Positions 1 through 56,008 of a stretch of DNA of 56,008 nt are shown here, one piece after another. The stretch comes from Bacteroidota bacterium (GTDB lineage Bacteria > Bacteroidota > Bacteroidia > Bacteroidales > VadinHA17), in NCBI GenBank assembly GCA_022561875.1, contig JADFQJ010000016.1:1-56008 (forward strand). Direction: 5' to 3'. The first letter of the stretch is position 1; each line of letters begins with the position of its first letter. The notes below the pieces were generated by a model, which was given only the letters and a program-made list of their open reading frames with translations, made no database searches and had not been told where the DNA came from. Made by a program: the position numbers and the translations under genes.

Positions 1-503
1 ACAAAATAAAAAAACAGCCCAACACAGCAGCCACACCGAAAAAAGACCCCATAAAAAAACAAAATATTTTTGGTCTGTGGTATAAAAATAACGTCATTGC
101 GTTGGACAGGAAATTTGCCCTACAGTTTATAATCGAGTAGGCTGCCCCGCCAGTAAACACTGACGGGGAGAACCTCTCCCCGATACACTACGTTACGGGG
201 CAGGCACACCACCGTATCCCGCTGAGCGGGACAGGCTGTACGGTTCTCGTATACGGCGGTTTTTTTAACGCGTAGTAAAATTGTCTTTTTAGCATGGCGA
301 CTACTCAGTATTCCGTAATACCTGATTTTGACAAAGCCCTTTGGCAATATATGCATGCAAAAACGTCGCAAGAACTCTACTCCGGGCAGTGTTGCAGGCT
401 TATTTTTACCATTATTTCTGTAGTCTTTGTAGTAGAAGCTAATGAGGTATAAACGGATAAATAATAAATTTTGAAGCGGAATCGCTGATTTTTTTCTTAA
501 CCC
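1..503. other. Intergenic region upstream of rpmH, hairpin-rich
   Basis: No gene can be supported here. The minus-strand reading frame across 120-551 has no recognisable domain and its composition follows the hairpins. The segment 140-270 is richer in G+C than its surroundings and holds several inverted repeats, including a short one around 217-230. The first 120 bases are A-rich and show nothing I recognise. Confidence 0.6.
145..182. repeat. Two overlapping, mutually exclusive hairpins
   Basis: Bases 145-154 (CCCCGCCAGT) can pair with 159-168 (ACTGACGGGG) with one mismatch around a 4-base loop. Bases 164-171 (CGGGGAGA) can instead pair perfectly with 175-182 (TCTCCCCG) around the loop ACC. 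The CGGGG segment is shared, so only one can form at a time. Neither is followed by a T-run, so they do not look like simple terminators. Whether they act as RNA or DNA is unknown. Confidence 0.55.
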
Positions 504-534
504 TTTGTATAAAATAAAGAAAGTGTTAATTTTG
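504..534 (+). promoter_or_regulatory. Bacteroidota-type promoter of rpmH
   Basis: TTTG at 504-507 and TAATTTTG at 527-534 are separated by exactly 19 bases. This matches the Bacteroidota primary sigma factor consensus (TTTG, 19-21 bases, TAnnTTTG) at all defined positions. Transcription would start near 541, about 40 bases before the rpmH start codon. Confidence 0.8.
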
Positions 535-579
535 CAACTCCAAATAATCAAGCACCATATACTTTAACAATAAATTATT

Positions 580-738
580 ATGAAACGTACTTTTCAACCA
601 TCAAACAGAAAAAGAAAAAACAAACACGGATTCAGGGAAAGAATGTCAACGCCGGGCGGAAAGAGCGTAATAAGAACCAGAAGAGCTAGAGGCAGGAAAA
701 AGCTTTCTGTTTCTGACGAACCAAGGCATAAAGTGTAA
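580..738 (+). CDS. rpmH: 50S ribosomal protein L34
   Basis: This 52-residue, very basic protein is the large-subunit ribosomal protein L34. It begins [19 protein letters not shown] and continues through [10 protein letters not shown] and [13 protein letters not shown], the classic L34 pattern that binds 23S rRNA. The length matches the Bacteroidota family (about 50-53 residues). It is preceded by a consensus promoter at 504-534 and followed by a strong terminator at 763-795, so it is probably transcribed alone. No rnpA or dnaA gene is visible beside it, unlike the gammaproteobacterial arrangement. The gene is small and easily missed, but identification is essentially certain. Confidence 0.97.
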
Positions 739-762
739 CTCTATACAACTAATCTATAGAAC

Positions 763-795
763 AAAAAGTAAAGGTTTACCCTTTACTTTTTTTTT
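763..795 (+). terminator. Rho-independent terminator of rpmH
   Basis: Perfect 12-bp stem: AAAAAGTAAAGG at 763-774 pairs with CCTTTACTTTTT at 780-791 around a 5-base loop, and the stem runs into a T-tract to 795. It lies 24 bases after the rpmH stop codon. Confidence 0.85.
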
Positions 796-857
796 GCACC
801 TGTGTTTCTTATACAATATAATAACCCTACCTTCATCCATTGAAATCCTGAAGTTTG

Positions 858-1970
858 ATGAAAAACATAATACTATCAACCGAACTGCCTGAAAATCTTA
901 AAACCATCGTTGAGAAGGTGTTCCGGCAGGAACGGATCACTGATGAAGAGGGGCTTTATTTATTTGAGAAAGCCGGTCTGGGATTGCTGGGGGTACTGGC
1001 AAGTTTTATCAGGGAAAAGAAAAATGGGAACCGGGTCTGTTTTAACCGGAATTTCCATATTGAACCTACTAATATTTGCATTTATAACTGCCGTTTCTGC
1101 TCGTACAGAAGAAAAACAGATGAAAAAGGAGCCTGGGAATACAGTCTGGATGAGATCCTTTCGAAAGTGAGTGAATACCGAAGCAAACCTGTCACCGAGG
1201 TACATATCGTTGGCGGGGTGCATCCGAAAAGAGACATGCACTATTACGGCAATATGATCAGAAAGATCAAAGAGATATTGCCCCGGGTACATGTAAAAGC
1301 ATTCACTGCCATCGAGCTTGATTTTATGATAAAAAAATCAAGGATGACACTCGATGAAGGGCTGAAAAAGCTTAAGGAATACGGACTGGATTCAATTCCC
1401 GGTGGCGGAGCCGAAATCTTCAGAAAAAGTATCCGGGAAAAAATCTGCGATGAAAAATCATCCACCCTGGAATGGCTAAAAATTCATGAAACGGCACACA
1501 AAAACAGTATCCCCTCGAATGCCACTATGCTTTACGGTCATATTGAGAATTATTCAGACAGGATCGATCATCTTTCGCAACTCCGGCAATTGCAGGATAA
1601 AACCGGTGGGTTCAATACATTCATCCCGTTGAAATACAGGAGGGCGAACAATGAATTATCCGTTATTGGTGAAGTAACAACACTGGAAGACCTGCGGAAT
1701 TTCGCAGTTTCAAGGATCTATCTTGATAACTTCCCCCATATTAAATCATACTGGCCTATGATCGGGAGAGATACAACCCAACTTTCCCTTTCTTTCGGTG
1801 TGGATGATATCGATGGCACTATCGATGACAGTACAAAAATATATTCGATGGCCGGAGCAGATGATAAAACACCGGCACTTTCCACCGATCAGCTCGTAAC
1901 ACTCATCCATGAGTCCGGAAAAACCGCGGCTGAAAGAGATACTCTCTATAATATAATCCGGGAATATTAG
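858..1970 (+). CDS. mqnE: Aminodeoxyfutalosine synthase (radical SAM)
   Basis: A 370-residue radical SAM enzyme of the futalosine pathway to menaquinone. MqnE joins 3-[(1-carboxyvinyl)oxy]benzoate and S-adenosylmethionine to give aminodeoxyfutalosine. The cluster-binding CxxxCxxC motif is CIYNCRFC (Cys74, Cys78, Cys81). Other family signatures are EVHIVGGVHP, HVKAFTAIELDF, SIPGGGAEIF, ATMLYGHIE and DDIDGT. The IVGG-type motif and the AGADD region favour MqnE over its relative MqnC. I place the start at the ATG at 858; a TTG immediately upstream (855) is possible. No other mqn gene is in the window, which is common since these genes are often scattered. It implies that this organism makes menaquinone by the futalosine route. 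Confidence 0.93.
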   Translation: MKNIILSTELPENLKTIVEKVFRQERITDEEGLYLFEKAGLGLLGVLASFIREKKNGNRVCFNRNFHIEPTNICIYNCRFCSYRRKTDEKGAWEYSLDEILSKVSEYRSKPVTEVHIVGGVHPKRDMHYYGNMIRKIKEILPRVHVKAFTAIELDFMIKKSRMTLDEGLKKLKEYGLDSIPGGGAEIFRKSIREKICDEKSSTLEWLKIHETAHKNSIPSNATMLYGHIENYSDRIDHLSQLRQLQDKTGGFNTFIPLKYRRANNELSVIGEVTTLEDLRNFAVSRIYLDNFPHIKSYWPMIGRDTTQLSLSFGVDDIDGTIDDSTKIYSMAGADDKTPALSTDQLVTLIHESGKTAAERDTLYNIIREY

Positions 1971-2046
1971 AATAATGGAATGGTGGAATGATGGAAGAAT
2001 GAAGAAGAGTTGAGTAGTTGAGTAAGGTGAGTGGGTGAGTAAGGAA
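1971..2046 (+). repeat. Degenerate word-repeat tract downstream of mqnE
   Basis: Directly after the mqnE stop codon lies a tract of imperfect short words: GGAATGGTGGAATGATGG, then GTTGAGTAGTTGAGTAAGG, then GTGAGTGGGTGAGTAAGG. The same vocabulary recurs in other gaps: 2992-3060, and in reverse complement at 15898-15934. It is not coding by any recognisable similarity. Confidence 0.7.
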
Positions 2047-2154
2047 GAGGAAGAGAATAATGAAAGTATTTCATATGACTTTTACTTACTCTCTGAGAAA
2101 ATATCAGCATATAATTTTATATTTGCCTTTACGTTTATTATACTAAATGGAATC

Positions 2155-2991
2155 ATGAAATTTCTGAATTTTCTGATCAGTAAAGTTTTCTTTAAAAACC
2201 TTTCTCTTGCAGTATTAATTGCGGGGGGATTTATTTTGGGAAGTCTCCTTTTCCTTCAAATATATACAAATCATGGACAGGCCAGACAAGTACCGGACTT
2301 CCGGGGGATGAACCTCGAAGAAATTGAGAAAACTGCAAGGAAACACAAGCTTCAATTTATTATTATCGACTCAATTTATTCTCAGCAGGTTGAAAAGGGA
2401 CATGTAGTCTACCATAATCCTGAACCGGGTTTTAAAGTAAAGAAAAACCGCAAAATATTTCTGACAATCAATGCTATAAAACCCGAGATGATAAGTGTGC
2501 CTGATGTTGTGGGGTTGTCTCTAAGGCAAGCCAGGGCATTGCTTCAAACCAGCGGATTTATCATCGGGAAGTTGAGTTTTGTTCCCGACCTGGCAATAAA
2601 TAACGTCCTCAAACAAAAAAATAATGGTGTTGAAATTGAAGAGGGTGATTCACTGAAAAAAAATGCAGTTATTGACCTGGTTCTGGGTAAAGGTCTGAGC
2701 AACCAAAAGACCCTTGTTCCCAGAGTGATATCTCTTGATCTTGAAACTGCCAAACAGAAAATATTAGGATCTTCTATGAATCTGGGCGCTTTTACCTTTG
2801 ATGAAACAATTGAAAATGAAAAGGATTCGATAACATCATTTATCTGGAAACAAAATCCTGAATATACCGAGGATTACCGTATTCCTTTGGGATCAGCAAT
2901 GTATATCTGGCTGACTGTCGACTCGGCCAAACTCCCTCAGCCAAACACAACAACTGTGGAATTGGAGCTGGATAGTGGAAAAATGGAATGA
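2155..2991 (+). CDS. PASTA domain-containing membrane protein
   Basis: A 278-residue protein with a short cytoplasmic N-terminus, one membrane segment (about residues 16-37) and three PASTA repeats (about 45-107, 114-180 and 186-256). Typical PASTA openings are visible, such as QVPDFRGMNLEEI, SVPDVVGLSLRQA and LVPRVISLDLETA. PASTA domains are usually extracytoplasmic and bind peptidoglycan or act as protein-contact modules in penicillin-binding proteins and Ser/Thr kinases. Here no enzymatic domain is attached, as in the stand-alone PASTA proteins of Bacteroidota. I chose ATG 2155 because the upstream in-frame extension to 2035 overlaps repeat sequence and lacks PASTA character. It follows mqnE by a repeat tract and is probably involved in the cell envelope; the partner is unknown. 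Confidence 0.85.
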   Translation: MKFLNFLISKVFFKNLSLAVLIAGGFILGSLLFLQIYTNHGQARQVPDFRGMNLEEIEKTARKHKLQFIIIDSIYSQQVEKGHVVYHNPEPGFKVKKNRKIFLTINAIKPEMISVPDVVGLSLRQARALLQTSGFIIGKLSFVPDLAINNVLKQKNNGVEIEEGDSLKKNAVIDLVLGKGLSNQKTLVPRVISLDLETAKQKILGSSMNLGAFTFDETIENEKDSITSFIWKQNPEYTEDYRIPLGSAMYIWLTVDSAKLPQPNTTTVELELDSGKME

Positions 2992-3060
2992 TTGAATGGT
3001 GGAATGGTGGAAAATTGGGAAGAGGAGAAGAGGCGGCTGGGCGAAAAGGCGATAAAGAGA
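2992..3060 (+). repeat. Degenerate word-repeat tract after the PASTA gene
   Basis: GGAATGATTGAATGGTGG and following GGAATGGTGG/GGAAGAGGAGAAGAGG words start within the last codons and stop of the PASTA gene. They closely resemble the tract at 1971-2046. A spurious frame (2988-3251) crosses it. Confidence 0.65.
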
Positions 3061-3100
3061 AAAAATCAATCTCAAACCTTAAACATCCTGAAATTGAACT

Positions 3101-3233
3101 CGTAACACGTAACCACAGTGAAATATGCTCCTTCCCCAGTGAAATACTTTCGTGCCTCAAATTTAACCCCGGCACGGTCATTCTTCCCTGCGGGGCAGGC
3201 AGGGCAGGCGTCGCATTTCACGTGGCAAGCCCG
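3101..3233 (+). repeat. Bipartite dispersed repeat, copy A (long spacer)
   Basis: A 31-base block (3101-3131, beginning CGTAACACGTAACCACAGTG) and a 24-base block (3210-3233, beginning GTCGCATTTCACGTGG) are both found, identical but reverse-complemented, at 29508-29565. In this copy the blocks are 78 bases apart; in the other they are 3 bases apart. The spacer here contains a G+C-rich stretch around 3187-3209 (GCGGGGCAGGCAGGGCAGG). It lies in the gap before the T9SS gene at 3256. Confidence 0.85.
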
Positions 3234-3255
3234 AAACTCGTAACATTTTGAAATA

Positions 3256-5157
3256 ATGGAATATTCCAAAACAACTACGTATTATCCTGAAAAACCACAT
3301 TTAATACATATAATCAGTATAATTACTTTTTTTATATTGTTTGGCAATGAAACTCCGGCCCAGGAAAAGCTTACAGGGTTATCAGTTAATCCTGTTTTAA
3401 TACAATATAATAAAACACACAGTAAAACTATTCATTTAAAAAGCAAGGCAACACCGGACACTTTAACTCTTCCGTTTTTTGACGATTTTTCAGTCAGCAA
3501 GATATTACCTGACCAGGATAAATGGACTGATAATAAGGTGTTTATCAACACTAAATATCCTGTTGATCCAATCTCTATCGGGGTTGCCACATTCGATGCA
3601 ATTGATAATACCGGCGCATTATACGAAGATGCCAACTCTTATAGTTTCGAAGCCGATCATCTTACATCAAAACCTATTGATCTTGATTATCCTGCTTCAG
3701 CGAATATTTACCTGAGCTTCTTTTACCAGCCAAAAGGAAAAGCTGATTCTCCGGAATACATTGATTCACTTGTGCTTGAGTTTTATTCCCCTTTGGATAC
3801 TATGTGGCACTCAATATGGTGTAAACCCGGATTTGACAGTTCCATCGTTTTCCGTCCTGAGATCATTCCTGTTACAGATGAAAAGTTCTTAGTCAAAGGG
3901 TTCAGGTTCAGGTTTAAGAATTATGCCAGTCTGACAACAAATAATGATGATCCGGGCAGGGTTACTAACTGTGACCACTGGCATATAGACTATATTAAGC
4001 TGGACAGGGACAGGAACCCGGCAGATACGATCCCTGATGATGTTGCTTTCGTACGTCCCCTGCAATCTTTGCTAACAACTTACGAATCAATGCCCTGGGA
4101 TCATTTCCGTAATGCTTTTCTGTTTGAAATGGGCGGGAAAATACCCATCTGGTACAAGAATAATGATGACCTTGTCAGGAACGTGACCCGGGAATTCCGG
4201 ATCACTGATGTTTATGAGAATTCGGTGGTTCATTCTTATACCGGCGGGGCTGCTAATATCGATCCCCGGGAGGTTATTAATTATGAATCGGGATTGTTCT
4301 ACACATTTAATACTACCGGTCCCGATTCAGCACTGTTTGAGATTAAAAGTTACCTGATCACGGATGATTTTGATGAGAAAGGAAATGATACTGTAATTTA
4401 TTTACAGAAATTCAATAATTATTTTGCTTACGATGATGGTTCTGCTGAAGCAGGATGGGGTATTGGCAATGGTGAAGCGGCATACCAGTTTAATGCATAC
4501 ATACCAGATTCGCTCAGGGCTATTCAAATGTATTTTAACCAGTCTTTTAATAGCGGCAACAAAATAAGTTTTACTCTGAAGGTCTGGGAAGATAATGAAG
4601 GCAAACCCGGCAACCTGCTTTACAGTCAACCCGGTGAAGTACCCGTATACAGTGATAGTCTGAACCGGTTTATTACCTATACGCTTGATACGGCAATATA
4701 TGTCTCAGGATTATTCTATATTGGATGGGAACAAAATCTTAATACCTCTTTAAATGTTGGTTTCGATTTTAATCGTGTAAGCAATAATAAATTGTTTTAT
4801 ACTGATGTTGTTGATCAGCAAAAGTTATGGATCCAATCTGCAATAGCCGGCACGTTAATGATGCGTCCGGTTGTTGGGATGTCCATTATAACAAGCACCT
4901 TTCCTGAAGCATCTCCCATATCCATAATGGTCTATCCGAATCCCGCAAAAGATTTTATCAATATTTCCGTTCCCGGCGAAACCGGTTTTTCGGAATTTAC
5001 CATTTCAATCTTCAATATATATGGAAAGCTGGTTTTTACATCCGGTAATTTTATCAATAGGATATCTGTTGAAAGATTCGATCCTGGTATATATTTTGTC
5101 AGGATAACTAATCATGGTATGCATGTTGGATCAGCAAAATTTATTCACATTCGTTAA
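3256..5157 (+). CDS. Secreted protein with T9SS type A sorting domain
   Basis: A 633-residue exported protein of unknown function. A hydrophobic signal segment lies at about residues 16-36, ending near TPAQE. The body contains beta-rich, jelly-roll-like sequence (for example LYLSFFYQPKG-type strands around residue 155 and a GWGIGN-containing region around 400). The last roughly 80 residues form a type A C-terminal sorting domain: VYPNPAKDFINIS, IFNIYGKLVF and FDPGIYFVRI. Such domains direct outer-membrane translocation by the type IX secretion system and surface attachment or release. No catalytic motif is evident. It is followed after 17 bases by the pseudouridine synthase gene, so the two may be cotranscribed. 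The family role (adhesin, enzyme or structural) is not determinable. Confidence 0.85.
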   Translation: MEYSKTTTYYPEKPHLIHIISIITFFILFGNETPAQEKLTGLSVNPVLIQYNKTHSKTIHLKSKATPDTLTLPFFDDFSVSKILPDQDKWTDNKVFINTKYPVDPISIGVATFDAIDNTGALYEDANSYSFEADHLTSKPIDLDYPASANIYLSFFYQPKGKADSPEYIDSLVLEFYSPLDTMWHSIWCKPGFDSSIVFRPEIIPVTDEKFLVKGFRFRFKNYASLTTNNDDPGRVTNCDHWHIDYIKLDRDRNPADTIPDDVAFVRPLQSLLTTYESMPWDHFRNAFLFEMGGKIPIWYKNNDDLVRNVTREFRITDVYENSVVHSYTGGAANIDPREVINYESGLFYTFNTTGPDSALFEIKSYLITDDFDEKGNDTVIYLQKFNNYFAYDDGSAEAGWGIGNGEAAYQFNAYIPDSLRAIQMYFNQSFNSGNKISFTLKVWEDNEGKPGNLLYSQPGEVPVYSDSLNRFITYTLDTAIYVSGLFYIGWEQNLNTSLNVGFDFNRVSNNKLFYTDVVDQQKLWIQSAIAGTLMMRPVVGMSIITSTFPEASPISIMVYPNPAKDFINISVPGETGFSEFTISIFNIYGKLVFTSGNFINRISVERFDPGIYFVRITNHGMHVGSAKFIHIR

Positions 5158-5174
5158 ACTGACCTGGTAACATA

Positions 5175-6203
5175 ATGTCCGAAACCGATAACAGAAATGA
5201 TCGCGAGGAAATGTTTGAACATTTCCGTTTTGAAGTTGATAAAGGCCAGAGTTCGTTACGTATTGATAAATTCCTGGTAAATAAACTTGAAAGTATATCC
5301 CGCAACAGGATACATAATGCTGCCGATGCAGGCAATATCCTTGTAAACGATAAACCTGTCAAGTCAAATTACAAAGTAAAACCTGATGATACCATAAGTA
5401 TTTTCATGTCTTACCCCCCAAAGGAAATTGAAATTGTTCCTGAAAACATCCCCCTGAATATAATCTATGAGGACGACCATCTTTTAGTGCTTAACAAGGA
5501 GGCCGGAATGGTTGTTCATCCCGGTCATGGGAATTTCGATGGAACACTGGTTAATGCTCTCTGTTATCATTTCAAAGACCTCCCGCTTTTCCAGTCGGGT
5601 GAAATAAGAGCAGGACTGGTACACAGGCTCGACAAAAACACCAGCGGTCTTCTGGTTATTGCTAAAACTGATCTGGTACACAATAAACTTGCCAAACAAT
5701 TTTTTAACAGAACCATAATACGAAAATACCTTGCAATAATATGGGGGGAGCCCAATCAGGATGAGGGCACAATTACAGGACATATTGGCCGGAATCCAAA
5801 AGACCGGGTTAAAATGTATGTTTTTCCTGACGGTTCTTATGGAAAACATGCCGTTACTCATTACAAAGTACTGGAACACCTTGGATACTTAAGTCTTGTG
5901 GAATGCAGACTTGACACAGGACGTACACATCAGATACGTGTCCATTTCCAGTATATCAAGCATCCGCTTTTCAACGATCCTGACTATGGTGGCGACAGGA
6001 TCCTCAAGGGAACAACATTTTCGAAGTATAAACAATTTGTACAGAATTGCTTCAAGATACTTCCCAGGCAGGCATTACATGCGCAATCACTCGAATTCAT
6101 TCATCCTGCAACAGGAGAGCATATGGTATTCGATTCAAACCTGCCGGATGATATGAAAATGGTTATTGAAAAATGGAAAGAATATATTGAAAACCGGCGG
6201 TAA
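5175..6203 (+). CDS. rluD: RluD-type 23S rRNA pseudouridine synthase
   Basis: A 342-residue pseudouridine synthase of the RluA/RluD family. An S4 RNA-binding domain spans about residues 25-80 (SSLRIDKFLVNKL onward). The catalytic motif HRLDKNTSG is at 150-158, with Asp153 the expected nucleophile. TGRTHQIRVH, the conserved C-terminal signature, is present near 240. The S4 domain plus length fit RluD, which modifies helix 69 of 23S rRNA, better than RluA, but substrate cannot be proven from sequence. It follows the T9SS gene closely and precedes ddl, an association seen in several Bacteroidota. It differs from the second synthase in this window (31261-31938), which lacks the S4 domain. Confidence 0.92.
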   Translation: MSETDNRNDREEMFEHFRFEVDKGQSSLRIDKFLVNKLESISRNRIHNAADAGNILVNDKPVKSNYKVKPDDTISIFMSYPPKEIEIVPENIPLNIIYEDDHLLVLNKEAGMVVHPGHGNFDGTLVNALCYHFKDLPLFQSGEIRAGLVHRLDKNTSGLLVIAKTDLVHNKLAKQFFNRTIIRKYLAIIWGEPNQDEGTITGHIGRNPKDRVKMYVFPDGSYGKHAVTHYKVLEHLGYLSLVECRLDTGRTHQIRVHFQYIKHPLFNDPDYGGDRILKGTTFSKYKQFVQNCFKILPRQALHAQSLEFIHPATGEHMVFDSNLPDDMKMVIEKWKEYIENRR

Positions 6204-6335
6204 TGTACAACGAAGCTTCTGCCTCGTTGTAACATTGTCATTTCACCATTGATATAACAGTGTAGAATTATCAGAATAAAAATTTGTTCTTACCTTTAAG
6301 GAGATTAATTGTTTTATTTCATTAGTTACAAATAG

Positions 6336-7337
6336 ATGAAAAAGAACATTGCCGTGATAGCCGGGGGAAATTCTTCAGAATTTCCGGTATCAATCCGCAG
6401 TGCCGGTCAGATTGCAGGAGAACTCGACCCGGATAAATACAATGTTTATAAAATTATCGTTAAAGGAACCGACTGGACTCTTGAGGAAGATGAGACCGGA
6501 CAGATACCTGTGGATAAGAATGACTTTTCCTGTGATACTTCTGAAGGCAAGCTGAAATTTGATTGTGCGCTGATCACTATTCACGGCACTCCCGGAGAAG
6601 ATGGTAAATTACAGGGGTATTTCGAATCACTGGATATCCCATACACAACCTCAGGAATCCTGGCTTCTTCACTAACTTTCAACAAAAAAGCAACCAAATT
6701 GTTCCTGAACCAATTTGGGATCCTTTCGCCCGCATCCGTATATCTTAACAAAGGGGAATCTTTCGAGACAGAAACGATTATTTACAAACTTGGCCTTCCG
6801 GTTTTCGTAAAGCCCAACCAGAGCGGCTCCAGTTTTGGTATTACAAAAGTAAATAATGCCAACTTGCTTAAGAAAGCAATTAACCATGCATTTGAAGAAG
6901 ATGATGAAATAATTATCGAAGAATTTATTGAGGGCACTGAAGTAACATGTGGACTGCTTAAAACAGCAAGCAAAGAGGTTATTCTCCCTTTGTGTGAGAT
7001 ATTAAGTAAGAACGAATTTTTCGATTACGAGGCTAAATACACTCCTTCAAAAGCCGATGAGATAATACCGGCCCGGATTCCTCAAGATAAAACAAAAGAA
7101 TGCCAGACTCTTGCTTTATATATCTACTCGGTTGTCGGATGCCGGGGAATTGTAAGGATAGATTTTATACTGTCCGGCGAGAAGTTCTACTTCCTTGAGA
7201 TTAATACTATTCCCGGCATGAGCGCTGAAAGCATTGTCCCTAAGATGGCAAGGGAATATGGTATTAACCTGAAAGAACTATTTACTTTGGTTATCGAAGA
7301 TGCTTTTACACGTCATCAAAAAGGAACTGTATCATAA
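6336..7337 (+). CDS. ddl: D-alanine--D-alanine ligase
   Basis: A 333-residue ATP-grasp enzyme that makes the D-Ala-D-Ala dipeptide for peptidoglycan precursors in the cytoplasm. Family marks include IAGGNSSEFPVSI at the N-terminus with the conserved Glu15, HGTPGEDGKLQGY around residue 84, LPVFVKPNQSGSSFGI (ATP-binding Lys) near 155, EEFIEGTEVTCG near 196 and the C-terminal metal-binding FLEINTIPGMS. Length is normal for the family. It stands 132 bases after the pseudouridine synthase gene and is convergent with gcvP. Nothing about it is unusual. Confidence 0.95.
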   Translation: MKKNIAVIAGGNSSEFPVSIRSAGQIAGELDPDKYNVYKIIVKGTDWTLEEDETGQIPVDKNDFSCDTSEGKLKFDCALITIHGTPGEDGKLQGYFESLDIPYTTSGILASSLTFNKKATKLFLNQFGILSPASVYLNKGESFETETIIYKLGLPVFVKPNQSGSSFGITKVNNANLLKKAINHAFEEDDEIIIEEFIEGTEVTCGLLKTASKEVILPLCEILSKNEFFDYEAKYTPSKADEIIPARIPQDKTKECQTLALYIYSVVGCRGIVRIDFILSGEKFYFLEINTIPGMSAESIVPKMAREYGINLKELFTLVIEDAFTRHQKGTVS

Positions 7338-7401
7338 AGATAGGTGCTGGCTTATAGCTTGTAGCTTGCAGTTAAACTTAACCCTGTCAGACACTATCAC
7401 C

Positions 7402-10269
7402 TTACATGTAATCATTAATGGGAGCGCATGAACAGACAAGATTACGATCTCCGAACGCATCATCAACACGGCTCACCGCAGGCCAGAATTTATTCTCCAT
7501 AACCCATTTCAACGGAAAAGCCGCCTGTTCCCTTCCATATGAGTGGACCCAGCTATCAGACACAACAGCTTTCTGTGTATGGGGTGCATTTTTAAGCACA
7601 TTATCTTCAATATCAGACCGGTTCTCTTCAATCTCCGTGATCTCCTCAAGAATTCCAAGCATTGATTCAATAAATCTGTTAAGTTCCCGGTATGATTCAC
7701 TCTCAGTTGGTTCCACCATCAGTGTCCCATGAACAGGAAAGGATAAAGTCGGGGCATGAAATCCGTAATCCATCAATCTTTTAGCTATATCTGATACCGT
7801 AATACCTGATTTCTCTTTGAAATTACGACATTCAATTATCATCTCATGGGCTACAAAACCATTCTTACCGGTATAAAGAATCCTGTATTTCCCTCTAAGC
7901 GATGCAGCAATATAGTTTGCGTTAAGTATTGCTATTTTTGAAGACATTGTAAGACCTTCTCCTCCCATCATTTTAATATAACCGTATGAGATAGGTAGTA
8001 TGGAAGGGCTGCCCCAGGGTGATGCTGCAACTGCACTGATGCCTTTTTTACCTCCGGTTTTTACCAGTGGGTGTCCCGGAAGGAATTCTACAAGATGTTT
8101 TGCCACACCAATTGGTCCGACTCCGGGTCCTCCTCCACCGTGCGGGACAGCAAAAGTTTTATGAAGGTTGAGATGACAAACGTCAGCGCCGATAATAGCA
8201 AGATTTGTCAGTCCCATCAGTGCATTCAGATTTGCTCCGTCAAGATAAACCTGTCCTCCATGATCATGAACAATGTTTATCATTTCGATGATCTCTTCTT
8301 CAAATACTCCATGAGTTGAAGGATAGGTGATCATAAAACCGGCCAGGTTTTCGGCATTAGCGGTTGCTGTCTCCCTGAGGTTATTAATGTCAACATTTCC
8401 TTTCTCATCACAATCAACAACTATCACTTTCATGCCTGCCATCACTGCACTTGCCGGGTTTGTACCATGCGCCGAGGCAGGAATCAACACTACATTCCTT
8501 TGTTCCTCGCCCCTGCTTTTGTGATATTCACGAATAAGGATCATCCCGGTAAACTCTCCTGCTGCACCTGAGTTTGGCTGGAAAGTAATTGCTTCAAACC
8601 CGGTGATCTTTTTCAGGTCATCTTCCAGCTCGGTGAACAAACGGTGATAACCCCGCGCCTGATCTGCAGGAATAAAAGGATGAAGGTTTGCAAACTCAGG
8701 CCAGGTAATTGGAAACATCTCTGTGGCTGCATTCAGTTTCATAGTGCACGAACCAAGGGATATCATCGAGTGTGTAAGTGAAAGATCCCTGCGTTCAAGT
8801 TTTTTGATATACCTCATCATTTCAGTTTCTGACTGATAACGGTTAAACACATCAAGGGTAAGAAAATCTGTTTTCCTATCGAATTTCTCATCAAAACAGT
8901 TCTTTTCAGGAACATTATCAAGATTAATCTGTGGTTTACCGGCAACTTCGCTAAAAATATACAGAATATCGCGGAGATCATCTTTTGAAGTAATTTCATC
9001 AACACTTATCCCAATAGTTTTGTTATCAATATATCGCAGATTTATCTCTTTCCCCAGGGCAATCTTTTCAATATCATCTGAACAGATATCATCAGGTAAC
9101 TCAATCTTAAGTGTATCAAAGAAATTGGCATTAAGCTGCCTGTAACCCAGTTCATTTAAATTTTGTTCCAGGTATCCTGCATTCCTGTGTATATTACCTG
9201 CTATCTGCCTTAATCCGGCAGGACCATTGTAAACAGCATACATCCCTGCCATAGTAGCAAGCAGAGCCTGAGCCGTACAAATATTGGACGTTGCTTTTTC
9301 CCTCTTAATATGTTGTTCGCGGGTTTGGAGCGCCATACGCAAGGCATGGTTTCCGAGGGCATCTCTCGACACGCCAATGATCCTTCCCGGTACATACCTT
9401 TTGAAATCTTCTTTTGTTGCAAAATAACCAGCGTGTGGTCCGCCATATCCCAAAGGTATTCCAAACCTCTGTGTTGATCCCACCACCACATCAGCTCCCC
9501 ATTCGCCGGGGGGAGTAAGAATTACAAGACTCATAATATCTGCAGCTACTGCTACAGCAATATCACTCTCATGGGCTTTTCCTGTAAATGCCCGGAAATC
9601 TTCAATTTCCCCGTCAGCTCCGGGATACTGGATAAATGCCCCAAAAACTTTTTCTCCAAACTCAAACTCATCATATTTACCCTGGATAAGTTCGATACCC
9701 AATGGGGCAGACCTGGTTTTCAGAACGTCCAGTGTTTGAGGAAAAATATTTTCATCAACAAAAAACTTAACAACACCCTGTTTCACTACAGCTCGTTTCC
9801 TGGCATTGAAAAGCATGGTCATAGCCTCAGCAGCTGCAGTTGCCTCATCAAGAAGTGAAGCATTTGCAATTTCCATCCCTGTCAGGTCCATTATCACAGT
9901 CTGAAAATTCAGCAACGCTTCCAGTCTTCCTTGTGATATCTCAGCCTGATAAGGTGTATAAGAAGTATACCAGCCCGGATTTTCCAGGATATTCCTTTGT
10001 ATTACAGAAGGTAATTTCGTTCCATAATACCCCAGTCCGATATAGGTACGGTAAACTCTATTAGCAGAAGCAATTTCCTTAATCGTTTTTAAATATTCAT
10101 ATTCACTCAATCCGACCGGTAAATCAAGAGGTTTATCCAGTCGTATGGAAGAGGGAATCGTTTTGTCAATAAGTTCGTCGAGTGTCGAAACCCCGATGGT
10201 TTTCAACATTTTTGCTATTTCCTCCTTCCGCGGTCCGATGTGGCGATAGATCAATTTATCTGGTTCCAT
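7402..10269 (-). CDS. gcvP: Glycine dehydrogenase (decarboxylating), P-protein
   Basis: This 955-residue protein is the full-length, single-chain P-protein of the glycine cleavage system. It decarboxylates glycine with pyridoxal phosphate and passes the aminomethyl group to the lipoyl H-protein. The cofactor lysine is Lys704 in [18 protein letters not shown]. Both homologous halves are present, with [19 protein letters not shown] near 130 and [15 protein letters not shown] near 500. Many bacteria split this enzyme into two genes; here it is fused, as in most Bacteroidota. gcvT and gcvH are not in the window, so the gene stands apart from its partners. It is convergent with ddl. The upstream gap to the next minus-strand gene is 111 bases. 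Confidence 0.96.
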
Positions 10270-10380
10270 CTAAAATTAAAGATTATCAGGTTCAACTAAA
10301 TATTCACAATATGAGGGGATAAAAATAAGAAGAAGAAAAAACATTTGTTAAGATAATTATCATGTTATACAGAATAATAA

Positions 10381-11022
10381 TCAGACCAAAAACGGATTTG
10401 ATTTCTTTTCTTCACCGATTGTAGATTCAGGACCGTGGCCCGGATATACAACAAACTCCTCCCCAAGTGAAAATAATTTTTCCTTTATGCTGATTATCAG
10501 GGTTTCATAATCTCCACCCGGAAGATCGGTACGACCAATGCTGTCTTTAAACAACACATCTCCCACAAAAACAAATTTCCGCTCTTTATTATAAAATGCC
10601 AGGCTCCCGGCTGAGTGTCCCGGCAGATGCAAAATATGAAGCACTGAATTTCCAAATTTCACCTTGTCTCCCTCATTCAGTTTAATTGAGATAGAAGGTG
10701 CAACACTAAATTTGATATCAAAAAGCTCTGCATGTTCAGGAGCATTCTCAAGGTTTTGTCTTTCATCCTTATGTGCCTGTGTTTTCAATCCGAATTCCTT
10801 GTATATAAAGCCGTTACCCATAATATGATCAATATGACAATGGGTATTGAGCAGTTTTACCGGTTTCAAATCAGCACTTTCAATAAACTCCGACAGGATA
10901 TTCTGCTCATCAGGGGTTTGGCAACCCGCATCTACAATTACACATTCTTTGGTTTCATCGTATATGATGTAAGTATTTTCCTGAAATGGATTGAAAATGA
11001 AACTTTTGATATTTATTGGCAT
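10381..11022 (-). CDS. MBL-fold metallo-hydrolase (glyoxalase II-like)
   Basis: A 213-residue metallo-beta-lactamase-fold hydrolase of the YcbL/glyoxalase II-like group. The metal-binding THCHIDH motif (His61, His63, Asp65, His66) is followed by HLPGHSAGS, FVGDVLFKDSIGRTDLPGGD and a C-terminal VYPGHGPEST, which supply the other ligands. The absence of the C-terminal glutathione-binding region of GloB makes a generic thioester hydrolase more likely than true glyoxalase II. I prefer the start at 11022 (MPINIKSFIF), since the upstream 30-codon extension overlaps the neighbouring pcm gene. It lies 10 bases after pcm on the same strand, so the two are probably one transcript. Confidence 0.88.
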   Translation of the reverse strand: MPINIKSFIFNPFQENTYIIYDETKECVIVDAGCQTPDEQNILSEFIESADLKPVKLLNTHCHIDHIMGNGFIYKEFGLKTQAHKDERQNLENAPEHAELFDIKFSVAPSISIKLNEGDKVKFGNSVLHILHLPGHSAGSLAFYNKERKFVFVGDVLFKDSIGRTDLPGGDYETLIISIKEKLFSLGEEFVVYPGHGPESTIGEEKKSNPFLV

Positions 11023-11032
11023 AATTAATTCT

Positions 11033-11683
11033 TTATTTTCCGTTAGATGTTCCTGAAACCATTGGCACAAAAACAAATCCGCCATGATTAGATCTTTCAT
11101 AATCATTCTCACCCTTTCTAATAATAAGTGTCATCTCCTGGTAACCCATTCCTCCAACAGGCACCACCATTCTTCCGCCAACTTTAAGTTGTTTCAGTAA
11201 TTCTTCAGGTACATATGTAGCGGCGGCGGTGATCAATATCTTATCAAACGGGGCAAAAGACGGAAGACCTTTAAAGCCATCTCCATAAAAAAAGTTAGGT
11301 CTGTATCCCAGTCCGGGTAATAAGGTCTGCACTTTCAAAAAAAGATTCCGGTGTCTTTCAATGGTATATACCCTGGCTCCCAGTTCCATCAAAATGGCTG
11401 CCTGGTATCCCGATCCGGTACCAATCTCAAGCACCTTCTCGTGTCTTTGTATATCAAGCAATTGAGTTTGACAAGCTACTGTATAAGGTTGTGATATGGT
11501 TTGTCCTTCACCTATAGGGAAAGCCTGATCTTTATAAGCAAAATTTATGAAACCTGTATCCATAAACAAGTGACGGGGCACTTTGTTGATTGCTTCCAGA
11601 ATTTTTTTATCCCTAATCCCTTTCTTTTTCACAGTTTCAACCAGTTTTTTTCTTAGCCCCTTATGCCTGAAAGTGTCTTCCAT
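11033..11683 (-). CDS. pcm: Protein-L-isoaspartate O-methyltransferase
   Basis: A 216-residue repair methyltransferase that methylates isoaspartyl residues in damaged proteins using S-adenosylmethionine. Hallmarks are GQTISQPYTVA (about residues 59-70) and the SAM-binding VLEIGTGSGYQAA (84-96), followed by VYTIER. The start at 11683 gives the usual family N-terminus; an upstream in-frame extension to 11794 would cover the divergent intergenic region. It precedes the MBL-fold hydrolase gene by 10 bases and is divergent from the gene at 11800. Confidence 0.93.
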   Translation of the reverse strand: MEDTFRHKGLRKKLVETVKKKGIRDKKILEAINKVPRHLFMDTGFINFAYKDQAFPIGEGQTISQPYTVACQTQLLDIQRHEKVLEIGTGSGYQAAILMELGARVYTIERHRNLFLKVQTLLPGLGYRPNFFYGDGFKGLPSFAPFDKILITAAATYVPEELLKQLKVGGRMVVPVGGMGYQEMTLIIRKGENDYERSNHGGFVFVPMVSGTSNGK

Positions 11684-11772
11684 GAAAAAAGATGAATGTA
11701 ACCCCAAGGTTATCAACAACAAATGGTTGATAAAATCAGGTGGAATTAGAAATTCAATATAGTAAAAAAACT

Positions 11773-11780
11773 TATGTTTG
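11773..11780 (+). promoter_or_regulatory. Possible -7 promoter element upstream of 11800
   Basis: TATGTTTG matches the Bacteroidota TAnnTTTG -7 box and lies 19 bases before the start codon at 11800. The expected TTTG about 19-20 bases upstream is not present, so this is a weak call. Confidence 0.3.
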
Positions 11781-11799
11781 CAGAAACGTAACAAATGTA

Positions 11800-12738
11800 A
11801 TGATAAAAATCGGTGTTACAGGTGATTTTTTTGAAATGGAAAAGGAAATCCGTTTGCTGAAAGAAATGTCTGAATTCAGTTTAACAGGGATTTATCATTA
11901 CGACACAAAATTGCTTAAAGAATTTTCGGCAAACCATGATCTGCCCTGCTTCTTCTCATCCGGATCTTTCATTGGATCATGTGATGCAATTGATATAGCC
12001 GGCAATAATGGTAATGAAACCCGTTTTTATGCTGAGATCCTCAAAAGTTCAAAACACCTGATTGTTGATTTCCCGGATATTTCATTAATGCATCGTCTGG
12101 GTCACCTGATCAAGCTGGCATCTGAGGCAAAAGTTATCATGCAGGTTCGGAATCCTTACTGTTTCAACCCTGTATACAGAGCTTGTTTACCCAGAATAAA
12201 TAACCCGGCTGTAATCGAGCTCCAGATGGAAATTAAAGATGGAAGCGAATTGGAAAATCAGGCCATTTTAAGTATTGACCTTATCAGGGATATGGTCAGA
12301 TCAAACACCCATAAAGTAAATGCATCCGGGATATCAGTAGCCGGCAAAAAGGTTGATTATCTTACTGCCAGGATAGAATTTGACAATGGCAGTATTGCCA
12401 ATCTGACAATTCATCAATTATCAGACAGTACCTCACTAACTGTCAAGATATATCAGCAAGGTAATTTTATATTAATAAACTTCCCTGAAAAGGATTGTTA
12501 CATAAAAAAGATCCCTTCCTCCTTATTTCCAAGAAGCAATGCAGATGATTATGAACAAATTCTGCCTGAAATTAATCATTCAAATCCCGGCAAGGAGGAG
12601 CTAAAACAATTCAGGAATGCAATTGACCAAAAGTTTTCAACAGGCATTGATATTGAACGAGCCTTGCAATCAATTGATATTTACAGGGAAATAGTTGAAA
12701 AAATTAACAGAACAACTTTTCACCCGCTACAGAACTAA
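11800..12738 (+). CDS. Gfo/Idh/MocA-family protein with degenerate active site
   Basis: A 312-residue protein that follows the layout of a Gfo/Idh/MocA oxidoreductase common in Bacteroidota. Matching segments are QVRNPYCFNPVY (115-126; the usual form resembles QVGHVERFNPAF), ASGISVAGKKVDYLTARIEFDNGSIANL in the C-terminal domain, and a final ALQSIDIYREIVEKI helix. However, the nucleotide-binding loop reads IGVTGDFFE rather than a GxGxxG-type motif, the catalytic EKP motif reads VDFP (about 89-92), and the usual HDID motif is absent. From sequence I infer that it no longer binds NAD(P) or catalyses sugar oxidation and may have a structural or regulatory role. It precedes a sugar transferase gene by 117 bases. 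Confidence 0.7.
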   Translation: MIKIGVTGDFFEMEKEIRLLKEMSEFSLTGIYHYDTKLLKEFSANHDLPCFFSSGSFIGSCDAIDIAGNNGNETRFYAEILKSSKHLIVDFPDISLMHRLGHLIKLASEAKVIMQVRNPYCFNPVYRACLPRINNPAVIELQMEIKDGSELENQAILSIDLIRDMVRSNTHKVNASGISVAGKKVDYLTARIEFDNGSIANLTIHQLSDSTSLTVKIYQQGNFILINFPEKDCYIKKIPSSLFPRSNADDYEQILPEINHSNPGKEELKQFRNAIDQKFSTGIDIERALQSIDIYREIVEKINRTTFHPLQN

Positions 12739-12855
12739 TATTTTCCACCTCACTGAAAAATAAATTCATTCTTATTAAGTTAATAAATAAAGCCGCATTA
12801 ACTCATTGAACCTGCCCGGGCATTTTAGTGAGCGCTTCTGACATTTAATCAACCT

Positions 12856-14271
12856 ATGAATTCAAGAAGACAAAAGATCAAATACATCCTTTTTGACTTT
12901 GCAGCTTCAGCTGTGGCATGGACGCTGTTCAACCAATTCAGGAAAATTTTTATTGAATCTCATATTTTTGATACCAGGGTTCCAATGAAATTTGACCTGA
13001 AATTCATCATTTCTCTTCTTATAATACCTGTTTTCTGGATTATTTTGCACTATATCAGTGGTTATTACAAGAATCCCTTTCACAGGTCACGGTTAACTGA
13101 ATTGGGGAAAACAATCGGAATTACTCTTCTCGGTGTTACAATATTATTCTTTGCACTTATTCTGGATGATATTGTCGGATCGCATAAAAATTATTATGCA
13201 TCAGTTAGTGTGTTGTTTTTACTGCAATTCACACTTACCTATATCCCGCGTGTGATACTGACAAGCATAACAATATCAAGGATCCAGAAAGGGATTATTG
13301 GCTTCAATACACTGATTGTTGGAGGAAATGGAAGAGCCATGCAGGTAACACAAGACCTGCAGTCCCAGAAACGATCATCCGGAAATAAAATTATCGGGTT
13401 CATTAGCATCAACAATAATTCAAAGAATCTTGTCAGTAAATATCTCAAGCAACTTGGTACTCTGAAAAATCTCAAAGAAGTTATTCATAATTATAATATC
13501 GCAGAAGTGATCATTGCCATTGAATCAACTGAACAGGAAGCTATAGGCGATATTATTAACAAGCTGAATGAGACATTTGTCAGCATAAAAACCATTCCAA
13601 GCTTATATGATATTCTTACCGGAAAAGTAAAAATGAACACCATCTATGATACACCACTCATCCAGATCACCCATGAACTAATTCCACCCTGGCAAGCTGT
13701 AATTAAGCAAATTATCGATTCAATAATATCTCTGTTAGCGCTGATACTTTTATTCCCTTTAACAATATTCCTGGTCATTGGTATTAAACTCACCTCAAAA
13801 GGTCCGGTAATATACAGCCACGAGAGAATCGGACAATATGGAGAGTCGTTCAGGATATACAAATTCAGATCAATGATTAAACATGCTGAAAGGAACAGAC
13901 CTGAACTCTCGAGCAAAGATGATTCCCGTATTACTTCTTTCGGACGATTCATGCGGAAGCACCGGTTTGATGAAATACCAAACTTCATAAATGTACTCAA
14001 GGGAGAAATGTCCCTGGTTGGACCGAGACCGGAAAGACGGTATTATATTGAACAAATACTTCCAAAAGCGCCACATTATGTTCATCTGCAAAAAGTCAAA
14101 CCCGGAATTACTTCATGGGGACAGATCAAATTCGGGTATGCATCAAGTATTGATGAGATGATAGAACGTCTTAAATACGATATTATCTATATTGAGAATA
14201 TGTCACTTTATGTGGATTTCAAGATCATGATCTACACTTTGATAACTATAATAAAAGGCAGAGGAATATAG
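12856..14271 (+). CDS. Exopolysaccharide polyprenyl glycosylphosphotransferase
   Basis: A 471-residue initiating sugar transferase. The N-terminal half has several membrane segments (four to five within about residues 10-130) and a Rossmann-like CoA-binding-type region containing LIVGGNGRAMQV. The C-terminal bacterial sugar transferase domain (about 275-471) has a membrane helix followed by GPVIYSHERIGQYG, IYKFRSM, DEIPNFINVLKGEMSLVGPRPER and VKPGITSWGQI. Such enzymes transfer a sugar phosphate from a UDP-sugar to undecaprenyl phosphate, starting exopolysaccharide or O-antigen repeat assembly. The sugar cannot be told from sequence. No further polysaccharide genes follow; the gene ends in a purine-rich repeat tract. 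Confidence 0.9.
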   Translation: MNSRRQKIKYILFDFAASAVAWTLFNQFRKIFIESHIFDTRVPMKFDLKFIISLLIIPVFWIILHYISGYYKNPFHRSRLTELGKTIGITLLGVTILFFALILDDIVGSHKNYYASVSVLFLLQFTLTYIPRVILTSITISRIQKGIIGFNTLIVGGNGRAMQVTQDLQSQKRSSGNKIIGFISINNNSKNLVSKYLKQLGTLKNLKEVIHNYNIAEVIIAIESTEQEAIGDIINKLNETFVSIKTIPSLYDILTGKVKMNTIYDTPLIQITHELIPPWQAVIKQIIDSIISLLALILLFPLTIFLVIGIKLTSKGPVIYSHERIGQYGESFRIYKFRSMIKHAERNRPELSSKDDSRITSFGRFMRKHRFDEIPNFINVLKGEMSLVGPRPERRYYIEQILPKAPHYVHLQKVKPGITSWGQIKFGYASSIDEMIERLKYDIIYIENMSLYVDFKIMIYTLITIIKGRGI

Positions 14272-14460
14272 GAAGATTGTGAAGAGGTGATGAGGGGAAG
14301 AAGAGACGAAGAGAGGGGGCGAGGGAGAGATGGAGAGAAGAGGCGAAAAGAAGAAGAGGTGAAGAGGAGAAAATAGAGATGAGAAGTGAGAGATAAGTTG
14401 TGAGAAAAGAGCGAAGAGCAAAGTGCAGAGAGCAAAGAAGTATGAAGAAGTCATTAAGTG
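14272..14460 (+). repeat. Purine-rich degenerate repeat tract
   Basis: After the sugar transferase stop codon about 180 bases are almost entirely purine on the plus strand, built from GAAGAGG, GATGAGG and GAGCGAAGAGCAAAG words. The last type recurs at 43363-43395. It then passes into AATGAC-containing sequence up to 14537. Long frames on the minus strand (14203-14454) are compositional artefacts. Confidence 0.75.
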
Positions 14461-14537
14461 ATCATTAATGACAGCGAAGCAAATGACAACAAATGACGTG
14501 CGGCGCAGGCGTACTAATGATATGAACGTCAGCGAAC

Positions 14538-15098
14538 TTATGACTTCAAGGGGAAATTCTTAATTGAATTGTATATTGGCCCGTCGGGGGTTAGCTTACT
14601 CTCATAATAAATAACCTCCCCTATTTTTGTCTTCTGTATCGTTTTATCCCTGTATTCATTCAGCCAGTATTTTAACTTGTCAATATCATTTATCCATTTA
14701 ATTCTTGCAATGGTCAGGTGCGGACTGAATGGTTTGTCATCACGTTTCATTCCCCGATCACGAAGCATCGCTTCAATCTCTCCCTGCAGGTTCTCCAATA
14801 CTTCATTCTTTTCCAAACCAATCCAGAATACTCCCGGTTTTCTGATATTCCGGAATACGCCAAGCTTTTTAAAATGCAGTTCAATTACAGGATATCCCGA
14901 GGTAATTTCTCCAAGCTTAACTGAAATAGTATTTACCTGCCCGCCTGATGTATCTCCGATGAACGAAAGGGTTATATGCAAAATTTCCGGATCAACCCAT
15001 TTGATCTTATCACCTGACAGATCCATCCGCAATTTTTTAAGTAGTTCTTTTGTATTCTGCGCCGCAGGAATTTTTATTGCAATAAAGGTTCGTATCAC
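14538..15098 (-). CDS. thpR: RNA 2',3'-cyclic phosphodiesterase
   Basis: A 186-residue member of the 2H phosphoesterase superfamily, ThpR/LigT type. The two catalytic HxTx motifs are HITL (His41) and HLTI (His127), 86 residues apart, as expected. It opens MIRTFIAIKIP, the usual family start. The enzyme opens 2',3'-cyclic phosphates on RNA ends; its physiological substrate in Bacteroidota is unknown. It is divergent from elbB, sharing an 82-base gap. Confidence 0.9.
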   Translation of the reverse strand: MIRTFIAIKIPAAQNTKELLKKLRMDLSGDKIKWVDPEILHITLSFIGDTSGGQVNTISVKLGEITSGYPVIELHFKKLGVFRNIRKPGVFWIGLEKNEVLENLQGEIEAMLRDRGMKRDDKPFSPHLTIARIKWINDIDKLKYWLNEYRDKTIQKTKIGEVIYYESKLTPDGPIYNSIKNFPLKS

Positions 15099-15180
15099 AG
15101 GTTTACTTTTAAAATTCGCAAATTATGGATTTATCATAAATTTACATAACTTGGAAAAGAAAATAAAAATAAAAAAAATT

Positions 15181-15837
15181 ATGAGTGACACAAAAAAGTT
15201 TGCAGTTATTCTTTCCGGAAACGGTGTGTTTGACGGGTCTGAAATACATGAAGCCACAATGGCTTTGTATTCCATTATGAAGAATGGTGGGGAATATGAA
15301 ATTTTCGCACCTGATATTAAGCAACATCATGTAATAAACCACATTACCGGTAAAGAAATGAATGAAACCCGGAATGTTTTGATAGAATCTGCCAGAATCG
15401 CCAGGGGGAACATTAAATCATTAAAAGAATTCAAGGAAGGGGATTTTGACGCAATAGTTTTTCCCGGAGGGCTTGGAGTGGCAAAAAACCTCTGTTCTTT
15501 TGCTTTTGATAATGTTGATTGTACAGTTAACCCTGAAGTTGAAAAGGTAATAAAAGATATGGCTGCTGCAGGAAAACCTATTGGCTCCTTGTGTATTTCG
15601 CCTGTGCTTATATCCAAAGTATTGGGCAATATCACCGTTACAATAGGACAGGATTCCGGTACGGCTGAAAGCATTGAAAAATTGGGTGCAACACATAAAA
15701 ACACCGGTCATGGTGATGTTGTTGTTGATGAAGCACATAAGATTGTTACCACCCCATGCTATATGCTCGACGCTAATATTGTACAAATCGCTGAAGGAGC
15801 AGATGCAGTTGTTAAAGCAATATTTAAACTGTTTTAA
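15181..15837 (+). CDS. elbB: Isoprenoid biosynthesis glyoxalase ElbB (DJ-1/PfpI-like)
   Basis: A 218-residue DJ-1/PfpI superfamily protein of the ElbB subgroup. Family segments are VILSGNGVFDGSEIHEA at the start, IVFPGGLGVAKNLCSFA near 95, and GSLCISPVLISKVLG with the nucleophile-elbow cysteine near 140. ElbB proteins have glyoxalase-like activity in vitro and have been linked to isoprenoid synthesis, but the cellular role is unclear. I placed the start at 15181: the frame is open back to 14677 but that part is antisense to thpR. The gene is followed by a GTTACGGGTTACGAG-type repeat tract. Confidence 0.9.
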   Translation: MSDTKKFAVILSGNGVFDGSEIHEATMALYSIMKNGGEYEIFAPDIKQHHVINHITGKEMNETRNVLIESARIARGNIKSLKEFKEGDFDAIVFPGGLGVAKNLCSFAFDNVDCTVNPEVEKVIKDMAAAGKPIGSLCISPVLISKVLGNITVTIGQDSGTAESIEKLGATHKNTGHGDVVVDEAHKIVTTPCYMLDANIVQIAEGADAVVKAIFKLF

Positions 15838-15850
15838 TAATAAAAGGTGA

Positions 15851-15934
15851 AAAAAGTTACGGGTTACGAGTTACGAGTATGCCTTTCTTTTTCTTCCATA
15901 CTCACTTTACTCACCTACTCACCTTCATTCTTCC
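15851..15934. repeat. Degenerate word repeats between elbB and DUF4294 gene
   Basis: The gap opens with GTTACGGGTTACGAGTTACG, related to words at 16706-16734 and 29498-29565. Its second half (15898-15934, ACTCACTTTACTCACC onward) is the reverse complement of the GTGAGTAGGTGAGTAA-type words found after mqnE at 2001-2046. Confidence 0.7.
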
Positions 15935-16549
15935 TCAGATCATTCCCATTTCTATCATTATTATTATCTCGTCAATGATACGATCTTCGCCGAATGCATA
16001 AAACTCTGTTTTGAGGTTGGAGCCAAAAATCCGTGCCACGGTTTGCCAGAAGAAAGCTGAAAAAGTTCCTTTTAACTCTTTGATCCATTTATAAGTAGTC
16101 TCCCCTGTTTCCCTGTCAATAAGCTTAATAAGTAAGCGCCCCTGTGTAAAGGTCATTTTCCGAAGATCATCCTCAAATTCCTCCATTAGCTCCTGCTCAA
16201 CCCGGTTAATATATTTTCTTTTCTCTCTTTCTGATTCCAAAGTAACAATATGCAGCTCCATCTCACTAAGTCTTTGTTGTGCCAGCTTAGCGTAAGGATA
16301 AACTTTCTTTAAGTTCCTCACCAACCTCCCATATCTCCGAGCTTGTCTTTTATTAACAAATTCCCGGCGTGGAAAAACATATACTGCCCGGATCACCGAA
16401 TGTGGCACTTTCTTTCCGTCAAAGACAATACTTTTTATAACCTCAAAATCCTTAATATCAATCGTATCCGGATTGATCATAACAGTATCCTGAGCCCGAA
16501 GCATTCCTGCCACACAGAACAAAACAAATATGATAAGTACTTTGCGCAT
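15935..16549 (-). CDS. DUF4294 domain-containing exported protein
   Basis: A 204-residue protein with an N-terminal signal peptide (about residues 1-19, ending MLRAQ) and a DUF4294 domain over most of the rest. Recognisable pieces are VYVFPRREFVNKRQARRYGRL, LKKVYPYAKLAQQRL and FTQGRLLIKLIDRETG. The domain is restricted largely to Bacteroidota, and its function is unknown. I start at the ATG at 16549, which gives a proper signal peptide; a start at 16564 adds five residues only. The sequence is rich in charged helices after the signal peptide. It stands alone between repeat tracts, so the context gives no clue to its role. Confidence 0.85.
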   Translation of the reverse strand: MRKVLIIFVLFCVAGMLRAQDTVMINPDTIDIKDFEVIKSIVFDGKKVPHSVIRAVYVFPRREFVNKRQARRYGRLVRNLKKVYPYAKLAQQRLSEMELHIVTLESEREKRKYINRVEQELMEEFEDDLRKMTFTQGRLLIKLIDRETGETTYKWIKELKGTFSAFFWQTVARIFGSNLKTEFYAFGEDRIIDEIIIMIEMGMI

Positions 16550-16665
16550 AGTTAACCATATCATTTCAAGAAATATGCCAACGACTATTATTGAAGGTTT
16601 TTTTCGTTTACTGCAAAGTAAATAAATAAAAACTTAATTCTGGAACAAAGGTATGTTTTGTAGTG

Positions 16666-16738
16666 TTGCAGTGTCGCAGTGAAGTGATGAGGTGATGAGG
16701 TAATGCGAGTTACGGGTTATGTGTTTCGGGTTATGAAT
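16666..16738 (+). repeat. Degenerate word repeat, shared with 24424-24455
   Basis: Bases 16666-16697 match 24424-24455 with two mismatches in 32 bases (TTGCAGTG, two variable bases, then GCAGTGAAGTGATGAGG). It then continues into GTTACGGGTTATG-type words. It lies between two minus-strand genes. Confidence 0.8.
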
Positions 16739-16818
16739 CCATACATACGCACTTTAGGAATAAGTCACGAAGAATTTTAAAAGTGGATGATTGGCTAGCT
16801 TAAATCTGCCTGTATATT

Positions 16819-17142
16819 TCATTTATACCGGCAACTAATAAATCCTTTTATACCCTTTGCTTTAGCTTTTCCTATTCCCCTAATTCCGGCTAATTCTTTA
16901 GAAGACGCATGCATAATATATTCAATTGAGCCGAAAGATATTAAAAGCCGAAGTGCCAGTGAAGGTCCGATTAATTGAATAAAATCTTCATTCGTTTTTC
17001 TTTCAACAATAACTTGTTCATCTATAAGGTAATCACCTGCTACAAGATTTACAATCTTAACATTTACTTTACTTTGCAGAAGTTCCGGTATCCCGGAACG
17101 CTTTCCCCTGTAATCAGCTAATATTCTGATATTCTCAATCAT
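16819..17142 (-). pseudogene. ERCC4-type nuclease gene with internal in-frame deletion
   Basis: A 107-residue frame that joins the front of an ERCC4 (XPF-type) nuclease domain directly to a helix-hairpin-helix domain. The N-terminal part has ADYRGKRSGIPELL, GDYLI (Gly36-Asp37), VERKTNEDF (Glu47-Arg48-Lys49, Asp53), the metal-binding residues. At about residue 56 it switches to LIGPSLALRLLISFGSIE and IRGIGKAKAKGI, the HhH tail. Intact relatives in Bacteroidota are, from memory, about 200 or more residues, so roughly 100 residues of nuclease core are missing, with the junction near 16970-16980. The frame remains open and could be expressed, but the nuclease is unlikely to fold normally. A possible -7 box CAAATTTA (minus-strand TAAATTTG) lies at 17158-17165. 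Confidence 0.7.
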
Positions 17143-17244
17143 TGCAAGTAACTATTCCAAATTTAGCATTAGTAGTTATAGCGCCGTGTACTTGCAAGGT
17201 AAAGAAAAAATAACAAATTACAAAATAGTCAGCTGGGGGGCGTT

Positions 17245-18513
17245 TTAAGACAGGTAGGGAATGGTTTGCGGGCCTTCAGGCAGCACACAGATACGGCTTA
17301 CGGATCCGGTTTCCCGGAGCAGGTCCCTGACCAGTTCACCGATATCTCCTGATGGAACAAGCAGGGCCTTTTTTATGGTGTGGTCAGACAGCTTGTCCGA
17401 ATACAGGTAAACCTTTGCCTTTTGCTGGATCAGGGCCTGGAAATATACCTGCCAGGTATCTTTTAGCACATTCTCCCTGTCTTTAATATAGGACATAAGC
17501 TGATCCACAGATCCGGCAGCAGTAAGGATCTTCTCGTAATCGCTTCCTTCCGGAATGCCATCCCAGCACTCGGCTGCTACAATGATGTGCCCTCCGGTTT
17601 TTACCACCTGGGCAGCGGCACTCATGCCTTTGACGGACTGGTAGACATTCAGGTCCAGGGGGTATCCCGAATTGCTGGTAATCACCACGTCATATGGCTC
17701 CTTAACAGCTACCATAGCCGAACTTTTTGCGAATGCACAGCCTTTCTTATGGCTTGACCTCAGATCGCCTGCAAATACCCCGGTGATCTGCTTTTCCCTG
17801 TTCAGGGTAACGTTCAGTAAAAAAAGAGGAGGGGCCATTTCAGCGGCTTCCATAACCTCTTCCCAGAGGGGATTCCCGTCAGTGATCCCCCAGCGGACAC
17901 GGTCGTCTGAAAGGTTAGCTATGGAATGGTTGCGGCGGATGGTTTCCTCATATGCCATGCCCGGCATCAGCGACTTGCCCCCTCCCGAAAATCCCACAAA
18001 AAAATGGGGCTCTATAAAGCCAGTTAAAATGACCAGGTTATGATCCATTACCTCCCTGTTCAGCCAGATCTCATTTCCTTTGCGGGTTTTACCGGCCAGA
18101 TTGAATAATTTCTTATCATTGGTCTGGTTCTGGACGATCTTGTACCTGCCAGCGATATTCTCACCCAGTATGCTGACCAGTTCCTCCCGTGTGGCTGGCC
18201 GGTGTGTCCCCGTGGCACAGAAAAAGGTAAGCTGCTTATCAGGAATGTGGTTGAGTTCCGCCAGCAGGGGAGGAAGGATAGTATGATAGGGGGTTGCCCT
18301 TGTAATATCACTGAAAATGATGGCAATTTTGTCATTCCTGCCGGCTAGTTCCCAAAGTGGCTTGCTGTTTTCGGGATCAGCCAGGGCAGCTGTAACTGCT
18401 TTTCCCTGGTCAGGGAGTCCGGGTACAAACCGGGGTTCAATGATATCCACGGCTGCATTATCCGGCAACTCAACATCGAGTCCTTTTTTTCCGTATGCCA
18501 GTCTGAGATTCAT
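17245..18513 (-). CDS. larA: LarA-type nickel-dependent lactate racemase family protein
   Basis: A 422-residue LarA (DUF2088) family protein. Residues matching the known active site of Lactiplantibacillus LarA are His104 (GTHRP), His170 (EPHFF), Lys180 (SGGGKS), His196 (RRNHS), Arg72 (DITRATP), and Gln292 with Lys295 (YQSVKG). Lys180 should carry the nickel-pincer nucleotide cofactor. Keeping the Arg and the Gln/Lys pair is compatible with a small 2-hydroxyacid substrate such as lactate, though LarA relatives racemise other substrates. The cofactor genes larB, larC and larE are not in the window. It lies 61 bases downstream of a lactate permease gene on the same strand, which supports lactate. 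The pair is richer in G+C than its neighbours. Confidence 0.88.
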   Translation of the reverse strand: MNLRLAYGKKGLDVELPDNAAVDIIEPRFVPGLPDQGKAVTAALADPENSKPLWELAGRNDKIAIIFSDITRATPYHTILPPLLAELNHIPDKQLTFFCATGTHRPATREELVSILGENIAGRYKIVQNQTNDKKLFNLAGKTRKGNEIWLNREVMDHNLVILTGFIEPHFFVGFSGGGKSLMPGMAYEETIRRNHSIANLSDDRVRWGITDGNPLWEEVMEAAEMAPPLFLLNVTLNREKQITGVFAGDLRSSHKKGCAFAKSSAMVAVKEPYDVVITSNSGYPLDLNVYQSVKGMSAAAQVVKTGGHIIVAAECWDGIPEGSDYEKILTAAGSVDQLMSYIKDRENVLKDTWQVYFQALIQQKAKVYLYSDKLSDHTIKKALLVPSGDIGELVRDLLRETGSVSRICVLPEGPQTIPYLS

Positions 18514-18574
18514 ACTTAATCAATTTATCGCCAATCGTAAAAATATTGTTGTTTCCCTGCTGGGAATGACAGCC

Positions 18575-20257
18575 CTAAAATACTCCTGGTGCTACAAAAA
18601 ATACCAGGATCAGGGCGATGATACCGACAATTCCTGCGACAATAGACATTGGGATCAGATTCCTCCTGATCAGCAGTCCCTCGACACCCACCAGTCCCAC
18701 CGTCGCGCAGGCAGCAATAATGTTATGCACGCAGATCATGTTGCCCAGGGCTCCTCCTATATTCTGAAGACTCACAATGATAATCCGGGATATCCCCAGC
18801 TGTTCGGCTATGGAGTACTGGAAAAGGGAGAACAGCATGTTCGAGACGGTATTTGAACCGGCCATAAAGGCGCCCAGGGCTCCTACCAGCGAGTCCACTA
18901 AGGGCCAGGCCTTCTGGAACACATCTGCTACGAAGGAGGCCATGGCGATGGGCATGCCGGTAATAGCATCCGGATTATTGCCCGACTGCATCATGATCCT
19001 GACCAGCGGGACGGCAAAGATTAATGCGATAAACGGGCCCTTAATTCGTTTGACAGCATCGCTCCAGGCTATCCTCACCTGCTCCCTGTTCATCCTGTAC
19101 AGGGGGATGCAGAGCAGGGCAACGAATAAAAATGGCATGATGCCGGGGATATATAGCGGATCGAAATTCCCGCTGACAGAAGTGCTCAGTATATTTGTAT
19201 AATTAATGCTGACAGATTTGATCCACCCGCCAAACGGCAGAAAATGCACACGTGTGATAAGCAGCAGAAATCCAATAAGAATATAAGGGATCCACGCCCG
19301 GAAAATGGACATTTGATTGGTCTTAACTGACTGGTTCATGGAAATGGAACCGGTCCAGTTGCTCTTCCATCTGCTCTTATCGGGGAAATCCCAGGGTTCT
19401 TTCGGGGTAAGAAACCCGGCACGGGTAGCCGGGATGACGATAGCCAGGCCTATGAGCCCGCCAAGCAGGCTGGGGAATTCCGGACCGAAAAGCAGGGCTA
19501 CCGTGACGTAGGGTACTGTAAAAGACAGTCCTGCAAATATCGCGTAAGGCCAGATTGCCAGTCCCTCCCTAATGCTTCGTTTTTCCCCGAAAAACCTGGT
19601 CATCATGGCTACCATGATAAGGGGGATCAGGGTGCCCGGGATGGCATGCTGGAGCGCCGTCCAGACACCCACCTGGTTGATGAATTCAGTGTAGCTCATG
19701 CCATTATCGGCCAGGGTCTGGAGTATCTCCGGTGTCTCCAGGGAAGATGCCACACCGATAAGGGTAGGCGTGCCCACTGCTCCAAAAGAAACCGATGTGC
19801 TGTTGGCGATCAGGGACACCATCACGGCAGCCAGGGCCGGGAATCCGAGCGATAGCAGCAGGGGAGCCGCGAGGGCTGCCGGTGTGCCGAACCCGGCTGA
19901 GGCTTCAATAAATGAACCGAATAGCCAGGCGATGATGATGGCTTGTACCCGCTTGTCGGGAGAGATGCTCGTAAATCCCCTGTTGATAGCCGCAATGGCG
20001 CCGCTCTCGCGAAGGGTGAAGAGTACCGTCAGCGCCCCGAATACGATCAGAAGTATCTTTAAGGCGATCACAATGCCGTTTATACTGGAAGCCAGTATCC
20101 AGTTTGCAGGTGTTTTCCATACAAGAACGGCCAGCAGGACAGTAACCACAAAAGCCAGGGGCATGGCCTTTGTTGCCGGCCAGCGGAACCCGACCATCAG
20201 TACAAAAATAACTACTATGGGCAGGCAAGCTAGCAGGGCCAGAAGACCTTCAGACAT
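18575..20257 (-). CDS. lctP: L-lactate permease (LctP family)
   Basis: A 560-residue polytopic inner-membrane transporter of the lactate permease family, which imports lactate or glycolate with protons. It has about 12-14 hydrophobic segments; hallmarks are [21 protein letters not shown] near residue 115, [11 protein letters not shown] near 155 and the C-terminal [19 protein letters not shown] and [16 protein letters not shown]. Length matches the family (about 550). It is the first gene of a two-gene unit with larA, which suggests uptake of lactate and interconversion of its stereoisomers. Several long plus-strand frames over this gene (for example 19698-20279) are shadows of its G+C-rich codons. 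A hand count of 18841-18900 gives 35 of 60 G+C, against 24 of 60 at 15361-15420. Confidence 0.93.
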
Positions 20258-20524
20258 GATATTGAGATTTGGAGGTTAAAGTACTATAAAATCAATTTAT
20301 TCATAAGCAACAGGCATAGCCATTTCTCCCGGCTACCGTAAGCCCCTCAATAGTATAAAAATAATTGCAAATTGAATAATATAATCAAAGTTAGGGAAAA
20401 GAAAAGAAAAACACCAGGTTTTCAAATTGAAACCACTGTTTATAATTTCAGAAAAACTCACAAACAAAATATTTCCGTATTTATACCTTAATTCCTAACT
20501 TGCAGTAAATTAAAATTTACGGTT

Positions 20525-20662
20525 ATGACTTAATCAAAAGGACAAATTATAGATAGTATTGATGCATTTATCGAAATAAAAGGTAGTGATTACGAAGATT
20601 GGTATTTTGGAATTAATGATAATCCGGATAGAAGATTATTTGATGAACATAAAGTAGATTAA
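20525..20662 (+). pseudogene. Broken small gene, GIY-YIG-like fragment
   Basis: ATG ACT TAA at 20525-20533 is followed in the same frame by 42 codons without a stop, ending TAA at 20660-20662. The readable part includes IIDSIDAFIEIKGSDYEDWY, then FGINDNPDRRLFDEH. The pattern WY-x-GI, DxxxRLF and H resembles small GIY-YIG-like proteins I recall from Bacteroidota, where the protein continues past the His. Here it has a stop at codon 3 and ends early, so it is likely a remnant. Family assignment is tentative. Confidence 0.5.
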
Positions 20663-20678
20663 AAATATAGAAGGATAT

Positions 20679-22130
20679 ATGAACAACTTTATAAGATACG
20701 CTGCGCTTATCCTCGTTTTGTTTTTATGGTCTTGTCAAAAGGAAATTATTGAAGAACCAAACGAAGAACCTCTGTTTGATGTTGAAATTGGAAGCAGCGA
20801 AATACCCTATATCGTGATTGAAACCAATGGGATTGGTATCCTGAACGAGCCTAAAATTCCCGCTGAAATGAATATCTATATACATAATGTGGAGATCCAA
20901 AGTGTCAATATTGGAATCGAATACAGGGGATCTACCTCATTTAGAATATCAAATAAGAAATCTTTTGGCATTGAAACCTGGGATGTCGATGGAAACGATA
21001 TAGATGTTGCATTCTTTGATTTTCCGATGGAGGAGGACTGGATTCTAATGGGGCACATCGTCAATCTTGATCAAGGATATATCTTCGATCGCACATTGAT
21101 GTATCACTATTTAGGTTATCAGCTTTTCCGCAAAATGGGGAGATATGCCAGCAGATCAAAATTCGTTGAGCTGGAGATTAACGGAAATTATCAGGGTATA
21201 TATGTATTCATGGAAAAACTGAAGCGTGACAAGAATAGAATAGATATTCAAACATTGAGCCCGGCAGATATCGATCCTGAGGCCATTACCGGGGGGTACA
21301 TTTTAAAAATTGACAAGACTGCAGGGGGGGATCTAAATATCGATCAACCATTGGAATACTTCGAACATAATTGGGATGATGATGCACGGTACACGTCAGA
21401 TATTAGTTTCAGATCACAATATGATATCAACGGTGATCTCCTCGATTTCGATCCGTATGATTCTCCATACCATCCCAATCAGTATTTGGAGACCTATTTT
21501 CTATATGAATACCCGAAGGCTGAAAATATCACAGATGCTCAAAAAGCTTATATCCAGGGTTATATTCATGATTTCGAGACAGCATTATCGACAGATGACT
21601 TCACCACAGAGATCAGAACCTACACCGATTATATTGACCTCAGCAGCTTCGTTGATTATTTTATTATAAATGAAGTGTGTCGAAATGTTGACGGTTATCG
21701 CCTAAGTACTTACCTGTATAAAGACAGGGGAGGTAAGTTGAAAATGGGTCCGATATGGGATTTGAACATTGGTTATGATTCCGGTGACAGGGTGCCTCTT
21801 GACGATTGGGTGATCAACTATAACCAATTCGTGAGTAAGGATGCCTGGATGATGCCTTTTTGGTGGCCAAAATTAATGGAAGACCCCATATTTAGAAGTG
21901 CATTAAAAACACGATGGACCGAGCTAAGATCAAGTGTGTTAAGTACAGAGGAGCTGCTTAGCATTGTTGACCAAACAGCCAGCTACTTACAAGAGAACGG
22001 GGCAGTGACCAGGAATTATGCCATATGGGATGCGGGTTTGGGTGTTGACTATGAGTCAAGTATAGAAAGTCTGAAATCATATCTGGAATCCCGGACACAA
22101 TGGATGGATGGAGAGATCTCTTCATTTTAA
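20679..22130 (+). CDS. CotH kinase family lipoprotein
   Basis: A 483-residue exported protein related to the spore-coat kinase CotH, an atypical kinase fold found widely outside spore-formers. The N-terminus ends in a lipobox-like FLWSCQKE (Cys19), so it is likely lipid-anchored. CotH features include EYRGSTSFRISNKKSFGIE near residue 85, WILMGHIVNLD near 127, YQGIYVFMEKLKRDKNRIDI near 172, GGYILKIDK near 205 and GPIWDLNIGYDSG near 357. The last motif contains the expected catalytic Asp; the following position is Asn, a substitution I also associate with Bacteroidota relatives. Target proteins are unknown. It starts 16 bases after the broken small gene and ends in a hairpin-like ACTCTCCGGGGGAGT. 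Confidence 0.85.
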   Translation: MNNFIRYAALILVLFLWSCQKEIIEEPNEEPLFDVEIGSSEIPYIVIETNGIGILNEPKIPAEMNIYIHNVEIQSVNIGIEYRGSTSFRISNKKSFGIETWDVDGNDIDVAFFDFPMEEDWILMGHIVNLDQGYIFDRTLMYHYLGYQLFRKMGRYASRSKFVELEINGNYQGIYVFMEKLKRDKNRIDIQTLSPADIDPEAITGGYILKIDKTAGGDLNIDQPLEYFEHNWDDDARYTSDISFRSQYDINGDLLDFDPYDSPYHPNQYLETYFLYEYPKAENITDAQKAYIQGYIHDFETALSTDDFTTEIRTYTDYIDLSSFVDYFIINEVCRNVDGYRLSTYLYKDRGGKLKMGPIWDLNIGYDSGDRVPLDDWVINYNQFVSKDAWMMPFWWPKLMEDPIFRSALKTRWTELRSSVLSTEELLSIVDQTASYLQENGAVTRNYAIWDAGLGVDYESSIESLKSYLESRTQWMDGEISSF

Positions 22131-22193
22131 ATACTCTCCGGGGGAGTTATTTACTATTTTGTTTCCATAAATTTGTTAATTTTACATATTACT

Positions 22194-23495
22194 ATGACAA
22201 ATTTAGCAAAACTTTCTGCAGGACTTTTCTTCATGCTGACTTTTACAGTCGTGGAAGCAGCGTCTCCATCTTTGCTGAACCGAAAAATCCAGGATCCGCA
22301 ATCCGTTATTACAATTAAAGGAAAAGTGATAGATGCTGAAACCAGGAACCCTTTGATCTTTGCTACTATTACAGTTCAGGGAACAAATGTTGCTACAGTA
22401 ACTAACCTTGACGGTGAATTTATACTGAAAATTGCCTCTACTCTTTCGAACCCAAGTATTGAGGTGCTCTATATCGGGTATGAAAATAGGATTATACTTA
22501 TAAGTGATCTCAGGGATGGAGGAAGGAAAAATACTATAGAACTGAAGCAGACAATAATTCCGATCAGGGAAGTTGTGATTAAGTCAATCACACCCGAGGA
22601 GATAATCACACAAGTTATTGTGAAAGTGCCTGATAACTACGCCGGGATTCCAAACCTGATGACCTCGTTCTATCGCGAAACAATCAAAAAGAACAAGAAT
22701 TATGTTTCTATAGCCGAAGCTGTTATTGAGATATTTAAAGCACCTTACAACAATGTATTCAGGAATGATATGGCCAGGGTTTATAAGGGGCGTAAGAATG
22801 TTGAAGTGACAAAGTTCGATACCGTACTCTTCAGGTTACAGGGTGGACCAACTACAACGCTTCAACTTGATCTGATAAAAAATCCCTATTCAATTCTTAC
22901 TTTGGAAGCGATGAGTTCATACGATTATAAACTGGTAAATATTGTTGTGATTGACGAAATGCCACATTATGTAATCGAGTTCCATCAAAAGCCTGATATA
23001 GATATGCCGCTTTTTTTTGGGCGTCTGTTTATTGAAATGGAGACATTTGCGCTTACTGAAGCAGCGTTCAGTATGAATATTGAGGACAAAATTAAAGCTT
23101 CACAGATATTTATCAGGAAAAAACCTGTTGGGATGAAGGTTATTCCCGTCATGACCAGCTACAGGGTTAAATTCAGGGAGCAGGAAGGAAAATGGTATTT
23201 CACCTATAGCCGTGCAGAGGTAAAAGTCAAGGTAAAATGGAAAAAGAAACTCTTCAATCCCAGCTATACAATAATGTCTGAGATTGCTATAACTGACCGT
23301 ACCGAGGAAGAGGTTATCAAGTTCAATTCGCGTGAAAGACTCAAAATGGGTGATATTTTTACGCAACAGCTAAGCGCGTTTGCTGATCCCGATTTCTGGG
23401 GCGATTACAACGTGATTGAACCCGACCAGACCATTGAATCAGCAATACGCCGGCTTAACAGGAAACTAAAATTCAGCGACCGCAAGGGAAAATAA
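22194..23495 (+). CDS. Carboxypeptidase-like regulatory domain protein
   Basis: A 433-residue exported protein with a signal peptide (about residues 1-23) and an N-terminal carboxypeptidase regulatory-like domain (about 38-125: IKGKVIDAETRNPLIFATITVQGTN onward, with VLYIGYENRI). The rest, about 130-433, is a Bacteroidota-type domain of unknown function that contains ITSFYRETIKKNKNYVSIAEA-like sequence (positions 22662-22730) and ends KLKFSDRKGK. Proteins of this type sit in the outer membrane or periplasm and often accompany TonB receptors, but no transporter is nearby. The start at 22194 gives a compact signal peptide; 22173 is an alternative. A tRNA follows in the opposite direction. Confidence 0.78.
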   Translation: MTNLAKLSAGLFFMLTFTVVEAASPSLLNRKIQDPQSVITIKGKVIDAETRNPLIFATITVQGTNVATVTNLDGEFILKIASTLSNPSIEVLYIGYENRIILISDLRDGGRKNTIELKQTIIPIREVVIKSITPEEIITQVIVKVPDNYAGIPNLMTSFYRETIKKNKNYVSIAEAVIEIFKAPYNNVFRNDMARVYKGRKNVEVTKFDTVLFRLQGGPTTTLQLDLIKNPYSILTLEAMSSYDYKLVNIVVIDEMPHYVIEFHQKPDIDMPLFFGRLFIEMETFALTEAAFSMNIEDKIKASQIFIRKKPVGMKVIPVMTSYRVKFREQEGKWYFTYSRAEVKVKVKWKKKLFNPSYTIMSEIAITDRTEEEVIKFNSRERLKMGDIFTQQLSAFADPDFWGDYNVIEPDQTIESAIRRLNRKLKFSDRKGK

Positions 23496-23626
23496 CACCT
23501 GTATTATCATATTGAAACTTTTCACCCTGAGAAATAAGTAATTTATATAAAAACCAGGTGAGGTAATGAATATGTGAATCTTATTTCAGTAATAAATGTA
23601 AAAAAGGAGATAATAATATAAATAAT

Positions 23627-23657
23627 TAAAAAAAGCCCGGAATTCCTTATCCGGGCT
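23627..23657 (-). terminator. Terminator downstream of tRNA-Met
   Basis: On the minus strand AGCCCGG pairs with CCGGGCT (23651-23657 with 23634-23640) across a 10-base loop and is followed by a T-run (A-run 23627-23633 on the plus strand). It starts 4 bases after the tRNA 3' end. Confidence 0.8.
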
Positions 23658-23660
23658 TCG

Positions 23661-23734
23661 TAGCGAGAGCGGGACTTGAACCCGCGACCTCATGATTATG
23701 AATCATACGCTCTAACCACCTGAGCTACCTCGCC
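23661..23734 (-). tRNA. tRNA with anticodon CAU (Met, probably elongator)
   Basis: Reading the minus strand gives a 74-base cloverleaf. The acceptor arm GGCGAGG pairs with TCTCGCT (two G-T pairs), the D-stem is GCTC/GAGC, the anticodon stem TATGA/TCATG encloses TTCATAA, and the T-arm is GCGGG-TTCAAGT-CCCGC. The anticodon is CAU. The standard 1-72 G-U pair argues against an initiator tRNA. A tRNA-Ile with lysidine at position 34 cannot be excluded. The 3' CCA is not encoded. A promoter lies just upstream and a terminator just downstream, so it is a single-gene unit. Confidence 0.93.
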
Positions 23735-23757
23735 ATTTTCCATTTTATTTGCGGTTG

Positions 23758-23789
23758 CAAATATAGTATTTCGTTCCAAATAATTCAAC
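23758..23789 (-). promoter_or_regulatory. Promoter of tRNA-Met
   Basis: On the minus strand TATATTTG (plus CAAATATA, 23758-23765) matches the TAnnTTTG -7 box, with GTTG (plus CAAC, 23786-23789) 20 bases upstream as a near-match to the -33 TTTG. The spacing to the tRNA 5' end at 23734 is suitable for a short leader. Confidence 0.6.
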
Positions 23790-23957
23790 TAATCATTCTA
23801 AAACAGCGTAATCCAACTTTTTAAAACAGACAGGGTTATTATCATGATGCTTTTTTATAAAACCGGTATTCTCTTTTAATCTCATTAATTAGTAGTTTTT
23901 GTTTTTTTTATTTATATTGCCGAAACGCCTTACTTGTTAAATAAACATCCAAAGAAT

Positions 23958-24335
23958 ATGAAAAAAAAAATCGATCTTGAATATATACTCAACTCCTCTC
24001 CCAATGTACTATACAGCCGTCTTAGCACTGCAAGCGGATTAGCCGAATGGTTTGCCGATAATGTTACTGTTAAAGGAAAAATATTTACCTTCATATGGGA
24101 AGGGACAGAACAAACAGCAGAGCTCGTAGGTTATAAAAACAATAAATATGCCCGCTTCCACTGGCTGGACGATGAAGATGAAAACAGTTATTTTGAATTC
24201 AGGATTAATATCGATGAGATCACCGGAGATGTAGCTCTGCTGATAACCGATTTTGTGGAAGAAGATGAAAAAGAAGATTCCATCGACCTCTGGGATACGC
24301 AAATTGCCCAACTCAAACATGTTATTGGATTGTAA
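23958..24335 (+). CDS. START-like domain protein (AHSA1/SRPBCC type)
   Basis: A 125-residue small protein of the SRPBCC superfamily in the form widespread in Bacteroidota. It begins KKKIDLEYILNSSPNVLY and continues SGLAEWFADNV, FTFIWEGTEQTAEL and LWDTQIAQLKHVIGL at the C-terminus. The fold makes a hydrophobic pocket, but the ligand and function are unknown. I start at ATG 23958, which matches the conserved N-terminus; an upstream frame to 23934 adds unconserved residues. It has no signal peptide and is probably cytoplasmic. It is divergent from the tRNA gene. Confidence 0.85.
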   Translation: MKKKIDLEYILNSSPNVLYSRLSTASGLAEWFADNVTVKGKIFTFIWEGTEQTAELVGYKNNKYARFHWLDDEDENSYFEFRINIDEITGDVALLITDFVEEDEKEDSIDLWDTQIAQLKHVIGL

Positions 24336-24642
24336 AAACACCCTATATCCTTAATAAAAAATTATCCAAAGAAATTATTCGGGTTTTACCTGACTTTGAA
24401 CTCTTTACAGGTTTTGGTTTGTATTGCAGTGAGGCAGTGAAGTGATGAGGTGATGCAGAGATGAAAAGTTGGGAAGTTTAGGTGTTTAGGATTAAGAAAC
24501 TGTTGCCGGTTACTGGCTGCCTGGTCAATTCTTGGTTTTCAGGAAAAAAGTGATAAAAAAAACAAAATGATCAGTATGCTTATGTGTAAAATAATTTAAT
24601 TTTACAGGCGTTTCAATAAATGTATAAACAGCGGAATCAATT
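24336..24642. repeat. Intergenic gap with degenerate word repeat
   Basis: The 307-base gap has no gene. Bases 24424-24455 repeat 16666-16697 with two mismatches in 32 bases (core GCAGTGAAGTGATGAGGTGA) and then run into GATGAAAAGTTGGGAAG. The remainder is A+T-rich and may hold the promoter of the downstream operon, but no clear consensus is visible. Confidence 0.75.
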
Positions 24643-26160
24643 GTGAAACGATTACACCGGTTGGTATTAATATCTTATTTCGGACCAATGGTCCTGACGT
24701 TTTTCATTGTCCTGTTTATCCTGATCATGCAGTTTCTCTGGAAATACATTGATGATCTGGTTGGAAAAGGTCTTGATATAGTTACTTTAGGTGAACTGCT
24801 TTTTTACTTCGCCGTAAGTTTCGTGCCAATGGCTTTGCCCTTAGCCATATTACTTGCTGCCCTTATGACATTCGGGGATATGGGGGAAAACTTCGAACTA
24901 ATAGCATTAAAATCGTCTGGCGTTTCGTTACCGAGAATCATGTTGCCGCTAATAATACTAATAATTCTGATAAGTGTCGGCGCTTTCTTTTTTTCAAATA
25001 ACATTCTGCCCCACTCAAACCTTAAATCCAGATCATTGTTGCATGACATCCAAAAACAACGGCCTGAATTAAATATTCAACCTGGCGTTTTCTATAATGG
25101 TATCGAGGGTTTCAGTATTAAGATAGCCGAAAAGGATCCGGTAACGAATCTCATGCGGAAAATATTTATTTACGATCATAGAGCCAAAAAAGGCAATATC
25201 TCAGTCACCTATGCCGATTCAGGATATATGAAGATCACACCCGATGAAGCTAACCTGATATTCAACCTTTATAACGGTCATTCATATTTTGAAATGCACC
25301 AGGATAAAAGAAACAAGAAACAATGGAGAGGTAAAACCTACCCTCACCGGCATGACAAGTTCAGTGAAAAAACTATTATTTTCGATCTTACCGGTTTCGG
25401 CCTTAACCGTTCAAACGAAAACCTGTTTAAAAGTCATTATTCGATGCTTAACCTGGTCGGCCTGGAACACTATCGTGATTCCTTCACAGTTATTCTTGAC
25501 GAAAGGAAAGAATTATTTACAAGGACCATGCTGACCTCAAACCTCTTTAAATATAAAAACTTTGGAAAACTGAAACGGGAAAGAGAGAATATCAAAATTG
25601 ATAGTACTAAAGAATTCAGGCCGATGGAAATTCTCGATGAACTTTTCAAAGTGAAACAGGAAAATATTATTACACAGGCTATAGCACATGCCAAAGGTGC
25701 TAAAAAGAATGTTACTGATGCACAGAGATCTATCGTATGGCGGACAAAAACAATTAAAAGGTATGAGATCGAATGGCAAAGAAAATTCACTCTCTCTTTT
25801 GCCTGTTTCATTTTCTTCTTCATTGGCGCCCCACTTGGAGCTATAATAAGAAAAGGAGGTTTAGGTACTCCTGTAGTGGTATCAGTACTCTTTTTTGTTG
25901 TTTATTATGTGATATCTCTTATGGGTGAAAAATTTGCCAGGGAAATGATAATTACACCATTTGAAGGCATGTGGGCTTCTTCTTTTATTTTGCTGCCTGT
26001 CGGTATTTTTCTTACTTATAAAGCTACAACAGATTCGGTAATTATGAATACCGAAACCTATACAGAAATACCAAAACGGATAATTCGATTAATCAGAAAA
26101 ATCATAATCTTTAATTCTCCGGGATACAGGGTAAATGAAAATCCTTCAACTGACAAATAA
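24643..26160 (+). CDS. LptF/LptG-family permease (YjgP/YjgQ)
   Basis: A 505-residue inner-membrane protein of the LptF/LptG family, which forms the membrane part of the ABC machine extracting lipopolysaccharide for export. Three N-terminal membrane segments (about 10-32, 48-72 and 100-122) and three near the C-terminus (about 385-475) flank a periplasmic beta-jellyroll. Signatures are FGPMVLTFFIVLF, FVPMALPLAILLAALMTFGDM and the late IGAPLGAIIRKGGLG. The start is GTG at 24643 (MKRLHRL), since no in-frame ATG fits. The length exceeds LptF/G of proteobacteria (about 360), as usual in Bacteroidota. It overlaps the next gene by 26 bases, so translation is probably coupled in a surface-glycan operon. 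Confidence 0.92.
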   Translation: MKRLHRLVLISYFGPMVLTFFIVLFILIMQFLWKYIDDLVGKGLDIVTLGELLFYFAVSFVPMALPLAILLAALMTFGDMGENFELIALKSSGVSLPRIMLPLIILIILISVGAFFFSNNILPHSNLKSRSLLHDIQKQRPELNIQPGVFYNGIEGFSIKIAEKDPVTNLMRKIFIYDHRAKKGNISVTYADSGYMKITPDEANLIFNLYNGHSYFEMHQDKRNKKQWRGKTYPHRHDKFSEKTIIFDLTGFGLNRSNENLFKSHYSMLNLVGLEHYRDSFTVILDERKELFTRTMLTSNLFKYKNFGKLKRERENIKIDSTKEFRPMEILDELFKVKQENIITQAIAHAKGAKKNVTDAQRSIVWRTKTIKRYEIEWQRKFTLSFACFIFFFIGAPLGAIIRKGGLGTPVVVSVLFFVVYYVISLMGEKFAREMIITPFEGMWASSFILLPVGIFLTYKATTDSVIMNTETYTEIPKRIIRLIRKIIIFNSPGYRVNENPSTDK

Positions 26161-27343
26161 GCTTCCTTTCCCACCAAAAGATGGTGGAGCTTTGGCTACA
26201 CTGAATATGACCGAAGGGTTTCTTTATCATGGGCACGAGGTAACCATGCTTGCAATGAATACATCCAAGCATTTCTTTGATCCTGGTAAGATTGAATCAA
26301 AAATCAAGGAAAGTATTACCCTGATAACTATACCGGTAAATACTGCCGTTTCCCTATTTGCTGCCCTGAAAAACCTGTTGATCGCTTCTATCCCTTACAA
26401 TATTGAAAGATTTAAATCGAGAGATTATGAACGGTCATTAGTGAAACTGCTCACTGAAAACAAGTATGATATTATCCAGCTTGAAGGGTTACCACTTGTT
26501 TCTTATATACCAGCTATTAGAAGATTCTCAGAATCTCAACTTATACTCAGGGCTCATAACGTGGAACACCAGTTATGGGAAAGCATTTTTTCCGGCAGGA
26601 AACCCGGGATCAAAAAGCTTTATTTCAAAATTCTGTCCGGCCGTTTGCAGCGATTTGAGTCGGAATGTCTTAATATGATTGATGCTCTGATTCCAATTAC
26701 TGTAAAAGATAAAACTGTTTTTTTGAAAATGGGATGCAAAAAACCTCTGTTTGTTGCTCCTGCGGGCATAACTCCGGAGGAATCGCCGGATAAAACAATC
26801 GACAATATCATCTTTCCGTCCTTATTCTTTATAGGAGCTCTCGACTGGATCCCAAACCGGGATGGATTATTATGGTTTATCGAGAATGTATGGTCAGATA
26901 TATTAACAGAACACCCGGGAATGAAGTTTTTTATTGCAGGTCGCAATGCTCCGGTATCTTTCATCAAAAAGCTCCGTAAACAGGGAATTGTTTTCGAAGG
27001 CGAAGTAGAAAATGCCGGTGATTTTACTAAAGATAAAGCCATAATGATAGTACCACTTTTTTCCGGCGGTGGTATAAGGGTAAAGATACTTCAGGGTATG
27101 TCACAGGGGAAAGTAATTATTTCCACTCCCATGGGCACAGAAGGTATTAAAGCTGAACATGGCAGGCATATTTTTCATGCAAGATCACCTGTGGAATTTA
27201 AGAAAAACATAGAATATATTATCGGAAACAAACCTCTGTTTGAAAAGATTGGGAAATCTGCAAGAAAGTTTGTTTATGAAAATTTTAATAATTTAGCTAT
27301 TACCAAAGACCTATTATCATTTTATAACTCATTGCAGGCATGA
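26135..27343 (+). CDS. Glycosyltransferase family 4 protein
   Basis: A 402-residue GT-B fold glycosyltransferase. The N-terminus MKILQLTNKLPFPPKDGG with a nearby GGALATLNMTEGF loop is typical for GT4 enzymes of surface polysaccharides. The C-terminal donor-binding half has FFIGALDWIPNRDG, FFIAGRNAP and VPLFSGGGIRVKILQGMSQG followed by STPMGTEGI, the region that contacts the nucleotide sugar. Donor and acceptor are unknown. It overlaps the permease gene by 26 bases and the next glycosyltransferase by 4 bases (ATGA), so all three are cotranscribed and likely act on the same envelope glycan. Confidence 0.9.
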   Translation: MKILQLTNKLPFPPKDGGALATLNMTEGFLYHGHEVTMLAMNTSKHFFDPGKIESKIKESITLITIPVNTAVSLFAALKNLLIASIPYNIERFKSRDYERSLVKLLTENKYDIIQLEGLPLVSYIPAIRRFSESQLILRAHNVEHQLWESIFSGRKPGIKKLYFKILSGRLQRFESECLNMIDALIPITVKDKTVFLKMGCKKPLFVAPAGITPEESPDKTIDNIIFPSLFFIGALDWIPNRDGLLWFIENVWSDILTEHPGMKFFIAGRNAPVSFIKKLRKQGIVFEGEVENAGDFTKDKAIMIVPLFSGGGIRVKILQGMSQGKVIISTPMGTEGIKAEHGRHIFHARSPVEFKKNIEYIIGNKPLFEKIGKSARKFVYENFNNLAITKDLLSFYNSLQA

Positions 27344-28509
27344 TCTGGATCATAATTTTCTGGACCTCAATTTTTCTGCTTTTGTATTCATACTTTTTCT
27401 ACCCTGTTCTTATCAGGTTCCTTGCAGGTAACAAACAAACCAACCATATTGTCTACTCTGACAATAAAGATATGCCCGGTATTTCAGTGATCATGCCGGT
27501 TTATAATGAAGAAAAAGTACTGGAAAATAAGATCAATTCAATATATGCCACATCCTTTCCGGCAGAAAAAATGGAAGTGATTGTCGGCTCGGATGGTTCA
27601 TCTGACAGAACAAAAGAGATTTTACAGGAGCTGAAAGAAAAATTAACCAATTTCTCATATTACCACTCAGACATCAGGAGAGGTAAGCCTAATGTATTAA
27701 ACCAGCTTGTATTAAAAGCAAAAGGTGATATTCTTATAATAACTGACGCCAATGTTCTGTTAAATGAATCAACAATAACAGGTCTTGTCAAACATTTTAA
27801 AAATCCCGAAATCGGGTTGGTTGATTCAAGAATGATGAGCAAGGGAATTAAAAAGAATGGAATTTCAAGGCAGGAATCGGCTTATATTTCCATGGAAGTG
27901 AACCTGAAACATCATGAGGGCTTGGTCTGGGGCACCATGATGGGGCCATTTGGAGGGTGTTTTGCTATGCGAAAGAACCTGTTTACACCTGTCCCGAAGA
28001 ATTTCCTGGTCGACGATTTTTTCCTCAATCTTAATGTACTAAAAAACCGGAAAAGATCCATAAATGAGATGGAAGCCACTGTATCAGAAGATGTTTCAAA
28101 TATATTAAGCGAAGAATTCAGACGAAAAAGCAGGATTGCTGCCGGTAGCTTTCAAAATCTTTCATACTATTCAGGTTTGCTGTGGCCTCCCTTTACGAGT
28201 TTATCATTCAGCTTTTTCTCGCATAAAATACTTCGGTGGTTTGGGCCTCTCTTACTTATTCTGATAATTATCTCAAACGTTTTCATTTTCAGGAAAAATA
28301 TGATTTATATGTATTCCATTTACCTGGAAGGAATTTTATTCGTCATTGCCATCATTGATCTGATTGTCAGCAGATTTAACAAGCATATTGTTTTCTTTCG
28401 CTTTGTAACACATTTTTTTTCAATGAATTTAGCATTATCTTTGGGGTTAATAAAATTCATAAAAGGCATAAAGTCAAATGTCTGGGAACCAACAAAAAGG
28501 AATCAATAA
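27340..28509 (+). CDS. Membrane glycosyltransferase family 2 protein
   Basis: A 389-residue processive-type GT2 enzyme. One membrane helix at the start (about 2-24), then the GT-A domain with ISVIMPVYNEEKVL near residue 48, EVIVGSDGSSDRT near 84, ITDANVLL (the metal-binding DxN/DxD-type site) near 130 and a VDDFFLNL motif near 227, then about three C-terminal helices. The layout resembles hyaluronan or N-acetylglucosamine polymerases and other integral GT2 enzymes, but the QxxRW-type motif of true synthases is not clear (RRKSRIAAG is found instead). Product unknown. It shares ATGA with the preceding gene and lies 10 bases before the start I chose for fmt. Confidence 0.87.
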   Translation: MIWIIIFWTSIFLLLYSYFFYPVLIRFLAGNKQTNHIVYSDNKDMPGISVIMPVYNEEKVLENKINSIYATSFPAEKMEVIVGSDGSSDRTKEILQELKEKLTNFSYYHSDIRRGKPNVLNQLVLKAKGDILIITDANVLLNESTITGLVKHFKNPEIGLVDSRMMSKGIKKNGISRQESAYISMEVNLKHHEGLVWGTMMGPFGGCFAMRKNLFTPVPKNFLVDDFFLNLNVLKNRKRSINEMEATVSEDVSNILSEEFRRKSRIAAGSFQNLSYYSGLLWPPFTSLSFSFFSHKILRWFGPLLLILIIISNVFIFRKNMIYMYSIYLEGILFVIAIIDLIVSRFNKHIVFFRFVTHFFSMNLALSLGLIKFIKGIKSNVWEPTKRNQ

Positions 28510-28519
28510 TTCCGGAAAA

Positions 28520-29491
28520 ATGAATAATATCGATGCCAGGATCGTTTTTATGGGTACACCTGAATTTGCTATACCAAGTTTAGATGCGTTATTAATCAAT
28601 AATCTGAACATTGCAGGAGTAGTAACTTCACCTGATAAACCATCCGGCAGAGGCTTGAAACTTCAACAATCCGCTATAAAAAAATTCGCCGTAGAACATC
28701 GCCTCCCTCTCCTCCAGCCGGCTAATTTGGAAGACCGGGAATTTATTAATGAACTGAGGAAACTGAAACCTGATCTCCTGATTGTTGTTGCTTTCCGGAA
28801 ACTGCCTGATGAAGTCTGGCAGCTTCCTCCAATGGGAACTTTTAATTTACATGCATCCCTTCTGCCCCAGTACCGGGGTGCAGCTCCAATTAACTGGGTG
28901 CTGATCAATGGAGAAAAAACTACTGGGGTCACAACCTTTTTTATTGATGAAAAAATCGATACAGGAAAAATCATTTACCAGGATGAGATTTCAATATTAC
29001 CAAAGGAGAATTTCGGAACCCTGCATGATAAGTTAATGAAAGAAGGAGCAAAACTGGTGGTTAAAACCACAAAAAGTATCCTTGAAAACAGATATCCTCA
29101 AACAGATCAGTCGGCATTAATCAACATACCCAAAGAACTAAAAAAGGCTCCGAAACTGAGAAGGGAAAACTGCGAGATCAATTGGGCAAGATCAGTAGTT
29201 GATGTGTACAATTTTATCAGAGGACTATCCCCTTATCCCGGTGCATGGACAATATTTACTGATCAGGAAGGCAAGTCAGATGTTTTGAAAATATTTGAAG
29301 CCGATGCCCTTGTGGAAAAACATGAATATAATCAGGGAACCATACTTACGGATGACCAATCTTATATGAAAGTAGCTGTTAGCAATGGGTTTATAAAACT
29401 CCTGAGCGTTCAGCTTCCGGGGAAAAAACAGATGTGTATTGTTCCATTCCTACAGGGTTTTGATACAAACGGTTTGAAGTTTAAGGTTTAG
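28520..29491 (+). CDS. fmt: Methionyl-tRNA formyltransferase
   Basis: A 323-residue enzyme that formylates the initiator Met-tRNA using 10-formyltetrahydrofolate. The N-terminal catalytic domain begins ARIVFMGTPEFAIPSL and carries the N-x-H-x-SLLP motif (Asn109, His111) followed by YRGAAPI. GVTTFFIDEKIDTG and the C-terminal OB-like domain (about 205-323) complete the family layout. I chose 28520 as start because it gives the conserved N-terminus; an in-frame start at 28478 would overlap the glycosyltransferase by 32 bases. It ends the glycan operon, a linkage without obvious functional logic. Confidence 0.94.
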   Translation: MNNIDARIVFMGTPEFAIPSLDALLINNLNIAGVVTSPDKPSGRGLKLQQSAIKKFAVEHRLPLLQPANLEDREFINELRKLKPDLLIVVAFRKLPDEVWQLPPMGTFNLHASLLPQYRGAAPINWVLINGEKTTGVTTFFIDEKIDTGKIIYQDEISILPKENFGTLHDKLMKEGAKLVVKTTKSILENRYPQTDQSALINIPKELKKAPKLRRENCEINWARSVVDVYNFIRGLSPYPGAWTIFTDQEGKSDVLKIFEADALVEKHEYNQGTILTDDQSYMKVAVSNGFIKLLSVQLPGKKQMCIVPFLQGFDTNGLKFKV

Positions 29492-29497
29492 AAGATG

Positions 29498-29570
29498 TTA
29501 CGGGTTACGGGCTTGCCACGTGAAATGCGACAGAGGAGCATATTTCACTGTGGTTACGTGTTACGGGCAG
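29498..29570. repeat. Bipartite dispersed repeat, copy B (short spacer, inverted)
   Basis: Just after the fmt stop codon, GTTACGGGTTACGG leads into a 24-base block (29508-29531) and a 31-base block (29535-29565). These are exact reverse complements of 3210-3233 and 3101-3131. Only 3 bases separate the blocks here against 78 in copy A, so copy A carries about 75 extra bases, or this one has lost them. Confidence 0.85.
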
Positions 29571-29584
29571 TCAATGCCTTCTTG

Positions 29585-30664
29585 CTAATCGAATTCTATT
29601 TTAAACGTTTTTTCTTTCCCGATCTTTTTTTCTTCAGATCGGGTTCTTCGCAACCATAACCTGTATCCTGGTTCCGGTTCTTTATCTGGTTCCATCCGGT
29701 TAAGCTTATATAATTTATCAAGATTAATCCCATATTTCTGAGAGATACTGTGCATGGTCTCTCCTTTCCCGATAATATGAAAATCATTATCCACCGCTGC
29801 TTTGTTTCGCTTAGGTTGCAGATACAGGATCATACCGGTCTGTAACTGAAAATCATTCGGAAGGTCATTATACTTAAACAGCTCCCAGTGCATCATGCTA
29901 AAATCCTTTTCCAGACTACTATAGGTATCACCTTCCGAAACAATTATGTAATTTATCCTGTTTCGCTGAGAAATCCTGCTTTCCAGACCATTAGATTTTT
30001 CAGTCTCATTGTTCAATTTTCCTTCTTTATTGTTAAGAGCAGTTTCAACATTAGATTCATTTTCTTTCACCCTCCTATCGTTCTGCATCTTTCTTTTTAC
30101 TCTTTTCAAATTGTCATATTGGTACAATCTGTTTTCTTCAATAATTTTTATCAGCATGTTATCATACTTAGGATCGGTTGCATAACCTGCTTTTTTCAAG
30201 CCCCTTGCCCAACCTTTATAGTTTGCCGGATCCAGGTCAAACAATGAGGCGTAGCGCCGTGTATTTCTTAAAAAATCAGAGTGATCTCTGAAAGATTGAG
30301 CTGCACTGGAATATTTTCTGAAACATTCTTTTCTTTTATCATCATCATGATAAATTTTTTTTCCTTTCCAGTTGTTATGGCATTTAATTCCAAAATGATT
30401 GTTCGCTTTACGTGCCAGTCTGCCGTTCCCATTATCTGATTCAAGTATTCCCTGGGCAAGAGTAATACTGGCCGGAACTCCCGACCTTTTCATTTCGCTA
30501 ACAGCCAGATTTCTATATTTCTCAATATATTGTCTTCTCACCGCAGGTATAGCTGTGTCTGAAGTTTCCGGTATCCTGATAGTTTTACATGAAAACAGGA
30601 TGAAAATGAGGATAAATGGAATGTATTTTTTCCTTATTATAAGTTGTACAAGAAGCAAATGCAT
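29585..30664 (-). CDS. LysM-containing glucosaminidase lipoprotein
   Basis: A 359-residue exported peptidoglycan hydrolase. The N-terminus has a hydrophobic segment ending in a lipobox-like FILFSCKT, suggesting a lipoprotein. The mannosyl-glycoprotein endo-beta-N-acetylglucosaminidase-like domain (about 35-190) contains GVPASITLAQGILESDNGNGRLA with the expected catalytic Glu, NNHFGIKC and GYATDPKYDNML. Two LysM repeats follow (about 240-290 and 300-345: YIIVSEGDTYSSL and FHIIGKGETMHSISQKYGIN), which bind glycan chains. It should cleave the glycan backbone during wall remodelling. The chosen start 30664 gives a normal signal; 30700 is the longer alternative. It is divergent from cdd. Confidence 0.92.
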   Translation of the reverse strand: MHLLLVQLIIRKKYIPFILIFILFSCKTIRIPETSDTAIPAVRRQYIEKYRNLAVSEMKRSGVPASITLAQGILESDNGNGRLARKANNHFGIKCHNNWKGKKIYHDDDKRKECFRKYSSAAQSFRDHSDFLRNTRRYASLFDLDPANYKGWARGLKKAGYATDPKYDNMLIKIIEENRLYQYDNLKRVKRKMQNDRRVKENESNVETALNNKEGKLNNETEKSNGLESRISQRNRINYIIVSEGDTYSSLEKDFSMMHWELFKYNDLPNDFQLQTGMILYLQPKRNKAAVDNDFHIIGKGETMHSISQKYGINLDKLYKLNRMEPDKEPEPGYRLWLRRTRSEEKKIGKEKTFKIEFD

Positions 30665-30742
30665 AATCTTAAAAGGATTGTTCTTTGAATATAAACACAA
30701 CTTTAAAAACTAAATTGTAAATTTGAATCAAAATATGGTATA

Positions 30743-31228
30743 ATGAAAATAAAAGAGATAAAAACCGTAATTAAAGAATATGATAACGAATCTGAACTTT
30801 CTGCTGAAGACAAGAAACTGATAACTACTGCAAGAGAAGTCTCAAAGAAAGCCTATGCACCCTATTCCGGTTTTAAGGTCGGTGCAGCTCTTCTTCTTGA
30901 AAACGGTGAAATAATCGAAGGAAACAATCAGGAAAACTCTTCTTCTCCGGTTGGACTGTGTGCTGAAAGGGTAGCAATATTCTATGCCGGAGCGATGTAT
31001 CCTGACATACCGGCAAAAGCCCTTGCCATTACAGCTTCAATGGAGCACGATTTTATTGATGAACCGGTCACACCCTGTGGCTCATGCCGGCAAACACTCT
31101 ACGAACACGAATCAAGGTTCAATTCTCCTATACGTCTGATACTGGCTGGAAAGAAAAAAATCAGAATAATAGAAAAGACCGGTGATCTTTTACCGCTGGC
31201 ATTTGATAAAACATATCTTGAAGGATAA
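30743..31228 (+). CDS. cdd: Cytidine deaminase
   Basis: A 161-residue zinc enzyme that deaminates cytidine and deoxycytidine in pyrimidine salvage. The active-site motifs are GLCAERVAIF (Cys73 as ligand, Glu75 as the proton shuttle) and TPCGSCRQ (Cys112, Cys115). A conserved YAPYSGFKVGAALL precedes them. The Cys-type first ligand marks the homotetrameric, short-chain class. A possible -7 box TAAATTTG lies at 30718-30725 but without a clear -33 element. Confidence 0.95.
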   Translation: MKIKEIKTVIKEYDNESELSAEDKKLITTAREVSKKAYAPYSGFKVGAALLLENGEIIEGNNQENSSSPVGLCAERVAIFYAGAMYPDIPAKALAITASMEHDFIDEPVTPCGSCRQTLYEHESRFNSPIRLILAGKKKIRIIEKTGDLLPLAFDKTYLEG

Positions 31229-31260
31229 CGCGTGCTTGCAGTGTTACGAGTTTCGTGTTA

Positions 31261-31938
31261 TTACTTCACTTCCTGAACAAATACATTCCATAAATTCTCT
31301 TCCGGTGGTTTGGCAGTAATTTTTACGGGCTCTTTCTTAACAGGGTGTAGAAAACTTAATGTTCTTGCATGCAGACTTATCCCGCCACTTTTATTTGACC
31401 TCGGGAAACCATATTTCAGGTCACCTAGTATCGGACTACCAATCTTTGTAAGCTGGCTTCGTATCTGATGATGTCGTCCGGTATGTAACTCTATTTCCAG
31501 CAAACTGTAGTTCTCTGACTGTGCTATAAGCTTATAATCCAGCCATCCCTCTTTTGCTCCCAGTACCGGTTCTTCATAAGAATATGACTTGTTTTTGCGG
31601 CGGTCTCTTACAATAAAATGCCTCAGTTCACCTGCTAAAATTTCAGGTGGTTCCTTCACAATTGCCCAATAGACCTTCGATACCGCATTCTCTTTAAACA
31701 TACGATTCATCCTGCTTAAGGCTTTACTTGTCTTTGCATAAATAACCACTCCGGTAACCGGTCTGTCAAGCCGGTGAATCACTCCAAGGAAAACATTCCC
31801 GGGTTTGTTATATTTTTTCTTAAGAAATTCTTTTAGCTGAACATCAAGCGAAACATCACCGGTTCGGTCACCCTGAACAAGTTCCGACACCTGTTTATTC
31901 ACAGCAATTAAGTGGTTGTCCTCAAAAATAACTTCCAT
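31261..31938 (-). CDS. RluA-family pseudouridine synthase without S4 domain
   Basis: A 225-residue pseudouridine synthase containing only the catalytic domain. It opens EVIFEDNHLIAVNK and has HRLDRPVTG at 55-63 (catalytic Asp58) and HTGRHHQIRSQL near 153. The missing S4 domain and short length fit RluA- or TruC-like enzymes acting on rRNA or tRNA; the target base is unknown. It forms a likely unit with panB, whose stop lies 47 bases upstream of its start, and converges on cdd. It is clearly distinct from the S4-bearing synthase at 5175. Confidence 0.9.
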   Translation of the reverse strand: MEVIFEDNHLIAVNKQVSELVQGDRTGDVSLDVQLKEFLKKKYNKPGNVFLGVIHRLDRPVTGVVIYAKTSKALSRMNRMFKENAVSKVYWAIVKEPPEILAGELRHFIVRDRRKNKSYSYEEPVLGAKEGWLDYKLIAQSENYSLLEIELHTGRHHQIRSQLTKIGSPILGDLKYGFPRSNKSGGISLHARTLSFLHPVKKEPVKITAKPPEENLWNVFVQEVK

Positions 31939-31985
31939 ATCAGTTAATTAAACAGGGTGAAAAAAATTTCTGATATCAGGAACAT

Positions 31986-32801
31986 TCAATATTGTTCTTT
32001 CTTATTTGGGAAGTCGATAGTCCGAACATCATTAATATATGATTGTACTGCGTCCTTTATTTCCTGAAATAAATTATGATACCGTCTGAGGAATCGTGGA
32101 GAAAAATCCTGGGTGATACCAAGCATATCATGTATTACAAGTACCTGTCCATCCACTTCACTACCAGCCCCAATACCTATTATCGGGATCTTTACCTCTT
32201 TAGCAACCTTTGCAGCAAGGCTGGCCGGTATTTTTTCAAGTACTATTGCAAAACAGCCTGCTTTCTCAAGAAGATGAGCATCCTCAACCAGTTTGCCTGC
32301 TTCATCCTTTTCAGTAGCCCGTACTACATAGGTACCGAATTTGTATATCGACTGGGGTGTCAATCCCAGATGGCCCATAACAGGAATCCCGGTTGACAAA
32401 ATTCTCTTAACAGAACCAATCACTACCCTACCTCCTTCCAGTTTCACTGCATGTGCCCCCGTTTCTTTCATTATGCGAATGGCTGAAACGATAGCTTCCT
32501 TCGAGTCACCCTGATAAGTGCCGAAAGGAAGGTCGACAACTACTAATGCTCTTTTAACGGCTCTTACAACAGAAGATGCATGATAGATCATTGCATCCAG
32601 GGTAATTGGCAGGGTTGATTCAAAGCCTGCCATAACATTCGATGCTGAATCCCCTACCAGGATAACATCAATTTTCGCTTCATCTAAAATCCTGGCCATA
32701 GAATAATCGTATGCAGTTAACATAGCAATCTTCTCTCCCCGCAATTTCATTTCGCTTAGAACATGCGTTGTTACTTTTCTTACTTGCTTGGAAAGTGACA
32801 T
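31986..32801 (-). CDS. panB: 3-methyl-2-oxobutanoate hydroxymethyltransferase
   Basis: A 271-residue enzyme of pantothenate synthesis. It adds a hydroxymethyl group from 5,10-methylenetetrahydrofolate to ketoisovalerate, giving ketopantoate. Hallmarks are [36 protein letters not shown] (metal site Asp), [17 protein letters not shown] and [24 protein letters not shown]. Length is standard. panC and panD are not in the window. A candidate -7 box (minus-strand TAAATTTG, plus 32828-32835) lies 27 bases before the start codon. Confidence 0.95.
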
Positions 32802-33208
32802 AATTCAAAATTTTATAGTTACCGTGACAAATTTACAAATTTGTTTATTTCTGACTAAAAAAATTGGAAAAATTACAGATTGGGAATTTTTTTTTAACGT
32901 ATCGGAATTTAACTTTGTTGACCGCGTTCGCAAAAACTTTAACGCAGCGCCGTCGGCAAGCCTTTGACGACAGATGGGTTGCGAAGCTATGTTCTTTAAT
33001 ATCAAAAAATCTGACATCAGAAATCCGAAATTCCTCCATCCATTGCTTCTGCCTTTTTGTCATCAAAATGCTGAATATCTTTTCATGGTTAAACCCAGAT
33101 GACAAGATTTACGAAAATATGTCAGAAATTTATTATGGCACAATGATTGAACAACATGTATCAATAATTTGATTATAAAATATTCTCAAACATAAATAAA
33201 TAGAAATT
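32802..33208. other. Divergent intergenic region panB-dnaK with repeat
   Basis: The 407-base gap carries no supportable gene; frames such as 32864-33172 translate repeat sequence. Bases 32980-32997 are TGCGAAGCTATGTTCTTT, identical to 43519-43536 and with one mismatch over 16 bases at 48737-48752. Around 32917-32975 the sequence is locally G+C-richer than the surrounding A+T-rich DNA. No CIRCE inverted repeat (TTAGCACTC and its complement) is present upstream of dnaK. Confidence 0.65.
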
Positions 33209-35128
33209 ATGGGGAAAATAATTGGAATTGATCTTGGAACCACAAACTCGTGTGTTGCTGTTATGGAAGGAAACGAACCTGTTGTTATTCCTAACAGTGA
33301 GGGGAAAAGAACTACTCCTTCAGTGATCGCTTTTGTTGAAAATGGTGAAAGAAAAGTTGGAGATCCTGCAAAACGCCAAGCTATTACAAATCCGGAAAAA
33401 ACTATTTCTTCAATTAAGCGGTTTATGGGTGAAAAATATGACAATCTCCAGAAAGAGATTAAAAGGATGCCTTACCATGTAGTTAAAGGTGATAACAACA
33501 CTCCGAGAGTCATAATAGACGACCGCAAATACTCGCCTCAGGAGTTATCTGCAATAGTTTTACAAAAAATGAAAAAGACTGCTGAAGATTATATCGGGGA
33601 AGAAATTACTGATGCTGTTATCACTGTTCCTGCATATTTTAGTGATTCTCAAAGACAGGCAACAAAAGAAGCCGGTGAGATTGCCGGTTTCAATGTTAAA
33701 AGGATCATCAATGAACCTACTGCTGCTTCGCTTGCATATGGTCTTGACAAAAAGATGAACGATGTAAAAGTTGCTGTTTTTGACCTCGGTGGCGGAACTT
33801 TTGATATCTCTATTCTCGAATTGGGCGACGGAGTATTTGAAGTTAAGTCGACCAATGGTGATACCCACCTTGGGGGTGATGACTTTGACGATATTATCAT
33901 TAATTGGCTAGCGGACGGATTTAAAAAAGACGAAGGTGTTGATCTTATGAAAGATCCAATGGCAGTTCAAAGGCTCAAAGAAGCCGCTGAAAAAGCCAAA
34001 ATAGAACTTTCAAGTGCAACAAATACAGAGATCAACCTGCCCTATATCATGCCGGTTGATGGCGTACCCAAACACCTGGTTAAAAAACTCTCAAGATCGC
34101 AATTCGAGAAGTTGACAGATAGCCTGATTAACCAGGTTAAAGCGCCATGTGAAAAAGCTCTGAAAGATGCAGGTTTAAAGGCATCAGATATCGACGAGGT
34201 ACTACTGGTAGGTGGTTCAACCCGTATACCGGCTATACAAGAAGTAGTTAAGAAACTTTTCGGAAAAAATCCGAGCAAAGGTGTCAACCCCGATGAGGTT
34301 GTTGCTGTTGGGGCAGCTATCCAGGGAGGAGTACTTACCGGTGAGGTAAAAGATGTACTGCTTCTTGATGTTACTCCACTCTCACTAGGCATTGAAACTA
34401 TGGGAAGTGTAATGACGCGTCTTATCGAAGCCAATACAACTATACCTGCAAAAAAAATTGAGACATTCACTACAGCAGCTAATAATCAGCCATCTGTGGA
34501 GATTCATATTCTGCAAGGTGAAAGACCAATTGCTTCCGGGAACAAAACCATAGGAAGATTTCACCTTGATGGAATACCACCTGCACCACGCGGATTGCCG
34601 CAGATCGAAGTAACTTTTGACATTGATGCAAACGGCATTCTTAATGTGTCTGCCAAAGATAAAGGAACAGGGAAAGAGCAAAAGATCCGTATTGAAGCCT
34701 CTTCAGGATTAACAGACGAGGAGATCAATAGAATGAAAGAGGAAGCAAAAGCTAATGCCGAGGCAGATAAGAAAGTTAAAGATAAAGCTGATAAAATCAA
34801 CGCTGCAGATAGTCTGATCTTTCAAACTGAGAAACAACTGAAAGAGTTTGGAGACAAGCTTCCGGCTGATAAAAAAGGACCTATTGAAGATTCTCTCAAA
34901 GATCTTAAAGAAGCGCATAAAAACCAGGATCTGGATGCTATCGATAAAGCAATGGGAGAATTAAATACAAAATGGCAGGCTGCTTCAGAAGAAATTTATA
35001 AAGCAAGCCAGACACAAGCTTCAGAAACAGATCAGGGCGCTGCACAAGATCCGGGATCTTCAAAAAAAGAGGACAGTTCCAAAGGAGATGACGAAGTGAC
35101 AGATGTTGACTTTGAGGAAGTTAAGTAA
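33209..35128 (+). CDS. dnaK: Molecular chaperone DnaK (Hsp70)
   Basis: A 639-residue Hsp70 chaperone that binds unfolded polypeptides in an ATP-controlled cycle with DnaJ and GrpE. The ATPase domain (1-about 380) begins [16 protein letters not shown] and has [14 protein letters not shown] near 190 and [13 protein letters not shown] near 335. The linker [16 protein letters not shown] leads into the substrate domain, a lid, and an acidic C-terminus ending [11 protein letters not shown], the EEVD-like bacterial tail. dnaJ and grpE are not adjacent. It has its own terminator at 35151-35181 and is probably monocistronic. No heat-shock operator could be recognised. Confidence 0.98.
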
Positions 35129-35150
35129 ATAGTCCTATCACAATAATATG

Positions 35151-35181
35151 AAAAAGCCCCAAATAACGGGGCTTTTTTTTT
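35151..35181 (+). terminator. Rho-independent terminator of dnaK
   Basis: AAAGCCCC (35153-35160) pairs with GGGGCTTT (35168-35175) around a 7-base loop and is followed by a T-run to 35181. It lies 22 bases after the dnaK stop codon. Confidence 0.88.
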
Positions 35182-35230
35182 ACCTTTACATCTCAATATC
35201 AGGTTTCTTTGGCTCTTAAATGAACTTACT

Positions 35231-36082
35231 ATGAAAACCGTACTTTCAAAATTCTATAAATATTTCTTTCACAGCAGTAAAACACAGCTTCATATAATCA
35301 TATTCCTTATTATTATTAACCCTGCCACTTTCGCCCAGGAATATCAGAACAATGACACTTTGCTTAACCGGCTTGATACCAATGGATTAAAACAAGGTCG
35401 TTGGAAAAAATATTATAACACTGGAGATATGGAATATGAGGGGAATTTTAAAAATGATAAACCGGTTGGGGAGTTTAAAAGATTTTTTTCAGGGAACCGG
35501 ATTAAGGCTATTATGGATCACAAAGAAGATGGGAAAACCGTATATGCCACGCTTTTCTACCAAAATGGAAAGAAAGCTGCAGAAGGAATATTTATTGATA
35601 AGAAAAAGGAGGGTCCATGGAAATATTTTTCTTTCTATGGAGGTTATCTGTCATACCTTGAAAATTATATGTTTGGGAAAAAAGACGGAGTTTCTTATAA
35701 ATACTATGAGAATGGAAAAATAACTGAAGAAACCCATTGGAAAAACGGTATAAAACAGGGAGAATGGAAACGTTTCTATCCAAATGAAAATCTGGTTGTA
35801 AAGTCAACATACGTTAATGATAAATTACACGGTGATTATGTAGCTTTTTACGCGGATGGAAGTTTAAAAATTAACGGGGTTTACCAGAAAGACCTCCGCC
35901 ATGGAAAATGGTTATATTATACTGAGAAAGGGAAAGTGAAATTGGTGATTAAATATCATTTTGGAGAAATAATGAACAAAGATGAATTCTATGAATACGA
36001 ACGAAAAATATTCGAGAGTTTTGAACGAGAAAAAGGGAAATTCAGAGAACCTGATCTTCGCGATATAAGAATGAATCGCTAA
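35231..36082 (+). CDS. Exported MORN-repeat (YwqK-like) protein
   Basis: A 283-residue protein with a signal peptide (about residues 1-36, ending TFAQE) and a run of MORN-2/YwqK-type repeats across about 45-255. Repeat units are seen as G-x-W-K-x-Y-x-x-G patterns: GRWKKYYNTGDMEYEG, GPWKYFSFYGG, GVSYKYYENGKITEE, GEWKRFYPNENLVV and GKWLYYTEKGKVKL. Databases often name this family an antitoxin after YwqK; no toxin gene is next to it and it is exported, so I do not adopt that function. The repeats probably form a beta-solenoid-like sheet for envelope binding. It is the first gene of a unit that continues with the subtilase two bases later. Confidence 0.85.
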   Translation: MKTVLSKFYKYFFHSSKTQLHIIIFLIIINPATFAQEYQNNDTLLNRLDTNGLKQGRWKKYYNTGDMEYEGNFKNDKPVGEFKRFFSGNRIKAIMDHKEDGKTVYATLFYQNGKKAAEGIFIDKKKEGPWKYFSFYGGYLSYLENYMFGKKDGVSYKYYENGKITEETHWKNGIKQGEWKRFYPNENLVVKSTYVNDKLHGDYVAFYADGSLKINGVYQKDLRHGKWLYYTEKGKVKLVIKYHFGEIMNKDEFYEYERKIFESFEREKGKFREPDLRDIRMNR

Positions 36083-36084
36083 TT

Positions 36085-37773
36085 ATGCGTTATTTACAAT
36101 TATACACGACAAAACAGGTGATCGGGGAGGAAAATGCAAGGATATTTTTGTGGCGCCTGCTTACCGGACTAATTGTATTATTTTTAGCTATTCCGGTAGT
36201 CTCTGCCCAGGATTTTGCAAAATACCGGTTTGATTTAGCCGATAAGAATAATAACCCTTATTCGATTGAAAAACCGGAAGAATTCCTTTCACAAAGAGCT
36301 ATCCAGAGAAGAATAAGGCAAAATATAGCTGTAATTGAGTCCGATCTGCCTGTTAATCCACACTACATTGACAGCTTAAGATCACTGGGACTCAGGATCA
36401 TCAACAGATCAAAATGGTTTAATTCAGTAATTATCGAGACAGGGGACAGCATTTTACTCGACAGCATTTGTAAGATTACATTTATCGATTCGGTTACACT
36501 TGTAAAACCCTCTGCGCAAAAGAAATCACTCAGGAATAAATTTATCCCTGAATCATGTGCTGATCTGGTAATGCAAACAACACAAAATGATCAGTTAACA
36601 ATGCTCAACGGTCATATTTTACATGAATATGGATTTCGTGGTGAGGGTATGCAAATTGCTGTGATTGATGCCGGATTTACCGGTGCAGATATACTACCGG
36701 CATTTGACAGTATGTGGATAAATGGTCAGATACTCGGACAACGTGATTTTGTTGATGGCGATAACCGGGTGCTTGATGCACACTCTCATGGCATGACAAT
36801 TCTGTCAATCCTTGGTGGTAACCTGCCCGGTGAGTTAACAGGATCTGCACCTAAAGCCGGCTACTGGCTGTTAAGGTCGGAAGATACCGGATCTGAGTAC
36901 CGGATTGAAGAAGAAAACTGGATTTCTGCCGCCGAGTTTGCAGATAGTGCTGGAGTTGATGTGATCAACACTTCGCTGGGGTACTCAACCTTCGATGATA
37001 CATTGCAAAATTACACCTATAAAGATATGGACGGAAGAACAACCCGTATCTCAAAGGGAGTTGTTATGGCTGCATCAAAAGGCATCCTCGTTGTGGTAAG
37101 TGCAGGTAATGAAGGGAATAAATTATGGAAGTATATTACCGCTCCTGCTGATGCTGATAGCATACTTGCAATTGGTGCAGTTGATTCCATGGGTCAGCAT
37201 GCTCCATTTAGCTCAGTCGGCCCGTCATATGATCGTCGTGTAAAACCCGATATTGCTGCACTGGGAGTTGGAACCGTTGCCCAGGGTCTCGGTACAGGCT
37301 TGATTGGATGTAACGGAACATCCTGCTCAGCTCCTGTTATTTCAGGTCTCGCTGCCTGCCTCTGGCAAGCCAACCGGCAATTGACCAATCTGGAAATAAT
37401 TGAAATGATCAAACAAAGTGGCAGCCAGTATCAAACCCCGGACACACTTACCGGTTACGGGTTACCAAATTTTGCTAATGCTCTTTCACAAATCGGCGCC
37501 AACCTGCCCTACTCAAGTATCCTTATTAAAGGAATTTATCCCAATCCGTTCATCAACAAGATCACTCTCCTGTTTGTTCAACTGGCAACAGATGACATCA
37601 TTATTGAACTTTATAATATCCAGGGAAAAATGATAATACAAAAAAGATACTCAGACCTGCCGGGCGGCGAATTTGAACTTACAGTCGAAAACCTAAATAA
37701 TTTGTCACAAGGTATATATATCATAAAAATTCTGTCCGGAGAATTTTGTTTTGTTAAAAAGCTGGTTAAATAG
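36085..37773 (+). CDS. S8 family serine peptidase with T9SS sorting domain
   Basis: A 562-residue secreted subtilisin-like protease. After a signal sequence (about 20-47, ending VVSAQ) and a propeptide-like region, the catalytic triad is Asp195 (AVIDAGFTG), His235 (HSHGM) and Ser413 (NGTSCSAPVISG). The C-terminal about 80 residues are a type A sorting domain (IYPNPFINKITL, ELYNIQGKMI, LSQGIYIIKI), so it should leave the cell by type IX secretion and be anchored or released at the surface. It starts two bases after the MORN gene and ends three bases before xseA, so these are likely cotranscribed. Confidence 0.93.
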   Translation: MRYLQLYTTKQVIGEENARIFLWRLLTGLIVLFLAIPVVSAQDFAKYRFDLADKNNNPYSIEKPEEFLSQRAIQRRIRQNIAVIESDLPVNPHYIDSLRSLGLRIINRSKWFNSVIIETGDSILLDSICKITFIDSVTLVKPSAQKKSLRNKFIPESCADLVMQTTQNDQLTMLNGHILHEYGFRGEGMQIAVIDAGFTGADILPAFDSMWINGQILGQRDFVDGDNRVLDAHSHGMTILSILGGNLPGELTGSAPKAGYWLLRSEDTGSEYRIEEENWISAAEFADSAGVDVINTSLGYSTFDDTLQNYTYKDMDGRTTRISKGVVMAASKGILVVVSAGNEGNKLWKYITAPADADSILAIGAVDSMGQHAPFSSVGPSYDRRVKPDIAALGVGTVAQGLGTGLIGCNGTSCSAPVISGLAACLWQANRQLTNLEIIEMIKQSGSQYQTPDTLTGYGLPNFANALSQIGANLPYSSILIKGIYPNPFINKITLLFVQLATDDIIIELYNIQGKMIIQKRYSDLPGGEFELTVENLNNLSQGIYIIKILSGEFCFVKKLVK

Positions 37774-37776
37774 TAA

Positions 37777-39099
37777 ATGGAAGAAAAAACAACTCTCTAC
37801 GAATTAAATAATAGAATCAGGAACTCAATAGAACATAGTTTCCCTGACTCGTACTGGGTAATTGCTGAAATAAGCGAGTTAAAAACCAATCATTCAGGAC
37901 ATTGCTATCTTGAATTAATAGAGAAAGACCCTAACCAGGATAAGATTATTGCCCGGGCAAGAGCAACTATCTGGTCATACACTTTCAGAATGCTTAAACC
38001 ATTTTTTGAAACAGCATCCGGAATTACTCTTGACAAAGGGATTAAGATACTTGTTAAAGTAAGAGTTACTTTTCATGAACAGTATGGCTTAAGCATAAAT
38101 ATTCTGGATATTGACCCGGGCTATACTTTAGGAGATATGGCAAGGAAAAGACAGGAAACCATGGATAAGCTGGAGAAAGACGGTGTACTCGAAATGAATA
38201 AACAAATTCCTTTTCCCACTGCCCCTCAAAGAATAGCCCTGATCTCCTCCGAAACCGCTGCAGGTTATGAGGATTTTCTAAACCAGCTTCTGTCCAATAC
38301 TTATGGTTTCACGTACTATGTTAAGCTTTTCCCGGCAAAGATGCAGGGTGATGAAGCAATACCATCGCTTATTATGGCTTTAGACAAAATATACCCGCAT
38401 GAGGACTTCTTCGATATAGTGACAATTATCCGGGGTGGGGGATCAAAGGCAGACCTAAGCTGTTTCGACAGTTACGACCTTGCTTACCATATTACACAGT
38501 TTCCCCTGCCTGTTGTCACAGGCATCGGTCATGAACAAGACACTTCCGTTGCCGATCTGGTAGCCCATACAAAACTTAAAACCCCTACTGCGGTTGCCGA
38601 ATTCCTTATAATGCAAACATTTTCACTTGATCAGTATCTCGCAGAACTCCGGTCAACAGCAATTGTCCTGGTTAATGAATGTCTCCAAAACAAGCAGGAA
38701 CATATTGATAATCTGGGTCGTAAATTCACTCCTGTCATTAATAATATTTTGTTAAAAAATGACAGGATCCTCGATCAGTTAGCTTACAGCTTTGAAAAAA
38801 GAACCAATAGATTTCTCCAGGAGAAAAAAGATTTTCTTAAATATTCCCAATCTGCCTTACAATCATTTTCAGGAAAGTATCTTCTGGAAAAAAGACATTA
38901 TTTACAAATCGCATTAAAGACCATCAAATACATGGATCCGAAAAAGGTGTTGGAACGGGGATATTCCCTTACTTATCACAATGGCAGAATAATAAGGAAT
39001 GCTTCCGGTTTAGCAAGGGGAGACCTTATTACTACAAAGTTTGAAAGAGATGAGGTAAACAGCAAAGTTGAAAAAGTAATACGTGAAAGGGGGAAATAA
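37777..39099 (+). CDS. xseA: Exodeoxyribonuclease VII large subunit
   Basis: A 440-residue catalytic subunit of exonuclease VII, which degrades single-stranded DNA from both ends. The N-terminal OB-fold domain is about residues 1-110 (SYWVIAEISELKTNHSGHCYLELIE). The central domain carries RIALISSETAAGYEDFLNQL, IIRGGGSKADLSCFDSYDLA and PVVTGIGHEQDTSVADLVAHTKLKTPTA in adjoining stretches, the core signature. A coiled-coil region (about 285-390) and ERGYSLTYHNGRIIRNA near the end match the family. Its partner xseB is not adjacent but lies 4 kb downstream at 43150, past two histidine kinase genes. Confidence 0.95.
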   Translation: MEEKTTLYELNNRIRNSIEHSFPDSYWVIAEISELKTNHSGHCYLELIEKDPNQDKIIARARATIWSYTFRMLKPFFETASGITLDKGIKILVKVRVTFHEQYGLSINILDIDPGYTLGDMARKRQETMDKLEKDGVLEMNKQIPFPTAPQRIALISSETAAGYEDFLNQLLSNTYGFTYYVKLFPAKMQGDEAIPSLIMALDKIYPHEDFFDIVTIIRGGGSKADLSCFDSYDLAYHITQFPLPVVTGIGHEQDTSVADLVAHTKLKTPTAVAEFLIMQTFSLDQYLAELRSTAIVLVNECLQNKQEHIDNLGRKFTPVINNILLKNDRILDQLAYSFEKRTNRFLQEKKDFLKYSQSALQSFSGKYLLEKRHYLQIALKTIKYMDPKKVLERGYSLTYHNGRIIRNASGLARGDLITTKFERDEVNSKVEKVIRERGK

Positions 39100-39161
39100 A
39101 AACTATATAAGATAATTTTCGTATATATACACTTAATAACCCTGGCAGTTTTAACAGAAAA

Positions 39162-41120
39162 ATGACAGCATCACATAAAAACAGAACAGTAACTCTCCTT
39201 ACACTGATTATCATGCAGGTGAGTGTTCTCTCCCAACAGGTAAACAATCAGGGACAAATCATAGACAGTCTGGAGAAAGAACTATCCTTATCAACTGATA
39301 CTGATGAGGTTGGAATCATGCTTCAGCTTTGTGATGCTCATTTTGAAAGTTCTTTAGAAAGAAGCATCGATTATGCACGCAGTGCCCTCTTTAATAGCAG
39401 ACAAATTGGTTACGCAGAAGGTGAAGCGGATGCATTGAACAGAATGGGAAATATTTATTTGAGTACATCAAACATTACTAAGGCAATGGAGCATTATTTC
39501 GAGTCGCTCGAAATCAGGGAAAATATTTCGGACAGTATTGGTATAGCAGTTTGTTTTAACGATTTGGGGATAATTGCTTCCGAGTTTAAGGATAATAAAA
39601 TGGCGATTGAGTACACACAAAAAGCAATTAAAATCAATACAAAACTAAATTACACATACGGCATTATCGATAATTACATTAATATGGGTGTCTATTATGA
39701 CGACCTGGGAGAATCCTCAAAAGCTTTGAATTACTACTTCATGACTCTAAATATATTGGAAGAAATAAATGATAAAAGTAGTCTTGCAACTACACTTAAC
39801 AACATAGGGGAGATTTACAATAACAAAAGTAAATTCGATGAAGCCTTATCATTCTATTATCGTTCATTAAAGTTACAAGAAGAAATAAATGAAACATCAG
39901 GTATCGCAATTTCAAAACTCAACCTGGGTGACGTATATTTGAAAAAAGGAGATCTTGAAAATGCCCGCAAATTTCTTTATGAATGTCTTGAAATCAGCAA
40001 GAAGATCGGCTACCGTGACGTTAAATCAGATTGCTATGAACTCCTTGCTAAATATTATGAAAAACAGGAGAATTTCAGTGAAGCCTTTAATTTTAACCGG
40101 CTTTTTTCAGAAACAGAGGATAGTATCTTTTCCGAACAAAGCAGCAGACGATTTGCTGAGATGCAGGTAAGTTTTGAATCGGAATTGAAAGACAGGGAGA
40201 TTGAACTTCTGAAGAAAAATGAATTACTCAGGAATCTACAGTTAAAAAAACAAGAAAACAGGATCATTTACCTGGCTATATCCTTATTACTCATTTCATT
40301 TCTTGTTTTGTTGGTGTTAAGGAATTATTTCCTCAGGAAGAAAAATATGCAATCTATTAAGAAAAAAAATATTGAACTCTTCTATTCAAGCAAGAAGCTG
40401 AAAGAATCAGAGATCAGATTAAAAGATACTAATGAAAGTATGGACAGGTTCTTTTCAATCATCGCGCATGATCTTATTAATCCCTTCCATGCTCTTCTTA
40501 CTCTTGCTGAACTGCTTAACAGCCAAAATGAAGATCTGACTAAAGAAGATGTGCTTAAATACAGCCAACTTATAAATACATCTGCAAGAAATCTTTATAA
40601 CTTACTAAATAATCTCCTGCAATGGACCAGGGCCCAAACCGGGAAACTTGACACCAGACCTGAAATTATGGATGCAAACAGTGCTGTAGATTCTGTCATC
40701 TCATTACTCAACGTAACGGCAAAGGAAAAGTACGTTGAATTATTCTCTGTTATTGATGCAAATCAAAAAATCTATTGTGATAAAAATTTGCTTCTGACAA
40801 TTTTGAGGAACCTGATCAATAATGCCATCAAGTATTCAAACAAAGGAGGAAAAATTGAAGTCTCAACCGCTGATAAAAATGAAATTATTGAGTTTTCTGT
40901 AAAGGATAACGGAATTGGAATACCAACGGAAAACCTGGAGAAATTATTTAATATTAAGTATTCCTTTTCTACCAAAGGCACCAGCAATGAGGAGGGAACC
41001 GGACTTGGGCTTATACTATGTAAAGAATTTATTGAGATAATGGGAGGTAAAATATGGGCTGAAAGTGCGGCAGACACAGGAACAACTTTCAAATTTACTA
41101 TCCCAAAAAAAATGAATTAG
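39162..41120 (+). CDS. TPR-containing sensor histidine kinase (first of a pair)
   Basis: A 652-residue sensor kinase. A signal peptide (about 1-25) leads to a periplasmic TPR array (about 50-330) with units such as ALNRMGNIYLSTSNITKAMEHY and TLNNIGEIYNNKSKFDEALSFY. A coiled coil and one membrane helix (about 365-385) follow, then the kinase. The H-box is FSIIAHDLINPF with the phosphoacceptor His436; the catalytic domain has NLINNAIKYS (N-box), DNGIGIP (G1) and GTGLGL (G2), all intact. It presumably senses protein or peptide signals in the periplasm via the TPRs. No response regulator is nearby. It shares architecture and about the same length with the next gene, four bases downstream, so the pair looks like a tandem duplication. 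Confidence 0.92.
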   Translation: MTASHKNRTVTLLTLIIMQVSVLSQQVNNQGQIIDSLEKELSLSTDTDEVGIMLQLCDAHFESSLERSIDYARSALFNSRQIGYAEGEADALNRMGNIYLSTSNITKAMEHYFESLEIRENISDSIGIAVCFNDLGIIASEFKDNKMAIEYTQKAIKINTKLNYTYGIIDNYINMGVYYDDLGESSKALNYYFMTLNILEEINDKSSLATTLNNIGEIYNNKSKFDEALSFYYRSLKLQEEINETSGIAISKLNLGDVYLKKGDLENARKFLYECLEISKKIGYRDVKSDCYELLAKYYEKQENFSEAFNFNRLFSETEDSIFSEQSSRRFAEMQVSFESELKDREIELLKKNELLRNLQLKKQENRIIYLAISLLLISFLVLLVLRNYFLRKKNMQSIKKKNIELFYSSKKLKESEIRLKDTNESMDRFFSIIAHDLINPFHALLTLAELLNSQNEDLTKEDVLKYSQLINTSARNLYNLLNNLLQWTRAQTGKLDTRPEIMDANSAVDSVISLLNVTAKEKYVELFSVIDANQKIYCDKNLLLTILRNLINNAIKYSNKGGKIEVSTADKNEIIEFSVKDNGIGIPTENLEKLFNIKYSFSTKGTSNEEGTGLGLILCKEFIEIMGGKIWAESAADTGTTFKFTIPKKMN

Positions 41121-41124
41121 TCGT

Positions 41125-43077
41125 ATGCTGAAAATAATTAAACACAGATACATTCTTATTACGGTAATTCTCCTGCTGATCAGGGTATATCCCTCTTTTG
41201 CTCAATCTCGCATGATTGATAGTTTGAACATGAGCCTGGCTACAGCCAATGATACGAACAAAATTTATATTCTTATAAAACTTTCTTCCCTTATCCGGGA
41301 TGTTTCTTATCAACGAAGCATTGATTATGTTACCGAAGCAAAAAAAACCGCTGTTATGCTCGGGTATCAAAAAGGAATTGCAGATGCTGTAAACAGATTA
41401 GGAAATATTTTTTATAGTGAAGAACAATATAAGGAAGCCAGGGATTACTATTTTGAAGCAATGAAACTCAGGGAAATCAATAATGACCTTGACGGACTAG
41501 CTTCTTCATATCATAATCTGGGTTTAGCAAACTACTATCTTTCTGATTACAAGGAAAGTTTGAAATACTTTAATAAATCCTCTTCTATCAGGGAGAAAAT
41601 CGGTGATAGTAATAAAATTGCAGTTGGTTATCACAACCTTGCAGATATTCATTACCGCCTTGCCCATTTTGATGAAGCAATTGACTTTAATAAAAAAGCA
41701 TTAGCGCTTTATAGAAAATCGGGCAATATTAATGATGAGCTGCAAATACTATGGCAATTAGGTGAAGCTTATTTTGCAATGGATAAAACTTCACTTGCAC
41801 TGAAATCATTACAGCAAGGAATAGATATGGGGATTCATTCCGGGAGCAGAGAAAATGAACTCTCACTGCTTGAACTTACTGTCGGAAAAATATATTCTGA
41901 AATAGATGCTAACAGTAAAGCAATGGATCATTTTCAGAGTGCCCTGAACTATTCTGAAAAGACAAACAATCATAAACGTATTAAAAACATTTATCTTCTG
42001 CTGGCACAATGCTCTGCCAGAGAAGGGGAATATCAGAAAGCATACCTGTACCATAAGAATTATACTCATTTGAAGGATTCTATCTACTACGATATGAACA
42101 GTAAAAGAATTGAGAACCTCAGGAACCGGTATGATACACGTCTTAAGGGAAATGAACTTGAAACCTTGCGTAAGAATACAGAAATTGAATTGCTGAAAGT
42201 TCTAAAACAAACAACATTCAGAAATTACATAATCGGTTTTATATTAATTATGTTAATCGGAATATCTTTTGGATATTATAACCTCAAAATAAAGAAGAAA
42301 AACCAGCTTGCAATAAGTAATACCAACAGGTATTTAGAAAATGCATATTCCAAACTGGCGAAATCTGAAATGGAGCACCGGCAAATCAATGCATCAAAGA
42401 ATAAATTCCTCTCAGTTATTGCTCATGATCTGATTACCCCATTTAATTCCTTACTTGGGTTTACTGAGCTTTTGACCGAAGAAGCTGCCACAAATGACAG
42501 AGAGGTGATAAGAAACTATAGTGGTATAATATATCAATCCTCCAAAGAGCTTTATTATTTACTCGAAAACATGTTACAATGGTCAAGAGCTCTCAGAAAT
42601 AAGATTTATTATCAACCTGAAACTTTTAACATTGCAAAAACCATTGACAATGTTAAAAATATAATCAGTATACAAGCAGACAAGAAAAATATTAACATCA
42701 CTACTGATACAAAAGGCTCTTTGTATCCATTTGCAGATGAAAACCTGGTTGACACCATACTCAGAAATTTACTTAATAATGCCATAATGAATACTCCTGC
42801 AAGTGGGACAATTGAAATTCACGCAAAACGTGAAGATGAAAATATCTTCGTAAGTGTCACAGATGAGGGGAAAGGACTGTCCGAAGAAAAGCTGACTGAA
42901 TTATTAGAACCTGACCAGTTAACTGATGAAGAAAATAATGTTACTAAAACAGGAACGGGATTGAGTTTTATAGTTGTCAGGAAGTTTGTTGAAAAAAACA
43001 ATGGCAAGATATTTGCAAAAAGCAAACAGGGAAAAGGAAATATATTTACTTTCACATTACCGGTAGAAAAAAGATAA
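41125..43077 (+). CDS. TPR-containing sensor histidine kinase (second of a pair)
   Basis: A 650-residue paralogue of the preceding gene with the same order: signal peptide (about 1-27), TPR array (about 50-320), membrane helix (about 370-390), coiled coil and kinase domain. The H-box is LSVIAHDLITPF with His434. The ATP-binding site is less canonical than in its neighbour: the N-box is NLLNNAIMNTP, G1 reads DEGKGL and G2 reads GTGLSF. It is probably still a kinase, because the key N-box Asn and G1 Asp are kept, but its activity may differ. The two may heterodimerise; that is speculation. It begins four bases after the first kinase gene and ends 72 bases before xseB. Confidence 0.9.
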   Translation: MLKIIKHRYILITVILLLIRVYPSFAQSRMIDSLNMSLATANDTNKIYILIKLSSLIRDVSYQRSIDYVTEAKKTAVMLGYQKGIADAVNRLGNIFYSEEQYKEARDYYFEAMKLREINNDLDGLASSYHNLGLANYYLSDYKESLKYFNKSSSIREKIGDSNKIAVGYHNLADIHYRLAHFDEAIDFNKKALALYRKSGNINDELQILWQLGEAYFAMDKTSLALKSLQQGIDMGIHSGSRENELSLLELTVGKIYSEIDANSKAMDHFQSALNYSEKTNNHKRIKNIYLLLAQCSAREGEYQKAYLYHKNYTHLKDSIYYDMNSKRIENLRNRYDTRLKGNELETLRKNTEIELLKVLKQTTFRNYIIGFILIMLIGISFGYYNLKIKKKNQLAISNTNRYLENAYSKLAKSEMEHRQINASKNKFLSVIAHDLITPFNSLLGFTELLTEEAATNDREVIRNYSGIIYQSSKELYYLLENMLQWSRALRNKIYYQPETFNIAKTIDNVKNIISIQADKKNINITTDTKGSLYPFADENLVDTILRNLLNNAIMNTPASGTIEIHAKREDENIFVSVTDEGKGLSEEKLTELLEPDQLTDEENNVTKTGTGLSFIVVRKFVEKNNGKIFAKSKQGKGNIFTFTLPVEKR

Positions 43078-43149
43078 AGTCAGACCGTGTAAATAGCCAC
43101 CATTAAAGGAGTGGTTTATTATGGTAAAATTAAACAATCTTTAAACTCT

Positions 43150-43362
43150 ATGACCGAAAAAGTAAAATTCTCGTACAAAAATGCTATCACCGAGATTGAA
43201 GGGGTCCTTGAAAAAATGGAAAACGAAGACCTTGATGTGGATGTATTATCACACCAGATAAAAAGGGTGTCACATCTTATTAAACTTTGCCGGGAAAAGC
43301 TTCGTAAAACCGAACAGGAAGTGGAAAAGATACTTGATGAAATGGAAAAGGATAAGGAATAA
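43150..43362 (+). CDS. xseB: Exodeoxyribonuclease VII small subunit
   Basis: A 70-residue helical protein matching XseB: FSYKNAITEIEGVLEKMENEDLDVD is spread over residues 6-30, followed by a second helix with LIKLCREKLRKTEQEVEKIL. XseB packs on XseA and is required for its nuclease function. I start at ATG 43150; an upstream GTG at 43111 would add 13 unconserved residues. The usual Bacteroidota neighbour order is xseA-xseB; here the two kinases separate them, yet xseB stays on the same strand in the same run of genes. Confidence 0.9.
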   Translation: MTEKVKFSYKNAITEIEGVLEKMENEDLDVDVLSHQIKRVSHLIKLCREKLRKTEQEVEKILDEMEKDKE

Positions 43363-43420
43363 GAGGAGCGAAGAGCAGTGAGCAAAGAGCATGGGACGTG
43401 GGAGTCAGGAAGTAAGTAGC
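43363..43420 (+). repeat. Degenerate word repeat after xseB
   Basis: GAGCGAAGAGCAGTGAGC and GAGCATGGGACGTGGG words follow the xseB stop codon. They resemble the end of the purine-rich tract at 14407-14440 (GAGCGAAGAGCAAAGTGC). Confidence 0.65.
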
Positions 43421-43518
43421 TCCAGCTCTTTTTCTTCCAATCCCTTGAAAAGTTCAACCCCCCTTATAAATACAATTACTTTTTCCTTTTTCACTATTAT
43501 TACATTTTTTAGTTAATC

Positions 43519-43536
43519 TGCGAAGCTATGTTCTTT
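43519..43536. repeat. Short dispersed repeat TGCGAAGCTATGTTCTTT
   Basis: Identical over 18 bases to 32980-32997; a variant lies at 48737-48752. This copy overlaps the last codons and the stop codon of the peptide-binding protein gene: on the minus strand AGA ACA TAG ends that gene and is part of the repeat. Confidence 0.75.
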
Positions 43537-45178
43537 TTATTACTTTCTTCAGAACAAGCAAGTTCATTGGATTCCCGTTAAATCCCCAAATATTTTTTTG
43601 CACAAAACGCACAACCTGATCATAGAATAACGGTACTACAACTGCGTCATCCATGATAATCTGATCCATTTCCCGGTAGAGCTTAAATCTTTTGTTATCA
43701 TCTACAACCCCCATTGCTGCCTCATACAAACGATCATATTCACTGTTTTGATAATGTGTATAATTTGGACCACCCGGACTGAAATTCGGACTATAAAAAA
43801 GTGCCAGGTAGTTTTCTGCATCAGGATAATCTGCAATCCATGAACCTCGAAAAAATGGAAGTCTTGAATTTGCAACATCATTTCTGAACGATGCGCCGGT
43901 ACTTACTTCTACCTGTAGTTTTATGCCAATTTTTGAAACTTCATGTTGAATATATTCACATAAATCCCGGTAGTCACTAGTGGTTGTAAGTACAATCTCC
44001 GGGAGTCCCTCGCCCCCGGGAAAGCCTGCGTCTATAAGCAATCTTCTCGCCTTATCAGGATTAAAATCATATCCTTCAACAGCGCTGAAGGAAAATGAAG
44101 GCAATCCTTTTGGAGTAAAACCGGCCGTAGCAGGTGTTCCCAGATTATTTCTAAGGTATTTCATCATTTTTTCCCGGTCAAATCCATAATTTATTGCCTT
44201 ACGCACCTGGATTGACTTTACCAGGGCTCCATCACCCTGATAAGCGGAAGTGTCCATTAAGAAACCAAGGTACTCAGTATTCAGATATGGCTGTGTAAGC
44301 AATTTTATCTGATCTGAATATTTCGGATTCAGATTACCGGCACGGGTTAGTAACTCATCCTTATAGGAGGGATGAACACCTGAAATAAAATCAATATTTC
44401 CTTTGATAAATTCAAGAAACTCAGATTGTTTATCATTAATAAAAGTTATTGAAACAGCATCAAGGTAGGGTAACCTCCGACCAACAGAGTCCCGTTCAAA
44501 GTAATGAGGATTGTTCAGGAATACCAGTTTCTCGCTTTCCTGCCAGTTCTTAAAAAAGAACGGACCGGTACCAACCGGGTTATTTCTGAAATCATCACCA
44601 TAATATTCAACAATCTCCTTTGGCACCACTGAGCAGTATTGCATGGTTAATAACCCTAAAAAAGCCGGGAAACTTTTTGCCAGATAGATTTGAAAAGTAG
44701 AATCATTGAGGGCTTTGAAACCGGCAAAATCATTCTCCCTGTCCTTTCTCAAATTATTAAAGATCCATGCACCCGGAGAGGCAACTGACGGATCTGTTAT
44801 TCGATTGAAGCTATATACAAAATCTCCGGCAACCACCCTCCTGCCCTTCCCGTTGCTGAACAATTTATGATCATGAAAAAGTACATCATCCCTAAGGAAA
44901 AAAGTATAAATCTTCCCGTTATCACTTATCTCCCAGTTATGTGCAATACAGGGCATGATGTTTAAATCATCATCCATTTGCACTAATCCGTTAAATAGTT
45001 GATTAACCGGCCAGATTATGGTTTGATTCCTGGCAAAAGCCGGATCCAGGGAAGATATCCCCTTCGATTCATTATACCGGAAAACTGTCCTGTTCCCATT
45101 GTTCTGTTCCCTGTTTACACAAGCGGAACTCAATAACAGGATAATGTAAAGAAGTGGTAAAAAGAAAACTTTACACAT
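43526..45178 (-). CDS. ABC transporter peptide-binding lipoprotein (SBP family 5)
   Basis: A 550-residue extracytoplasmic substrate-binding protein of the OppA/DppA/NikA type. A signal peptide ends in the lipobox LLSSACVN (Cys20). Family landmarks are GISSLDPAFARNQTIIWPVNQLFNGLVQ, WEISDNGKIYTFFLRDDVLFHD and NPVGTGPFFFKNW, and the C-terminal half has RKAINYGFDREKMM and a DYPDAENYLALFYSPN region. It should deliver peptides or similar ligands to an ABC importer, but no permease or ATPase gene is within the window, so it may be an orphan or have a different role. The stop codon lies inside a dispersed repeat (43519-43536). A -7-like element (TAAATTTG on the minus strand, plus 45219-45226) lies upstream without a good -33 box. 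Confidence 0.9.
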   Translation of the reverse strand: MCKVFFLPLLYIILLLSSACVNREQNNGNRTVFRYNESKGISSLDPAFARNQTIIWPVNQLFNGLVQMDDDLNIMPCIAHNWEISDNGKIYTFFLRDDVLFHDHKLFSNGKGRRVVAGDFVYSFNRITDPSVASPGAWIFNNLRKDRENDFAGFKALNDSTFQIYLAKSFPAFLGLLTMQYCSVVPKEIVEYYGDDFRNNPVGTGPFFFKNWQESEKLVFLNNPHYFERDSVGRRLPYLDAVSITFINDKQSEFLEFIKGNIDFISGVHPSYKDELLTRAGNLNPKYSDQIKLLTQPYLNTEYLGFLMDTSAYQGDGALVKSIQVRKAINYGFDREKMMKYLRNNLGTPATAGFTPKGLPSFSFSAVEGYDFNPDKARRLLIDAGFPGGEGLPEIVLTTTSDYRDLCEYIQHEVSKIGIKLQVEVSTGASFRNDVANSRLPFFRGSWIADYPDAENYLALFYSPNFSPGGPNYTHYQNSEYDRLYEAAMGVVDDNKRFKLYREMDQIIMDDAVVVPLFYDQVVRFVQKNIWGFNGNPMNLLVLKKVIKRT

Positions 45179-45749
45179 AGTGATCTTTTCACAATTAATT
45201 AAAAAGAGAATAGCTTCGCAAATTTACCATACAGAAAAATTAAAATTTACTCCTGAAAGATAGGAATTATTTCACATGGTGAATTAAAAAATTTAACACA
45301 GCAATAATGAACATCCCCGCCACAAGCAGCATGGTATCTTAATTAAATATTTATTTTTCTATACACCGCTACCTGTCTGGAGTTTCGCTTATGCTTGCGC
45401 AGAAGATTCATTGCAGGCGGCGTGGTAGGAAATATAATCATAGTAAGGTAATAATAAATTAAACATTTCAGTAATAAAAATTAATAACGTTATTCTTACA
45501 AATCCAGTAACAGATTAACATTTATTCTTTCAGGAAATTCACAGTGATTTTTTCAGTGTTCTGTTAAAAGAAAAAACCGGGATTTACATCCCGGTCTTTC
45601 TACCCTAAAAATTAACCTAAAACTTACAAATTCCACTTTAAAGTCTTTCCCTCAATGAGGAATCTGTTATGTTACCCTCAGTGTTCATTTAATTAAACGT
45701 AAATAAAAAAAAAATGTTACAAAAACGGAAAGAAATTTTATTTTTTTAT
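45179..45749. other. 571-base intergenic region, no gene
   Basis: A+T-rich apart from a G+C-richer patch at about 45363-45432 (from ACCGCTACCTGTCTGG to GGCGGCGTGGTAGG). Bases 45569-45598 form the terminator of the TonB receptor gene. Bases 45210-45226 include AATAGCTTCGCAAATTT, partly complementary to the short repeat at 43519. I see no other structure, small gene or RNA family. Confidence 0.6.
45569..45598 (-). terminator. Terminator of the TonB receptor gene
   Basis: ACCGGGAT (45576-45583) pairs with ATCCCGGT (45588-45595) around a 4-base loop. On the minus strand the stem is followed by a T-run (A-run 45570-45576 on the plus strand). It lies about 150 bases beyond the stop codon. Confidence 0.75.
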
Positions 45750-48149
45750 TCAGAACCGTAAATTAAGGCCTACAAGGAAATTCCTTCCAGCCTGAGGAAA
45801 ATATCCATCCATTATTTTGTTTTCTCCATCCAGAATATACCGGTAAACCCACGCATTTGTCTCATATTCTTCATTGAACAGGTTGTTAATCTGAATCTTA
45901 ATCCCAATTTGATCGACCCATTTTGGGCTAAGAGAGTATTGGAAATTGAGATCGTTAACAAACCAGGAGTTGAGTATCCGGCTTTCGCCTGATGTATTAT
46001 CTACATATTGTTTACCAACATATTTTGAAAATATTCTGACCTTAATATTCTTAAACGGTTTAAGCTGAATAGTGCTTCCCAAAATAATTGCAGGCGAAAA
46101 GGAAAGATCAGTCTCACCAAGATTTTCAGAAACCTGGCTCCAGGTATCCCAATTATCAATATGTTCTGTAAAATTCTTTATTTTATTACGGCTTAATGTA
46201 ACATTTATCTCCCATTCCAATTGAGGTAATATTTTAGTTGCTGCCTGCAGTTCAATACCTCCTCTGTAACTTTTTTTAACATTAGTCATAACAGAAGAGC
46301 CAACATCATTTATTTCCCCTGTTAACACAAGCTGGTTATCATAATCCATGAAATAAATATTCACGCCAAAGCGAAAATTGGAAGATCTGAAATCATATCC
46401 TAACTCATAATCTTTTAACATCTCAGGAATTGGAACAGGCGCTGAAGGGTCAGCATCAATAAAATCATACCTGTTAGGTTCACGATGTGCAATACCAAAA
46501 GAAAAATAGGCAGACTGGTTTTCGTTCAACCTGTAATATGCACCAAGCTTAGGATTAACAAACCTGTAAACATGCTCCTGGGTAATATTGCGTAGATCGT
46601 CATCAATCCCATCAATTTCATAATCAATTAGTCTGACCTGGATATCACCGTACAGGTTCAATTTATTTGAGAAAAAATAATTTAGTTTCGCATAGATATT
46701 GAAATCTGTCTTGGCAGCGTTGTTATTATACCACTCATGATTCAATTCGGAATCTCCTGCAAACCGGGCCCAGATGACTCTCCCAAAATGATCTCCAATG
46801 TATTTGTTCCATGCGCCTCCCACGGATGCATCCCATTTTCCTTTTTTATATTTTAAAGAATATGTTACGCCATAAAAATCATTATCAAGCCATTTTCTGC
46901 GAATAAGATCTGTTTTTTCCAGTAAATCCGAACCTATCAGTATATTATCCATCTGATAATCAGAAAAGTCTTCCTCTTCCTTATACTGTTCATAATACCC
47001 TTTCCCGCCAGTATAATGCAAGGAAAGATTCAGATAAACATACCGACTGATCTCCCTGGAATAAAGCAACTGGAAATGATCCTGCCAGTAATTATCTGTT
47101 TCATTATCATAGTATTTTATATTTCCCATTTCATCGGTATATTGACCAATACCGTTATAGGTCCGGTCAGAATCAAGAATGGTTGACGGCACACCATCCC
47201 ATGCCTGGTAAGTTTTTTCTTTTCCTGAAAAAATATTTATCCTAACCATCTCTTTTTCTCCGAAATAAGCCCCGGACACTACAAAAGATTTTAAATTAGC
47301 TGTAGCCCGGTCAATATACCCATCTGAATTAATTTTTGACATCCTGGCTTCAAAAGAAAACTTATCATCGATAAGGCCTGATCCGATTTTTATATTATTC
47401 TTGAAAGTATTGAACGAACCAGCAGTTGAATTTATCTCAGTAAATGGCATTTTAGAAAATGTGAATGTCTTTAAATTCACGCTTGCTCCAAAAGCCCCGG
47501 CCCCATTTGTTGAAGTACCTACTCCACGTTGGATCTGAATATCATCCACTGAAGATATAAAATCAGGCAAGTCAACCCACCAGACACCATGCGATTCAGA
47601 ATCATTCAGTGGTATTCCGTTAACGGTTACATTTATTCGTGTAAGGTCGGTTCCCCTTATCCTGAAGCTTGTATACCCCACGCCGGTCCCGGCATCTGAA
47701 GTTGTAACAAGAGAAGGGGTGAATCTCAACAGATATGGAATATCCTGTACAAAATCTTTTTCTCTGATTTCGCTTTTAGATATAGTAGTTGATGCAACAG
47801 GCATGGTTTCACTTGCCCTGATTGTTGAAATGATAATTTCATCAGCCAGGTAAACAGACCTTTCCAGGACAATTTTCACTATTAAATCTTTCTGCAGGTT
47901 AATTTTCTCTCTCCTTGTCTCATAGCCCAAATATGAAACCTTTAAAACATAGTTTCCCTTATTCACATTTTTAAAAACAAATTCCCCGGACAGGACTGCT
48001 GAAGTTCCCAGAAAAGTACCTTCGATTATTATGTTAGCCCCGATCAAAGGAGTTCCATCTGTTTCCTCCACAATTCCACTTACCTGAAACTGACCGTAAA
48101 GGATATATGAAACAGAGGTAAATACCAATAATAGCATAACTTTTTTCAT
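45750..48149 (-). CDS. TonB-dependent receptor, thiamine-regulated
   Basis: A 799-residue outer-membrane receptor. A signal peptide (1-19) is followed by a carboxypeptidase-like regulatory domain (about 21-105: VSGIVEETDGTPLIGANIIIEG, VSYLGYETRR), a plug domain (about 115-225: IREKDFVQDIPYLL, FRIRGTDLTRINVTVNGIPLND) and a 22-strand-type beta-barrel ending GRNFLVGLNLRF. It imports a ligand with energy from TonB. Its leader holds a TPP riboswitch (48178-48259), so the ligand is probably thiamine, its phosphate or a thiamine precursor, matching the thiamine-regulated outer-membrane receptors described for Bacteroidota. The usual companions, a PnuT transporter and thiamine pyrophosphokinase, do not follow: the transcript ends in a terminator. 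Ligand assignment is inferred from regulation alone. Confidence 0.9.
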   Translation of the reverse strand: MKKVMLLLVFTSVSYILYGQFQVSGIVEETDGTPLIGANIIIEGTFLGTSAVLSGEFVFKNVNKGNYVLKVSYLGYETRREKINLQKDLIVKIVLERSVYLADEIIISTIRASETMPVASTTISKSEIREKDFVQDIPYLLRFTPSLVTTSDAGTGVGYTSFRIRGTDLTRINVTVNGIPLNDSESHGVWWVDLPDFISSVDDIQIQRGVGTSTNGAGAFGASVNLKTFTFSKMPFTEINSTAGSFNTFKNNIKIGSGLIDDKFSFEARMSKINSDGYIDRATANLKSFVVSGAYFGEKEMVRINIFSGKEKTYQAWDGVPSTILDSDRTYNGIGQYTDEMGNIKYYDNETDNYWQDHFQLLYSREISRYVYLNLSLHYTGGKGYYEQYKEEEDFSDYQMDNILIGSDLLEKTDLIRRKWLDNDFYGVTYSLKYKKGKWDASVGGAWNKYIGDHFGRVIWARFAGDSELNHEWYNNNAAKTDFNIYAKLNYFFSNKLNLYGDIQVRLIDYEIDGIDDDLRNITQEHVYRFVNPKLGAYYRLNENQSAYFSFGIAHREPNRYDFIDADPSAPVPIPEMLKDYELGYDFRSSNFRFGVNIYFMDYDNQLVLTGEINDVGSSVMTNVKKSYRGGIELQAATKILPQLEWEINVTLSRNKIKNFTEHIDNWDTWSQVSENLGETDLSFSPAIILGSTIQLKPFKNIKVRIFSKYVGKQYVDNTSGESRILNSWFVNDLNFQYSLSPKWVDQIGIKIQINNLFNEEYETNAWVYRYILDGENKIMDGYFPQAGRNFLVGLNLRF

Positions 48150-48177
48150 AGCAATGTTTGTTTAAGTTTGATACTTT

Positions 48178-48259
48178 CGGGGGGGTATTCCCTACGCCGG
48201 CATTACCCGGATCAGGTTCTAAGGGTTTGATCTCAGCCCGTAATATTAGGGCACCCCCA
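48178..48259 (-). promoter_or_regulatory. TPP riboswitch (THI element)
   Basis: On the minus strand the leader reads GGGGGTGCCC, then GGGCTGAGATCAAACCC, TTAGAACCTGATCCGGGTAA, TGCCGGCGTAGGGAA and a closing CCCCCCC. These are the conserved TPP-aptamer boxes in order: CUGAGA with an ACCC partner, GAACCUGAUC-x-GGGUAAUGCC and AGGGAA. The outer GGGGG (48254-48258) pairs with the C-run (48179-48185) as P1. It ends 29 bases before the receptor start codon, so thiamine pyrophosphate probably represses translation by hiding the start region. Confidence 0.95.
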
Positions 48260-48268
48260 TAATTATTA

Positions 48269-48276
48269 CAAAGATA
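48269..48276 (-). promoter_or_regulatory. -7 promoter element before the riboswitch
   Basis: Minus-strand TATCTTTG (plus CAAAGATA) fits TAnnTTTG and lies 10 bases upstream of the riboswitch, so the transcript would begin at its 5' stem. A -33 TTTG is not obvious; the upstream part would lie inside the end of trxA. Confidence 0.5.
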
Positions 48277-48293
48277 TGTAAAAATTTAATATT

Positions 48294-48656
48294 TTAATTC
48301 TTTTCTACTTTCAAAACGTCTTTAATTGCTTTTTCAAATGAATCCTTAGGTAAAGCTCCCATTGCCATTTGTGGTTTTTCATCTGTTGGGACAAACAATA
48401 ATGAAGGAATACTTCTGATCCCAAACAGGGCAGCCAATTCCTGCTCTTGTTCTGTATTCACCTTATAAATATTGATCTTACCTTTATATTCATCAGCAAG
48501 TTCTTCAAGAACAGGAGCAACCATTTTACATGGCTGACACCAGTCTGCATAAAAATCAATCATACAAGGAATATTACCTTCAAACTTCCACTCTTTATTC
48601 TGTTCAAAATTAAAAACCTTTTCTTTAAATGTTTCCTTTGTCAAATGTTCAAGCAT
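48294..48656 (-). CDS. trxA: Thioredoxin
   Basis: A 120-residue thioredoxin-fold protein, a cytoplasmic disulfide reductant. The motif MIDFYADWCQPCKMVAPVL holds the redox Cys pair as WCQPC, where most thioredoxins have WCGPC; the Gly-to-Gln change can alter redox potential. The cis-proline is in IRSIPSLLFV. I start at 48656 (MLEHLTKETF); an upstream frame to 48704 adds 16 residues that are not typical and do not form a signal peptide. It is upstream of the riboswitch-controlled receptor on the same strand but probably separately transcribed. Confidence 0.9.
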   Translation of the reverse strand: MLEHLTKETFKEKVFNFEQNKEWKFEGNIPCMIDFYADWCQPCKMVAPVLEELADEYKGKINIYKVNTEQEQELAALFGIRSIPSLLFVPTDEKPQMAMGALPKDSFEKAIKDVLKVEKN

Positions 48657-48736
48657 CACAGTTATATTTTTATTTATCGGAATTTCAAATAATAATTTCT
48701 TCAAATCTTAAAACCTTTTATCTTAGCCTTATCCTT

Positions 48737-48752
48737 TGCGAAACTATGTTCT
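48737..48752. repeat. Short dispersed repeat, variant copy
   Basis: TGCGAAACTATGTTCT differs at one of 16 positions from the sequence at 32980 and 43519. It lies between trxA (-) and the CCA-adding enzyme gene (+). Confidence 0.6.
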
Positions 48753-48886
48753 AATAATACCAGTTTTAAATGATTTAGCGTTTATTGACAAAAGGTGTAC
48801 CAAAAATCAAAATCGAAAAAATCTTCTGTTTGTATTCCATAAATTGTTATTTTGTCATGAATTAGTTCTAATTGTCATATCTATAT

Positions 48887-50302
48887 ATGAAGAAATGTCT
48901 TAATAATCCCATTTTCAGAATAATATCTGAAGTTGTTACCAATGAAGAAGTTGAAACATACGTTATTGGTGGATATGTCAGGGATTTTCTATTAAATCGA
49001 ATGTCCTCTGACAGGGATATTGATATTGTTGTAGTTGGCAGCGGGGTTGATATAGCAAGAAAAATAGCAAAAAAAATTAATCCGAAAATAAAGGTCACTA
49101 TTTTTAAAAATTTCGGAACAGCTATGTTCCGTTATAAGAATCATGAAATTGATTTTGTCGGTGCCAGGAAAGAATCATACCGGCAGGATTCAAGAAAACC
49201 TTTTGTTGAAGACGGCACCCTTGAAGATGATCAGAAAAGAAGAGATTTAACAATTAATGCAATGGCTATAAGTTTGAACGGGGAATCATATGGTAAGTTT
49301 ATTGATCCTTTTAACGGTCTGGATGATTTGATGGACAAGACCATACGAACACCACTTAAGCCGGAAAAGACCTTCTCAGACGATCCTTTGCGTATGATGC
49401 GTGCCATTCGTTTCGCCACCCAATTAAAATTCGGGATTACAAAAGAAACACTACAGGCTATTTCCAAAAACAAAGAGAGGATGAAGATCGTATCACCCGA
49501 GCGAATCATTATGGAGTTAAATAAAATAGTTTTATCCAATGTGCCGTCAATCGGATTCAAACTATTGGACAAGACAGGTATTCTTTCCTTCATTCTACCG
49601 GAATTACATAATCTTAAGGGGGTAGAAAAAGTGAGCGGGAAACAACATAAGGATAATTTCTATCACACCTTAAGAGTTCTGGATAATGTATCGAGGAAAT
49701 CGGATGACTTGTGGCTCAGATGGGCGGCGATACTACATGATATTGCAAAACCCAGGACAAAGAAGTTTGATACCGAAACCGGCTGGACCTTTCACGGACA
49801 TGATTTTCAGGGTGCAAAAATGGTTTCTGAAATTTTTAGAAGATTGAGATTACCACTTAACCACAGGATAAGATTTGTAAAAAAACTGGTGAGATTACAT
49901 TTACGGCCTATTTCATTAATCCATGAGAAAGTGACCGATTCTGCTTTACGTCGTTTGTTATTTGATGCCGGTAATGATATTGATGATTTAATGATCCTTT
50001 GCAAGGCTGATATAACATCTAAAAACGAAGTACGTGTAAAACAGTACCTTAAGAATTTTAAAATTGTCGGAGAAAAGCTAAAAGAAATTGAGAAGAAAGA
50101 TGCTATACGTAACTTTCAGCCCCCTGTCCCAGGGGATCTTATTATGAAAACTTTCGGACTTAAGCCCTGTAAAGAGGTAGGTATTATTAAGAATGCCATC
50201 AAAGAGGCTATTCTCGATGGAAAAATTCCAAATAAATATGAGCCGGCTTACCGGTTTATGCTTAAAAAAGGGAAAGAACTGGGATTAAAACCTGAAGAAT
50301 AG
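48887..50302 (+). CDS. cca: CCA tRNA nucleotidyltransferase with HD domain
   Basis: A 471-residue class II CCA-adding enzyme. The nucleotidyltransferase head begins YVIGGYVRDFLL and carries the two catalytic carboxylates in DRDIDIV (Asp44, Asp46). RRDLTINAMA and DPLRMMRAIRFATQL are the next family motifs. A C-terminal HD phosphohydrolase domain has RWAAILHDIAKP near 285. It adds or repairs the 3' CCA of tRNAs; the tRNA in this window has no encoded CCA, so such an enzyme is needed. The ATG at 48887 gives the usual start; TTG at 48872 is an alternative. It is convergent with the next gene, 8 bases apart. Confidence 0.93.
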   Translation: MKKCLNNPIFRIISEVVTNEEVETYVIGGYVRDFLLNRMSSDRDIDIVVVGSGVDIARKIAKKINPKIKVTIFKNFGTAMFRYKNHEIDFVGARKESYRQDSRKPFVEDGTLEDDQKRRDLTINAMAISLNGESYGKFIDPFNGLDDLMDKTIRTPLKPEKTFSDDPLRMMRAIRFATQLKFGITKETLQAISKNKERMKIVSPERIIMELNKIVLSNVPSIGFKLLDKTGILSFILPELHNLKGVEKVSGKQHKDNFYHTLRVLDNVSRKSDDLWLRWAAILHDIAKPRTKKFDTETGWTFHGHDFQGAKMVSEIFRRLRLPLNHRIRFVKKLVRLHLRPISLIHEKVTDSALRRLLFDAGNDIDDLMILCKADITSKNEVRVKQYLKNFKIVGEKLKEIEKKDAIRNFQPPVPGDLIMKTFGLKPCKEVGIIKNAIKEAILDGKIPNKYEPAYRFMLKKGKELGLKPEE

Positions 50303-50310
50303 CCGGAACA

Positions 50311-51369
50311 TTAATTATCAGCTTTCTTATGCAAAGTAAGGCAAACGGGTAAATGATCACTGAATCCTCCAGCGTACCTGTATCCGATATATGTTCGAAA
50401 AGGTCTCTTGCCGGGCATATCTTTTTCATCCTCCAGCAAGAATTCCGGGCTAAAGATATTAACATCCTCTTTGCCGGTATACCAACCGTTCTCAGCATCC
50501 AGCAATTTTGCAGAAACAATAAACTGATCCATATTCTCCCAGAAACCTTTGTACTTAATTGTCCCCTTTACCCGTCTACTGACAAATAACCCGGACAGAT
50601 TAAAAAGATCATTATCTACAACAGAATCACGCTCTATTTTAGCTGCCAATACCTGTGACAGACTAACATCACCAGGCTCATCATTAAAATCACCCATGAT
50701 AATAACTTTAGCATCAGGCGTCGCCCTTATAACCGAATCAACAGCTTTACGCAGGACCATTGCTGCTGTATTACGGTAGAGCTGAGTTTCAAGTACACCC
50801 TGCCACCTTGAAGGCCAATGGTTTACAAAGATATGTAGTGTGTCTCCTGAAAGTGTTCCTTTTGTATACAATATATCCCTCGTTCTAAAAGCTGTATCTT
50901 TATGGGATAAAACTTTATAATATTCCACATTAACCGGATGGAATTTCTTTTCCCGGTACAAAAGTGCCACATCAATTCCCCGTCTATCCTCAGAGTCTTT
51001 GTGAATAAACCGGTAATTATACTTTGCAAGAGGTGTTCCGGTTATCAGATCAGAAAGCACCTTCCGGTTTTCAATCTCACACAACCCGATAAGATCAAAG
51101 CCATGCCAGCCTCCCGCGGCAGCCAGAGTTTTATAGATATTCAGCAATTTTTGCCGGTATTTATAATAATTCCAATTCCGGATACCATCAGGGGTGAATT
51201 CATCATCATTGGTAAGAGAATCATCTTCAGGATAAAACAAATTTTCGACATTATAAAACAAAATCCGGGACGTTTCTTCGTTCGTTTTATCAGTATCCTG
51301 AGCATACGTTAAGGAAGCACAGATAAGAGATGAAATAATAATTAAGATAATTTCTTTCCGGATCTTCAT
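50311..51369 (-). CDS. Exported endonuclease/exonuclease/phosphatase family protein
   Basis: A 352-residue secreted EEP-fold protein. A signal peptide (1-23, SLTYAQ) precedes the domain, with landmarks ILFYNVENLFYPEDD, DLIGLCEIENRKVL (metal Glu), NHWPSRW (catalytic His), IIMGDFNDEPGD (Asp-x-Asn) and GGFSDHLPVCLTL (His at the end). Relatives hydrolyse phosphodiesters in nucleic acids or phospholipids, so the substrate is not determinable. It follows the beta-helix lipoprotein gene by 7 bases on the same strand, and both are exported, which hints at a shared surface role. Confidence 0.9.
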   Translation of the reverse strand: MKIRKEIILIIISSLICASLTYAQDTDKTNEETSRILFYNVENLFYPEDDSLTNDDEFTPDGIRNWNYYKYRQKLLNIYKTLAAAGGWHGFDLIGLCEIENRKVLSDLITGTPLAKYNYRFIHKDSEDRRGIDVALLYREKKFHPVNVEYYKVLSHKDTAFRTRDILYTKGTLSGDTLHIFVNHWPSRWQGVLETQLYRNTAAMVLRKAVDSVIRATPDAKVIIMGDFNDEPGDVSLSQVLAAKIERDSVVDNDLFNLSGLFVSRRVKGTIKYKGFWENMDQFIVSAKLLDAENGWYTGKEDVNIFSPEFLLEDEKDMPGKRPFRTYIGYRYAGGFSDHLPVCLTLHKKADN

Positions 51370-51376
51370 AAGCTAA

Positions 51377-52792
51377 TTACTGATCTTCGGTTCTTTCATA
51401 TGCTCCAATATCCGGACCTAAATCACCTGTTCTGCTATTCCCCAGAATATCTATCGGGAAACGCACACTTATTTCCGGTGATCCTTTATCCAAAGCATAA
51501 GCAAGCGAATCGAGCTGAAAATTCATATTGTCAGCTGCTATAAAACCAGGATCATTATTAATGAATACGTTATTATATCTTATTGGATCAGACACACTCA
51601 CTACAGATGTATCAACCCTGATAAGGCAATGGTCAAAATAGTAATTAAAACCACCTTCACCAATTTTGTCAAATCCGATCTCTGTCTCCCGGTCACCATA
51701 AATAATACAGTTCCCGAAAGTGGCCTTTATCAACTCACCGGTAAGAGCGGTATCATTCAGGTTATAATAATTGGTAATTAACACTGACGGAGTTCCACGG
51801 TTAGAGTATTTCCAGTTATTTGAAATTGTACAGTGATTAAATTCGTATTCTCCTCCTGTGGTTAACGCAATTCCATAAAAGCCACAATCAGCAATTACGC
51901 AATTTGAAACATCCAGCTTTGCTTTAATGGCAGAAATACCGGCAAAACTCATTTGAGTGATTATAGAGTTAGAAAGAGTCAGGTCCGGCGGTTCTTTTTC
52001 AGAATAAAGATTACCAAGATGCAAACCGGTTGTTCCATTCATTATTTCCAAATATTCAATAATATTTCCATAACTACCATTCAAAAAGTACATACCGCCC
52101 CATTGACCAGGAATTTCAGCATATTCACTTTCAAGCCTGTCGCCCTGAAATATAACAGGTTCTTCCACAGTTCCGTGAATTTCAAGGGTTCCCATGATAT
52201 ACATAGTCGAATTTCTGTGGAAATGTACTCTAACTCCCGGAAATACAGTAAGCTTTTGCATACTATCGATCAGCATACTGTTATAAACAAGGTACGGTTT
52301 ATCATTTATCCATGTCTGAGTTTGTATAACTTCACCATTGATGAGATGTATATCTTGCCCCCAGGCAACAAGATCAACATCCTGAAAGTTGCCGTTAGTT
52401 ATAAATACTACAGAATCTTTAACTACCATTGGATTATTCTGGTTTTGTGGATCAACCGTGACTTCAACAAAAATATACATACTGTCACCTGCGGATAGTT
52501 CGATATTTTCAAGCCGCATAACCTTTACCCCGTCAATATTCAATCTGTAGTTTGAATTTTCTCCTTTTGCCAGGTAAATCTCTGATATTTTCAAATCTTT
52601 ACTGTAAGGGTTTCTTACCAGGAAATATTCTGTTGTTGAACCTATTGTGGTAAATACAGTATCAAACAATACAGTATCAGAGGAAAAGGACAATTTTGCA
52701 GAATCTCCGGTAAAAAATTTTTCCTTTTCACAAGAGAATAATAATATGATTATCCCCGGAATCATCCAGATCTGTTTAATCCACCATTTCAT
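51377..52792 (-). CDS. Beta-helix surface lipoprotein
   Basis: A 471-residue exported protein. The N-terminus has a hydrophobic segment ending in a lipobox LLFSCEKE, so it is likely a lipoprotein. A beta-sandwich-like segment (about 35-140, with DTVLFDTVFTTIGSTTEYF) is followed by a right-handed parallel beta-helix (about 165-420) with regular NSIITQMSFAGISAI- and NCVIADCGFYGIAL-type coils. The end DLGPDIGAYE is a typical terminal motif of such helices. No catalytic motif is seen, so it may be a glycan-binding or structural surface protein. The start at 52792 is preferred over 52801. It is the first gene of a pair with the EEP protein. Confidence 0.82.
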   Translation of the reverse strand: MKWWIKQIWMIPGIIILLFSCEKEKFFTGDSAKLSFSSDTVLFDTVFTTIGSTTEYFLVRNPYSKDLKISEIYLAKGENSNYRLNIDGVKVMRLENIELSAGDSMYIFVEVTVDPQNQNNPMVVKDSVVFITNGNFQDVDLVAWGQDIHLINGEVIQTQTWINDKPYLVYNSMLIDSMQKLTVFPGVRVHFHRNSTMYIMGTLEIHGTVEEPVIFQGDRLESEYAEIPGQWGGMYFLNGSYGNIIEYLEIMNGTTGLHLGNLYSEKEPPDLTLSNSIITQMSFAGISAIKAKLDVSNCVIADCGFYGIALTTGGEYEFNHCTISNNWKYSNRGTPSVLITNYYNLNDTALTGELIKATFGNCIIYGDRETEIGFDKIGEGGFNYYFDHCLIRVDTSVVSVSDPIRYNNVFINNDPGFIAADNMNFQLDSLAYALDKGSPEISVRFPIDILGNSRTGDLGPDIGAYERTEDQ

Positions 52793-53017
52793 ACACAACA
52801 TGTGTTAGGATAATATTGATTAAAATATTTACCGGAACTGCGTATTAAAATAACGTAAAAAAAAGTATTTTCTTCTGGTTAGAGTATAGTATTAACTGTT
52901 ATTCAAGATTAAATAATGTCTAAATATCGCTAAACTATTGTGTATTAATGTGTTTCTATCGGAGTTTACCCCGGATTTATTGAGGTGCAGAGATGTTATA
53001 AAAGTAATATCAAATAA

Positions 53018-54004
53018 TTAATATCTGTTTAACCACCGGTATCTTCTTGCATTATCTCCAAGTTTAACTGCTATTATAAATTCATGTGAGCCAAAGCTGT
53101 ATTTTCTTATATTAGAAAGAGAATAATCGAACGCATACCCAAAATAATATTGGCTGACTTTTACACCGGCCATAATAACCATAGCATCATTGGTACGATA
53201 AGATAATCCAGCCCAATAATCATTCCTATAGAAAACCCTGGCATTCAAGTCAATCTGAAAACTATGAAGCATATCGGATGATTTCATAAGAATTGAAGGT
53301 TGAATAACAATTTCCGGTGTAACATCAAATTTATATCCTCCCATGATAAAGTAGTGCCTGAGTAACCGATAGTTAGTGTAAGATTGATTACCAAGCTTCA
53401 ATGCCGATCTTAACAGTTGTGTAGCGGATATACCAACAAATAGTTCCTGTGTGTGAAAACTCACCCCGAAATTTGCATCAGGAATAAATATTACCTTGTC
53501 ATATTCCATTAAAAATGGATCGTCCTGGTCAAACAGAACGATTTCGTCCTCATCAATTGAGAATTGAAAGGCATTAACTGAAATTCCAAATGACAGCTGT
53601 GATTCATCCATTGGAATATGATACGCGTAGGTCAATTGGAACCCGGTTCTATCTATAATCCCATTCTTATCATTGAAAATATAGCCTCCTAATCCAACAC
53701 GACCTTCACGTGAAGGGCGGGTAATTTTCCTACGCACTGAAGTTGATTTGGAGATATAACTAGTCTTTAGTAACCTGGTCTGGAAACTTATAGCATGTGT
53801 TCTGGGAGCAGTGCTGATCCCAAGCCATTGTTCCCTGGCAGTCAGGTTAATTGAGGTATAACCGTCATTCCCGGCTAATGCCGGATTCAACAGAAATCCA
53901 TTCATCATGTACTGACTATACATTGGCAATTGTTGACCAAAAGTACTGATCGAATGGAAAAAAAGTACAAAAAATACAATATATAATTTAAGACTCTTCC
54001 TCAT
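53018..54004 (-). CDS. PorP/SprF family outer-membrane protein
   Basis: A 328-residue outer-membrane protein of the PorP/SprF family. A signal peptide (about 1-23) is followed by QQLPMYSQYMMNGFLLNPALAGNDGY, the diagnostic N-terminal segment, then TAREQWLGI and a beta-barrel with alternating aromatic strands. In gliding Bacteroidota SprF-type proteins support type IX secretion or anchoring of a large adhesin encoded next to them. Here the preceding gene, 28 bases away, encodes a SprB-repeat protein, which fits that pairing. I start at 54004, which gives a signal peptide; an upstream frame to 54043 overlaps the neighbour. Confidence 0.92.
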   Translation of the reverse strand: MRKSLKLYIVFFVLFFHSISTFGQQLPMYSQYMMNGFLLNPALAGNDGYTSINLTAREQWLGISTAPRTHAISFQTRLLKTSYISKSTSVRRKITRPSREGRVGLGGYIFNDKNGIIDRTGFQLTYAYHIPMDESQLSFGISVNAFQFSIDEDEIVLFDQDDPFLMEYDKVIFIPDANFGVSFHTQELFVGISATQLLRSALKLGNQSYTNYRLLRHYFIMGGYKFDVTPEIVIQPSILMKSSDMLHSFQIDLNARVFYRNDYWAGLSYRTNDAMVIMAGVKVSQYYFGYAFDYSLSNIRKYSFGSHEFIIAVKLGDNARRYRWLNRY

Positions 54005-54032
54005 AAATGCCTCAATATTACAAAATTTTCCG

Positions 54033-56008
54033 CTATCTGACAATCGTTATACTTCCAACAATTGGTTTTGAACCATCCCCAAGGTCAATAATATAGTGAT
54101 ACGAGTCCATTGGTAGTTCTTTTCCTTTAAAAGTACCATCCCATGGATCCTGGTAACCATTGTCAGACCGGAAAATCAATTTACCCCACCGTGTATAAAT
54201 TTCAATTACGACGTTGTGATACAACTGAATAGATTCGATATCCCATACATCATTCTTACCATCACCATTTGGAGTAAACAGGTTAGGTATTCTCAGGCAT
54301 GTTTCAGCTATCAATGTTACTTCAATAGTATCATTGAAAGTACACATATTGGCATCAGTGATTTCAACTGTATATGTACCTGCTCCAATACTGCTGATAC
54401 TTTCATCTATAGCCCCATCTGACCATAATATTGTATATATCCCGATTCCACCTTCGATATTCAGGCTTATTGCACCATCGTTTGTACCAGGACAAGTTTC
54501 AAGGGTTATTTCCGGATCTGTTAATATGGCATCAGGCTCATTTATAGTTGCGACAGCTACATCAGAACAATTATTTTCGTCTGTTACCGTAACAGCATAA
54601 TCACCCGGTCCAAGGTTTACAGCAATAGCAGCGGTTTGCCCATCCGACCAGGTATAGGTATAACTTCCCGTACCACCTGTTACATCAACAGATGCCTGAC
54701 CATCAGCTTCTCCATAACAAGTTATGTCTGTCGGAGTTACAGTGATCTGAAGAGCTTCCGGTTCATTAACATCCAGACTAAAGTCCTTTGTACAACCATT
54801 ACTATCCTGAATAGTCAGATCATAAGTTCCACCGGTCAGTCCGGTTTGATCTTCATCAGTTGAAACTAACCCGCTCCCATCGCTGGTTGTCCAGTTAAAA
54901 GTATATGGTCCGTTACCACCTGCAACAGTGATATTAATGGATCCATTGCTATCGCCATTGCAATCAAGGTCTGTAATAGTTGTATCCGACAAGGCAATTT
55001 CTGATGGGCCAGTTAGAGTAATTGACACACCTGAAGAGCTACACAGATTAGCATCCCTGACGATAATGGTATATCCGCCGGCAGCAAGACCGGTAAAGTT
55101 ACCGGTTCCGTTCCAGTTTGATCCTCCATCGATACTGAATTCATATGGTGAAATACCTCCTGATGCAGAAGCTGCTACTGTACCTGTTGACTCTCCGAAG
55201 CATGCAGGATCAGTATATGAATCAATTGATCCTGAAGGAATAGGATTAACTGCTATAGTAATACCAGAACTTATTGATGAACAACCGGTTCCGCTATCTG
55301 TTACGTCAACCGTCACTGTTTCACCATCATTCAGACTACTTGTAATATATGTATTTGAAGCAGCGGGACCCTGAACACTTGATCCATCAATAAAAAACTC
55401 ATAGAGGTCACCACCACCTGCCGTGAAAGTAACAGTTTCACCGACACAAATAGTATCATTTGGATCGCTGCTTGTTAAGGTCGCTACAGGAACGGGATTT
55501 ACAACTACAGCAAAAGTACCCGGAATTGCACTGTTACCATTTGCATTTACACCAACCACTGTTACATCACCGCTTACAGCAGATAAGCTATAATCAACTG
55601 TAATCAGAGTGTCATCAGCAGCGCCAACAATTGAAGCGCCTGTAGGTACTGTCCATGAATATGATGTTGCCCTGTCGACTGAATCAATCGCGTAGGTAAC
55701 TCCTGTTTGTCCGGCACATACGGTATCGTCACTTGCTGTTATAGGTCCGGGATTTTCCGGTAAAACTAATACAGTAACTGTAGCGATTGCACCAAAGTCT
55801 GTACCGTTGCAATTTGCATCGCTTACGGCTGTTACAGAATAGGTTGTTGTTACTGCAGGACTAACACTTACTGTATATGGGCTTGTGGCCTGGTTAGTTA
55901 CATTTACAGGTGTTGTGCCATCGGTATAGGTGAAATCCCATGGCCCGGCTCCTGCCAGTGTTATGCTTATATTAGTGCTCGATCCGTTGCAGATTGTTGC
56001 ATCTCCGC
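54033..56008 (-). CDS. SprB-repeat surface protein with type B sorting domain (5' end beyond window)
   Basis: The frame is open from its stop at 54033 to the window edge, giving 658 complete codons; a GTG at 55559 is not the real start. The visible part is a chain of Ig/PKD-like and SprB-type repeats: GTGSYTYTWSDGQTAAIAV, NGPYTFNWTTSDGSGL and GISPYEFSIDGG are each followed by G-x-Y-x-V/I-x-V-x-D-x-N-x-C. The last about 90 residues are a gliding-motility-associated type B sorting domain (IPNLFTPNGDGKNDVWDI, EIYTRWGKLIFRS, SYHYIIDLGDG), so it is secreted by T9SS. Repeats and sorting domain suggest a long adhesin or gliding-type filament protein paired with the PorP/SprF gene. Its total length and signal peptide are outside the window. 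Confidence 0.93.
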   Translation of the reverse strand, partial: GDATICNGSSTNISITLAGAGPWDFTYTDGTTPVNVTNQATSPYTVSVSPAVTTTYSVTAVSDANCNGTDFGAIATVTVLVLPENPGPITASDDTVCAGQTGVTYAIDSVDRATSYSWTVPTGASIVGAADDTLITVDYSLSAVSGDVTVVGVNANGNSAIPGTFAVVVNPVPVATLTSSDPNDTICVGETVTFTAGGGDLYEFFIDGSSVQGPAASNTYITSSLNDGETVTVDVTDSGTGCSSISSGITIAVNPIPSGSIDSYTDPACFGESTGTVAASASGGISPYEFSIDGGSNWNGTGNFTGLAAGGYTIIVRDANLCSSSGVSITLTGPSEIALSDTTITDLDCNGDSNGSINITVAGGNGPYTFNWTTSDGSGLVSTDEDQTGLTGGTYDLTIQDSNGCTKDFSLDVNEPEALQITVTPTDITCYGEADGQASVDVTGGTGSYTYTWSDGQTAAIAVNLGPGDYAVTVTDENNCSDVAVATINEPDAILTDPEITLETCPGTNDGAISLNIEGGIGIYTILWSDGAIDESISSIGAGTYTVEITDANMCTFNDTIEVTLIAETCLRIPNLFTPNGDGKNDVWDIESIQLYHNVVIEIYTRWGKLIFRSDNGYQDPWDGTFKGKELPMDSYHYIIDLGDGSKPIVGSITIVR

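Follow-up and report, generated by a model that had tools for sequence, protein, structure and literature searches.

A dispersed, nesting hairpin element in heptamer arrays of Bacteroidota that behaves like a REP- or Rickettsia-palindromic-element-style mobile element

Why should intergenic DNA carry the same two short blocks twice, in opposite orientation and with very different spacing? In the window analysed here, the whole of a 56,008-nucleotide stretch (contig C55, 1–56008) of a 2.77-Mb Bacteroidota assembly (104 contigs, 98% complete), blocks of 31 and 24 bases at 3101–3131 and 3210–3233 are identical to the reverse complement of 29535–29565 and 29508–29531, with a spacer of 78 bases in copy 1 and 3 bases in copy 2. 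Comparison with other copies shows that the two blocks supply both arms of a single imperfect palindrome, which ends in a short tail. The unit is 42 bp, CACAGTGAAATATGCTCC–loop–GCATTTCACGTGGCAAGC (43 counting an ambiguous C; this one-C ambiguity applies at each end); in the short form the foot CCAC/GTGG is followed by an unpaired A and the stem GTGAAAT/ATTTCAC, with a loop and the 3' tail CAAGC. The blocks as first delimited extend into the neighbouring 7-bp repeats (CGTAACACGTAAC to the left, CCG to the right); Table 1 gives the element proper and its parts.

Table 1. Parts of the element and its flanking heptamers in the window
Feature	Position	Strand	Basis or remark
Copy 1, long form, 117 bp, A palindrome with nested modules B and C	3114–3230	+	3113–3229 equivalent (one-C ambiguity); locus without the unit in G003 (same genus)
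Nested module B, 42-bp palindrome; uninterrupted form CCCAGTG...GGGGCAGGC	3135–3209	+	Flanked by TTC and GTC in the A loop; interrupted by C here, 75 bp jointly; forms with versus without B
Nested module C, 33-bp hairpin, CCCGG...GCGGGGCAGGC	3168–3200	+	In 3' arm of B; B with versus without C; C modules in other contexts
Heptamers 5' of copy 1, TCGTAAC ACGTAAC	3100–3113	+	Sequence, period-7 statistics
Heptamers 3' of copy 1, CCGAAAC TCGTAAC	3231–3244	+	Sequence, period-7 statistics, G003 comparison
Copy 2, short form, 42 bp, A palindrome alone	29511–29552	-	G003 locus without the unit
Heptamers 5' of copy 2, CCGTAAC ACGTAAC	29553–29566	-	Sequence
Heptamers 3' of copy 2, CCGTAAC CCGTAAC	29497–29510	-	Sequence

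The element is a dispersed family. With up to two mismatches allowed, the left arm has 60 matches (32 + 28) in the window's own genome versus one control match, which places the identity of the two window copies, correctly reported in a preliminary description, far beyond chance. At the same tolerance the right arm has 35 matches as a 19-mer and 37 as an 18-mer (no control matches for either), and a BLAST search with 3081–3260 gave at least 62 matching pieces, a lower bound with 40 of 119 first-look candidates scored. Both ends were read for 47 copies in this genome, and two copies per 56 kb is about its average density. With dozens of copies across the genome, a chance local duplication confined to these two, which the description had set against the idea of an element family, is ruled out. 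Of 60 genomes, 16 (counting the window's own) have right-arm matches, and 13 have at least two: its own, all six other same-genus genomes searched and six others of the family. The single matches in G010, G023 and G049 are at control level, a reversed pattern giving one match in each of three genomes. Occurrence among relatives within the same family is patchy.

A pattern scan of a species-genome collection found 64 short-form loci, all in Bacteroidota, Bacteroidetes or Bacteroidales MAGs, many of them named CSMAG; the pattern fixed most of the stem and the tail, so conservation among these loci is not evidence. A plasmid, phage or viral carrier was considered and dropped: at the settings used, window 3100–3255 had no match in plasmids or phages and the short-form pattern none in viral contigs. 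The copy table held 120 rows, from which removal of three double-counted inner rows left 117 and of one short-flank row 116, a partly dependent sample that includes some orthologous or paralogous loci.

Comparing copies with and without internal segments, which sets the module ends, accounts for the unequal spacers. Copy 1 is A + B + C (42 + 42 + 33 = 117) and copy 2 is A only, and the spacers differ by 75 bases (78 − 3 = 42 + 33) because copy 1 holds B and C; of the two explanations first offered, an insert gained by a modular element or a deletion between the blocks, this exact fit supports the former. Module C follows TTTAAC in the 3' arm of B, and a further module D (34 bp, CCCGATGAAAT...ATTTCATGGGGTAAAC) follows TTTCAC in the 3' arm of A. 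B, C and D are all hairpins, each with CCC at the foot and a CAAGC-, CAGGC- or TAAAC-type tail. More generally, a module has a foot CCMC/GKGG (M = A/C, K = G/T), usually a one-base bulge, and a 5-nt 3' tail, and most modules seen have the GTGAAAT/ATTTCAC stem. Forms with and without each module represent filled and empty sites, and no target is duplicated at them. The element grows by insertion of further hairpins of the same kind into itself, and nested modules explain the main length classes of the 47 own-genome copies: 43 bp (18 copies), 85 bp (11) and 118–120 bp (12), with one copy each of 64, 73, 77, 86, 109 and 152 bp. A and B are six heptamers long (42 bp each), B sitting at a heptamer boundary of A; C and D depart from the 7-bp rule. 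Around 1435–1500 of L093 (minus strand), the loop holds ~59 bases of non-palindromic filler instead of a hairpin module, and at the start of L087 and in L033 near C-module copies there are more hairpin types with the shared foot and tail and another stem (CCCTGTGTAAT...ATTACACAGGGCAAGC and a variant).

The stem pairs covary. In a hand-chosen set of 24 distinct arm pairs (23 of the 62 from the own genome and the right-arm-match loci plus one short-form locus, L108; opposite-strand, mispaired, long-loop and no-bulge rows left out), with loops removed, 93.9% of cells are paired versus 88.9 ± 0.9 in shuffled sets (0/500), and 17 cells carry double changes versus 7.4 ± 2.1 (0/500), chiefly CG to AT or the reverse at stem position 3 and CG to TA or the reverse at position 4. 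A conserved secondary structure, among the features raised at the outset, is borne out to this extent. Neither the count of double-change pairs (3; 218/500 shuffles) nor that of further pair types (6; 479/500) exceeds the shuffles, and arms slid by +2 likewise give three double-change pairs, with a score of 0.123 versus 0.170 unslid. Folded as single-stranded DNA, the short form has z values of −3.18 and −2.59 on the two strands, and the long form folds more weakly (−1.21 and −2.02). Tails in the 116 copies are CAAGC (89), CAGGC (22), CATGC (2), CTGGC, TAAAC and CAAGT (1 each), a tally in which 64 loci derive from a pattern fixing CARGC.

Orthologous loci show sharp-ended gain or loss of the unit. 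At copy 2, G003 has a 42-bp gap, with four heptamers in both genomes and 14 more differing bases just upstream. A further pair from other genomes, L123 and L117, with flanks 92% and 89% identical, differ by a 42-bp unit between heptamers and again have four heptamers each; the inter-anchor difference is 41, a 1-bp indel accounting for the shortfall, and the two loci also differ by a single unit in a 7-bp array upstream. At copy 1, window and G003 are 91.4% identical over 255 columns, and the difference of 125 bp resolves into 117 + 7 + a 1-bp indel, copy 1 having one heptamer more (ACGAAAC in G003 versus ACGTAAC–117 bp–CCGAAAC). The G003 spacer orthologous to window 2992–3255 holds a different family member (L289, 3650–3700; CCCCTGTAGAAATAGCTCC...GCATTTCACAGGGCAGGC) in opposite orientation, in 8-bp ATTATTCC repeats ~0.2 kb upstream of copy 1's site; G003 is therefore empty for the copy 1 insertion only. 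Elsewhere in the genus, no paired arms were detected in the copy 1 loci of G001, G002 and G006, and that of G005 lacks nearly the entire intergenic region; the copy 2 junction has other heptamer arrays without the element in G001 and G006, and in G002 and G004 no paired arms were detected there. We infer that the direction of change is gain rather than loss. Together with the dispersed family, such filled and empty sites support the small non-autonomous mobile element that was among the initial suggestions. In G001, the junction orthologous to window 29492–29584 (L172) consists of ~14 tandem CTCAAAC units between two convergent genes, in contrast to the CGTAAC heptamers and element in the window.

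The target is in heptamer phase. Flanking heptamers match at five or more of seven positions on both sides of 97 of 116 copies (39/47 in the own genome), versus 3.2% of 2226 adjacent 7-mer pairs taken 120–600 bp away. The mean identity of left and right flanking 7-mers is 0.80 versus 0.49 when right flanks are shuffled among the 116 copies (maximum of 300 shuffles, 0.542), and period 8 is the next highest, at 0.389. The heptamer itself varies by copy (CGTAAC, TTTTGCC, CAGTAAC, TTTTAAC and others). Intergenic parts of the window contain many 7- and 8-bp tandem repeats (for example, 2983–3012, 14281–14438, 15855–15924 and 16662–16735), with five runs of at least seven matches at lag 7 and ten at lag 8, versus 0 and 1 in one shuffle.

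Under one rival reading, a transposase that duplicates 7 bp moves the unit, a transposon-type MITE bounded by terminal inverted repeats; the flanking heptamers would then be partly target-site duplications, and repeated insertion and loss would seed arrays. The extra heptamer of copy 1 relative to G003 is what such a transposase would leave, and exact 7/7 flank duplicates border 6 of 16 copies outside arrays (mean 0.759); over the 116 copies, L1–R1 identity is 0.80 versus 0.66 for neighbouring units within a flank. However, where both flanks are arrays (n = 43), L1–R1 identity (0.831) is close to that of neighbours (0.804 and 0.824), and in a stricter non-array subset (n = 7) it falls to just 3.7 of 7. 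As for the target-site duplications that the preliminary description proposed looking for, the extra heptamer at copy 1 may be one, but there is none at nested B, C and D or at copy 2 and L123/L117, where heptamer number is unchanged despite the 42-bp unit. Moreover, the 5-nt tail lies asymmetrically outside the stem, unlike terminal inverted repeats, and a few copies (L085, L088 and L289) sit in 8-bp repeats. We consider this reading unlikely.

Alternatively, the element might be a passenger, not itself mobile, carried by homologous or template-switch recombination between heptamer arrays. Such arrays are abundant (141 matches to CGTAACACGTAAC with up to one mismatch versus 4 in the control), and the left–right heptamer match described above would be expected. 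Likewise, at one orthologous intergenic region in four genomes (L040, L131, L139 and L127), the element is present in all four and the flanking repeats match left to right but differ between genomes (CTCGTAAC versus AAATTAAC), as if both flanks had changed jointly or the insertion had been repeated. Against a passenger role, the same A or A + B forms recur in the heptamer classes CGTAAC, TTTTGCC or TTTTGTC, and CAGTAAC, from which we conclude that the unit has its own ends; modules lie within modules, where no array exists; and boundaries fall sharply at the same base, the final flank base being C in 115 of 116 copies. Recombination is a distinctly improbable account.

Could the palindrome instead be a conserved functional element, such as a terminator, an RNA-stabilising hairpin or a nucleoid site, kept in place by selection? 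High conservation, the hairpin and a mostly intergenic position would suit such a role; by a crude ORF caller (at least 100 aa), 11 of 117 copies lie within ORFs, several of these probably spurious. Yet orientation relative to genes is balanced among the 90 of 117 copies classed (30:30 in tandem gene pairs, 15 convergent to 15 divergent), which argues against a terminator, and the flanks show no consistent T-run 3' of the hairpin. Presence varies between close relatives, copies occur inside coding regions, and a known RNA family was set aside for want of any Rfam match at the element. The structured RNA tail and chromosome-organising site suggested at first do not fit the balanced orientation and the Rfam result, and we regard selection in place as very improbable.

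That the element encodes no protein holds with a qualification, as some copies are in frame within coding sequence. At L126, in a protein that we take to be response regulator-phosphatase-like, an in-frame copy near the C-terminus supplies 21 residues absent from all 13 aligned homologues (~40–56% identity, not orthologues); the locus is 100% identical to G005:C300. Four N-terminal copies in the own genome, read as in frame from these sequences, lie upstream of QAPQGFNYQ or QVPQGFNYQ. The unit's length is divisible by three and it is open in several frames. The location of the in-frame copies, apparently within signal peptides in some cases and close to the C-terminus of an enzyme in another, suggests that the element can alter proteins.

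The L126 insertion is 63 bp (42 + 21), that is, nine heptamers. Combined with the six heptamers of A and of B and with flanks that match where there is no array, this leads to a further reading, in which palindrome and heptamer array would be two products of one machinery: insertion would copy 7 bp and loss would leave the copies behind, generating the arrays that occupy intergenic DNA throughout this lineage. We hold this to be decidedly unlikely; if true, it would link two separately described oddities of bacterial genomes.

Taken together, the evidence makes a non-autonomous, hairpin-forming mobile element the probable identity of the unit. We infer selfish spread rather than host function, through single-stranded HUH-type chemistry with an enzyme acting in trans. 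Under this proposal, the unit would most likely move in trans as single-stranded DNA; the enzyme would recognise the hairpin foot and tail, cut 3' of a C at each end (after ...AAC in the flank and ...RGC in the tail) and insert the unit directly after a C, either in a tract of tandem heptamers or within another copy. Nested insertion would create long forms that could later spread as one unit. IS200-type chemistry leaves no target duplication, so the 6 of 16 exact flank duplicates and the one extra heptamer would not fit it. For recognition by TnpA-REP we draw in part on PMC8266576. The mobiliser could have been lost, could be shared or could be of a different kind.

Of the genes inspected, none was found to be a cognate transposase. 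The own genome (G000) has three Y1 transposases, whose surrounding loci (L100–L102) contain no element arm, and element-rich G024 (11 matches) has no Y1 match at E ≤ 0.001. Across Y1 loci in several genomes, an inspection by eye that covered a minority of all Y1 matches, gene flanks were available for seven of nine, with other palindromes there (no flanks for L181; those of a neighbouring ORF for L102). RAYT-like genes (NF047646, below its cut-off) occur in some relatives; G000 has no family member at E ≤ 1e-5, its NF047646 matches falling only in open frames of 84 and 129 aa. Among 36 same-family genomes, the RAYT-like family is weakly associated with the element, being present in 6 of 13 genomes with at least two element matches versus 3 of 23 others (Fisher p = 0.046, uncorrected, genomes not independent; presence defined by best E < 1e-20, a threshold set post hoc that left out three weaker genomes). 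RAYT as cognate partner was rejected, as the RAYT-like genes inspected (9 of 15 loci, by eye) all have different palindromes alongside. Two cases of proximity are probably coincidental: in G005 a RAYT-like gene and a full copy are ~0.9 kb apart (L222), and in G019 an element-like right arm lies ~0.2 kb beyond such a gene (L232). The genes with their own palindromes are at L222, L225, L235, L232, L233, L239, L244, L250 and L251, and these Bacteroidota apparently contain several REP/RAYT families.

How does the element compare with known systems? No description of this palindrome sequence was found in the literature covered, a scope outside which most subscription journals and all bioRxiv preprints lay. 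By analogy, it behaves like a REP- or Rickettsia-palindromic-element-style mobile element. REPs (GTAG and CGTC super-families) and REPINs are similarly short imperfect palindromes with one unpaired end tag in tens of copies, mostly intergenic, sometimes intragenic and sometimes within other repeats. Di Nocera 2013 (PMC3733652) likewise describes CGTC REPs as lacking a dedicated transposase, and some REPs as inserted within other repeats. The tag here, however, is CAAGC, CAGGC or TAAAC at the 3' side rather than GTAG or CGTC, and the element is therefore not filed as a REP; its modules also nest, its target is 7-bp tandem arrays and, in contrast to the GTAG type, none of the RAYTs inspected is accompanied by this palindrome.

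Rickettsia palindromic elements (RPEs) are palindromic, multi-copy and found in frame inside protein genes, and by description the present element resembles them in all three respects. They are described in PMC10969869 and PMC3733652, the latter assigning RPE-4/-6 to the CGTC family, whose tag is absent from this element. The unit here is 42 bp rather than ~150 bp, lies mainly in heptamer arrays and belongs to another phylum. Elements derived from IS200/IS605 (TnpA Y1) share hairpin ends and nested copies without target duplication, but here each module has one hairpin, the target varies, none of the Y1 genes inspected has matching ends and one case shows a possible 7-bp duplication. The element differs from DDE-type MITEs in its asymmetric tail and in a duplication that nested modules lack and that is not the same at all three loci.

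Intergenic 7-bp arrays of the kind that hosts this element have been reported separately: TAACTGA heptamer repeats in Beggiatoaceae, Cyanobacteria and five Bacteroidetes (PMC4679880) and heptameric SSRs (PMC4692102), although a palindrome inserted in arrays is not described in the available parts of either source. The parts of the element are unusually easy to discern (well-defined ends, loci seen without the unit, nested hairpins and a heptamer-array target), which makes two questions testable: what moves REP-like elements that have no obvious transposase, and how intergenic arrays of 7-bp units originate. Elsewhere, the window has ordinary features such as a tRNA gene (23661–23734, minus strand) and a TPP riboswitch (48172–48268, minus strand).
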